The notes beneath the pieces are model-generated. The model worked only from the letters and a program-made list of their open reading frames with translations. It did no database searches and was not told the origin of the DNA. A DNA stretch of 38,866 nucleotides from Rhodospirillaceae bacterium (GTDB lineage Bacteria; Pseudomonadota; Alphaproteobacteria; GCA-2731375): the NCBI GenBank assembly GCA_018667855.1, contig JABIRL010000069.1, positions 1-38,866 on the forward strand, read 5' to 3'. Shown piece by piece: positions 1 to 38,866 of the stretch (within the stretch, counting starts at the first letter, position 1; each line of letters begins with the position of its first letter). The position numbers were made by a program, and so were the translations under genes.

Positions 1-361
1 CGCCGAACGCGCCTTGGGCGATGCGGTACAGCACGATGGCTTCCAACGACTCGGCCAGACCGCAAAATATTGTTGCTATCGTAAAACCCAGGGCCGAGAC
101 CAGCATCACCTTGCGCCGGCCAAAGCGGTTGGCCAACCAGCCGGAGATCGGAGTGACGACGGCTGTTGCCACCAGGTTGAACGTCACGACCCAGGCGATT
201 TCTTCCGGCGAGGCGGAAAAGGCGCCGCGCATCTGCGGCAGCACGACATTGGCAATGGTCAAGGTCATGGCATAGAGCATCGTAGCCGACGACAACGTGG
301 CCAAGACCATATAGCGCTGGCCGGGTGACATCTCGGCCCCGGTTATATCTGCGATCGCCAT
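1..361 (-). CDS. MFS drug-exporter-type transporter, N-terminal fragment (runs off the left edge)
   Basis: Inner-membrane secondary transporter of the major facilitator superfamily. The visible part is the first ~120 residues, starting MAIADITGAEMSPGQRY at the ATG at 361. It shows a first membrane helix (around LATLSSATMLYAMTLTIANV), the early-loop pattern VVLPQMRGAFSASPEEIAWV, which is typical of 14-helix DHA2 (EmrB/QacA) exporters, and the conserved loop 2-3 motif A as GWLANRFGRRK. The family normally exports drugs or other toxic compounds, EmrB members often together with a membrane-fusion partner. Substrate and partners cannot be told because the remainder lies outside the window. It is transcribed in the same direction as the class V PLP enzyme upstream of it, with 168 bp between them, in which I see no gene. 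Confidence 0.85.
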   Translation of the reverse strand, partial: MAIADITGAEMSPGQRYMVLATLSSATMLYAMTLTIANVVLPQMRGAFSASPEEIAWVVTFNLVATAVVTPISGWLANRFGRRKVMLVSALGFTIATIFCGLAESLEAIVLYRIAQGAFG

Positions 362-529
362 GGTGGCACTATAGCGGGGCGGCGTTGATTATGGCGAAAC
401 CCAAATGTTCGGCTAAACGGCTCGCCAACAACAAGGTTGGGAGATCGAGTGGTGACGAAACGTCTGTCCGAAGCCGAAGTTGCGCATCCTTGCTCGGTCC
501 ATCGCTGCTCGGCCTTTGGGGCGTATCGT

Positions 530-1702
530 TCAGTTTGCAATGCGCACAAGCGTGTCCATGAATTGGTCTAACTCGGCCTCGGTATTATAATAATGCAGGC
601 CCAGGCGGTTCATGATCGGGATACCGCGCTGTTCCATGTCTATCAGGGTCGCGCGGTTCGACGAGGTGGAGGTGTTGATGCCCGCCGCCGCCAGCGCTGT
701 CGCGACACCTTCGGGGTCCCGGTCAAGCAGGGTGAAGCTGATGATGCCGGATTTCTCCACGCCCAGGTCATGCACCGCGACGCCGGGCAGGGCGGCCATG
801 CGGAGCCTCAGGTCGTTGGCCAGGTCCTGGACCCGTTGGGCGATTGCGTCCAATCCGATATCCAGGGCGTAATCCACGGCGACGCCCAGACCGATCTTGC
901 CGGCCACATAATTTTCCCAGTTTTCGAAGCGGCGGGCGTTGGGCGCCATCTCGTATCGATCGGGCGCGGACCAGCTTGCGCTATGCAGATCCAGGAATGG
1001 CGGGTTCAGGCGGTCCAGCATGTTGGACCGCACATACAAGAACCCGGTACCCCTCGGCCCGCGCAGATATTTCCTACCCGTGGCCGACAGCATATCGCAG
1101 CCGATGGCCTGTACATCCAGCGGCACCTGCCCGGCGGACTGACAGGCGTCCAGCAGATACGGCACGCCGGCCTTGCGCGCCACCTGGCCAATGGCGGCGG
1201 CGGGATTGATCAGGCCGCCGTTGGTGGGGGCGTGGGTGATGGCGATCAGCTTCACTCGGTCATCGATCATTCGGGCCAGGGCGGCCGGATCGGTCTGGCC
1301 GTGATTGTCGTTGGGCACCACGCGCACCTCGATCCCATCCCGCTCAACCCGTTGCAGAAAGGCGATGTAGTTGGAGGCGTATTCGGACACCGCCGTCAGG
1401 ACCACATCACCAGCACTGAGTGGAAAGCCGTAAAAGGCCATGTCCCAGGCCACGGTGGCGTTTTCCACCACGGCGACCTCATCCGTGCCGCAGTTCAGCA
1501 TGGCCGCGATGGCGTTGTAGGTGTTGGCCAGGGCGTCGGCAGCTTCCTCCTCGGCCTCGTAGCCGCCGATTTCGGTTTCCCGCCGCAGATGGCCGATCAC
1601 GGCGTCCAGCACCGGTTGCGGCATCAGCCCCGCGCCGCAATTGTTCAGGTGGATGACGTTTTCGGCGCCGGGCGTCTCGGCCCTGATTTTGTCCATATCC
1701 AT
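530..1702 (-). CDS. Class V PLP-dependent aminotransferase/lyase family protein
   Basis: Fold-type I PLP enzyme of aminotransferase class V (SufS/isopenicillin-N-epimerase-like group), 390 aa from the chosen start MDMDKIRAETPG. Cofactor residues are visible: Asp185 and Gln188 in LLDACQSAG, and the Schiff-base lysine Lys211 in SATGRKYLRGPRGTGF. The ATG at 1702 is preferred to one further upstream because a GGAGAG ribosome-binding sequence sits just before it and homology-like sequence starts there. Members act as aminotransferases, epimerases or C-S/C-N lyases, and the reaction cannot be read from sequence alone. It diverges from the amidohydrolase at 1788 across 85 bp, so the two may share a regulatory region and a pathway. 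The long open frame antisense to this gene (about 593-1816) is a high-GC shadow. Confidence 0.85.
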   Translation of the reverse strand: MDMDKIRAETPGAENVIHLNNCGAGLMPQPVLDAVIGHLRRETEIGGYEAEEEAADALANTYNAIAAMLNCGTDEVAVVENATVAWDMAFYGFPLSAGDVVLTAVSEYASNYIAFLQRVERDGIEVRVVPNDNHGQTDPAALARMIDDRVKLIAITHAPTNGGLINPAAAIGQVARKAGVPYLLDACQSAGQVPLDVQAIGCDMLSATGRKYLRGPRGTGFLYVRSNMLDRLNPPFLDLHSASWSAPDRYEMAPNARRFENWENYVAGKIGLGVAVDYALDIGLDAIAQRVQDLANDLRLRMAALPGVAVHDLGVEKSGIISFTLLDRDPEGVATALAAAGINTSTSSNRATLIDMEQRGIPIMNRLGLHYYNTEAELDQFMDTLVRIAN

Positions 1703-1787
1703 GTTGCTCTCCGAAAGATTGCTTGCCGCGAGGAAGGCGCTGATCCCAAGATGTCTCAATACCTATGTAAAGTGGGGGGAGGAAGCG

Positions 1788-3236
1788 ATGACGACAACAC
1801 ATTTCAAGGACGTTGATTGGATTGTTGCCTGGGACCAGGACCGCCAGAGCCATTGCTATCTGAAGGGCGGCGATCTGGCTTTCGCAGGCAATGAAATTAC
1901 CTTCGTCGGCCCGGATTATGACGGCCAGAGCGACAATGTGGTCGATGGTGCCGGGATCTGCCTGATACCGGGCCTGGTCAATATCCATTCGCACCCCTGT
2001 ACCGAGGTGCTGTATCGCGGCATCCGCGAGGATCACAGTGTGCGCGAACACCACATGACCGGCCTGTACGAGCGTTCCTGTTCCTATGCGGCCGACAATG
2101 ACGACAAGAAATTCGGCGCCGAGGTTTCCTACGCGGATTTGATGTTGTCGGGCGTCACCACCTTGGTCGACGTAACCTTCCCCTATCCCGGCTGGGTGGA
2201 GGTGATGGAGAAAAGCGGCCTGCGCATGTACGCCGCACCCGGCTTCAATTCGGCGCAATGGCAGCGGCATAATCACCATGAATTGCATTTCGCAGAGGAT
2301 CTCGCCAAAGGACGCGCCGATTTCGAAGCTTCCCTGGAATTTATCGACGCCTTGGGCGCGCATCCCTCGGACCGGCTGTCGGGTATCGTTTCGCCGTTTC
2401 AGATCGAGAACAACACACCGGAATTACTGACGGAAAGCTACGCCGCCGCCCAGGACCGCGGCATACCGTGGACCACCCATGCCGCCCAGGCGGTGATCGA
2501 ATTCAACATCATGGTCCAGCGCCACGGCATCACGCCGATCCAGTTCCTGGCGGAGCTGGGTGTTCTGGGCCCCGGCACGATCATCGCCCATGCCATATTC
2601 ATTGACGAGAGCTCCTGGATCCAATGGCATTCCAAGACCGATCTGAAATTGTTGGGAGATAGCCACACGGCGGTGGCCCATTGTCCCACGCCCTTCATGC
2701 GCTATGGCGCCATCATGGAGGACTTCGGCCGTTACAAGGACGCCGGCGTGGTCCTGGGCATCGGCACCGATACCATTCCCCATAACCTTATCGAGGACAT
2801 GCGGTCGGCGGCGGTGCTGGCCCGCATCGCCAGCAAGGATGGGCAGGTTGCCACCACCTCCGATGTCTTCCACGCCGCCACCATCGGCGGCGCATCGGCC
2901 CTGATGCGAGACGATATCGGCAGACTGGCGGTCGGCGCCAAGGCGGATATGGTGGCCCTCGACCTCAATAATCCAATCATGATGCCGGTGCGCGATCCCA
3001 TTGTCAGCCTGATCCACCACGCCGCCGAACGGGCGGTGAAAGACGTCTATATCGATGGCCGGCAGGTGATCCGTGATCATCAGGTTTTGACCCTTGACCG
3101 TCCCGGCGCCGCGGCCCGGCTGGCCGATGCCCAGGCCCGCATGGAGGCCGGCGTGCCGGAGCGGGATTTTCTGGGTCGTTCGAGTCAGGAGATCGCGCCG
3201 CTAAGCCTGCCCATGGCGTTTCCCTCCAACGAATAA
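1788..3236 (+). CDS. Metal-dependent amidohydrolase/deaminase (ATZ/TRZ-like)
   Basis: Cytosolic hydrolase of the amidohydrolase superfamily, 482 aa. It has the TIM-barrel metal ligands in order: HxH at His67/His69 (NIHSHP), His231 (TTHAAQ), His268 (IIAHAIF) and Asp328 (GIGTDTIPHN). The flanking beta-sandwich segments appear at the N-terminus (ICLIPGLVN) and C-terminus (GRLAVGAKADMVALDL). This layout is that of the S-adenosylhomocysteine/methylthioadenosine deaminase, guanine deaminase and atrazine chlorohydrolase group, which removes amino or halide groups from heterocycles or ureides. The substrate is unknown. The frame is open further upstream, but the ATG at 1788 has the good ribosome-binding site GGGGGAGGA and is where family similarity starts. 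It diverges from a class V PLP enzyme, which suggests a nitrogen-compound breakdown pair. Confidence 0.88.
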   Translation: MTTTHFKDVDWIVAWDQDRQSHCYLKGGDLAFAGNEITFVGPDYDGQSDNVVDGAGICLIPGLVNIHSHPCTEVLYRGIREDHSVREHHMTGLYERSCSYAADNDDKKFGAEVSYADLMLSGVTTLVDVTFPYPGWVEVMEKSGLRMYAAPGFNSAQWQRHNHHELHFAEDLAKGRADFEASLEFIDALGAHPSDRLSGIVSPFQIENNTPELLTESYAAAQDRGIPWTTHAAQAVIEFNIMVQRHGITPIQFLAELGVLGPGTIIAHAIFIDESSWIQWHSKTDLKLLGDSHTAVAHCPTPFMRYGAIMEDFGRYKDAGVVLGIGTDTIPHNLIEDMRSAAVLARIASKDGQVATTSDVFHAATIGGASALMRDDIGRLAVGAKADMVALDLNNPIMMPVRDPIVSLIHHAAERAVKDVYIDGRQVIRDHQVLTLDRPGAAARLADAQARMEAGVPERDFLGRSSQEIAPLSLPMAFPSNE

Positions 3237-3246
3237 ATCTCTTCGC

Positions 3247-3275
3247 GTGACAAACCCGGCAAAGCGGCCTATATC
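3247..3275 (+). promoter_or_regulatory. Predicted sigma70-type promoter for the aromatic leader/DAHP synthase transcript
   Basis: A -35-like GTGACA (3247-3252; five of six matches to TTGACA) and a -10-like TATATC (3270-3275) are separated by exactly 17 bp. Transcription would be expected to begin about 7 bases downstream, near 3282-3283, which is the A of the leader-peptide ATG. The boxes are read by eye; the start site is inferred. Confidence 0.5.
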
Positions 3276-3282
3276 ATCCGCC

Positions 3283-3363
3283 ATGAACCACATGAGCGCA
3301 TATTATTTTTGGTATTTTGCGTATCCGATGCCGCTGGCGGAGGACGGGGTTCGTTTGGTTTAA
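3283..3363 (+). CDS. Aromatic leader peptide (26 aa) of a DAHP synthase attenuator
   Basis: A short ORF, ATG at 3283 to TAA at 3361-3363, encodes a 26-residue peptide whose residues 7-14 read YYFWYFAY: four Tyr, two Phe and one Trp. These are all three end products of the pathway whose first enzyme, DAHP synthase, lies immediately downstream. Such end-product-rich peptides are the sensing element of ribosome-mediated attenuators (trpL, pheL and hisL precedents). No Shine-Dalgarno sequence precedes the ATG, but the predicted promoter would start the RNA at or within a base of the ATG, so the leader may be translated as a leaderless message, as reported for Sinorhizobium trpL. A second in-frame ATG at 3292 is an alternative start. 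The aromatic run and stop are direct observations; the function is inferred from position. Confidence 0.8.
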   Translation: MNHMSAYYFWYFAYPMPLAEDGVRLV

Positions 3364-3388
3364 AGACAAGATCAAAACAAATTCTCGG

Positions 3389-3416
3389 AACCGCCAGGCA
3401 GCTGGCGGTTTTTTTT
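3389..3416 (+). terminator. Attenuator terminator upstream of DAHP synthase, with alternative antiterminator pairing
   Basis: A 9-bp perfect stem, AACCGCCAG (3389-3397) with CTGGCGGTT (3402-3410) around a GCAG loop, runs into an eight-T tract (3409-3416), a textbook intrinsic terminator 40 bp before the DAHP synthase ATG. The sequence GCTGGCGG of the 3' arm (3401-3408) is repeated exactly inside the leader ORF (3333-3340), so CTGGCGG at 3334-3340 can pair with CCGCCAG (3391-3397) and stop the terminator forming. GGTTC (3348-3352) can also pair with GAACC at 3388-3392, or with GAACC at 3285-3289 at the start of the leader. A ribosome stalled on the aromatic codons (3301-3324) would leave 3334-3352 free for antitermination. 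One reaching the stop codon at 3361 would cover about 3348-3376 and favour termination. Confidence 0.85.
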
Positions 3417-3456
3417 ATGCCGTCGGTCTGGCTTCAATAAAAGGGAGACCCGGCAG

Positions 3457-4527
3457 ATGCTGGACACCACGGACGACATACGCATTCGCGAAATCACCGC
3501 TCTTGATACCCCGGCGGAGATTATTCACAGCCACCCCCGTACGAAAGCTGCGACAGACACGGTCATCGCCGCCCGTCTGGCCTTGCAACGCATCGTGCAT
3601 CGCAACGACGGCCGCCTGGCGGTGATTATCGGCCCCTGTTCCATACATGATCCGGAAGCGGCGATGGATTACGCCAACCGCCTAGTGGATATGCGCGCCA
3701 GACTTGGTGACCGGCTGGAGATCATCATGCGGGTTTACTTCGAAAAGCCGCGCACTACGGTGGGCTGGAAAGGCTTGATCAACGATCCGGATCTCGATGG
3801 CAGTTTCGATGTGGAGCGGGGCCTGCGCATCGCCCGGCGTCTGTTGCTGGATATCAATAATCTGGGCGTTCCGGCGGGGTGCGAATTCCTCGATACCATG
3901 ATGCCGCAATACATCGCCGATCTGGTCTCCTGGGCCGCCATTGGTGCGCGCACCACGGAAAGCCAGATCCATCGCGAGATGGCTTCCGGCCTGTCCTGCC
4001 CCGTGGGCTTCAAGAACGGCACCGACGGTAATGTGAAAATCGCCGTTGATGCGGTTGCCTCCGCCGCCGCGCCGCATCACTTCCTGGCCGTGACAAAGGA
4101 TGGCCGGGCGGCCATCGCTAACACAGCTGGCAACAGCGATTGCCATATCATCCTGCGCGGCGGTAAGGCGCCGAATTTCGATGCCGACAGTATTAATGCG
4201 GCCTGCGATGTGTTGCATCAGTCGGGTTTGATGCCCAGCGTCATGATCGATGCCAGCCACGCCAACAGCGCCAAGAAGCCGGAAAACCAATCCCTCGTCA
4301 TGGCTGATGTGGGCGCCCAGATCGCCGCCGGGGATGAGCGTATCGTCGGCGTCATGATCGAAAGCAATCTGGTTGCCGGACGCCAGGATCTGCTGCCCGG
4401 TCAGGCATTGACCTATGGCCAAAGCATCACGGATGGCTGCATTGATTGGGATACTTCAGTGGCGGTCCTGGAAGAACTGGCGACGGCCGTGACACGGCGT
4501 CGGCGGGCGGCTGCCGCCGCCGGTTAG
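3457..4527 (+). CDS. 3-deoxy-7-phosphoheptulonate (DAHP) synthase, class I
   Basis: Catalyses condensation of phosphoenolpyruvate with erythrose 4-phosphate, the first committed step of the shikimate/aromatic amino acid pathway, in the cytosol. The 356-aa length fits the E. coli AroF/AroG/AroH type. Family motifs are visible: GPCSIHDPEAA with metal-ligand Cys61, the substrate loop KPRTTVGWKGLINDP, GCEFLDTMMPQYI, ARTTESQIHREMASG, GFKNGTDG, HIILRGGK, DASHANSAKKP and the C-terminal GQSITDGCIDW. The start has a GGGAGA ribosome-binding sequence. It follows directly after the aromatic leader and terminator at 3283-3416, so expression is probably set by attenuation. Which of the E. coli paralogues it corresponds to for feedback inhibition cannot be decided from sequence, so no symbol is given. 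Confidence 0.95.
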   Translation: MLDTTDDIRIREITALDTPAEIIHSHPRTKAATDTVIAARLALQRIVHRNDGRLAVIIGPCSIHDPEAAMDYANRLVDMRARLGDRLEIIMRVYFEKPRTTVGWKGLINDPDLDGSFDVERGLRIARRLLLDINNLGVPAGCEFLDTMMPQYIADLVSWAAIGARTTESQIHREMASGLSCPVGFKNGTDGNVKIAVDAVASAAAPHHFLAVTKDGRAAIANTAGNSDCHIILRGGKAPNFDADSINAACDVLHQSGLMPSVMIDASHANSAKKPENQSLVMADVGAQIAAGDERIVGVMIESNLVAGRQDLLPGQALTYGQSITDGCIDWDTSVAVLEELATAVTRRRRAAAAAG

Positions 4528-4576
4528 GTGAAGGGACCGCAAAGATAGTAAGGTGAGCAAAACAACAGGAGGCGTC

Positions 4577-5194
4577 ATGTCGCGTATCTTTGAGTATTGC
4601 CACTATCGTACGGGGCCACGGGTGGTGCAGAGCGATCCGCCTCTGGTGCGGGCGGAATTCGAGCGGCGCGCGGGCGATCATGGCGGCAAATTGTTTGGCT
4701 GCTGGCGCAACATGGTGGGCCTGGGCATGTCCCGCGACGAAGGTATCGCGGTTACTGCCTGGCCGGACGAGGCCACGGCCCGGCAGGCGCCCGCGCCAGG
4801 TGGGCCGATCACGGGTTCCCAATCCCATATCATGGAAGCCACTGTCCGACCCGTAGACGATACGCCCCCGGTCTACGAAGGCATCTATGTTTTTCGCTGG
4901 TTCGATGTGCCGGCGGCGGACTGGCAGCCGTTTTGCGATCTGTCGGATGCCGCCTGGCCGAACATGGAAGAGGTTTTCGACGTCAACGTCTGCGCTTTCT
5001 GGCGCAGCCTGGATGTCGCCGCGCCCGACAGCAAGACCTTGTTGTTGACCCGTTATGGCGATCTGTCTGTCTGGGAGGCTTCAAGGTGGTGGAACAACCC
5101 GGTCAAGGAGGCGGAGGCCGCCATGTCCCGCTTCAAAAGTCGGACCGAACTGGTCACGGATTCCATCGCCTATCCGACCCTGCCGATTTTCTAG
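4577..5194 (+). CDS. Uncharacterised protein, possible two-repeat dimeric alpha/beta-barrel (NIPSNAP-like)
   Basis: I do not recognise a specific function. The protein is 205 aa from the ATG at 4577, chosen for the CAGGAGG ribosome-binding site just upstream; an in-frame ATG at 4553 lacks one. It has no signal peptide or membrane segment. Two halves resemble each other: the first contains GKLFGCWRNMVG followed by GIAVTAWPDEATAR, the second CAFWRSLDVAAPD followed by LLLTRYGDLSVWEASRWW. This suggests duplicated ferredoxin-like (dimeric alpha/beta-barrel) units, as in NIPSNAP or EthD-like proteins that bind or act on small molecules. It sits 49 bp after the DAHP synthase and 27 bp before an MFS carrier, so it may be co-transcribed with either. 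The fold is a suggestion; that the gene is real is well supported by frame and start signal. Confidence 0.75.
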   Translation: MSRIFEYCHYRTGPRVVQSDPPLVRAEFERRAGDHGGKLFGCWRNMVGLGMSRDEGIAVTAWPDEATARQAPAPGGPITGSQSHIMEATVRPVDDTPPVYEGIYVFRWFDVPAADWQPFCDLSDAAWPNMEEVFDVNVCAFWRSLDVAAPDSKTLLLTRYGDLSVWEASRWWNNPVKEAEAAMSRFKSRTELVTDSIAYPTLPIF

Positions 5195-5221
5195 ACGGCG
5201 GCGTATAGAGTTACCTAAATC

Positions 5222-6442
5222 ATGTCGTTCAGGTTTTTTTACGGTTGGGTCATCGTTGCCGCGTCATTCACCATTTTGACGTTGGCTTACGGCGTGCAGT
5301 TCAGCTACGGCGTTTTTCTGCCCCATATCATGCGGGATCTTGAGCTGGATCGGGTCGCCGCGACGGCGCCGTTTTCGCTGTATGTGCTGGTCTATACGGT
5401 CACGGCTTTTATTTCAGGCCGGGCGACCGACAGATTTGGACCCCGGGCCGTGGTGCTGACGGGCGCCGGTATGCTGGGTCTGGGTTATGTTCTGTTGTCC
5501 ACCGCCAAGGCGGAATGGCATATCTTTCTGTTTCTCAGCCTGATAACGGGCATCGGCATGAGTGCCGTGTTCGTGCCCGTGAACGCGACCGTGGTTCGCT
5601 GGTTTCTCCGGCGTCGCGGCTCGGCCCTGGCTATCAGCGGCACTGGCGTCAATGCGGCGTTGTTGGTGGGACCCATGCTGGCCGCGGTGATCATCCCCTG
5701 GCTTGGCTGGCGCACCGGCTTGATGACGATGGCTATCGCCGCCGCGGTGGCCATCGCCGCCTGTGCGCTGACCCTTGTCCGCGACCCTGAATTGAGAAAC
5801 CTTTCGCCGGATGGCGAGGGCCCCGATCAACACGGCGGCGACGGCGCTGTTTCATCGGAGGTTTCTCGGACCCTGGCCGAAGCTGTCTCCAGCTCCGCCT
5901 TTTGGGTCATTACGGGAGTTTACATTCTAACCTGGATCATGCTGTTTTTCCCCTTCGTGCACTTGCCGATCATGGCGGCGGAACTTGGTTACGATGCCAC
6001 GCGGGCGGCCTCTCTGGTTGCAGCCATGGGGGCGGGCGGTATCATCGGGCGGGTATTTTTCGGCTGGCTGTCGGATCGGATCGGCCGCGTGCCCTGTCTT
6101 TACGTCTCGTTGGTGACAGAGGTAGTAGCGTTCATGCTGTTTACCCAGTCAGCGTCCCTGACAACGCTTTATATCGCCGCCGGCCTGTTCATCGCCGGCA
6201 GTTCATCCGCCACATCGCTCTACCCCGCCGTCATCGCCGATTGTTTCGGCCGCGGGCACATCGGTGCCATCTCGGGCGTCAGTTTCTCCATCGCGGGTGG
6301 TGCCGCCGCCGTCGGGCCGCTTCTGGCGGGCTTGATCAGGGACCTGACCGGAACCTACGAGATGGCGTTCGTGCTGGGCGCCGCCCTCAACATCACGGCG
6401 ATAATTTTCCTCGTTTTTCTGCGCATACCGCAAAAGAATTGA
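5222..6442 (+). CDS. MFS transporter, monocarboxylate/oxalate-formate antiporter type
   Basis: A 406-aa, 12-helix inner-membrane carrier. It begins FFYGWVIVAASFTILTLAYG followed by FSYGVFLPHIMRDLEL, the hallmark opening of the monocarboxylate porter/oxalate-formate antiporter-like group (MCT/OFA). It has the loop motif SGRATDRFGPRAVVLTG, the second-half motif GRVFFGWLSDRIGR and a hydrophilic central loop (about residues 185-220). These carriers move small organic acids with protons or in exchange. The substrate is unknown; the surrounding hydrolases suggest an organic acid that they release or consume. No strong ribosome-binding sequence precedes the ATG at 5222, and the gene may be translationally linked to the upstream 4577 gene. 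It converges with the sulfatase (stop at 6492); the 49 bp between them show no clear terminator. Confidence 0.9.
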   Translation: MSFRFFYGWVIVAASFTILTLAYGVQFSYGVFLPHIMRDLELDRVAATAPFSLYVLVYTVTAFISGRATDRFGPRAVVLTGAGMLGLGYVLLSTAKAEWHIFLFLSLITGIGMSAVFVPVNATVVRWFLRRRGSALAISGTGVNAALLVGPMLAAVIIPWLGWRTGLMTMAIAAAVAIAACALTLVRDPELRNLSPDGEGPDQHGGDGAVSSEVSRTLAEAVSSSAFWVITGVYILTWIMLFFPFVHLPIMAAELGYDATRAASLVAAMGAGGIIGRVFFGWLSDRIGRVPCLYVSLVTEVVAFMLFTQSASLTTLYIAAGLFIAGSSSATSLYPAVIADCFGRGHIGAISGVSFSIAGGAAAVGPLLAGLIRDLTGTYEMAFVLGAALNITAIIFLVFLRIPQKN

Positions 6443-6491
6443 TTTTACCCGGCCTGTTGGAACATTTCCTGATATCAGACCCAATTTTTCA

Positions 6492-8078
6492 TCAGGCGAA
6501 ATCAGTTGGATGTGGTGAAGATTCCTGATTTTCAATCATCGCCAGAACCATATCGCCCAGCAGCTTGCCCTTGATCTCGGCATGGCCTGGCTCATCCCAA
6601 AGGTTTTGCATCTCATTGGGATCGTTTTGCAGATCGTAAAGCTCCCCGAATTCCGAACCCATGTAACGTGACAGACGCCAGCGCTGGGTCAGATAGGTCC
6701 GCGCCTTGATCGGGCCGTCAAAGTGGAAGTTGGGGCGTTGGGCGTCCTGTTCCACCATCATGCCGTCGCGCAACCCATCGACTTCACCGCGCATCAGGGG
6801 ACCCAGGTCGTGGCCCTGCATGCCGTTGAAGGGCGCCAGCCCGGCCCGGGCCAGCACCGTACGGGCGATATCGATGGTTCCCGCCAAGCCATCTTGGCGG
6901 ACGCCGTTCAAGCCGTCGCCCGGGTCGGACCAGATGAACGGCACCTTGACCAGACCTTGATAGTGCAAGGGGCCTTTCAGCATGATGCCATGATCGCCCA
7001 TGAAATCGCCGTGATCGGAGGTAAACAGAATGACTGTGTCCTGTTCCAGACCAAGCGCTTCCAGTTTCGCCATGACCCGCCCCACGCAATCATCGATCAT
7101 GGCGATCATGCCGTAGGTCAGGGCTATAATTTCCTTGGTTTCCCGCTCGCTGGCGGCGAAAGGTTGGATCGTATTGCGGTCCACGTCACCCGCGGCGGTG
7201 CGGGCCTGGATATAGGCCGTTGTGGGTTGCGGGCTGGAATTGTGGTAGCTGGCGGGCAGTTCCATTGCATCCGGATCATACATGCGAAAATACTTGCCCG
7301 GCGGGTTATAGGGGTGATGCGGATCCGGGAAGGAACATTGCAGAAAAAACGGCTTGTGGGGGTCCTGCGCCTCCAAAAACGCTTCGCTGCGGTCGGCGAC
7401 GTAGCTGGATGTGTAATGTTCTTCCGGAATAGCGGTATGCCAGGATTGCGGCGCTGAATAGTCCGGCTCTGGAATGGCATTGTCGGGTCCGCGCAAACCA
7501 TCGGCATCGCTGTGCCGCTCTTTTAGCCACAGATCGTAATGGCCGCGCACCCGGTCGCCATGAAGGGTGCATAATTCCACGTGATCGAAACCGTAGAAGG
7601 GCGTGGCGAGATCCAGATAACCCCGGCGTCCGTCCGCCGGCATCTTCTCGTCTTCGTATTCCGAGCCACTAATGGTGCCGCGGCGGGCCTCGGACAGATC
7701 CGCGGGTGGCGCGTCGCCGTCGCCGCTGACTGCTGATACGGCGGCCGGCATATTGGTGAAATTCTGCAAATGTGATTTGCCCACAAGGCCCGTGCTGTAG
7801 CCGCCCGCGCGCAGCAGATCGACGAACGTCACGGCGTCGCGGCGAAGTGGTACGCCGTTGTACCGCACGCCATGGAGTGACGGCATGCGCCCCGTAACCA
7901 GAGTGGAGCGGTTGGGCATGCAGACGGCGGAGGCCACGTTGAAACGATCGAACCCGACGCCGCGCGCAGCAATGGCGTCAATGTTCGGGGTTTTGAGTAT
8001 TTCGTTGCCGTTGCAGCCCAAGTGATCCCAGCGCTGTTGGTCAGTCATGAACAAAATGAAATTCGGTTGCTTTGCCAT
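6492..8078 (-). CDS. Type I (Cys-type) sulfatase
   Basis: Arylsulfatase/alkaline phosphatase superfamily hydrolase, 528 aa, which cleaves sulfate esters (some homologues act on phosphonates or phosphates). The activation motif C-x-P-x-R is present as CMPNRSTLVTGR with Cys53. This Cys would be converted to formylglycine by a separate formylglycine-generating or anaerobic maturase enzyme, not seen in this window. Other signature pieces are the metal-binding ILFMTDQQRWDHLG, the lysine in GLVGKSHL and the late metal site FTSDHGDFMGDHG. No signal peptide is visible, since the protein starts MAKQPNFILFMTDQQ, so it is probably cytosolic and works on an imported substrate, perhaps one carried by the MFS protein next door. 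It diverges from the MmgE/PrpD gene across 61 bp. Confidence 0.92.
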   Translation of the reverse strand: MAKQPNFILFMTDQQRWDHLGCNGNEILKTPNIDAIAARGVGFDRFNVASAVCMPNRSTLVTGRMPSLHGVRYNGVPLRRDAVTFVDLLRAGGYSTGLVGKSHLQNFTNMPAAVSAVSGDGDAPPADLSEARRGTISGSEYEDEKMPADGRRGYLDLATPFYGFDHVELCTLHGDRVRGHYDLWLKERHSDADGLRGPDNAIPEPDYSAPQSWHTAIPEEHYTSSYVADRSEAFLEAQDPHKPFFLQCSFPDPHHPYNPPGKYFRMYDPDAMELPASYHNSSPQPTTAYIQARTAAGDVDRNTIQPFAASERETKEIIALTYGMIAMIDDCVGRVMAKLEALGLEQDTVILFTSDHGDFMGDHGIMLKGPLHYQGLVKVPFIWSDPGDGLNGVRQDGLAGTIDIARTVLARAGLAPFNGMQGHDLGPLMRGEVDGLRDGMMVEQDAQRPNFHFDGPIKARTYLTQRWRLSRYMGSEFGELYDLQNDPNEMQNLWDEPGHAEIKGKLLGDMVLAMIENQESSPHPTDFA

Positions 8079-8139
8079 TTTTTGGCTTTCTCGATATGCA
8101 ATGTCATGTGAATTGAAATCCTACGAGGAATCTTCAGAT

Positions 8140-9459
8140 ATGGCGATAAGCGAACAGCTGTCCGAAACCGTTGCCTGGCTGCATGGGACAAATCCATTGG
8201 CTGACCAAGCGGTGGAACAACGCGCCCGGTTGCTGTTGCTTGATACCCTCGGCTGCATGATCGCCGGTTTGGCCAAGCCGGAACCACGCACCCTGGCACG
8301 TTCTCTCGCAGCGTTGGAACCAGGCCAGATAAAGCTGCCCAACGCCCCGCCCCTGACGATGGGCTCCGCAGCCTATGTGGCGGGTCTGGCGGCTTGCTGG
8401 GACGAGGCTTGCGAAGGTCTGCCGCGCGCCCATGGCCGGCCCGGCCTGCATGCCTTTGCCGCCGCCATCGCCCTTGGTTTGGCGGGCCAACATACCTTGG
8501 ACGAAACCCTCGGCGCGCTTGTCGCCGGATTTGAAGTTGCCGGCCGCTTGGGCGAGTTACTGCGAATCCTGCCCGGCATGCATGTGGACGGCACCTGGGG
8601 TACATTCGGCGCGGTCACGGCTGCCGCCCGACTGTTGCAGCTATCGCCCGAAGATACGCTTTCGGCCCTGGAAGGCGCGGCCTGTCAGTTGCCCTGGAGT
8701 TTGTATCTGCCCATTACCCACGGTGCCACTGTGCGGAATACCTATGTGGGGGAGGCCGGGCGGCGCGGTATCGGGGTTGCCCTGGCGGTTCAGGCCGGGG
8801 TGAGCAGCCCGTCGGGGGCCATTGCGCAATTCCACAAGCTCGCCCTGGGGGGTAATCCGGACGATGGGACCTTGGCGCCGTCCGGGCAATGGCTGCTGCT
8901 GGAAGGTTATCTGAAACCATTCGCCGCCGTCCGTCATGTGCACTATGGCGCCCAGGCCGCGATTGACTGGCGGCGGGGCCGCGAACGCCCGGACACCACG
9001 AAGATCGAGGCGCTGGAGCTGCAAATCTATGGCGAAGCGCTGACCTATTGCGGCAACCGCGCCCCACGCACACCGATCCAGGCCCAATTCAGCCTTAGCT
9101 ACGGCCTGGCCTGGGCATTGTATCAGGGCGATCTGGGGCCGGAGGCCTACCACGACGACAGCCTGACCAACGGGGAGGTCCGCCGTCTGGAAGCCCTGGT
9201 GACGATTGTGGAGGCGCCTGAATTCACCGGCGCGAACAAACGGGCCGCCAGGTTGAAAGTCGGTTCCGAAATTTTCGCCGTCGACGCGGTGCCTGGTGAA
9301 CCTGATCTGCCCCTGCCGGCGGACGCGGTGGAGGCCAAGTTTATCCGCTATGTGGGACCCATCATGGGCGAAGGGCCGGCCAGGGACGCCGCATCACGAA
9401 TAATCCAGGCGCCGCTTGCAACTTCGCTCGCGGACCTATTAAGTGCCCTTGATCAATAA
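8140..9459 (+). CDS. MmgE/PrpD family protein
   Basis: Member of the MmgE/PrpD family (2-methylcitrate dehydratase, cis-aconitate decarboxylase, iminodisuccinate epimerase relatives), 439 aa, cytosolic. Family features are ARLLLLDTLGCMIAGL near the N-terminus, the helical GLPRAHGRPGLHAFAAAIAL segment with conserved histidine, LLRILPGMHVDGTWGTFGA, and LKPFAAVRHVHYGAQAA before the C-terminal lid domain. The ATG at 8140 was chosen because GAGGA lies about 10 bases upstream and the family sequence begins there; the frame stays open into the sulfatase start region, which is not expected to be coding on this strand. Members are too diverse to assign a substrate. It is followed 30 bp later by an M20 amidohydrolase, with which it probably forms a two-gene operon. 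Confidence 0.88.
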   Translation: MAISEQLSETVAWLHGTNPLADQAVEQRARLLLLDTLGCMIAGLAKPEPRTLARSLAALEPGQIKLPNAPPLTMGSAAYVAGLAACWDEACEGLPRAHGRPGLHAFAAAIALGLAGQHTLDETLGALVAGFEVAGRLGELLRILPGMHVDGTWGTFGAVTAAARLLQLSPEDTLSALEGAACQLPWSLYLPITHGATVRNTYVGEAGRRGIGVALAVQAGVSSPSGAIAQFHKLALGGNPDDGTLAPSGQWLLLEGYLKPFAAVRHVHYGAQAAIDWRRGRERPDTTKIEALELQIYGEALTYCGNRAPRTPIQAQFSLSYGLAWALYQGDLGPEAYHDDSLTNGEVRRLEALVTIVEAPEFTGANKRAARLKVGSEIFAVDAVPGEPDLPLPADAVEAKFIRYVGPIMGEGPARDAASRIIQAPLATSLADLLSALDQ

Positions 9460-9489
9460 TTTTATGACGACGCGTCGCAGGGGAAAATA

Positions 9490-10674
9490 ATGAACAAACA
9501 TGTGGGTAGTATTGACCGGATCGCGGAATGGCATTCTGATTTGACGGAAATCCGCCGTGATATTCATGCTCATCCCGAACTGGGGTTCGAGGAAAACCGC
9601 ACCTCCGACATCGTGGCGGAAAAGCTGGCGGACTATGGCTGCGAAGTGCACCGGGGCCTGGGCAAGACCGGCGTCGTCGGCACTTTGCGGGTCGGGAACT
9701 CAACCCGCTCGGTCGGCCTGCGGGCGGATATGGACGCTTTGCCGATACTGGAGGGCAACAGTTTCGCCCATCGTTCCACCAGCGACGGCAAAATGCATGC
9801 CTGCGGTCATGACGGCCACACCACCATGTTGCTCGGCGCGGCCCGCTATCTGGCCGAAACCATGGATTTTGACGGCCAGGTGCACTTCATCTTTCAACCG
9901 GCCGAGGAAGGCATCGGCGGCGCCCAGGCGATGATCGCCGACGGCCTATTCCAGCAATTTCCCTGCGATGTGATTTACGGCATGCACAACCGGCCCAATC
10001 TGGAGGTCGGCAAATTCGCCGTGCGCCCTGGGGCGATGATGGCGGGGGGTGGCTTTTTCGATATCAAGATCGAAGGTATCGGCGGCCACGGCGCCCGGCC
10101 CGAAACCGGCGTCGACCCGGTGGTCGTGGCCTCGCAAATGGTCATGTCCCTGCAGACCATCGTTTCCCGCAATCTTTATTCCCAGGAGCAGGCGGTTCTG
10201 TCCATCACCCAAATCCACGCCGGTGACGCCTATAACGTGATCCCACAGACGGCCCAATTGGCTGGGACGGTGCGTACCTTCTCGGAAAAAACCATGGTCA
10301 TCGTGGAAGAGAATATGCAGCGGATTGTCGATGGTGTTGCCGCCAGTTTCGGTGCGAAGGCGGAATTTGATTTCCGCTATCTATTCGCCCCAACCGTGAA
10401 CACACCCAGCGAAGCCGAATTCGTGTCCGACATATGCGCCGGGTTGGTGGGCGAGGAAAATGTCGACCGCAACGGCCCCCTGATCATGGCCTCGGAAGAT
10501 TTTTCCTGGATGCTGCGCGAGGTTCCCGGCGCCTATTTCAACATCGGCAATGGTGGCGAGGAAGGCGGTTGCGAAGTGCACAACCCCGGCTACGACTTCA
10601 ACGACGAAGCCCTGCCCTTGGGCGCCTCGGCCTTCGTCAAGATTGTCGAGACGCGCCTGGCCCGCGAGGATTAG
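9490..10674 (+). CDS. M20-family amidohydrolase (N-acyl-amino acid/hippurate hydrolase type)
   Basis: Zinc/manganese-dependent amidase of peptidase family M20D, 394 aa, close in layout to hippurate hydrolase, IAA-amino acid hydrolase and N-acetyl-diaminopimelate deacetylase. Visible motifs: DIHAHPELGFEE; GLRADMDALP with Asp80/Asp82; HACGHDGH with Cys105 and His107 as metal ligands; QPAEEG with the catalytic/metal glutamates near 138; GMHNRP; and the dimerisation-domain GGHGARPETGVDP. It removes an acyl group from an amino acid or conjugate in the cytosol. GGGGAA precedes the ATG. It lies directly after the MmgE/PrpD gene and converges tail-to-tail with the CDGSH gene, the two stop codons being two bases apart. 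The substrate is not decidable. Confidence 0.92.
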   Translation: MNKHVGSIDRIAEWHSDLTEIRRDIHAHPELGFEENRTSDIVAEKLADYGCEVHRGLGKTGVVGTLRVGNSTRSVGLRADMDALPILEGNSFAHRSTSDGKMHACGHDGHTTMLLGAARYLAETMDFDGQVHFIFQPAEEGIGGAQAMIADGLFQQFPCDVIYGMHNRPNLEVGKFAVRPGAMMAGGGFFDIKIEGIGGHGARPETGVDPVVVASQMVMSLQTIVSRNLYSQEQAVLSITQIHAGDAYNVIPQTAQLAGTVRTFSEKTMVIVEENMQRIVDGVAASFGAKAEFDFRYLFAPTVNTPSEAEFVSDICAGLVGEENVDRNGPLIMASEDFSWMLREVPGAYFNIGNGGEEGGCEVHNPGYDFNDEALPLGASAFVKIVETRLARED

Positions 10675-10676
10675 TC

Positions 10677-10916
10677 TTAAAGCTTGTTATGGGCGCCGTT
10701 GCAGAAGGGTTTGCCGTCGTTCTGTTTGCAGCCGCATAGGGAATAGGACTTTGTCTTGTCCACGCTGAACTTGACCGGGGCGAAGTCGGAACCCTTGTGA
10801 GAGCCGTCGCAGAACGGCTGCTTGCTACTTTTGCCGCAACTGCACCAAAAATAGTCTTTGCCCTCTTCCAAATCAGTGAAGTAGGGGAATTCTTGGGCGA
10901 CCACCGCGTCGGACAT
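10677..10916 (-). CDS. Double CDGSH iron-sulfur domain protein
   Basis: A 79-aa small protein with two CDGSH-type 2Fe-2S cluster sites. The first is Cys25-x-Cys27 ... Cys36-Asp-Gly-x-His40 (WCSCGKSSKQPFCDGSH); the second is Cys61-x-Cys63 ... Cys72-Asn-Gly-x-His76 (LCGCKQNDGKPFCNGAH). Three cysteines and one histidine per site is the mitoNEET-family ligand set, used for redox-sensitive electron or cluster transfer. There is no membrane anchor, so it is a soluble bacterial form. CAGGAG precedes the ATG. About 46 bp upstream is a perfect Fur-like palindrome inside the predicted promoter, suggesting expression under iron limitation. Confidence 0.95.
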   Translation of the reverse strand: MSDAVVAQEFPYFTDLEEGKDYFWCSCGKSSKQPFCDGSHKGSDFAPVKFSVDKTKSYSLCGCKQNDGKPFCNGAHNKL

Positions 10917-10953
10917 TTATTTGGCTCCTGATTGGATTTGCATTGCTTTGACT

Positions 10954-10982
10954 TATTTAGGTTGAGAATCGTTCTCAAACAA
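10954..10982 (-). promoter_or_regulatory. Fur-box-like operator overlapping the CDGSH gene promoter
   Basis: TTGAGAA (10962-10968) and TTCTCAA (10972-10978) form a perfect 7-3-7 inverted repeat. The core TGAGAATCGTTCTCA matches 12 of 15 positions of the 7-1-7 Fur consensus TGATAATNATTATCA. On the minus strand a -35-like TTGTTT (10977-10982) and a -10-like TAAATA (10954-10959) are spaced by 17 bp, so the palindrome fills the spacer, the usual place for a repressor. Regulation by Fur is inferred; in some alphaproteobacteria Fur homologues respond to manganese or share control with Irr. Confidence 0.6.
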
Positions 10983-11035
10983 TTAAAACGTCGTGAACAA
11001 ATTTGTTTCCATGTAGCGACAATCTATCAGGAAAC

Positions 11036-12181
11036 TCATAGCGAAGCGCCAAGTACCGTGATCAAACGGTCAATGTCGGCATCGTTGTTAAACAGATGCG
11101 GCGTGACCCGCATGGATTGGCCCCGAACAGAGACAAAGACGTTTTCCTGACCCAGCCGCTCCGGCAAACCGTTTGGCACATCGCCTGGGAAGCCCAGGCC
11201 CAGAAAATGCCCGGCCCGCTGACTGGCATCGGAGGCACTTAAACCCAGGGGCGCGGCACGCTCGGCTATTTTCGCGGTCATGGCCGCCAACGTCGCCTGG
11301 GTATTCGCAACCCCCCATTCGAGCAACTGCTTCAGCGCGGTGACGGCCATGGTCATAGAGGTGAAATTTGCCCCTTCGCCCATGTCGAAGCGCCGGGCGC
11401 CCGGTTGAAACTCTGTCTTGTAGTCGACCAAACCCGCGAAATCCTTGCTGTCGCGACGGGCGATCCAGTTATGCTCCAACGGCCGGCCGTCATGGTGTTG
11501 GGGCGCCACATAGAGGAAGCCTAGGCTGTAGGGACCCATCATCCACTTGTATCCGGCGGCCACGGCGAAATCCGGCTGCACGGCGGCGGCGTCAAAGGGC
11601 AGGGCGCCGATCGATTGGGTCAAATCCAGTACCAACCCGGCGCCAACTTCGCGGCAGCGCCGGCCCACGGCCTCAAGGTCGATCAGGCTACCGTCGGTCC
11701 AGTGACAATGGGGCAGGGCGACAACGGCGGTATCAGCATTGATGGCTTCGAGAATGCGCGGTGTCCAGCCGTCATTGCCGCCCCGGGGAATGGTCACCAC
11801 CTGGGCCTCTCGCTCAGCCGCCAGCTCCCGCCAATGATAGACGTTGGAGGGGAACTGATCCTGCAGCACCACCAGGTCCTGCCCTTTGGACACGGGCAGA
11901 TTTAGCGCGGCTGTGGCCGTGCCGTAACTGCACGAGGGGATGATGGCAATGTCGTCGGCCCGGGCGTTGATCAGCCGGGCGAACAGGGCGCGGGCCTGCT
12001 CCGGCGTCGAAAAGAAATCGGGAGGTGTAATCTGCCAGGGCCGCGCCTTTCGTTTCACCGCCTCCTCCCCCGCCGCGACCACTTTGTGCATCAGGGGTGA
12101 CATGTAGGCGCAATTAAAATAGGCGATGTCTTCGGGGATATCGAACAGGTGACGCTGGCACGGGATTACTGTGGGTATCAT
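11036..12181 (-). CDS. Class V PLP-dependent aminotransferase family protein (kynureninase/desulfurase-like)
   Basis: Fold-type I PLP enzyme, 381 aa from the start MIPTVIPCQRHLFDIPED, with PLP contacts Asp186 (LVLDLTQSIG) and Schiff-base Lys212 (AAGYKWMMGPYSLGFLYV). The GYKWMMGPYGLGFLY-type lysine motif is common in a poorly characterised class V subgroup near kynureninase and cysteine desulfurases. The frame continues far upstream, but that part runs antisense to serC and lacks family sequence. The ATG at 12181 has only a weak ribosome-binding sequence, and an ATG at 12226 is possible. The gene diverges from serC with 195 bp between the starts. No substrate can be given. Confidence 0.82.
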   Translation of the reverse strand: MIPTVIPCQRHLFDIPEDIAYFNCAYMSPLMHKVVAAGEEAVKRKARPWQITPPDFFSTPEQARALFARLINARADDIAIIPSCSYGTATAALNLPVSKGQDLVVLQDQFPSNVYHWRELAAEREAQVVTIPRGGNDGWTPRILEAINADTAVVALPHCHWTDGSLIDLEAVGRRCREVGAGLVLDLTQSIGALPFDAAAVQPDFAVAAGYKWMMGPYSLGFLYVAPQHHDGRPLEHNWIARRDSKDFAGLVDYKTEFQPGARRFDMGEGANFTSMTMAVTALKQLLEWGVANTQATLAAMTAKIAERAAPLGLSASDASQRAGHFLGLGFPGDVPNGLPERLGQENVFVSVRGQSMRVTPHLFNNDADIDRLITVLGASL

Positions 12182-12286
12182 TATTGAAAATCCGCAATCT
12201 GTTTCGTACTGTTTCGCGCGGGGCATGTGTAACCGACTGCTTTTCGATGTCAATTGCGACCTTATGTTGCAGTGCGGTATTAGCGG

Positions 12287-12314
12287 TTGACTTGGACCGG
12301 CGCGCACGTAGACT
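12287..12314 (+). promoter_or_regulatory. Predicted serC promoter
   Basis: TTGACT (12287-12292) and TAGACT (12309-12314) are separated by 16 bp and lie about 60 bp upstream of serC. Transcription would start near 12321, giving a leader of about 56 bases that includes the structured serC leader candidate. Confidence 0.5.
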
Positions 12315-12317
12315 CCC

Positions 12318-12376
12318 GCCTCCGCAGCAACCCAGATACTGGTTTCAAGCCAAAATATTGACAAGGACCCGGCGCC
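12318..12376 (+). ncRNA. Candidate serC leader RNA (5' UTR cis-regulatory element)
   Basis: The alphaproteobacterial serC leader motif is described as a structure before serC-serA operons whose last stem covers the serC ribosome-binding site. Here the 5' UTR contains a small hairpin TGGTT-TCA-AGCCA (12340-12352). GCCTCC (12318-12323) can pair with GGA (12365-12367) plus GGC (12371-12373) across a CCC bulge, which would mask part of the AAGGA ribosome-binding site (12363-12367). Position and this pairing fit the motif; I have not aligned it to the covariance model. The first bases lie a little upstream of the promoter-predicted start, so the outer stem is the least certain part. Confidence 0.45.
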
Positions 12377-13540
12377 ATGCAGCCCGACCGCAAACCCGCC
12401 ACGCCCAATTTTTCCTCCGGCCCCTGTACCAAGCGGCCGGGCTGGAAGCCGTCTGTTTTGGCAAACGCCTCCCTGGGCCGTTCCCATCGCTCCGCCGAGG
12501 GTAAGGAGAGGCTGCTGTCGGCCGTTGAAGGCACCCGCGAAGTTTTGCAGGTGCCCGACGATTACCGCATTGCCATCGTGCCGGCGTCCGATACCGGGGC
12601 CGTGGAGATGGCTTTGTGGTCCTTGTTGGGCGCGCGCGGCGTGGATGTGCTGGCCTGGGAGAGTTTCGGCGCCGGTTGGGCCAATGACATCGTCAAGCAG
12701 TTAAAATGGGACGACACCCGACTGTTGGAAGCGGACTACGGCCTGTTGCCCGATTTGGGGTCGGTGGATTTCGACCGCGACGTGGTGTTCTGCTGGAACG
12801 GCACCACCTCCGGCGTGCGGGTACCCAATGGTGATTGGATTTCCGATGACCGGGCCGGCCTGACGATCTGCGATGCGACGTCCGCGGCCTTTGCCATGGA
12901 ATTACCTTGGGAGAAGCTGGATGTGGTGACCTTCAGCTGGCAAAAGGTTCTTGGCGGCGAAGCGGCCCACGGCATGTTGATCCTCGGCCCCCGCGCCGTT
13001 ACGCGCCTGGAAAGCCATACCCCGCCGTGGCCGCTGCCGAAGATTTTCCGGCTGACCAAGGGCGGCAAACTGTCGGAAGGGCCCTTCAAGGGTGAGACCA
13101 TCAACACTCCATCGATGCTTTGTGTCGAGGATTACCTCGATACCCTGGCCTGGGCCCGCACGGTGGGGGGGCTTTCGGGACTGATCGACCGGGTCAACGG
13201 CAATGCGGCCGTTATCGAGGAATGGGTCGCGCGAACGGCTTGGGTTGGCTATGTGGCGCAAGACGAAGCCAACCGCTCGACCACATCCGTCTGCCTGTCG
13301 ATCGTGGATGACTGGTTTACCTCGTTGTCCGCCGATGACGGCCGCTCCGTTGCCAAGCAGTTAGAAGCGATGTTGGCGGCGAAGGGCGCGGCCTATGATA
13401 TCGGCGGTCATCGGGATGCCCCGACGGGTCTGCGCATCTGGTGCGGTGCGACAGTGGAACAATCTGATCTGGAAGCGCTGATGCCGTGGCTCGATTGGGC
13501 CTATGGCGAGGTGAAGGCGACATACTCTCCGGCAGCGTGA
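12377..13540 (+). CDS. serC: Phosphoserine aminotransferase
   Basis: Converts 3-phosphohydroxypyruvate plus glutamate to phosphoserine (serine pathway step 2; also used in pyridoxal phosphate synthesis in many bacteria). It has 387 aa and starts [17 protein letters not shown]. It belongs to the divergent class V subtype found in alphaproteobacteria and some archaea rather than the E. coli form. PLP contacts are Asp166 ([12 protein letters not shown]) and Lys190 ([14 protein letters not shown]); substrate-binding segments include [11 protein letters not shown] and [15 protein letters not shown]. It heads the operon serC-serA-hisZ-purA, with AAGGA as ribosome-binding site and a candidate structured leader in front. 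The immediate linkage to serA supports the assignment. Confidence 0.95.
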
Positions 13541-13572
13541 ATGCCGAACAGCGGTAGGGATACCCACACGAC

Positions 13573-15153
13573 ATGGTCAAAGTACTGATTTCCGACAAGA
13601 TGAGCCCCCGGGCGGCGGAAGTGTTTCGCGAGCGCGGCGTGGAAGTGGACGAAAAACCCGGCCTGACGCCCGAAGGTCTGGCCGAGATCATTGGCGAGTA
13701 CGATGGCCTGGCGATCCGTTCCGCCACCACCGTGACGGCCGAGATTTTGGCCGCCGCCAAGGGCCGTCTGAAAGTTATCGGCCGGGCCGGTATCGGTGTC
13801 GATAACATCGATCAGGAAGCCGCGACGGCCCAGGGCGTATGCGTCATGAACACGCCGTTCGGCAATTCCATCACCACCGCCGAACATGCTATTTCCATGA
13901 TGATGGCCCTGGCCCGCCAGATCCCCGCCGCTGATCGTTCGACCCATGAGGGTAAGTGGGAAAAGAACCGCTTCATGGGTGTGGAGCTGTACGGCAAGGT
14001 GCTGGGCGTGATCGGTTGTGGCAACATCGGCGCCATCGTCTGCGACCGGGCCATCGGCCTGAAAATGCGCGTCGTGGCCTATGATCCTTATCTTTCCGAA
14101 GAACGGGCCCGGGATCTGGGCGTGGAGCGGGTGGAGTTGGATGCTTTGCTGGCCCGGGCCGATTTTATCACCCTGCACACGCCACTGAACGATGCTACAC
14201 GCGGTATTATCAACACGGATTCCATCGCCAAAATGAAACCCGGTGTGCGCATCATCAACTGTGCCCGCGGCGGCCTTGTGGTCGAGGAAGACCTGCGCGC
14301 GGCTATCGATGCGGGTCATGTGGCGGGCGCGGCGGTGGATGTGTTCTCGTCCGAGCCGGCCACGGAAAACGCGCTGTTTGGCTCCGACGCCGTGGTTGCG
14401 ACCCCGCATCTAGGTGCTGCCACCACCGAGGCCCAGGTCAATGTGGCGGTGCAGGTGGCCGAACAAATGGCCGACTATCTGTTGACCGGCGCCATCTCCA
14501 ACGCTCTGAACATGGCGTCCGTGTCAGCCGAGGAAGCGCCTCGATTGCGGCCCTATTTTACCCTGGCGCGGGAACTGGGCAGTTTCGCCGGGCAGTTGAC
14601 CCAGAACGCCCTGAAAGCGGTACATATTGAATTTCACGGCCATGTCGCCGGCCTGAACACCCGGCCCCTGACGGCAATCGTGCTGGAAGGGCTGCTGCGG
14701 CCGTTGATGGACAACGTCAATATGATCAACGCTCCCGTGGTGGCTAAGGAGCGGGGCATCGAAATTCGTGAAACCCGCGACGAGGGCACAGGTGATTATC
14801 AGACCATGATCCGCATCTCGGTCACCACGGAAAGGCAGAGCCGCGATGTGGCCGGTACTTTGTTCGCGGATAGCCGCCCGCGGATCGTACAGGTCAAGGG
14901 CATTAAGCTAGAGGCCGAGTTGGTTCCCCACATGCTTTATATCACCAACGATGATAAGCCTGGACTGATCGGCGCCCTGGGAACGGTGCTGGGCGACGGC
15001 GGTGTGAACGTCGCCACTTTTCATCTGGGCCGGGCAGAGCCGGGCGGCGATGCCATCGCCCTGATCGGCGTCGATCAGCCAATTGACGATGCGGTCTTGA
15101 CGGCGGTCCGTGCGTTGCCCCATGTAGCACAAGCACAAGCGCTCAATTTCTAA
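13573..15153 (+). CDS. serA: D-3-phosphoglycerate dehydrogenase
   Basis: Oxidises 3-phosphoglycerate with NAD+ in the first step of serine synthesis. It is the long, 526-aa form. Domains in order: substrate-binding/Rossmann domain to about residue 310, with the dinucleotide motif GCGNIG (148-153) and catalytic Arg232 (NCARGG), Glu261 (FSSEPA) and His279 (TPHLGA); an intervening ASB-type domain (about 320-450); and a C-terminal ACT domain (about 455-526, LYITNDDKPGLIGALG), the usual site for serine feedback. It starts 32 bp after serC and ends 21 bp before hisZ. Confidence 0.97.
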   Translation: MVKVLISDKMSPRAAEVFRERGVEVDEKPGLTPEGLAEIIGEYDGLAIRSATTVTAEILAAAKGRLKVIGRAGIGVDNIDQEAATAQGVCVMNTPFGNSITTAEHAISMMMALARQIPAADRSTHEGKWEKNRFMGVELYGKVLGVIGCGNIGAIVCDRAIGLKMRVVAYDPYLSEERARDLGVERVELDALLARADFITLHTPLNDATRGIINTDSIAKMKPGVRIINCARGGLVVEEDLRAAIDAGHVAGAAVDVFSSEPATENALFGSDAVVATPHLGAATTEAQVNVAVQVAEQMADYLLTGAISNALNMASVSAEEAPRLRPYFTLARELGSFAGQLTQNALKAVHIEFHGHVAGLNTRPLTAIVLEGLLRPLMDNVNMINAPVVAKERGIEIRETRDEGTGDYQTMIRISVTTERQSRDVAGTLFADSRPRIVQVKGIKLEAELVPHMLYITNDDKPGLIGALGTVLGDGGVNVATFHLGRAEPGGDAIALIGVDQPIDDAVLTAVRALPHVAQAQALNF

Positions 15154-15174
15154 AACCACGACTTCAATGAGATC

Positions 15175-16311
15175 ATGACCGACTACGCTGAACTGGCTCT
15201 GCTGCCCGAAGGTTTGCACGACGATCTGCCCCCCTTTGCCGGGCACGAGGCGCGTTCCATCGAGCAATTGGTGGCGCAATTTGAAAGCCATGGTTACGAG
15301 CGGGTCAAACCGCCCCTGATCGAGTTCGAGGAGAGTTTGTTGTCGGGACCCGGCGCCGGCGTGGCGCGGCATATGTTCCGCCTGATGGATCCAATCTCGC
15401 AACGCATGATGGGGCTGCGGGCGGACATGACCACCCAAGTGGCCCGTATCGCCGCCACCCGCCTGGCCGAGGCGCCCCGGCCGCTGCGGCTGTGTTATTC
15501 CGGCCAGGTCCTCCGCGTGCGCGGCAGCCAGTTGCGGCCCGAGCGGCAATACGCCCAGGCGGGTGTTGAGCTGATCGGCGCCGAGGGTGTGGCCGGTGAT
15601 GCCGAACTTGTGCTGTTGGCCGCCGAATCCCTGCAGGCGCTTGGCGTTCGGGGTTTATCGGTCGATCTGACCGTTCCCACATTGGTGCCTTTGTTGACTC
15701 AGGCCCTGGGCCTTGATGGAGAGGCGGCCGAGTCGGCTCGTCAGGCCCTGGATGGCCGCGACGGCGCGGCAATCGATGCCTTGCCCCCGGACGTGCGCCA
15801 ACCGTTGGCGAAGCTGATGCGGGCCGCCGGTCCGGCCAAGGATGCGCTGAAGACAATCGCCGGCCTCGACCTGCCCGCCTCCGCGCGGTCACTGTGCGAC
15901 CACCTTGGCGCCTTGGTCGAATTTCTGGATGGACAGAACGGCGGCCTGACCCTGACCGTCGATCCCGGTGAAAGCCGTGGCTTCGAGTATCAGACCGGCG
16001 TCAGCTTTTCTTTGTTTGCCGACGGTATCCGGGGCGAATTGGGGCGTGGCGGACGCTATTCCCTGGAGGGCGGCGAAAGCGCCATCGGTTTCACCCTGTA
16101 TATGGACAGCCTGATGCGGGCCATACCCGAAGCGCAGGCGCCGCGGCGCCTCTATATCCCGTTCGGAATGGAGGCCGCGAAGGCTCGAAAATTGCGGGTT
16201 GAGGGATGGATTACGGTACAGGGTCTGGACCAGGTTACCGACCCGGAGGCGGAGGCCCGAACCCTGGCTTGCGATCATATTCTGCGCGGCGACAAGGCCG
16301 CGAAACTGTAG
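15175..16311 (+). CDS. hisZ: ATP phosphoribosyltransferase regulatory subunit
   Basis: HisZ is a catalytically inactive paralogue of class II histidyl-tRNA synthetase. It pairs with the short-form HisG to make the first histidine-biosynthesis enzyme and carries histidine feedback. The 378-aa protein starts with the synthetase-like LPEGLHDDLPP, has motif 2-like RLMDPISQRMMGLRADMTTQVARIAATRL and LCYSGQVLRVRGSQLRPERQYAQAGVELIG, and the C-terminal GRGGRYSLEGGESAIGFTLY. It lacks the C-terminal anticodon-binding domain of a true HisRS. Its position between serA and purA is a familiar alphaproteobacterial order. The matching hisG is not in this window. Confidence 0.93.
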   Translation: MTDYAELALLPEGLHDDLPPFAGHEARSIEQLVAQFESHGYERVKPPLIEFEESLLSGPGAGVARHMFRLMDPISQRMMGLRADMTTQVARIAATRLAEAPRPLRLCYSGQVLRVRGSQLRPERQYAQAGVELIGAEGVAGDAELVLLAAESLQALGVRGLSVDLTVPTLVPLLTQALGLDGEAAESARQALDGRDGAAIDALPPDVRQPLAKLMRAAGPAKDALKTIAGLDLPASARSLCDHLGALVEFLDGQNGGLTLTVDPGESRGFEYQTGVSFSLFADGIRGELGRGGRYSLEGGESAIGFTLYMDSLMRAIPEAQAPRRLYIPFGMEAAKARKLRVEGWITVQGLDQVTDPEAEARTLACDHILRGDKAAKL

Positions 16312-16321
16312 GTATCTTTAA

Positions 16322-17614
<1,293 letters not shown>

Positions 17615-17634
17615 GGCGCGGATTAGGAGCGATC

Positions 17635-17814
17635 ATGTCGGATGAAAAACCCAGCTACCGACTGCTGACAGGACTAGACGACCATGCCTTTTGCGTCCGG
17701 GTTTCCGCGGCGCTGGCCGAAGGCTATGTCCTTTACGGTTCCCCCGCCTGTACCTATGACCCTGACCAGGGCCGCATGCTCGTCGCCCAGGCGGTTATAC
17801 TGCCGGACGCCTAG
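17635..17814 (+). CDS. DUF1737 family small protein
   Basis: A 59-aa protein starting MSDEKPSYRLLTGLDDHAF. The pattern YRLLTGxDD, FCxRVSxAL, GYxLYGSPA and a terminal AQAV matches the small DUF1737 family, whose function is unknown. AGGAG lies 5 bases before the ATG. It is the last gene of the serC-serA-hisZ-purA operon, 20 bp after purA. The stop codon overlaps the left TA flank of the palindromic element at 17812-17884, so the repeat directly abuts or created this 3' end. Confidence 0.88.
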   Translation: MSDEKPSYRLLTGLDDHAFCVRVSAALAEGYVLYGSPACTYDPDQGRMLVAQAVILPDA

Positions 17815-17884
17815 AGCAATTCCGATCTAATGTGAATCGCCCAAACCAACCGGGCGATTCTAAGTGATTGGAAAAATTGCTCTA
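17812..17884. repeat. TA-flanked palindromic element (MITE/REP-like), possible terminator
   Basis: Terminal inverted repeats GAGCAATT (17814-17821) and AATTGCTC (17875-17882), each bordered by TA, enclose an inner perfect 9-bp stem GAATCGCCC (17834-17842) / GGGCGATTC (17852-17860) with loop AAACCAACC. The whole is an imperfect 69-bp palindrome between two convergent genes. TA borders are what a Tc1/mariner-like (IS630-type) transposase would leave. The inner hairpin could end transcription from either side although its T tract is poor. Copy number elsewhere is unknown. Confidence 0.6.
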
Positions 17885-17896
17885 TTCTTAAAGATC

Positions 17897-17923
17897 AGAG
17901 CATTTCCAGTTCGGAATTTCTCT
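17897..17923. repeat. Second short imperfect palindrome beside the TA-flanked element
   Basis: AGAGCATTTCC (17897-17907) and GGAATTTCTCT (17913-17923) form an imperfect inverted repeat (9 of 11 positions) around AGTTC. Its left arm resembles the terminal repeat of the neighbouring element (AGAGCAATTCC), so it may be a decayed or truncated relative. It lies 22 bp beyond the stop of the histidine kinase gene. Confidence 0.4.
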
Positions 17924-17944
17924 CGCGTCGTTCGAGGTAAGAAT

Positions 17945-20551
17945 TCAATTCAGGATACTTGAAATAGTTTCTGCCAGTTTGGCCCTGTTATACGGCTTGC
18001 GGAGGACGATGGCGTCCTCTTTCAATGGCCCGCTTTCGGAGACGATATCCTCACTATAGCCGGTGGTATATAGGACCTTGAGACCGGGTCTAAGTGGCAA
18101 AAGCTGGTGCGCCAACTCGAGACCGCTCAAGCCGCCGGGCATGACCACGTCCGTGAACAGCAGGTCAATCGGCTGACCGTCGACCACGGCAGCCAAGGCG
18201 GAAGCTCCGTCTTTGGCCTCGATCACTTGATAGCCCAGATTGGTTAGTTGATCGGCCAGTGACTCCCGCACATCTGCGTCATCCTCGACCAGTAGAATGA
18301 TGCCGCTGCCCGATAAAGCGGCTTCCGGCGGCCTAATTTGATGGGGCGCCTCGTCAATTTCGATTTCGGCCCGTCGGGGCAGGTATAGTCGCGCAATCGT
18401 ACCGACCTCGATCTCGCTCTCTAACTCGACGAAGCCACCTGATTGCTGGGCAAAGCCGTAAACCATGCTGAGGCCGAGCCCGGTGCCCTTGCCAATATCC
18501 TTAGTGGTAAAGAATGGCTCAAAGGCATGTTCGATTTCCTCTTCCAGCATGCCGCAGCCATTGTCGGTAACGCTTAGCATGACATAATCGCCCGGCAACG
18601 CCTCTTCATGCGTTGCGACCGCTTCCGCATCCAGAGATGTGTTTTTAGCAGAGAGTTTGATAATGCCGTTGCCTGTAATGGCATCGCGAGCATTCAGCGT
18701 CAGATTGAGCAGGGCATTCTGCAACTGACCGGGATCGGCATTCGCGGCCCAGATATCATCCGCCGGTTCGCTTCTCAGGTCGACCGCCTCGCCCAAGGTT
18801 CGCCCCAGCATATCCCGCATTTCCGCCAGCGCCGCGGTGATATCCACAGCCTTGGGCGCCAGTGGTTGCTGGCGTGAAAACGACAGCAACCGGTCAGTCA
18901 GCTCGCTCCCGCGTATCACATTTCTATTTATCGCCTGCAGATACCGTCCCATTTCTTCGTCGTCCGGCAAGCAGTCTTTCAAAAGTTCTAAATTACCAAA
19001 CACGACTTGCAGCAAGTTGTTGAATTCGTGCGCGATGCCGCCTGTTAATTGGCCTACCGCTTCCATCTTCTGGGCTTGGCGAAGGCGTTCTTCCGTTGTC
19101 TTCTCATCGGTGATGTCAGTCGCGAATGTGCCGATGCCGGAGACGGCGCCGAATTGATCAAACACGGGAAATTTCATGATACGGACGAATTGGACAGGCA
19201 GATCCGGTTGCGTCGCCGCGGCTTCTTCCACGATGACAATCCCGGTTTCAGCTACCTTTTGGTCATTGTCATCAACCCGTGCCGCGACATCCGGCAAATA
19301 GAGCTCCATCGCGGTCTTGCCCAAGACATCTTTCGCTGAAGTGTCAAAAAACGTTTCGTATGTCCGATTGACTAGCTCAATCTGGCCATCGAGATTCTTA
19401 AGCACGATTGCCGTCGGTGCATGATCGATTACGGATCGAAAACGTTCCTGGCTTGCAGCGAGGGCCTGCTCCGCCCGTTTTTGCGCGGTGATATCGATGT
19501 TGCTGGTTTCAAGGTAATCAAGATCGGGATAGTAAGTCGTGAACAGGCGTACCCAGATTATTGTGCCGTCCTTGCGGGTATGCTGCACCTCCCGGTCATG
19601 AATACCGCCCGCCTTAAGGTCTTCTGCAATGATGCGTTCACGGGCGGCGGGATCAGTCCAATGTTCGTCGGGCTTGACCTCGGCCAGCAATTCCTCGCGG
19701 CTTTTATAACCGTAAATCTCGGCCAGGCGGTCGTTGGCCTCCAGTACCTTCCCATCACTGATCCGGGTGCGGGCCAGGCCCACCTGGGCATGGTTGAACA
19801 TTTCCTGGTATTTCCGGTCGTTTTCCCTGAGTGCTTCCTCCGCTCGTTTACGATCGTTGATGTCGCTGATGGCCCCCGCCATGCGGATTGGCTTTCCATT
19901 CTCGTCCCAACTCGCCTGACCCTTGGTTTGAACCCAGATGTAGTCGCCTGATTTTCGCCGCATCCGGATCTCTAAATTGTAGGGGGTGTGCTCGTCGAGA
20001 TGGCTTTCGACAGCGTGCCAAACTCGATCACGGTCATCGGGATGAATCAGTTCGGTGAATGTATCCACATGAGGCTCAATTTCGTCTGCCTCGTAGCCAA
20101 GAATTTCTTTCCAGCGAAGTGAAAAGGAATCCTCTCCCGAAACGATATTCCAGTCCCATAGCCCGTCATTGGTTCCCGCTATTGCAAAGGAAAGGCGTTC
20201 CTCATTATTTGCCAGCGTTTCTGTCGCCAGCTCCTGCGCTTTGAGGTTCAAGGAGAAGCCGATGACGATTAATGCCAACCCGCCGATAATGACGAACCAA
20301 CTGAAATCCAGATGAAGAGTTCGCATTATGGCCATGGCATCGGCAGGCTCGATGAACAAGGGCAAGCCATGCATGACGAAGATGTCAAATGCATAGAACA
20401 CTCCCGTCAGCGAAATGCCCATGATAACCAGGACCTGGCCGCGGCTGCCTTGGCGTACGCGATAGCGGTAAAAAACCAGCCCGGCAAAAAGCACGATGCT
20501 GATTGCCATGAAATCCAACAGCGTCATCAGAAATACTGACTCAAACACCAT
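17945..20551 (-). CDS. Membrane-bound hybrid sensor histidine kinase with PAS repeats and receiver domain
   Basis: Two-component signalling protein, 868 aa from the ATG at 20551 (a TTG at 20626 is an alternative start but has no ribosome-binding sequence). Order: three predicted membrane helices (about residues 8-30, 36-62, 82-103); three PAS segments (about 115-235, 240-360, 368-485); a HisKA-like helix with phospho-acceptor His508 in [12 protein letters not shown]; an ATPase domain with N-box Asn620 ([10 protein letters not shown]), DNGCGM and [13 protein letters not shown]; and a C-terminal receiver with Asp801 ([10 protein letters not shown]). The [11 protein letters not shown] type is common among hybrid kinases that pass phosphate to their own or a separate receiver. 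No response regulator or phosphotransfer gene is adjacent, so input and output are unknown. Confidence 0.93.
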
Positions 20552-20863
20552 GCGGGGCCCCCGCTCAACTACCGCGACTCGGACGGATACATTGGAAACA
20601 GGCGAACCTGTTCCACCATCGATCAATAAGATGTGGCGGCAGGACGAATAGGCAAGGGATCGTCAGGTTCGTTCGATCACTTTGGATCGGGCACCACAAA
20701 TTCGAAGCCCCGATGCGTCTTAGGGTGGGTCTTTATATCGCTTCGGAATCGTTGATGTTCTCTCCGGCTAAGAGTTCGCGCCGCGAGGTGATTTCCGGCT
20801 TCGTGGCCAAAAGCAACCCCGCGGCACCAAAATCCGGCGGGCAGTTCCGTAAATCTCGTTCTC
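20552..20863. other. Intergenic region between histidine kinase and monooxygenase, no gene recognised
   Basis: 312 bp lie between the kinase start at 20551 and the stop of the upstream monooxygenase at 20864. A minus-strand open frame reaches from inside the monooxygenase 3' end to 20677, but it has no recognisable family sequence and no start signal, so I treat it as non-coding. The kinase promoter is expected here. I see no clear terminator or operator. Confidence 0.5.
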
Positions 20864-22504
20864 TCAGAGGAAACGCAATTCCTGGTACCCGCCCGCCGCG
20901 ACCTCATCGCATCTGGCGCGATACTCCGGCGCGGTGCCACTGTAGCGGACAATGGTGCGGGTTTGCTTGCCTTCGACATTCATATTGATGCCGGTCATCC
21001 AGGAATCAATTTCATTGGATAACAGACCTTCGGCTTTCTCGTGAACGAAGTCATTCCATTCGGCGACCGCTTCAGGGGGCGCCTCCGTGAAGGGTAGGCT
21101 GTTATGGGTCATGTGGCCGATCAGGTCACGGATCCACTCGACATTGTATTCGATGCTGCGCGGGTTGTTTCCCAGGGCGGCGTGGGGGCCCATGATCATG
21201 AACATGTTGGGGAAACCGTCTACCATGACGCCGACGAAGGTTTTCGGGCCGCCGGTCCATTTATCCTTGAGGCGCTGATCGTCCGTGCCACGAATATCGA
21301 TGCGGTCGAAGCTGCCTGTTACCGCATCGAAGCCGGTGGCATAGACGATGACGTCGAACTCATAATCCCGCGCATCGGTGCGGACACCTGTCTGTGTGAT
21401 CCGTTCAATCGGCTCGTCCAGCATACTGATCAGCTTGACGTTGGGCCGGTTATAGACTTCGTAATAATGTGTTTCCTGGGGCACGCGCCTGGTGCCAAAG
21501 CCATGGTCCTTGGGGATCAGCATTTCGGCGACAACCGGATCGTTCACCCGTTGGCGGATCTTGTCGGCGACGAAATCGGACATCAGCCGGTTCGCCTCGC
21601 GGTCAATCAGCATATCGCGGAAATTGCCCTGCCAAATACCGAAGCCCTGACCGGCATAGAGATCTTCCCAGAAGGCGGTTCGTTCTTCCTCCGTCACTTC
21701 AAAGGTCCCGCGCGGGTCGACCGTGTGGATGAAGCAGGCGGCCGTCTCCTGGCAAAGCTTGAATAAGTCAGGATAGCCGGCCCTGATTTCCGCCATCTCT
21801 GCCCCCGATATGGGGCCGTTGTGCAGCGGCGTGCACCAGTTGGGGCGGCGTTGGAAGACGGTAAGCTCTCCGGCGGTCTTGGAGATTTCCTGGATTGCCT
21901 GGATGCCGCTGGCGCCCGTGCCGATCACCGCGACGCGCTTGCCCGCATAGTCGATACCTTCTTTGGGCCAGAGCCCGGTATGGCACCACGGGCCTTCGAA
22001 ATCATCGATGCCCTCGAAGCGCGGCATGGTTGGCGCCGAGAGCAATCCGATGGCCGTGATCATGAAACGGGCGCGATATTCGGTGCCGTCGTCGAGCTTG
22101 ATGTTCCAGAACTGCCCGTTGTCATCAAAGTGGGCGGAGGCAACCCGGGCCGAGAACTGGATATCCTGGCGCAGGTCGAACTTGTCGGCGACGTGGCTGC
22201 AATAGCGCTCAATCTCCGGCTGGCCCGAAAAGTGTTCGCTCCAGTCCCATTCGTCTAGCAACTCCTGCGAAAATGAAAAGCCATAGGAATAGCTCTCTGA
22301 ATCGAAACGGGCGCCCGGATAGCGGTTCCAATACCAGGTGCCGCCCACCTTTGTTCCCGCTTCCAACACCCGTACCCGCAGGCCCATCTCCCGCAACCGG
22401 TATAGTTGGTACATCCCCGACATGCCGGCGCCGATAACGATGGCGTCGAAATCCAGGGCCGGGGTCTCTGCTGTGCGTGCGTCCGTTTTGTCTGTCGCCG
22501 TCAT
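20864..22504 (-). CDS. Flavin-containing monooxygenase, type I Baeyer-Villiger-like
   Basis: NADPH- and FAD-dependent oxygenase, 546 aa, that inserts oxygen into ketones or oxidises soft nucleophiles. The first Rossmann motif is IGAGMSG (24-30) and the second is IGTGASG (194-200). Between them lies the Baeyer-Villiger fingerprint FxGxxxHxxxWP as FEGPWCHTGLWP (169-180). The sequence GTWYWNRYPGARFDSESYSYGF after the FAD motif is characteristic of cyclohexanone/cyclopentadecanone-type enzymes. The start at 22504 is preceded by GAAGGA; an upstream in-frame ATG at 22570 has none. It lies downstream of, and in the same direction as, an epimerase and a TauD-type dioxygenase. The true substrate is unknown. 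Confidence 0.93.
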   Translation of the reverse strand: MTATDKTDARTAETPALDFDAIVIGAGMSGMYQLYRLREMGLRVRVLEAGTKVGGTWYWNRYPGARFDSESYSYGFSFSQELLDEWDWSEHFSGQPEIERYCSHVADKFDLRQDIQFSARVASAHFDDNGQFWNIKLDDGTEYRARFMITAIGLLSAPTMPRFEGIDDFEGPWCHTGLWPKEGIDYAGKRVAVIGTGASGIQAIQEISKTAGELTVFQRRPNWCTPLHNGPISGAEMAEIRAGYPDLFKLCQETAACFIHTVDPRGTFEVTEEERTAFWEDLYAGQGFGIWQGNFRDMLIDREANRLMSDFVADKIRQRVNDPVVAEMLIPKDHGFGTRRVPQETHYYEVYNRPNVKLISMLDEPIERITQTGVRTDARDYEFDVIVYATGFDAVTGSFDRIDIRGTDDQRLKDKWTGGPKTFVGVMVDGFPNMFMIMGPHAALGNNPRSIEYNVEWIRDLIGHMTHNSLPFTEAPPEAVAEWNDFVHEKAEGLLSNEIDSWMTGINMNVEGKQTRTIVRYSGTAPEYRARCDEVAAGGYQELRFL

Positions 22505-22672
22505 GTTCCTTCGCCGCCTTTCAAGGTTGCCGTTCAATGTTTCAATCGACATCGTCGGGATGCGCATCAATCCCGTTCAGCAAGCTCGCTAACGGCGGTA
22601 CTCCCAGACAACATGGTGTCGTAGTGTAGCAGGCCTGGAGAAATTGAATCAATTACCTGGCGGAGTATTGAT

Positions 22673-23617
22673 CTAGGTGCGCGCAAGTTGCGTCAGAAAA
22701 TCATCGATCATGCGGGGCAGATCATGGGTTGGCCGCCAACCCCATTCCTCCCGCGCATAGCTATCGTCGATGGATTGCGACCGGCCGTGCAGCCCTGGCC
22801 TGGCTGGATCGGGCACAAAATCAATCTCGGCATTTGGAATTCTTGCTCGCACTGCATCCGCGATATCGCCCGCCGTGGGTGTCGGCTTCAGGCCATCGAC
22901 CAGATAGTTGACCATTTTGATATCTTGCAGCGGCGCCCGGGCAAGTTGCACGGTGGCCGTGGCGGCCTCGGTGATATACATCACGGGAACCTTGGTCTCC
23001 GGCGTGGTCCAGACCGTAAACGGATTGCCCTTGGCGCTCTCCTCGATCATCCAGGATGTGTATTGCACATTGCTCGGCGTGGTGACGCCGGGCCCAATTA
23101 CGGATGGATAGCGGATGCCGCGAAAGTCCAGGCCGTATTTGTCCTTGAAAAAAAGCCCCAAATGTTCGCCGAAAGCCTTGGTCGCGCCATAGAACGACAC
23201 CGGGCGTTGGAGGGTCGTATCGGTCAGATCGCCGCCATCGAGATTGTAGCCGTAACTGCCGATCGAACTGGAAAAAATCACCTGACGTACATCGAACAAT
23301 CGGGCGGCCTCCAGCACATAAAAGGTACCCATGGCGTTTGTCTGGATGGAACTAGCCGGGTCTATGTGGGAGGGCCCGGTCAACATGGCGCCCAGATGAT
23401 AGATCACTTCCGGCCGGCTGGCCTTGACCACTTCCAGGACGTGAGAGAAGTTGCCCACATCGCCGGCGACGGCGGTGACCCGGTCCGCCAAATTCCCCAA
23501 GCGCGCGGGTGATGGATTGCGGCTGAACACGGTGATATCCGTTTCACCCTCTTCCAGCAGCATTCGCGCCACGTCCAACCCGACAAAACCCGCGCCACCC
23601 GTAGTCAACGTCGCCAT
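22673..23617 (-). CDS. NAD-dependent epimerase/dehydratase (extended SDR)
   Basis: Extended short-chain dehydrogenase, 314 aa. NAD-binding GGAGFVG (residues 7-13), an acidic residue in GDVGN after beta-3, YHLGA, and the catalytic Ser-Tyr-Lys set with SSSIGSYG (around 117-123) and Tyr143/Lys147 in YGATKAFGE. Such proteins include UDP-sugar epimerases, SDR-type L-threonine dehydrogenases and 3-beta-hydroxysteroid dehydrogenase-like enzymes, and the substrate is not decidable here. It is 168 bp upstream of the Baeyer-Villiger-type monooxygenase and 72 bp downstream of a TauD/TfdA oxygenase, all on the minus strand. Confidence 0.88.
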   Translation of the reverse strand: MATLTTGGAGFVGLDVARMLLEEGETDITVFSRNPSPARLGNLADRVTAVAGDVGNFSHVLEVVKASRPEVIYHLGAMLTGPSHIDPASSIQTNAMGTFYVLEAARLFDVRQVIFSSSIGSYGYNLDGGDLTDTTLQRPVSFYGATKAFGEHLGLFFKDKYGLDFRGIRYPSVIGPGVTTPSNVQYTSWMIEESAKGNPFTVWTTPETKVPVMYITEAATATVQLARAPLQDIKMVNYLVDGLKPTPTAGDIADAVRARIPNAEIDFVPDPARPGLHGRSQSIDDSYAREEWGWRPTHDLPRMIDDFLTQLART

Positions 23618-23689
23618 AACTCAAATTCCTGTTCTGATTTTCTTCAATGATCCGGCAACCTTATCCCAGGTCGCGCCGGGGTGCCGTCC

Positions 23690-24724
23690 TTACGAGGCGT
23701 CGGCGTCCGGCGTGTAGTAAGTGCCCTTGCCGTCCTGCTTGTCGATGCCGGCCTGTCCCTTGTGTACCTGCACGCCCGACGACATGGGGCGGCCATCCTC
23801 GCGCAGCCAAAGCCGTAGCAGCAACCTTTTCCGCGCCGCATCGTCCGCGTCCTTGAATTCCGACCGATTGTGCAGCAACAGGCAATTGTTGGCGACGATG
23901 AGTTCACCAGGCGCCATCATCAGCTCCAACTTCACGTCCTCGCGTTCGGTGACGGACTCCAGGAAATCCAGCGCCTCGGCTTCAATATCGCTTAATTGAA
24001 CATGGCCTTCCTGCACGGCAAGATCAATATAGCCGCGGATCAGGATCGTCGAGGGTACGCCCTCGGCAATTGAGAAGATCGGGACGCGTTCCTCGGTGAC
24101 CAGAGGTTCGCCGGGCGCCTGTTGGCCAAAGCGGTGATGGTGGTAGCCGCGATACAGCACCTCAACCAGGTCGGGGCGCTCCTCCAGCATTATGTTGTGG
24201 GCGGTCAGTCCACTGGCATAGCCACTCAACCCACCGGAGGCCGCCGGCCGAATGCACAGCATGGCTAGATGGTCGCAGCGATCGGTATGTAACGAAAGCC
24301 GCCGGCTGCTGCGATAGGCGCGTTCCTGCTTGTCATTGCCGCCGATATTGACGACGTCGCCGATCAGATCGCCCAGCGGGCTCTGCGAGGTGGGCCGGCC
24401 GAAATGGCTGCCAAAGCCAAGATACATCAGACGCATGTCTTCGGCCTCGATGTCCGCCACTGGGAAACCGCTTAGCATGACAATACCGCGTCCACGGTGA
24501 ACCTCCTCGCGCCAGGCGGCGATGTCATCGGCGATCCCATCCAGGGGAAAAATTTCCGGTGTGACCCGGGCATGTTCGCGGGTCTCCGACTTAAGCGCGG
24601 CCAGCCCCGCTTCCAGCGCCGACAGATGGCGGCCGTCAAGCGCGACTGTCAGGTCCGCCTTGGAAGTGAAATCCGTGGCCTTCCAGGCCGCCGGATGGTC
24701 GAACGGCTTGATGGCTGCGTCCAC
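23690..24724 (-). CDS. TauD/TfdA family 2-oxoglutarate- and Fe(II)-dependent dioxygenase
   Basis: Non-haem iron oxygenase, 344 aa from a GTG start at 24724, chosen because GGGAG lies 7 bases upstream; the frame is open to 24787 but without a good signal. The iron-binding facial triad is visible: His146-x-Asp148 (SLHTDRCDHLAML) and distal His285 (NNCLLLHNRSEF), followed by the 2-oxoglutarate arginine region RKRLLLRLWLRE. Family members hydroxylate taurine, aryloxyacetates, carnitine precursors or amino acids. This one is of the longer group with the N-terminal part GRGIVMLSGFPV. The neighbouring epimerase and monooxygenase suggest an oxidative degradation or tailoring set. Confidence 0.9.
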   Translation of the reverse strand: MDAAIKPFDHPAAWKATDFTSKADLTVALDGRHLSALEAGLAALKSETREHARVTPEIFPLDGIADDIAAWREEVHRGRGIVMLSGFPVADIEAEDMRLMYLGFGSHFGRPTSQSPLGDLIGDVVNIGGNDKQERAYRSSRRLSLHTDRCDHLAMLCIRPAASGGLSGYASGLTAHNIMLEERPDLVEVLYRGYHHHRFGQQAPGEPLVTEERVPIFSIAEGVPSTILIRGYIDLAVQEGHVQLSDIEAEALDFLESVTEREDVKLELMMAPGELIVANNCLLLHNRSEFKDADDAARKRLLLRLWLREDGRPMSSGVQVHKGQAGIDKQDGKGTYYTPDADAS

Positions 24725-24826
24725 GGCGTTACTCCCTAGTCCTCTTTTGTGGGAATGGTGCCAGATACAGCCAAGGACCTGCAACAAGGAATTGACCGGG
24801 TATGAATCCCCTGGGCCGCCCGTGCG

Positions 24827-25156
24827 TTATTGCGTGCGGGGGTTTTCCGCGCGGCAGGCGGCGACGTAGGCATCGCCCAGGAAATCCGGCTGCTTGTAAA
24901 GGCCGTGCATCCAGGCGGACAGCAGGCACAGTTCTTCCAGTTTCAGCACCTCGTTCATGGTGCCCGGTGGAAAGATAATGCCGAAGGCTCGGGCAACGTT
25001 TCCGATGATCTCCTCGATGGTTTCCTCATCAATTCCGAGATCTTCCTCCAAATTCGCCGTACGGTCTAAAAGGCCTTCGTCGACGCCATATTCATCGCGG
25101 ATGTGCTTGACGATCCAGCGAAACAAATTCATCCAGTTTTTGATGTCGTCGGCCAT
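24827..25156 (-). CDS. Small ACP-like protein (DUF1493-like), function unknown
   Basis: A 109-aa acidic, helical protein starting MADDIKNWMNLFRWIVKHIRD. The middle, LEEDLGIDEETIEEIIGNVARAFGI, has the helix II layout of acyl-carrier-like DUF1493 proteins, but the position of the phosphopantetheine serine (DSL in true carriers) reads DEE, so it probably cannot be loaded with an acyl group. No signal peptide or membrane segment. It is 102 bp upstream of the TauD-type gene and may begin that transcript. The family assignment is tentative; the coding call rests on the consistent frame and fold-like pattern. Confidence 0.6.
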   Translation of the reverse strand: MADDIKNWMNLFRWIVKHIRDEYGVDEGLLDRTANLEEDLGIDEETIEEIIGNVARAFGIIFPPGTMNEVLKLEELCLLSAWMHGLYKQPDFLGDAYVAACRAENPRTQ

Positions 25157-25251
25157 GAAATGGCCCCCCCAGCCAATGACGAAGTCACAAATTATTGGGG
25201 AAAACTACTAATAATTGATGAGGGCGTAGGGTAAATGACGCATTAATAATC

Positions 25252-27477
25252 TCAAAGAAAACTGTACGGATCCACATCGATCGCCACGCGCACCTGATTG
25301 GGAATGTCCACCTGATCGACCCAGGCGCGCGCCAGGACGGAGGCATTGGTGCCGCGGGGGCATTTCAACAGCAGGCGGTGGCGGAAGCGGCCGCGCAGAA
25401 GGCTCATTGGCGCCGGGGCGGGGCCCAGAACCTCGACATCTCGCTGCCTTGGCGCCATTCGGCCCAGATCGCGCGCCACCTCGATCACCTGGGCCTCCTC
25501 CCGGCCGGAGATGATCAAGGCGACCAGCCGGCCGAAGGGCGGCAACCCCTGGGCCCGGCGGGCCTCCCGCTCCCGCGCCATGAAGCTGTCCCGGTCGCCC
25601 GAGATCAAGGCCTCCATCACCGGATGTTCCGGCATATAGGTTTGCAACATGGCGCGGCCCGGCCGCTGGGCCCGGCCGGAACGGCCCGCCACCTGATGCA
25701 GGACCTGGTAAGTCCGCTCCGCCGCGCGCAGATCGCCGCCCTGCAGGCCCAGGTCTGCGTCGATTACCCCGACCAGGGTCAGCAGGGGAAAATGATGCCC
25801 CTTGGCAACGATCTGGGTGCCGATGATCAAGGCAACTTCGCCCGCCGCGATCATCCGGATCGCCTCGGCAGCCGCCTCCGGTCCGCGCACGGTGTCGGAT
25901 GCGATCAGCATGCGGGGTACGTCGGGGAAAATTTTGTCCACGTCCTCGCCCAGGCGTTCCACGCCGGGGCCGACCGCGACCAGGCTGTCCTCGGCCTCGC
26001 ACTCCGGGCAGGTATCGGGGCGGTAGAGGTTGTAGCCGCAATGATGACATTGCAGGCGGCCGTGGAAGCGGTGTTCCACCAGCCAGGCCGTACAATTGGG
26101 ACATTGCAAACGGTGGCCACAGGCCCGGCACAGGGTCAGCGGCGCATAGCCGCGTCGGTTCAGAAACAACAACACCTGCTCGCCCCGCGCCAGGGTCTCC
26201 TTCATGGCCGTGATCAGATTTTCCGAGATCCAGCGGGATTCGGACAATGCCTCCGCACGCATATCCACCGCCTCGATTTTCGGCAGCTCCGCGGTGCCGA
26301 TCCGATTGGGCAGGTGCAGGGCGCCATAACGCCCAACCTCGACATTGACCAGGCTTTCCAGGCTGGGGGTGGCGGAAACCAGCACAATGGGAATTTCGCC
26401 GAGCGAGGCGCGCAGTACGGCCATGTCCCGTGCGTGGTAGATCACGCCGTCCTCCTGCTTGAAGGCGCTGTCGTGCTCTTCATCCACCACGATCAGACCC
26501 AGATCCGAATAGGGGAGGAACAACGCCGAGCGGGCGCCGACCACCACCCGGGCCCGGCCCTGGGCCACGGCCCGCCAGGTCAGGCGCCGGCGCGCCGTGC
26601 CCAGATCGGAGTGCCAGGCCAGGGGCAGGGCGCCGAAGCGGTTCTCGAATCGCTCCAGCCATTGCGCCGTCAGGCCTATTTCCGGCACCAGAACCAGGAC
26701 CTGGCGGCCTTGCCCCAGGGTGGCGGCGATGGCTTCCAGATAGACTTCGGTCTTGCCGGCGCCGGTGACGCCGTCCAGCAGCGTGGCCGAATATACGCCC
26801 GCTTCGACTTTCCGCCTCAACTCGGCCGCTGCCTGGTCCTGATCCTCGTTCAAGGTGGCGCCTTGGCGATGGATGTCGGGTTCCGGCACCGCCATTTCAG
26901 CCGGCAGTTGAACCTCGCGCAGCGTGCCTTGCCGGACCAGGCCGCGCACCACGCCACTGCTGACGGCCGCCAGTTCCGCGATGGTTGCCGCCGGTAATGA
27001 CAAGCCCTCTGCCAGAACTTCCAGGACCCGCGCCCGTGCCCCGGTCATGCGTTTCGGCGGCGGCCCGGCCAGGGCATAGGCCAGGCGGGGCCGTGGGGCC
27101 TCCAACGCCGCGCGGACGGACATGGTCATGCGCAGAGCGGCACCGGGCGAGGCACAGGTATAGTCGGCCAGCCAGGTTACGAACCGCCGGGTCACATCCG
27201 CCATGGGGGGCACATCCAGGCGCTCCGCAATCGGGCGCAGGCGGCTGTCGGCCACCGCATTGTTGGGATCGGCCGGCCCCTCGCCCCAAACCACGCCGTT
27301 CACGGCGCGCTTGCCCAATGGCACGGTTACGAAATCGCCGACCGTCACCGCGTTGCCGGGGCTGACGCCATAGTCATAGGGCGTGCCCAGGGGCAGGGGC
27401 AGGAGGACATGCACGCGGCGAATGGGTGCGATGTCGTCCAATTCAGGTTCGGCTTCACTGGTATGGGAGGCGGCCAT
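25252..27477 (-). CDS. priA: Primosomal protein N' (replication restart helicase PriA)
   Basis: DEAH-type 3'-5' helicase that reloads the replisome at collapsed forks, 741 aa (usual length). Domains: N-terminal DNA-binding region with [16 protein letters not shown]; Walker A GVTGAGKT (236-243); Walker B DEEH (332-335) in [15 protein letters not shown]; the aromatic-rich loop just after it; eight zinc-binding cysteines at 450, 453, 459, 462, 477, 480, 490 and 493; helicase lobe 2 with [18 protein letters not shown] and [13 protein letters not shown]. It diverges from fsa across about 90 bp, a gene pairing often seen in alphaproteobacteria. Confidence 0.97.
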
Positions 27478-27567
27478 CGGCTAGACTTTGCCTGCCCGAA
27501 CCGGCGCCGACAAGCGGTGATCGGTCGTGGCGCAAGATTTGTTGTAGTAGTTTGGATTTTAGGGGCC

Positions 27568-28236
27568 ATGAAATTTTTTGTTGATACCGCCGATGTGGCC
27601 GAAATCGCTGATCTGGCGGCAACCGGGTTGTTGGACGGGGTGACCACGAACCCTTCGCTGATTGCCAAGTCGGGACGTGATTTCTTTGAAGTCGTGGCCG
27701 AGATTTGCGACTTGGTCGATGGCCCCGTCAGCGCCGAAGTGGCCGCCACGGAGGCGGAGGCAATGATCGCCGAGGGCCGCGTCCTGGCCAAGATCGCCGA
27801 CAATGTCGCGGTCAAGGTGCCCTTGACCTGGGATGGCCTGAAAGCCTGCCGCGCCTTGAGCCAGGACGGCAGCCAGGTCAATGTGACTTTATGTTTTTCG
27901 GCCAATCAGGCCTTGCTGGCGGCCAAGGCGGGGGCCGCGTTCATTTCGCCATTTGTGGGCCGGCTGGACGATATCGGCCATGACGGCATGCAATTGATTG
28001 CCGAGATCCTGGATATCTATCGCAATTATGAGTCGATCACGACCGAGGTTCTGGTCGCCTCCATCCGTTCGCCGGGCCATGTGCTCGAAGCCGCCCGTCT
28101 GGGCGCGGACGTCTGCACGATTCCCCCCGACGTGATTCGCCAATTGGCCAAGCATGTTCTGACCGATAAGGGGCTAGAGGCGTTTCTGGCTGATTGGCAG
28201 AAGACCGGACAAACTATTCTGGATCGCAAGGGCTAG
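27568..28236 (+). CDS. fsa: Transaldolase / fructose-6-phosphate aldolase family protein
   Basis: Small class I aldolase of the TalC/FSA family, 222 aa. It starts [13 protein letters not shown] with AGGGG upstream; the frame is open before this but diverges into the priA promoter region. The Schiff-base lysine is Lys83 in [13 protein letters not shown]; further motifs are [44 protein letters not shown] and [14 protein letters not shown]. The family either transfers dihydroxyacetone units between sugar phosphates (pentose phosphate pathway) or splits fructose 6-phosphate, and the two are hard to separate by sequence. The stop is two bases from the DUF484 start, so the two are coupled. Confidence 0.93.
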
Positions 28237-28238
28237 TC

Positions 28239-28979
28239 ATGGCGAGTAAGCGTACATCTCCGGAACTATCACGGCGGGAGCGTCAGCGTGAGCCGTCCGA
28301 CGGCCTGGCCGCCGAAGCGGTGCGTGAATACCTGCTGGAAAACCCGAGTTTCCTTTGTGACAACCCGGATTTATTACCCCTGTTGCGGCCGGAGCCGGAA
28401 CATAACGGCGAAAATGTTCTGGACATGGGCCAGATCGTAGCCCGGCGTCTGGGCGATGAAGTCCACCGCCTTAACGCTCAGCATGAAGAGCTGCTGGCGG
28501 CGGGGCGGGCCAACCAGGCGGCGCAAAAACAGGTTCATGCCGCCGCCCTGGCCATGATGGCGGCCCGCAACTTTGAACATTTGATTCACATTGTCACCCG
28601 TGATCTGGCCGAGGCCTTGGCGGTGGATACTGTAACCCTGTGTGTGGAAGCGGCCGGCGACGGCCCGACCAAGGCGCCCATGGGTGGCGTTTTTGTGCTG
28701 CCGGCGGGCCGGGTCGATGCGATGCTGGGTGTTGACGTGCCGGCCCGGCTGGAGGCTGTTGAGGGCGGCGATCAACTTGTCTTTGGCCCCGGCGCCGGAC
28801 TGGTGCGCAGCCAGGCCATCGTTCGTCTGGCGCCGTCGCCCGGATCGCCGCCCGGTCTGCTGGCGCTCGGCAGCCGGGATGAGGGAAAGTTTCACGCCGG
28901 CCAAGGCACTGAACTGCTGCAGTTCCTTTGCCGCCTGCTGGAGCGGTTGTTTCGGGCATGGCTGGATCTGCCGAACTGA
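28239..28979 (+). CDS. DUF484 family protein
   Basis: A 246-aa soluble protein of the DUF484 family, which has a GAF-like fold and is usually encoded beside xerC. Typical pieces: VREYLLENPSFLCDNPDLL near the N-terminus, a coiled-coil-like stretch VARRLGDEVHRLNAQHEELL, NFEHLIHIVTRDLAEAL at the start of the GAF-like part, and the C-terminal LLQFLCRLLERLFRAWL. Function is not established. It overlaps the xerC start by 22 bases, which suggests coupled translation in the set fsa-DUF484-xerC. Confidence 0.9.
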   Translation: MASKRTSPELSRRERQREPSDGLAAEAVREYLLENPSFLCDNPDLLPLLRPEPEHNGENVLDMGQIVARRLGDEVHRLNAQHEELLAAGRANQAAQKQVHAAALAMMAARNFEHLIHIVTRDLAEALAVDTVTLCVEAAGDGPTKAPMGGVFVLPAGRVDAMLGVDVPARLEAVEGGDQLVFGPGAGLVRSQAIVRLAPSPGSPPGLLALGSRDEGKFHAGQGTELLQFLCRLLERLFRAWLDLPN

Positions 28980-29953
28980 TCCCCAGGCGGGGCGCGGGTC
29001 TGGCCGACGCCGTCGGCCGCTGGATGGAATGGCTGCGTTCCGAACGGCGCTATTCGGAACATACCTTGAGCGGCTATGACCGCGACCTGAACGTATTCTT
29101 GGATTTTCTGGTCACACATTTGGGGCAGGTGCCTGATCTGGATGATCTTGCAGGTCTGAAGGCGCTGGATTTTCGGGCCTATCTGGCGCGCAGACGCAAT
29201 GACGGTTTGGGGCCGGCATCCCTGGCGCGGGCACTATCGGCGGTGCGGGGGTTTTTCCGATTTGCCGAACGTCAGGGCCTGTTCAAGAACCCCGCCATCC
29301 ATGGCATGCGTACTCCGAAGCAACCCCACGGCGTGCCAAAACCCCTGACTGTGAACGAGGCCGCGACGGCCCTTGCCGATGTGACCATGGTGTCCGAGGA
29401 GCCATGGGTGCAGGCCCGCGATCTGGCGGTCCTGGCGTTGTTGTACGGCTGCGGCCTGCGCATCGCCGAGGCGCTGGATCTGAACCGCGGGCAGGCGCCC
29501 TTTGGCGATGCATTGATGATCAAGGGCAAGGGCGGCAAGGAACGCCTGGTGCCGGTATTGCCCGTGGTTCGCCACGCCGCCGGCGCCTATCTTGATCTAT
29601 GTCCCTATGATGTGCCGCCGCAAGGCGCGCTGTTCCTGGGCGTTCGCGGCAAACGCCTGGACCAACGTATCATCCGTTCGCAAATGCAGAAGCTGCGGGT
29701 GGCCCTGGGCCTGCCCAGCACGGCGACGCCCCATGCCCTGCGCCATTCATTCGCGACGCATCTGCTGGCCGGTGGCGGTGATCTGCGTACGATCCAGGAA
29801 TTGCTGGGCCATGCCAGTCTGTCCACCACGCAGCGCTACACAGAGGTAAACGAAGCGCATCTGTTGCAGGTCTACAAAAATGCGCACCCGCAAGAACGCC
29901 CCGGTGGTATGGACAGAAGAAGTGGTTTGGACAAAAAGAAAGGCGGCTCGTAA
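28958..29953 (+). CDS. xerC: Tyrosine recombinase XerC
   Basis: Site-specific recombinase that, with XerD, resolves chromosome dimers at dif. It has 331 aa from the ATG at 28958. The N-terminal SAM-like domain contains WLRSERRYSEHTLSGYDRDL; the catalytic set is Arg168 (GCGLRIAEAL), Lys191 (IKGKGGKERLVP), His259 and Arg262 (HALRHSFATHLL), His285 (LLGHASLST) and Tyr294 (TTQRYTEV). It overlaps DUF484 by 22 bases. The protein ends in a basic tail (LDKKKGGS), and its stop codon lies in the loop of the terminator hairpin at 29939-29962. Confidence 0.95.
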   Translation: MAGSAELIPRRGAGLADAVGRWMEWLRSERRYSEHTLSGYDRDLNVFLDFLVTHLGQVPDLDDLAGLKALDFRAYLARRRNDGLGPASLARALSAVRGFFRFAERQGLFKNPAIHGMRTPKQPHGVPKPLTVNEAATALADVTMVSEEPWVQARDLAVLALLYGCGLRIAEALDLNRGQAPFGDALMIKGKGGKERLVPVLPVVRHAAGAYLDLCPYDVPPQGALFLGVRGKRLDQRIIRSQMQKLRVALGLPSTATPHALRHSFATHLLAGGGDLRTIQELLGHASLSTTQRYTEVNEAHLLQVYKNAHPQERPGGMDRRSGLDKKKGGS

Positions 29954-29962
29954 GCCGCCTTT
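29939..29962 (-). terminator. Strong hairpin terminator at the xerC 3' end, best suited to the minus strand
   Basis: A 10-bp perfect stem AAAGGCGGCT (29939-29948) / AGCCGCCTTT (29953-29962) with loop CGTA. On the minus strand the stem continues into a T-rich tract (TTCTTTTTGT, 29940-29931). On the plus strand only a short T run follows before CCG. It can end xerC transcription, but it looks optimised for a minus-strand transcript coming from the small ORF at 30012-30089. Confidence 0.8.
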
Positions 29963-30011
29963 CCGTGAACTGGGCCGTAAGGACGTCCCGATCACTAACG
30001 TGAGATGCCCG

Positions 30012-30089
30012 TCAGGACATAGAGAGGCTTTCCCTTTGTCCGGTACGCATCCTCAGGCCGATCGTTACGGCTCGCAATTCTTTAGACAT
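30012..30089 (-). CDS. Predicted 25-aa peptide with an extreme Shine-Dalgarno sequence
   Basis: A short ORF, ATG at 30089 to TGA at 30012-30014, encodes 25 residues beginning MSKELRAVTIGL and ending SLSMS, with net positive charge and no membrane segment. It is preceded by a 14-base perfect complement of the canonical 16S rRNA 3' tail (30091-30104), with AGGAGG 7 bases from the ATG, close to the strongest possible initiation signal. A plausible promoter lies at 30127-30154 and a strong terminator at 29939-29962, giving a unit of about 185 nt. I do not recognise the peptide. It could be a translated small protein, a dual-function small RNA or a leader; the start signal is the main evidence. 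Confidence 0.55.
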   Translation of the reverse strand: MSKELRAVTIGLRMRTGQRESLSMS

Positions 30090-30090
30090 T

Positions 30091-30104
30091 GGATCACCTC
30101 CTTT
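30091..30104 (-). promoter_or_regulatory. Full-length perfect Shine-Dalgarno sequence
   Basis: On the minus strand these 14 bases read AAAGGAGGTGATCC, the exact complement of the usual 16S rRNA 3' end (GGATCACCTCCTTT). Ordinary genes in this window use 4-7 matching bases. Surrounding sequence does not match the rest of the 16S 3' region, so it is not an rRNA remnant. Confidence 0.75.
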
Positions 30105-30126
30105 CGATTGTTGTTGCCAGAAGCCC

Positions 30127-30154
30127 AGTATGGAGAATGTTGCGGCGAACGCAA
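30127..30154 (-). promoter_or_regulatory. Predicted promoter with operator-like palindrome for the 25-aa peptide unit
   Basis: Minus strand -35-like TTGCGT (30149-30154) and -10-like CATACT (30127-30132) are spaced by 16 bp, placing the start near 30120. A palindrome GTTGCG-GCGAA-CGCAAC (30139-30155) overlaps the -35 box and could be a regulator site, or the 3' hairpin of the upstream gene's transcript. Both readings are by eye. Confidence 0.35.
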
Positions 30155-30167
30155 CCCCGTCCCGACG

Positions 30168-30662
30168 CTACTTCCTGTTACGCGCCTGCATCAACGTGAA
30201 AATTCCGGTGCCGATAAGGCCACTGTAGAGGCAGGTTTTAATGAGCGCACCGACCCCGATCACGCCAAGCAGGGCGTTTGACGTCGAAATTGGATACCAC
30301 GGCACCATGTCCAGATGCATGAAACTATCGATAACCACATGGCTGTAAGCGCCGACAAAAGCGGTGACGAATGCGATCCGCCAGCTGATCCGGGTCGGCA
30401 AATTTATCCGCGTCTTGTTCAGAATCGCCAATCCGAATTCCGACATTGGTTTTCCCGACAATGCGGCAAGGACGGCGAGCAGGGTCGCGCCCACATAAGT
30501 ATGGCTGAAGCCGTGCAAATGGCCCTCGCCGGTGATCGTGACGATCAGGGGTTGGATATCCATGACAATCTGTGACCAGCCGAACACCGTCATACTGAAG
30601 CCGCCCTGCCATAGGGACTTGATGAGAATTCCCGGTCCCATGTGGATCGGCGTAAAGGGCAT
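30168..30662 (-). CDS. DUF4184-like small integral membrane protein
   Basis: A 164-aa protein with about four membrane helices. The opening MPFTPIHMGPGILIK and the later YSHVVIDSFMHLDMVPWYP resemble the DUF4184/YdjM-like membrane family of putative metal-dependent hydrolases, which share conserved His and Asp residues near membrane helices. Visible candidates are the His in PIHMGP, HGFSHTYVGA and SHVVIDSFMH. The biochemical function is not established. It is the last gene of a minus-strand run that starts at the desaturase, 47 bp after the GNAT gene. Confidence 0.7.
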   Translation of the reverse strand: MPFTPIHMGPGILIKSLWQGGFSMTVFGWSQIVMDIQPLIVTITGEGHLHGFSHTYVGATLLAVLAALSGKPMSEFGLAILNKTRINLPTRISWRIAFVTAFVGAYSHVVIDSFMHLDMVPWYPISTSNALLGVIGVGALIKTCLYSGLIGTGIFTLMQARNRK

Positions 30663-30709
30663 TTGAATTTCCGGATTATGATGAAAGGGCTAGCCGGTGG
30701 GTTAGAGCA

Positions 30710-31153
30710 TCAGGGGGGCGATTTGCAAAACAAAATCTTGCAATCGTCCGGACCATTGTTGGCTTCATAGCCGTCGATCCGGTAGCCGTTCTTTACCAGC
30801 AAGCGCAACATGCCGGGATAGCAATTCATGGATTTGACCCGGATGATGGAGTAACCGGCTGCAGCAACCAATTCTTCCTGTTTGTCGAGCAAGTCTTGGG
30901 CGGCGCCATGTTTTCGGTAGGCCGGATCAACGCCACCGACCCAGCTGTAGAATTCCGCGGCGCTTAACGCATAACCCAACTTGAAGCCGATTGGCGCGCC
31001 TTTGTCTTCGGCGATCAGGGCAATGTGGTATGCGCCGGCAATACGCTTTTTGTAGTCCGCGATTTTCTTGGGGTCGTCCAGTTCCGGCACCCGGCGATGA
31101 GCCGCGAAGATGTCGTCGAGCGTGCCGGTACGGATGGTAAAGGCCGTACTCAT
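30710..31153 (-). CDS. GNAT family N-acetyltransferase
   Basis: A 147-aa GCN5-related acetyltransferase using acetyl-CoA. Recognisable parts are FTIRTGTLDDIFAAHRRVPE at the N-terminus, GAPIGFKLGYAL (beta-4), WVGGVDPAYRKHGAAQDLLD (motif A; the usual Q/RxxGxG/A is read as YRKHGAA) and VKSMNCYPGMLRLLVKNGYRIDGYE (motif B, ending in the NGYR/F element). The acceptor is unknown. Its ATG overlaps the stop of the upstream acyl-CoA dehydrogenase in an ATGA (31150-31153), so the two are translationally coupled. Confidence 0.85.
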   Translation of the reverse strand: MSTAFTIRTGTLDDIFAAHRRVPELDDPKKIADYKKRIAGAYHIALIAEDKGAPIGFKLGYALSAAEFYSWVGGVDPAYRKHGAAQDLLDKQEELVAAAGYSIIRVKSMNCYPGMLRLLVKNGYRIDGYEANNGPDDCKILFCKSPP

Positions 31154-32283
31154 CCCATGTCGGCCAGGCGCCCCAAATGGTGCTCCGAATTGCCGAACAG
31201 GGCTTCGATGGCGGACAGGCGTTTGTAATAATGGCCCGCCGCCAATTCATCGGTGATGGCGATGGCGCCATGCATTTGCGCGCCCTGACGGCCGATCAGA
31301 TGGGCGGATTCGTTGATCTGCACCTTTGCCATGGCCACCTCTTCCCGGCGGTGGTCCGGATCGTCGCCTTCCAGGGCGATGGTCGCGGCAAAGGCCATGG
31401 AGCGGGCGTTTTCCAATGACATATACATATCGCTCATGCGGTGTTGCAGGGCCTGGAACTCGCCGATGGCCCGGCCGAATTGTTTGCGGGTCTTCAGGTA
31501 TTCCAGGGTCGCCTCGAACAAGACCTCCATGACGCCCACGGCCTCGGCACAAAGGGCGGCCAGACCGTGGTCCATGATTTCTTCCAGCGCGTCATGACCT
31601 TGATCAAGGGCACCGATCAGGTCCGCATCCGATACCGCCACATCGGTCAGTTCAAGTTCCGAAGCGCGCCCGCCGTCATAGGTTTTGTAGTCATGGCGGC
31701 TCAATCCCGGCGCATCGCCGTTGACCAGGAATAGCGATATGCCTGATTTGTCTGATCTGTCGCCGGATGTACGCGCGGGGATGATGATCCTGTCAGCGCC
31801 GGCCGCATTCAAGACCATGCCTTTGGCGCCATTGATGACATAGCCGTCACCCGAGGGCGCGGCCTTTGTTGCGATGCCGTGCAAGTCATAACGGGCGCCG
31901 GGTTCGGCATGGGCCAGCGTCAGCATTATCTCGCCGGCGGCGATTTGCGGCAGGATTTCATCCCTTTGTGCCTGGCTACCGTACCGGGCGATCAATTCGC
32001 CGCCCAGGATGACCGTGGCAAGATAGGGCTCCACCACCAGACCCTTGCCCAGTTCGCCCATGATGACCATGCTGGCGCGGGGCCCCATGCCGATGCCGCC
32101 TGCCTCCTCCGGCAAGGCCGCGCCCAGCCAGCCCAGTTCGGCGAACCGTCGCCAGTTGTTGCGGGAAAAGCCGTCGTCGCTGTCAATCAGCTCGCGGCGG
32201 GCCTCAAAACCGTAGTTGTCCGTGATAAAGCGGCTGACGCCGTCGCGGATCATGATCAGATCGTCATCAAGGGAAAAATCCAT
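31150..32283 (-). CDS. Acyl-CoA dehydrogenase family protein (possible partner subunit)
   Basis: FAD-dependent alpha,beta-dehydrogenase fold, 377 aa, starting MDFSLDDDLIMIRDGVSRFI. N-terminal helical domain with GWLGAALPEEAGGIGMG, middle beta domain with LTLAHAEPGARYDLHGIATKA and GYVINGAKGMVLNAAGAD, C-terminal helical domain with LEYLKTRKQFGRAIGEFQALQHRMSDMYM and QGAQMHGAIAITDE. The C-terminus ends without the usual G-S-x-E-x-x-R motif that the neighbouring dehydrogenase at 32299 has. Adjacent pairs like this form mixed tetramers in steroid-degrading actinobacteria, so this may be the supporting subunit. Start 15 bp after the stop of that neighbour. Confidence 0.9.
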   Translation of the reverse strand: MDFSLDDDLIMIRDGVSRFITDNYGFEARRELIDSDDGFSRNNWRRFAELGWLGAALPEEAGGIGMGPRASMVIMGELGKGLVVEPYLATVILGGELIARYGSQAQRDEILPQIAAGEIMLTLAHAEPGARYDLHGIATKAAPSGDGYVINGAKGMVLNAAGADRIIIPARTSGDRSDKSGISLFLVNGDAPGLSRHDYKTYDGGRASELELTDVAVSDADLIGALDQGHDALEEIMDHGLAALCAEAVGVMEVLFEATLEYLKTRKQFGRAIGEFQALQHRMSDMYMSLENARSMAFAATIALEGDDPDHRREEVAMAKVQINESAHLIGRQGAQMHGAIAITDELAAGHYYKRLSAIEALFGNSEHHLGRLADMG

Positions 32284-32298
32284 GCCCAGACCGCTCCC

Positions 32299-33504
32299 CT
32301 ACAATCCCAATACGCGTTTGGAGATGATTGTGCGCTGCACCTCGGACGAGCCGCCGGCAATGGTGTAGCCCTTATGACGGAACCGGTTGGCGGACAGCAT
32401 GCCGGCATAGTCGCTGCCGATGGGCGACTCGTTCAGCTCGCTTCGCGGTATCAACATCCAGGATTTATCATAGGGCAGGCCGTAATGGCCGACCGCCTCC
32501 AGCAGCATTTCATCCAGTTCCTGGATCAATTCGCTGCCCTGCAGTTTCAACATGGAAACCTCCGGACCAATGGCTTCCCCCGCCTCGGCCCGTTGCAGAA
32601 AGCGCAGCTTGGTATAATCCAAAGCCTTCAAGCGCACTTCGGCCCGGCGCAGCTTGCGCCGAAACCAGTCCTGATCCGCCAGTTTCTCGCCGCCATGATC
32701 TTCCTGGGCCGCGATGGTTTTCAACTGCCGCAGCAGGCGTTTGTTCTCCCCCGTGCGCGAAAGTTGCAGGCGTTCGTCGCCCAAGACTTCCTTGGCATAA
32801 GTCCAGCCCCTGTTCTCTTCACCCACCCGGTTGGCGATGGGCACGCGCACGTCGTCAAAGAAAATCTGATTGAAGAAATGCATCTCGTTGAGGCCGATGA
32901 TGGGCCGGATGGATATGCCGGGGGTCTTCAAATCGATCAATAACAGGGAAATGCCTTCCTGTTTTTTAACGTCGGGGTCCGTGCGCACCAGACAGAAAAT
33001 CCGGTCGGCGGCATGGGTGCCCGAGGTCCAGATCTTGGTACCGTTGACCACGTAATCGTCGCCATCCGCCACCGCCCTGGTTTGCAGCGAGGCCAGGTCC
33101 GAGCCGGAACCCGGTTCCGAATAACCCTGGCACCATTTTTCTTCCGAGGCCAGGATGCGCGGCAGATAGAAATCCTTTTGCGCTTGACTGCCGCGGGCGA
33201 TAATCAAAGGCCCGATCATACTTAATCCCATGGGGTCCAGGGGCGGGCAGTCAGCCAGGGCGCATTCCTCCTCAAAGATATTGCGCTGCATGGGCGTCCA
33301 ATCGACGCCGCCCAGTTCCACCGGCCAACTGGGCGCGACCCAGCCTTTTTCATGCAGAATTTTCTGCCAGCGCTGAGTCTCCCCGGCGGTACCCAAACGA
33401 CCGGAGCGCACGGTTTCACGAATATCGTCAGGCAGCTTATCCCGGATGAAGTCCCGGACCTCGATCCGGAACGCGCCCAAACGGGAGGTTTCTGAAGCGC
33501 TCAT
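32299..33504 (-). CDS. Acyl-CoA dehydrogenase
   Basis: FAD-dependent acyl-CoA dehydrogenase, 401 aa. N-terminal helical domain with KGWVAPSWPVELGGVDWTP and FEEECALADCPPLDPMGLSM; middle domain with CQGYSEPGSGSDLASLQTRA and YVVNGTKIWTSGTHAADRIF; C-terminal domain ending in the full signature YTIAGGSSEVQRTIISKRVLGL. This group, with W-[ST]-G-T/S-x-A in the FAD-binding strand, often acts on branched, cyclic or side-chain acyl-CoA esters. The ATG at 33504 has GGAG 8-9 bases upstream. It lies between a desaturase gene (22 bp upstream) and a second dehydrogenase (15 bp downstream), consistent with one operon. Confidence 0.94.
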   Translation of the reverse strand: MSASETSRLGAFRIEVRDFIRDKLPDDIRETVRSGRLGTAGETQRWQKILHEKGWVAPSWPVELGGVDWTPMQRNIFEEECALADCPPLDPMGLSMIGPLIIARGSQAQKDFYLPRILASEEKWCQGYSEPGSGSDLASLQTRAVADGDDYVVNGTKIWTSGTHAADRIFCLVRTDPDVKKQEGISLLLIDLKTPGISIRPIIGLNEMHFFNQIFFDDVRVPIANRVGEENRGWTYAKEVLGDERLQLSRTGENKRLLRQLKTIAAQEDHGGEKLADQDWFRRKLRRAEVRLKALDYTKLRFLQRAEAGEAIGPEVSMLKLQGSELIQELDEMLLEAVGHYGLPYDKSWMLIPRSELNESPIGSDYAGMLSANRFRHKGYTIAGGSSEVQRTIISKRVLGL

Positions 33505-33526
33505 AATGATCTCCGATCAGAAATGC

Positions 33527-34423
33527 TCAGGGCTGTTTTGACAGTACGGGAGAATCAATCGGCGCGAACAGGAAGCGGCGGACCACATCGCCATAGCCTG
33601 TGAACAAGAAGCCGCCGTTCCGCGCCAACATACGATCCTTGTTCGCAGCATAAAAGGCGGGCAGCTGATACCAGGGCATGTCGGGCTGGTCGTGATGGGC
33701 GACATGCAGATTGTTGTTGAGAAACAGCAGGCCAAGCAATGTGGAGCTTTCCACGATGGCTGTGCGGTGTTGGGGATCAACGGCGGCCTGGTGTTCGGTA
33801 TAGGAACGCAACATGGTCAGGGCCAGTCCGGGATAGGCGAAAGTCAAAAAATATAGCCAGATCGGCAGGCCGCAAATGGCCGTGACCCAATACAGGACGG
33901 CGACCACCAGGAAACCATGGGCAATCCAGGCGCCAAGATGGGATAGATCGCCCCGCAGCATGCGGCGCAGCTCGCCATGCCAAAACCGAACTATTGTGAT
34001 CCCCACACCGACGGTAAGGCGGCCAATCAGGGCATTATTGACGATGTTCAGGACCTTCAAAATGCCGGGCATCGCGGCCCAGTCATCGGGGTCGAAATAA
34101 TAAGATTCCGGATCTTTCCCCGGCAGGGTCAGAATTTCCGTGGTGTGATGCAGGGTATGGCTGGTCCGATAGATGGAATAGGGGATGAACAGGCCCAGCG
34201 GGGCATAACCCAACAGATCGTTAAACCAGCGCCATTTAGTTGGATGGCCGTGGATCACCTCATGCTGTAGTGAATAGTACCAACCGGTAAACCAGCCGCC
34301 CAGGATCAGCAACAGCCACCAGGGCATTTTTGCGCCATACCAGGTCACACCGAACCAGCCGCCATAGATGGCGATGATCAGCAACCAGGTCGGGGTTTCG
34401 ATTTTGTTTGTTACTCTAAGCAT
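33527..34423 (-). CDS. Membrane fatty acid desaturase family protein
   Basis: Di-iron integral-membrane oxygenase/desaturase, 298 aa, with the three histidine boxes HEVIHGH (54-60), HTLHH (89-93) and HVAHH (240-244, in NNLHVAHHD), and four to five membrane helices around them. The family introduces double bonds or hydroxyls in lipid acyl chains, sterols, carotenoids or alkyl groups. The acyl-CoA dehydrogenases immediately downstream suggest an acyl substrate. It probably heads the minus-strand run 34423-30168 and diverges from the membrane protein at 34539 across 115 bp. The ribosome-binding sequence is weak. Confidence 0.9.
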   Translation of the reverse strand: MLRVTNKIETPTWLLIIAIYGGWFGVTWYGAKMPWWLLLILGGWFTGWYYSLQHEVIHGHPTKWRWFNDLLGYAPLGLFIPYSIYRTSHTLHHTTEILTLPGKDPESYYFDPDDWAAMPGILKVLNIVNNALIGRLTVGVGITIVRFWHGELRRMLRGDLSHLGAWIAHGFLVVAVLYWVTAICGLPIWLYFLTFAYPGLALTMLRSYTEHQAAVDPQHRTAIVESSTLLGLLFLNNNLHVAHHDQPDMPWYQLPAFYAANKDRMLARNGGFLFTGYGDVVRRFLFAPIDSPVLSKQP

Positions 34424-34538
34424 TCTTAAAACATTCTTCAGATCAACCCGTAAATATAGCCTGAATTGGGCGCTATTGATATGTCACCGGTTCCAGTTAC
34501 GTCGGATTAATCTTTATCCAACCAATCCCGGGTCTGCC

Positions 34539-35396
34539 ATGAACCAGATCAAATTTCTGCGGGAACAAGAGATACCCGCCTCGCCCGGCGATACGGTCTT
34601 CCGCCAGGGTATGTGGCGCAATGCCATTGCCTGCGCCGTCAGCACGACGATCGCCGCCGCTTTCCTGGCGAGCCCGCATCTGCCGCCGATATTCGGTTGG
34701 GATCCGAACGGCGGACTTGCTCTTGCCTATATTATCGGCGGCATCGTGGGGCTGTTGGCCTGGTTCACCTGGCGTGCCGTGATCATGGCGCGGGCGCCGA
34801 CCAATTGGGTCATGCGCCTGGCTCCAAACGGGTTGTATCTTCGCTATCGCAGCTATCTGAACGGTGATTTTCCCGGCGAGCCCGTGGCGGCATTCATTCC
34901 CGGCGGCGCCATCGCCTGGATCGGCCCGGTGGTCGAGAAAAGCCGGCGCATTGATAGTGAGGGTTCAACCATATTCGAAACCCACCGCCGGCTGGAGATC
35001 AAGCTGCGCGAAGCCGGTCTGGATGAATTCAAGCGTCACCTTGCCCATGAGCGGAAGCGCCAAATCCCCTCCCGCTTCGGCACCAAGGGCGTGTTCCGCC
35101 ATTATCCGGTCCGCGCCGTCGGCGACGATACAATTCAGCTCGATTGGCGTGACACCCAAACCGCCACCGTGCCCAGGCTAAAGGTCGCTACCGCGATCCT
35201 GGCCCGGCGCTATCCAAGCCGCCCCCTGGACAGCCGGCGCCAACCCGATGCGGCCGACCTGGACCGGCAGGGCCAAGAAAACCAAATCATCTCGCTGGTG
35301 GAGGCTGGCGAGGTCATCCAGGCGGTTAAGCTGACCAAACGTCTCTATGGCCTGTCGACCACCGATGCCAAGGCATTCATAGACGACCTAAGCTAA
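34539..35396 (+). CDS. Membrane protein with a C-terminal ribosomal L7/L12-like segment, function unknown
   Basis: A 285-aa protein with two predicted membrane helices (about residues 28-47 and 60-82) followed by a cytosolic, basic, beta-rich region with YLRYRSYLNGDFPGEP and FIPGGAIAWIG. The last ~38 residues read ISLVEAGEVIQAVKLTKRLY then GLSTTDAKAFIDDL. They match the pattern of the L7/L12 C-terminal fold (xxAVKLxKxxxGLxxxDAKxxID), seen in small bacterial regulatory or scaffold modules. The ATG at 34539 was chosen because the upstream part of the frame lies antisense to the desaturase start. I do not know the family. It converges with the PhyH gene, overlapping by four bases. Confidence 0.75.
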   Translation: MNQIKFLREQEIPASPGDTVFRQGMWRNAIACAVSTTIAAAFLASPHLPPIFGWDPNGGLALAYIIGGIVGLLAWFTWRAVIMARAPTNWVMRLAPNGLYLRYRSYLNGDFPGEPVAAFIPGGAIAWIGPVVEKSRRIDSEGSTIFETHRRLEIKLREAGLDEFKRHLAHERKRQIPSRFGTKGVFRHYPVRAVGDDTIQLDWRDTQTATVPRLKVATAILARRYPSRPLDSRRQPDAADLDRQGQENQIISLVEAGEVIQAVKLTKRLYGLSTTDAKAFIDDLS

Positions 35397-36403
35397 GCCG
35401 TCTGTTCCAGAAGCTCCAGCATGGCGGTGGCGCGTACGCGCTTGTCTTCGCGGGGGTCCCGCTGAACGATACGCAGCAAGGCCGCCCGGGCGGTATCGTC
35501 GCCCTGTTCGGCCATGGCAAAGGCAATATCATCCCGGCGGTCGTAATATTGATAATCAAAGGGCTGGATTTCAGGATTCTGGGCCCGCCAGTAGTATTTC
35601 AGATCATCCGATTGCCAATCGGCATAAATCTCGTCCCAACTGCCGCACCCGGCATAGGCTTCCATGGAAACCGTGGATATGGGCTCATTGGCCCGTTGAT
35701 AGCGGGCATCGATTGAATGGCGCATGCGGTCGGTGTTGTTATCAATACCCTTGTGCACATTCATGGAATGAAAAACCAGCGCATCGCCCACTTTGAAATC
35801 GCCGCAACGCCAATCACCCTCGAACGGCTCCGTGACCTCCACCCCACCCGCGCCGGAGGCGACCGTGAAATCATGCACGCCCTGCCGGTGGGAGCCTTCC
35901 GCCACCGCCAGGCCACCCATTTCCGCCGGGCAGTCCTGCAGGGGCAGCCAAACCGTGAAAGTCTCCGGCGTACCCTGGATATGGATGAAGTCCTGATGCG
36001 GACGGGTCGTCAGAAGTTCCCGTTGGGGAAAGATATTCCGGGCCACGTACAGGGGGTGTACCAGGACCTCTTCGCCAAACATGCGTTCGAACAAGGCGAT
36101 GATATTCGGGTGATGCTTCAGGGCATGGCTGTCTTCACGCACATAAAAGCGGCGAAAGACATCAAGAAACGCCGGTTCAGGGTCGGCGCAGACGGCATCC
36201 AGATTGGCGATGCCGGCTTCTTTCGGGTGGCCTGGGTCCAGCCAGCCACCCTCGGCCACCACGTCGCGGAACTGCCGGCCCACATTGGCCACGGCGTCCA
36301 TGGGCAGCAGATCGCGAATGAACAGATAACCGTCCCGGTCCATACGTTGGGCCAGGGCCGCACCGTCCATGATCAGATCCGTCGAATCCACAAAGGGCTG
36401 CAT
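35393..36403 (-). CDS. Phytanoyl-CoA dioxygenase (PhyH) family protein
   Basis: Fe(II)/2-oxoglutarate-dependent hydroxylase, 336 aa. Iron ligands His136-x-Asp138 (RPHQDFIHIQG) and His217 (FHSMNVHKGID), with the 2-oxoglutarate arginine in RMRHSIDARYQ; the core also has PLQDCPAEMGGLAVAEGSH. The start at 36403 is preferred over an in-frame ATG at 36418, because the GGAG ribosome-binding site lies between them and the upstream FAH gene stops at 36408, a 4-base gap typical of coupled genes. Family members hydroxylate acyl-CoA, ectoine precursors, quorum signals or natural products. The neighbours suggest a CoA-linked or keto-acid substrate. Confidence 0.92.
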   Translation of the reverse strand: MQPFVDSTDLIMDGAALAQRMDRDGYLFIRDLLPMDAVANVGRQFRDVVAEGGWLDPGHPKEAGIANLDAVCADPEPAFLDVFRRFYVREDSHALKHHPNIIALFERMFGEEVLVHPLYVARNIFPQRELLTTRPHQDFIHIQGTPETFTVWLPLQDCPAEMGGLAVAEGSHRQGVHDFTVASGAGGVEVTEPFEGDWRCGDFKVGDALVFHSMNVHKGIDNNTDRMRHSIDARYQRANEPISTVSMEAYAGCGSWDEIYADWQSDDLKYYWRAQNPEIQPFDYQYYDRRDDIAFAMAEQGDDTARAALLRIVQRDPREDKRVRATAMLELLEQTA

Positions 36404-36407
36404 CTTA

Positions 36408-37337
36408 TTACTCCGCATATTTGCCGGTCAGCTGCGGCGTGTGCGGGCCATCCAGGCCTTTTTCGGCATGTTCCAGGCGGGTGTCCCGGGACCAGGTGCG
36501 TTTTAGATCATCGCGGATATTGAAGGATAGACAGCCGATACCTTCAATTTCCAACTCAACCTTGTCGCCATTCATGAAGGCGTTCAAGCCTCGATGATTT
36601 GTGCCCGTGGCCAGGATATCCCCTGGCTCCAGCGCATGCGCTTCCGATGTCCATTCGATACAGCGGTCAATCTTATGCGCCATGTCGGAGGTATTGAAAT
36701 CCTGCATCACCGTACCGTTGACGCTCAATTTCACGGCCAGGTTCTGCGGATCGTCGATTTCGTCGGCCGTGACGATGCAGGGGCCGATGGGCGCGAAGGT
36801 ATCCCGCGATTTCACTTGAAAGAAGACGTTGTTGGATGGCCCCACGCCACGGGCGGAACCATCAATGAAGCAGGTGTAGCCGAAGATATAGTCCATGGCC
36901 TCGGCCGCCGGGACATGGCTGGCCGGCTTGCCGATAATCACCGCTAGTTCCGCTTCCCCCTCGAACACGGTGGCGGGAATATCATCCAGCACCATTGTTT
37001 CGCCGGGTCCGATGATGGCGGAAGGTGATTTGTGGAAGCCGTTGATGGGCGCGGGTGCATCGCGGGTCCCGTCCTCCATGTAATTCACCGCCATGCAGTC
37101 GATGTTGCGGGGCAGGGGGATCGGCGGGCGCAAGGCCACGCCGGACAGGGGCTGGCCGTCCGCGCGGCCCACGGCATCTTCCAGCCGGCCGCGATAGTCA
37201 TCGAAACGGGCGATCAACCCGTTCATCAAGGCGCGGTCATCGATATTCGGGATATCACGCAACTCGTCGGTCACGTCCACCACCATGTCGCCCTTCAGGA
37301 CGCCCAGACGGTAATCATTGAAATATACCAGTTTCAT
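36408..37337 (-). CDS. Fumarylacetoacetate hydrolase (FAH) family protein
   Basis: C-C bond hydrolase, isomerase or decarboxylase of the FAH superfamily, 309 aa. The N-terminal cap-like part is MKLVYFNDYRLGVLKGD. The metal-binding core has Glu126 and Glu128 in FEGEAELAVIIGKPA and the acidic FGYTCFIDGSARG segment, with DTFAPIGPCIVTADEI and LEPGDILATGTNHRG following. Members act on acylpyruvates, 2-hydroxymuconate derivatives, ureidoglycolate or oxaloacetate. It is 30 bp after the CoA-transferase gene and 4 bp before the PhyH gene, so the three probably make one catabolic operon. Confidence 0.92.
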   Translation of the reverse strand: MKLVYFNDYRLGVLKGDMVVDVTDELRDIPNIDDRALMNGLIARFDDYRGRLEDAVGRADGQPLSGVALRPPIPLPRNIDCMAVNYMEDGTRDAPAPINGFHKSPSAIIGPGETMVLDDIPATVFEGEAELAVIIGKPASHVPAAEAMDYIFGYTCFIDGSARGVGPSNNVFFQVKSRDTFAPIGPCIVTADEIDDPQNLAVKLSVNGTVMQDFNTSDMAHKIDRCIEWTSEAHALEPGDILATGTNHRGLNAFMNGDKVELEIEGIGCLSFNIRDDLKRTWSRDTRLEHAEKGLDGPHTPQLTGKYAE

Positions 37338-37367
37338 CTTTTTCCCCTGTCATTCGGTCCGCGCAGT

Positions 37368-38525
37368 TTAACCCCGTGCCGTCTTCTCATCCAGACCCAA
37401 CTCGGCCAGAATTTCGTTCGTATGTTGCCCTTGTTCTGCGATCCAGGGACGGGCCTGGACGTGGGCATTGGCAAAGACAAACGGGCTGTTGGGCACCTTG
37501 TAGCGGCCCCAGCCGTCCTCCACCTCCGCCATGGAGCCGCGATGGGCAACCTGGGGCTGGGCCATGGACTCAGCCACGGTCATATAACGGGTGCAGGGGC
37601 AGCCGGTCTTAACCAGATCATCGATACAGTCTTCCGCGAGACGGCCGTTGGCCCAATTGGCGATCTCCGCCATCAACTCCGCCCAGTGCCGGCTTCGCGG
37701 TATCGGCGAAGAAAAGCGCGCGTCGTCCTTCCATTCGGGATGGCCCGTGCCGTCCGCCAGGGCCTCAAAATTCAGTTGGCTGATAGGTGCAACCATGATG
37801 AAGCCATCCTGGGTCTTGATTGGTTCAAAGATCACCGGGGCCGGCACGGTCTCGATCTGCGCTGTTTGCACTTCATAGCCCAGCATCTGGTGCATGACGT
37901 CCATCAGCGCCACATCGATATGTTCGCCAATCCCTGTGTTCTGGCGGTTTACCAGGGCGGCGCAGATGGCGCCGAAGGCGTGGGTGGCGGCAAGGATATC
38001 GGCGGTGGTCGAGCGGTTGGGAATGGGCTGCTCCTGGCGTGGATCATATTCAATTTGCGCCAGATCAAAGCCCGAGGCGGCATGCAAGACGGGCGCATAG
38101 GCCGGCAACTGCGCCGCCGGACCCGTCTGCCCATAGCCGGAGACGGAGCAATAGACCAGTCCGGGCCGCATGGCTGAAAGATCATCATAATGCAGACCAA
38201 GGCGCTTGGTAACGCCGGGGCGGAAGTTCTCCAGAACCACGTCGACGGAGGGCATCAGGGCATTGATCACCGCGCGGTCGTTGTCGTCCTTCAAATTTAG
38301 GGTCAGACACTTCTTACCGCAATTCAGATGCCCGAAAAACCCGCTATGGTCGCCCCGCAGCGGGTTCGATTTGCGCATGTAATCGCCTTCGGGCGGTTCC
38401 ACCTTGATGACTTCCGCGCCCGCATCCGCCAACAGCCGGGAGGCATAGGGCCCCGCCATGAACATGGAAAAATCCAACACGCGGATGCCGCTCAGGGGGC
38501 CTTTTGCAATCGTTTCTTCGGACAT
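37368..38525 (-). CDS. CaiB/BaiF family (class III) CoA-transferase
   Basis: Moves CoA between acyl groups through aspartyl-CoA thioester intermediates, 385 aa. Recognisable features: GIRVLDFSMFMAGPYASRLL, GAEVIKVEPPEGDYMRK, NLKDDNDRAVINALMPSVDVVLENFRPGV, YCSVSGYGQTGP, and the probable catalytic Asp176 in NRSTTADILAATHA. The family acts on formate/oxalate, carnitine, bile acids, 2-methylacyl and aromatic acids. It lies 25 bp after the ABC-F gene and is first of the group CoA-transferase/FAH/PhyH on the minus strand; a role in activating an organic acid for breakdown is inferred. Confidence 0.93.
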   Translation of the reverse strand: MSEETIAKGPLSGIRVLDFSMFMAGPYASRLLADAGAEVIKVEPPEGDYMRKSNPLRGDHSGFFGHLNCGKKCLTLNLKDDNDRAVINALMPSVDVVLENFRPGVTKRLGLHYDDLSAMRPGLVYCSVSGYGQTGPAAQLPAYAPVLHAASGFDLAQIEYDPRQEQPIPNRSTTADILAATHAFGAICAALVNRQNTGIGEHIDVALMDVMHQMLGYEVQTAQIETVPAPVIFEPIKTQDGFIMVAPISQLNFEALADGTGHPEWKDDARFSSPIPRSRHWAELMAEIANWANGRLAEDCIDDLVKTGCPCTRYMTVAESMAQPQVAHRGSMAEVEDGWGRYKVPNSPFVFANAHVQARPWIAEQGQHTNEILAELGLDEKTARG

Positions 38526-38550
38526 AAGTTGCGACCTTTAATCTACTTCT

Positions 38551-38866
38551 CTACCCGGCTTCGAGTTCCTCGCGCCGCATTTCCAATATTAACCAGTCTT
38601 CCTCTGCCTGCGCCAGTTCGTCCATGACCTGGGTCAATCGACCCGAGGCGGCATCGAACGCCGCCGGATCACGGCCGAACAACATGGGATCGGCCAGGGT
38701 TTTTTCAAGCGTGCCAATCTCGCCCTGTAGCGCATCCATATGGCCCGGCAAAGTTTCCAACGCGTGTTTGTCCTTGAAGGACAGCTTGTTGTTGGAGCTG
38801 GTCCCGGCTTTCGGTTTGGTCTTCGGTTCGGCCTTTGACTTTGTAGGCGCGGCAATGGTTTCCGCC
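38551..38866 (-). CDS. ABC-F ATPase (Uup-like), C-terminal fragment (runs off the right edge)
   Basis: The last ~105 residues of a larger protein are visible: a basic, low-complexity linker (KSKAEPKTKPKAG) followed by LSFKDKHALETLPGHMDALQ and an acidic coiled-coil ending EEDWLILEMRREELEAG. This matches the C-terminal coiled-coil domain of Uup-type ABC-F ATPases, ribosome- or DNA-associated translation/recombination factors. The ATPase cassettes lie outside the window. The stop is 25 bp before the CoA-transferase start on the same strand. Confidence 0.8.
   Translation of the reverse strand, partial: AETIAAPTKSKAEPKTKPKAGTSSNNKLSFKDKHALETLPGHMDALQGEIGTLEKTLADPMLFGRDPAAFDAASGRLTQVMDELAQAEEDWLILEMRREELEAG

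Follow-up and report, generated by a model that had tools for sequence, protein, structure and literature searches.

The gene of a class I DAHP synthase in a Rhodospirillaceae genome, and its counterparts in many other Proteobacteria, are very probably controlled by ribosome-mediated transcription attenuation, in which ribosomes stall on the aromatic codons of a short leader ORF. The window, which is the whole stretch of DNA that we analysed (38,866 nucleotides, contig JABIRL010000069.1), contains an amidohydrolase gene (PF01979) that ends at 3236, and the 220 bases between this upstream neighbour and the DAHP synthase hold a promoter-like pair, a 26-codon ORF and a terminator. Attenuation had been proposed here by an initial annotation made from the sequence, and it is strongly supported by conservation, by geometry and by competing pairing. 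We observe the conservation of the element, the geometry of its parts, mutually exclusive pairings and an extra complementarity within loci. The parts of the element in the window are the following.

3247 to 3252, plus strand: putative -35 element GTGACA, from the sequence; the TGACA position is common in alphaproteobacterial leaders
3270 to 3275, plus strand: putative -10 element TATATC after a 17-nt spacer, from the sequence and from upstream regions compared by eye
3283 to 3363, plus strand: leader ORF of 26 codons and TAA, MNHMSAYYFWYFAYPMPLAEDGVRLV, from the sequence
3301 to 3324, plus strand: presumed stall codons TAT TAT TTT TGG TAT TTT GCG TAT, 7 of 8 aromatic, from the sequence
3335 to 3340, plus strand: antiterminator base, 5' strand TGGCGG, predicted by folding and complementarity to pair with 3391-3396
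3345 to 3349, plus strand: antiterminator middle helix, 5' strand CGGGG, predicted by folding to pair with 3383-3387
3354 to 3361, plus strand: antiterminator apical helix, 5' strand TTTGGTTT, predicted by folding to pair with 3369-3376
3361 to 3363, plus strand: leader stop codon TAA (sequence), at the predicted antiterminator tip (folding)
3369 to 3376, plus strand: antiterminator apical helix, 3' strand AGATCAAA, from folding
3383 to 3387, plus strand: antiterminator middle helix, 3' strand TCTCG, from folding
3387 to 3412, plus strand: intrinsic terminator hairpin, 11 pairs and a loop of 4, its 5' arm shared with the antiterminator, from a terminator scan and folding
3409 to 3416, plus strand: U tract of the terminator, from the sequence
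3457 to 4527, plus strand: DAHP synthase, class I (AroF/G/H type), PF00793 7e-92 and TIGR00034 1.5e-157

Reading out the sequence confirmed every coordinate first given for the ORF, the terminator and an 8-nt copy of a terminator arm; the copied word, GCTGGCGG, is present twice, at 3333-3340 and at 3401-3408. The matches to PF00793 and TIGR00034 likewise bear out the naming of the downstream gene as a DAHP synthase, and the expectation that so short a leader would go unannotated agrees with one annotated record, the gene table of which is incomplete. Farther along the window, a sulfatase gene (PF00884, 1.2e-41) occupies 6492-8078 on the minus strand.

An aromatic leader ORF followed by a terminator precedes the DAHP synthase in all 91 gene-chosen loci, the window included, and the aromatic codons that had been predicted to persist in relatives are conserved in each of them. 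These loci comprise the best 80 from a scan of genome contigs together with loci from genomes of the window's genus and class; because they are the best matches to the gene, the count of 91 in 91 describes that clade and not all DAHP synthases. A regular expression found 89 of the 91 terminators, and the other two, in L073 and L074, are spelled differently and visible in the output; these two loci are omitted from all other counts. Two loci with a contig edge ahead of the leader (L011 and L086) were left out, one identical leader (L024) was dropped, and the leader of genome G006 was recovered as L198. Loss of the leader was suspected in six close relatives (L085, L089 and L091-L094), but their loci are read from the minus strand, and the leader is present in every one of them. 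Another 16 loci were chosen through matches to our model and therefore lend no independent support. The resulting set has 104 distinct leaders, 88 gene-chosen and 16 model-chosen, of which 96 contain a GGCGG copy of the terminator-arm sequence; L184 was admitted by hand below the aromatic threshold, and the ATG of L001 was set by hand at 3283.

The specificity of this arrangement is evident when all short ORFs are considered. Both strands of L001-L094 and the window (1,268,486 bases) contain 6534 short ATG ORFs, and 88 of these have at least six aromatic residues in ten. Every one of the 88 lies at the leader position of a DAHP synthase and is followed by a terminator no more than 85 nt away, and the flanking DNA of the same loci has no other aromatic-rich ORF of this kind. 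The 88 derive from 73 sources, with nested starts counted apart; the two window entries are the leader at 3283-3363, and L001 overlaps the window. The combination of leader, terminator and copy is not due to chance.

The position of the aromatic codons relative to the copy is also constrained. In the 96 leaders with GGCGG, the start of an aromatic codon falls 14-35 nt before this copy in 545 of 641 cases, and since the front edge of the ribosome is taken to lie 14 nt beyond the A site, a ribosome halted on these codons would leave GGCGG about just outside. Among the eight leaders without GGCGG, six of the Devosia type carry GCTGGCAG instead, L190 has TTGGCGCCGG, and L079 has, by eye, CCGGG opposite a matching CCCGG in the terminator arm. 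The copy is read in another frame in 8 of the 96 leaders, indicating that the nucleotides are kept rather than the peptide. At the copy, Ala is encoded by GCG in 89 of 91 cases, as against 1572 of 4448 in the genes.

The terminator at 3387-3412 is the sole site that a terminator scan of the region returned; as 1.3 terminator-like sites are expected per shuffled region, it is not significant by count alone. Its stretch (3374-3416) folds at -18.2 kcal/mol with a z of -3.98, and among the loci two of its pairs are changed on both sides in 13 cells, a number that none of 500 shuffles reaches. The antiterminator hairpin of the window (3330-3399) folds at -24.9 kcal/mol (z -2.70). The pairing of 3333-3340 with 3391-3397 that had been put forward is, in this fold, only the base of a longer predicted antiterminator reaching 3361/3369. 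No pair of the base helix is changed on both sides and its covariation score is below that of shuffles, because the GGCGG/CCGCC core is nearly invariant, and RNAalifold on the whole element returns the terminator only and no antiterminator. The compensatory changes anticipated for the stems of relatives thus appear in the terminator but not in the base helix, and in a single pair of the apical helix. Complementarity within loci was measured by a swap test on 31 thinned loci, in which each locus's own leader-spacer pairs sum to -673.9 kcal/mol, while permuted pairs give -620.0 (sd 15.1); a sum as good arises in 4 of 20000 permutations, and in 562 of 20000 when the invariant core is masked. Folding and complementarity, with little covariation, suggest an antiterminator that excludes the terminator and that would be free to form under a stalled ribosome.

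Cut transcripts were folded with the ribosome at different places. In these folds the RNA is cut before the 3' arm of the terminator, another motif was used for the eight leaders lacking GGCGG, and there was no shuffled control. In 102 of 104 loci, a ribosome on the aromatic codons leaves the 5' arm of the terminator paired (P above 0.5) with the copy in the leader. A ribosome at the stop codon gives an arm paired with any partner (P above 0.5) in only 3 of 104, a low figure that is partly built in, since the RNA behind this ribosome is omitted by assumption. Without a ribosome, the copy captures the terminator arm in 56 of 104 loci, so that an untranslated leader would often read through; the untranslated leader of E. 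coli trp is not known to do so. When the full-length RNA is folded to equilibrium, the terminator has a median P of 0.99 with a stalled ribosome, 1.00 with a ribosome at the stop codon and 1.00 with no ribosome bound. The terminator therefore wins at equilibrium even under a stalled ribosome, and control must be kinetic.

How would a ribosome that finishes the peptide prevent antitermination? A ribosome at 3361 would not just mask the copy: in the window leader the distance from the copy to the stop codon is 20 nt. Folding points to another explanation. Over 96 loci, 10.1 pairs are expected to enclose the stop codon compared with 5.3 in shuffles, and the energy of the stop-codon segment is modestly below that of shuffles (mean z -0.92, with 12 of 96 above 0). 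RNAalifold, applied separately to three groups (11 of 13 sequences, without L092 and L005; 12 of 12; and 7 of 13), gives each time a base helix, a middle helix and an apical helix of six pairs that flanks or holds the stop codon. The apical helices are UUGAUC/GAUCAA (11 sequences), CUCAAU/AUUG.AG (12) and CUGAAG/CUUCAG (7). One apical pair of the window group is A-U in 6, G-U in 3 and G-C in 2 sequences; no other pair in the three folds shows a change of both partners, which this one shows in 2 of 11 sequences. Each fold has a slightly unfavourable covariation term (+0.21, +0.17 and +0.16). As the apical letters differ between groups and covariation is weak, the support comes from shared shape and not from pair-by-pair covariation, and the hairpin structures were derived from the very sequences on which they are judged. 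With these reservations, we consider it somewhat more probable than the opposite that the antiterminator has the stop codon of the leader at its tip and that a ribosome finishing the peptide blocks this hairpin. A ribosome placed on the nucleation point would explain why antitermination is blocked in spite of the 20 nt that lie between the stop codon and the copy.

The start of the leader RNA may be unusual as well. Of 57 alphaproteobacterial leaders, 43 have a TGACA that starts 34-38 nt 5' of the ATG, including 12 of 13 in the window group, and with this spacing the RNA is expected to begin at the leader ATG. The position of the putative promoter thus predicts a transcription start at about 3282-3283 in the window and a leaderless leader mRNA in the Alphaproteobacteria. 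A generic promoter scan of the window locus returned no promoters and did not pick up the GTGACA/TATATC pair. None of the 47 beta and gamma leaders has TGACA within 60 nt, and most of the best -10-like sites of Burkholderiaceae and Oxalobacteraceae lie farther upstream, which indicates that leaderlessness is not general.

With this in mind, the following model may be put forward, for which we infer the transcription start, the stalling, the kinetics and the response to each amino acid. A promoter just after the upstream gene would start the RNA at the leader ATG or within 1-2 bases of it, and a 70S ribosome would load on this leaderless mRNA. When charged Phe-tRNA, Tyr-tRNA or, in the window, also Trp-tRNA is scarce, the ribosome would halt on an aromatic codon and leave the RNA free from about GGCGG onward. 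The freed RNA could then fold into a long hairpin, with the apical helix around the stop codon, a middle helix of the GGGG/TCTC type and a TGGCGG/CCGCCA base. The CCGCCA of this base is also the 5' arm of the terminator, which would then not form in time, and the DAHP synthase would be transcribed. With ample charged tRNA, the ribosome would get to the stop codon at the hairpin tip and block the hairpin, and the terminator would form.

Other explanations differ mainly in what follows the passage of the ribosome. In a classical four-strand attenuator, the codon region pairs with the spacer once the ribosome has left, and the resulting protector hairpin bars the antiterminator; such a 1:2 hairpin belongs to E. 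coli trp and pheA and is not essential in every attenuator. A helix of this type is part of the Rfam Phe_leader model, to which the window aligns full-length at 32.5 bits (E of 6e-4 and 4e-4), and many codon-spacer pairs occur in some Oxalobacteraceae leaders. However, many pairs of the model helix are marked non-standard in the alignment of the window to Phe_leader, and a 14-kb search of seven other DAHP-synthase leader loci gave no match to this model even at E up to 1. In folds of the 104 leaders, codon-spacer pairs average 1.55 compared with 1.63 for shuffled spacers (0.0 in the window), at least five such pairs occur in 12 of 104, and a leader's own spacer exceeds the shuffled ones in 17 of 104, so that folding lends the protector no support outside some Oxalobacteraceae. 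We therefore regard a protector hairpin as unlikely here. Compatible with attenuation, the terminated leader RNA of ~134 nt might have an added role in trans, as an sRNA or a mini-mRNA. The predicted leaderless start and the precedent of Sinorhizobium rnTrpL, as described in the accessible parts of two papers (PMC7298713, PMC10117765), speak for such a role, which we nonetheless consider improbable, given that the antiterminator already explains much of the conserved sequence.

Control might instead be exerted by the nascent peptide or by translational coupling, through peptide-specific arrest or re-initiation at the DAHP synthase, rather than through tRNA charging and termination. The peptide tail PLAExGxRS is common to many leaders, and a rhizobial leader peptide, peTrpL, can act in trans according to the part of the source available (PMC7298713). 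Nevertheless, the copy is retained in its nucleotides where the frame differs, the predicted apical helix accounts for the last leader codons, a terminator stands ahead of the gene throughout the gene-chosen loci, and 93 nt separate the leader stop codon from the gene start in the window, which makes this very improbable. It is hardly credible that the terminator merely ends upstream transcription and that the ORF is a chance open frame: a lone terminator-like site is indeed expected about once per region, but the ORF, its codons and their spacing are conserved in Alpha- and Gammaproteobacteria (former betas included), and the flanking DNA holds no comparable ORF.

Within the preferred reading, attenuation by stalled ribosomes, the leaders differ in the amino acids that they would sense. 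The initial annotation had Phe, Tyr and Trp sensed together, which fits the window leader but not the family as a whole. Each of the 104 distinct leaders has both Phe and Tyr codons; Trp is in the aromatic cluster of 72 (61 of the 88 gene-chosen leaders) and is missing from that of the other 32. The core signal is therefore Phe and Tyr, with Trp added or lost. Counted by groups, which were assigned partly by likeness, Trp is in the cluster of 7 of 13 leaders of the window group (missing in 6 of 13), 14 of 14 of Devosia, 14 of 14 of Bradyrhizobium and kin, 11 of 16 of other alphas, 13 of 13 of Xanthomonadales and kin, 8 of 9 of Burkholderiaceae, 2 of 2 of other gammas, 3 of 19 of Oxalobacteraceae and 0 of 4 of Alcaligenaceae; leader and spacer of L015 are nearly the same as those of L029 (Inquilinus). 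Loci without Trp codons, such as L019, L025, L034, L080 and most of those in Oxalobacteraceae, are a natural test of sensing. Leader codons are also chosen differently from those of 103 genes: Phe is encoded by TTT in 259 of 331 cases compared with 71 of 627 in the genes, and Tyr by TAT in 168 of 276 compared with 192 of 561. This preference may serve either slower ribosomes or a more open RNA. The leader of L184 (genome G289), MNAARTLSARFYPRSIAGGIRGA, has a single Phe codon and a single Tyr codon left and keeps its terminator and copy; it is possibly a decaying or re-tuned attenuator.

The distribution of the element follows that of the enzyme closely in the Alphaproteobacteria. R1 is a covariance model of the leader element; of the 48 thinned leaders, 29 were used for A1. 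Among 372 alphaproteobacterial genomes, 13 encode an AroF/G/H-type DAHP synthase (E up to 1e-60), and all 13 have a full-length R1 match. Paracoccus pantotrophus (L201) and Devosia riboflavina (L004) are among the species with the element. At E up to 0.01, R1 matched 78 of 385 genomes, of which we used 14, full-length and below 1e-7, a limit set after viewing the list; the weaker matches are mostly partial matches to the terminator, with some full length. The fourteenth full-length match, in G390, also precedes a DAHP synthase (PF00793), and in G006 the leader and the DAHP synthase are at the ends of two contigs. The enzyme is found in 239 of 339 Gammaproteobacteria, former betas included. R1 at E up to 1e-5 matches 8 of 369, which is a lower bound because weak matches are lost under strict filters; seven of the eight adjoin a DAHP synthase. 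The eighth, G463 (L196), was counted as false, as the next gene is recR-like by eye and the ORF is not aromatic.

Enzymes retrieved by protein search show where the association ends. R1 matches all 13 loci of L144-L156 and none of the 25 of L157-L181, whose enzymes rank next in score with 58-64% identity. In a script scan, 12 of the first 13 have a leader with at least five aromatics in ten and L145 has only a two-aromatic one, and none of the 24 placeable loci among the following 25 (all except L177) has an aromatic leader with a terminator, the best being L166 with four aromatics and no terminator. On a tree of 132 enzymes (FastTree, unrooted, support values not considered) the leader state changes once. 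In a sample of Pseudomonadota, 43 of 398 genomes have one full-length R1 match each (E up to 1e-6), 41 before a DAHP synthase and 2 before pheA; some genomes recur between samples under other handles. For 40 of the 43 the locus was fetched, giving 38 with a DAHP-synthase sequence motif downstream and the 2 pheA (PF00800, PF01817). The other three are the window, G371 and G837; the match in G837 equals that in G624 in place and score, and both G371 and G624 precede a DAHP synthase.

Ribosome-mediated attenuation is textbook knowledge, and several known systems resemble the element in part. Rfam RF01859 (Phe_leader), the leader of pheA, shares its layout of an aromatic leader peptide with a terminator. 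The score of the window to RF01859 is below the gathering cut-off of 55 bits, and neither the window nor 20 scanned loci have a Phe_leader, or any other Rfam family on the element, at threshold. Unlike Phe_leader, which has Phe codons and regulates a gene of the Phe branch, the window family has Tyr always and Trp often, and regulates the DAHP synthase. R1 also matches two true Phe_leaders before pheA, L251 (56-183) and L253 (1298-1421, minus strand), with 43.5 and 40.1 bits compared with 79.0 and 73.4 bits to Phe_leader itself; the two types of leader may have a common origin or may be a case of convergence. A ZMP/ZTP riboswitch match (63.2 bits) is present in a Rhodopseudomonas locus (L063:5773-5854, minus strand).

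Among systems known from publications, aroR of Corynebacterium glutamicum is a Phe-Tyr-Phe leader peptide before the DAHP synthase aroF, for which stalling and higher transcription under Phe limitation are reported in the available portions of the sources (PMC11802643, PMC4046766, PMC3890552). It is thus, like the window leader, a Phe/Tyr leader before a DAHP synthase, but it belongs to another phylum and has Phe-Tyr-Phe only, a comparison by published description and not by sequence. The trpL/rnTrpL leader of Sinorhizobium meliloti, as excerpts of two papers describe it (PMC7298713, PMC10117765), is an alphaproteobacterial attenuator with a leaderless leader ORF, as predicted for the window; it is a Trp leader before trpE(G), however, and its start at the ATG is established. 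For Shewanella aroF, also a DAHP-synthase gene thought to be attenuated, the relevant excerpt (PMC2659441) has a predicted attenuator 'sensing tyr-tRNA', a predicted structure with a literature label, and describes no multi-aromatic leader family. A search of the literature with leader-peptide fragments returned no papers. In the literature searched, as far as its accessible text extends, no proteobacterial DAHP-synthase leader family is described, and subscription attenuator papers of 2004-2014 could hold one.

In the genome of the window, the scanned upstream flanks of a trpE(G)-like gene (L199) and of pheA (L200) have no short ORF rich in Trp or in Phe/Tyr, so the DAHP-synthase leader may be the only aromatic attenuator of this genome. 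The genome also encodes a class II DAHP synthase (PF01474, 444 bits) at G000:C8:5-901 (L095), at a contig edge, and a short-ORF scan found no aromatic leader in the stretch before it.

The DAHP-synthase genes of E. coli are controlled by repressor proteins, of which TyrR is one. TrpR is another (PMC11802643). At this entry to the shikimate pathway, the element offers control by RNA only, in 41 of 398 sampled genomes. Taken as a class, these leaders would be two-state attenuators in which the stop codon sits at the antiterminator tip and the finishing ribosome acts as an anti-antiterminator, with no protector hairpin; the alphaproteobacterial peptide would be leaderless and sum two or three amino acids at shikimate entry, and gene and sensor would form one cassette of single origin through much of the Alpha- and Gammaproteobacteria. 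We give this full proposal an even chance. The element suggests a simple way for a stop codon to act as a switch, and it comes in dozens of natural variants, some with Trp codons and some lacking them, on which the sensing of each leader can be tested.
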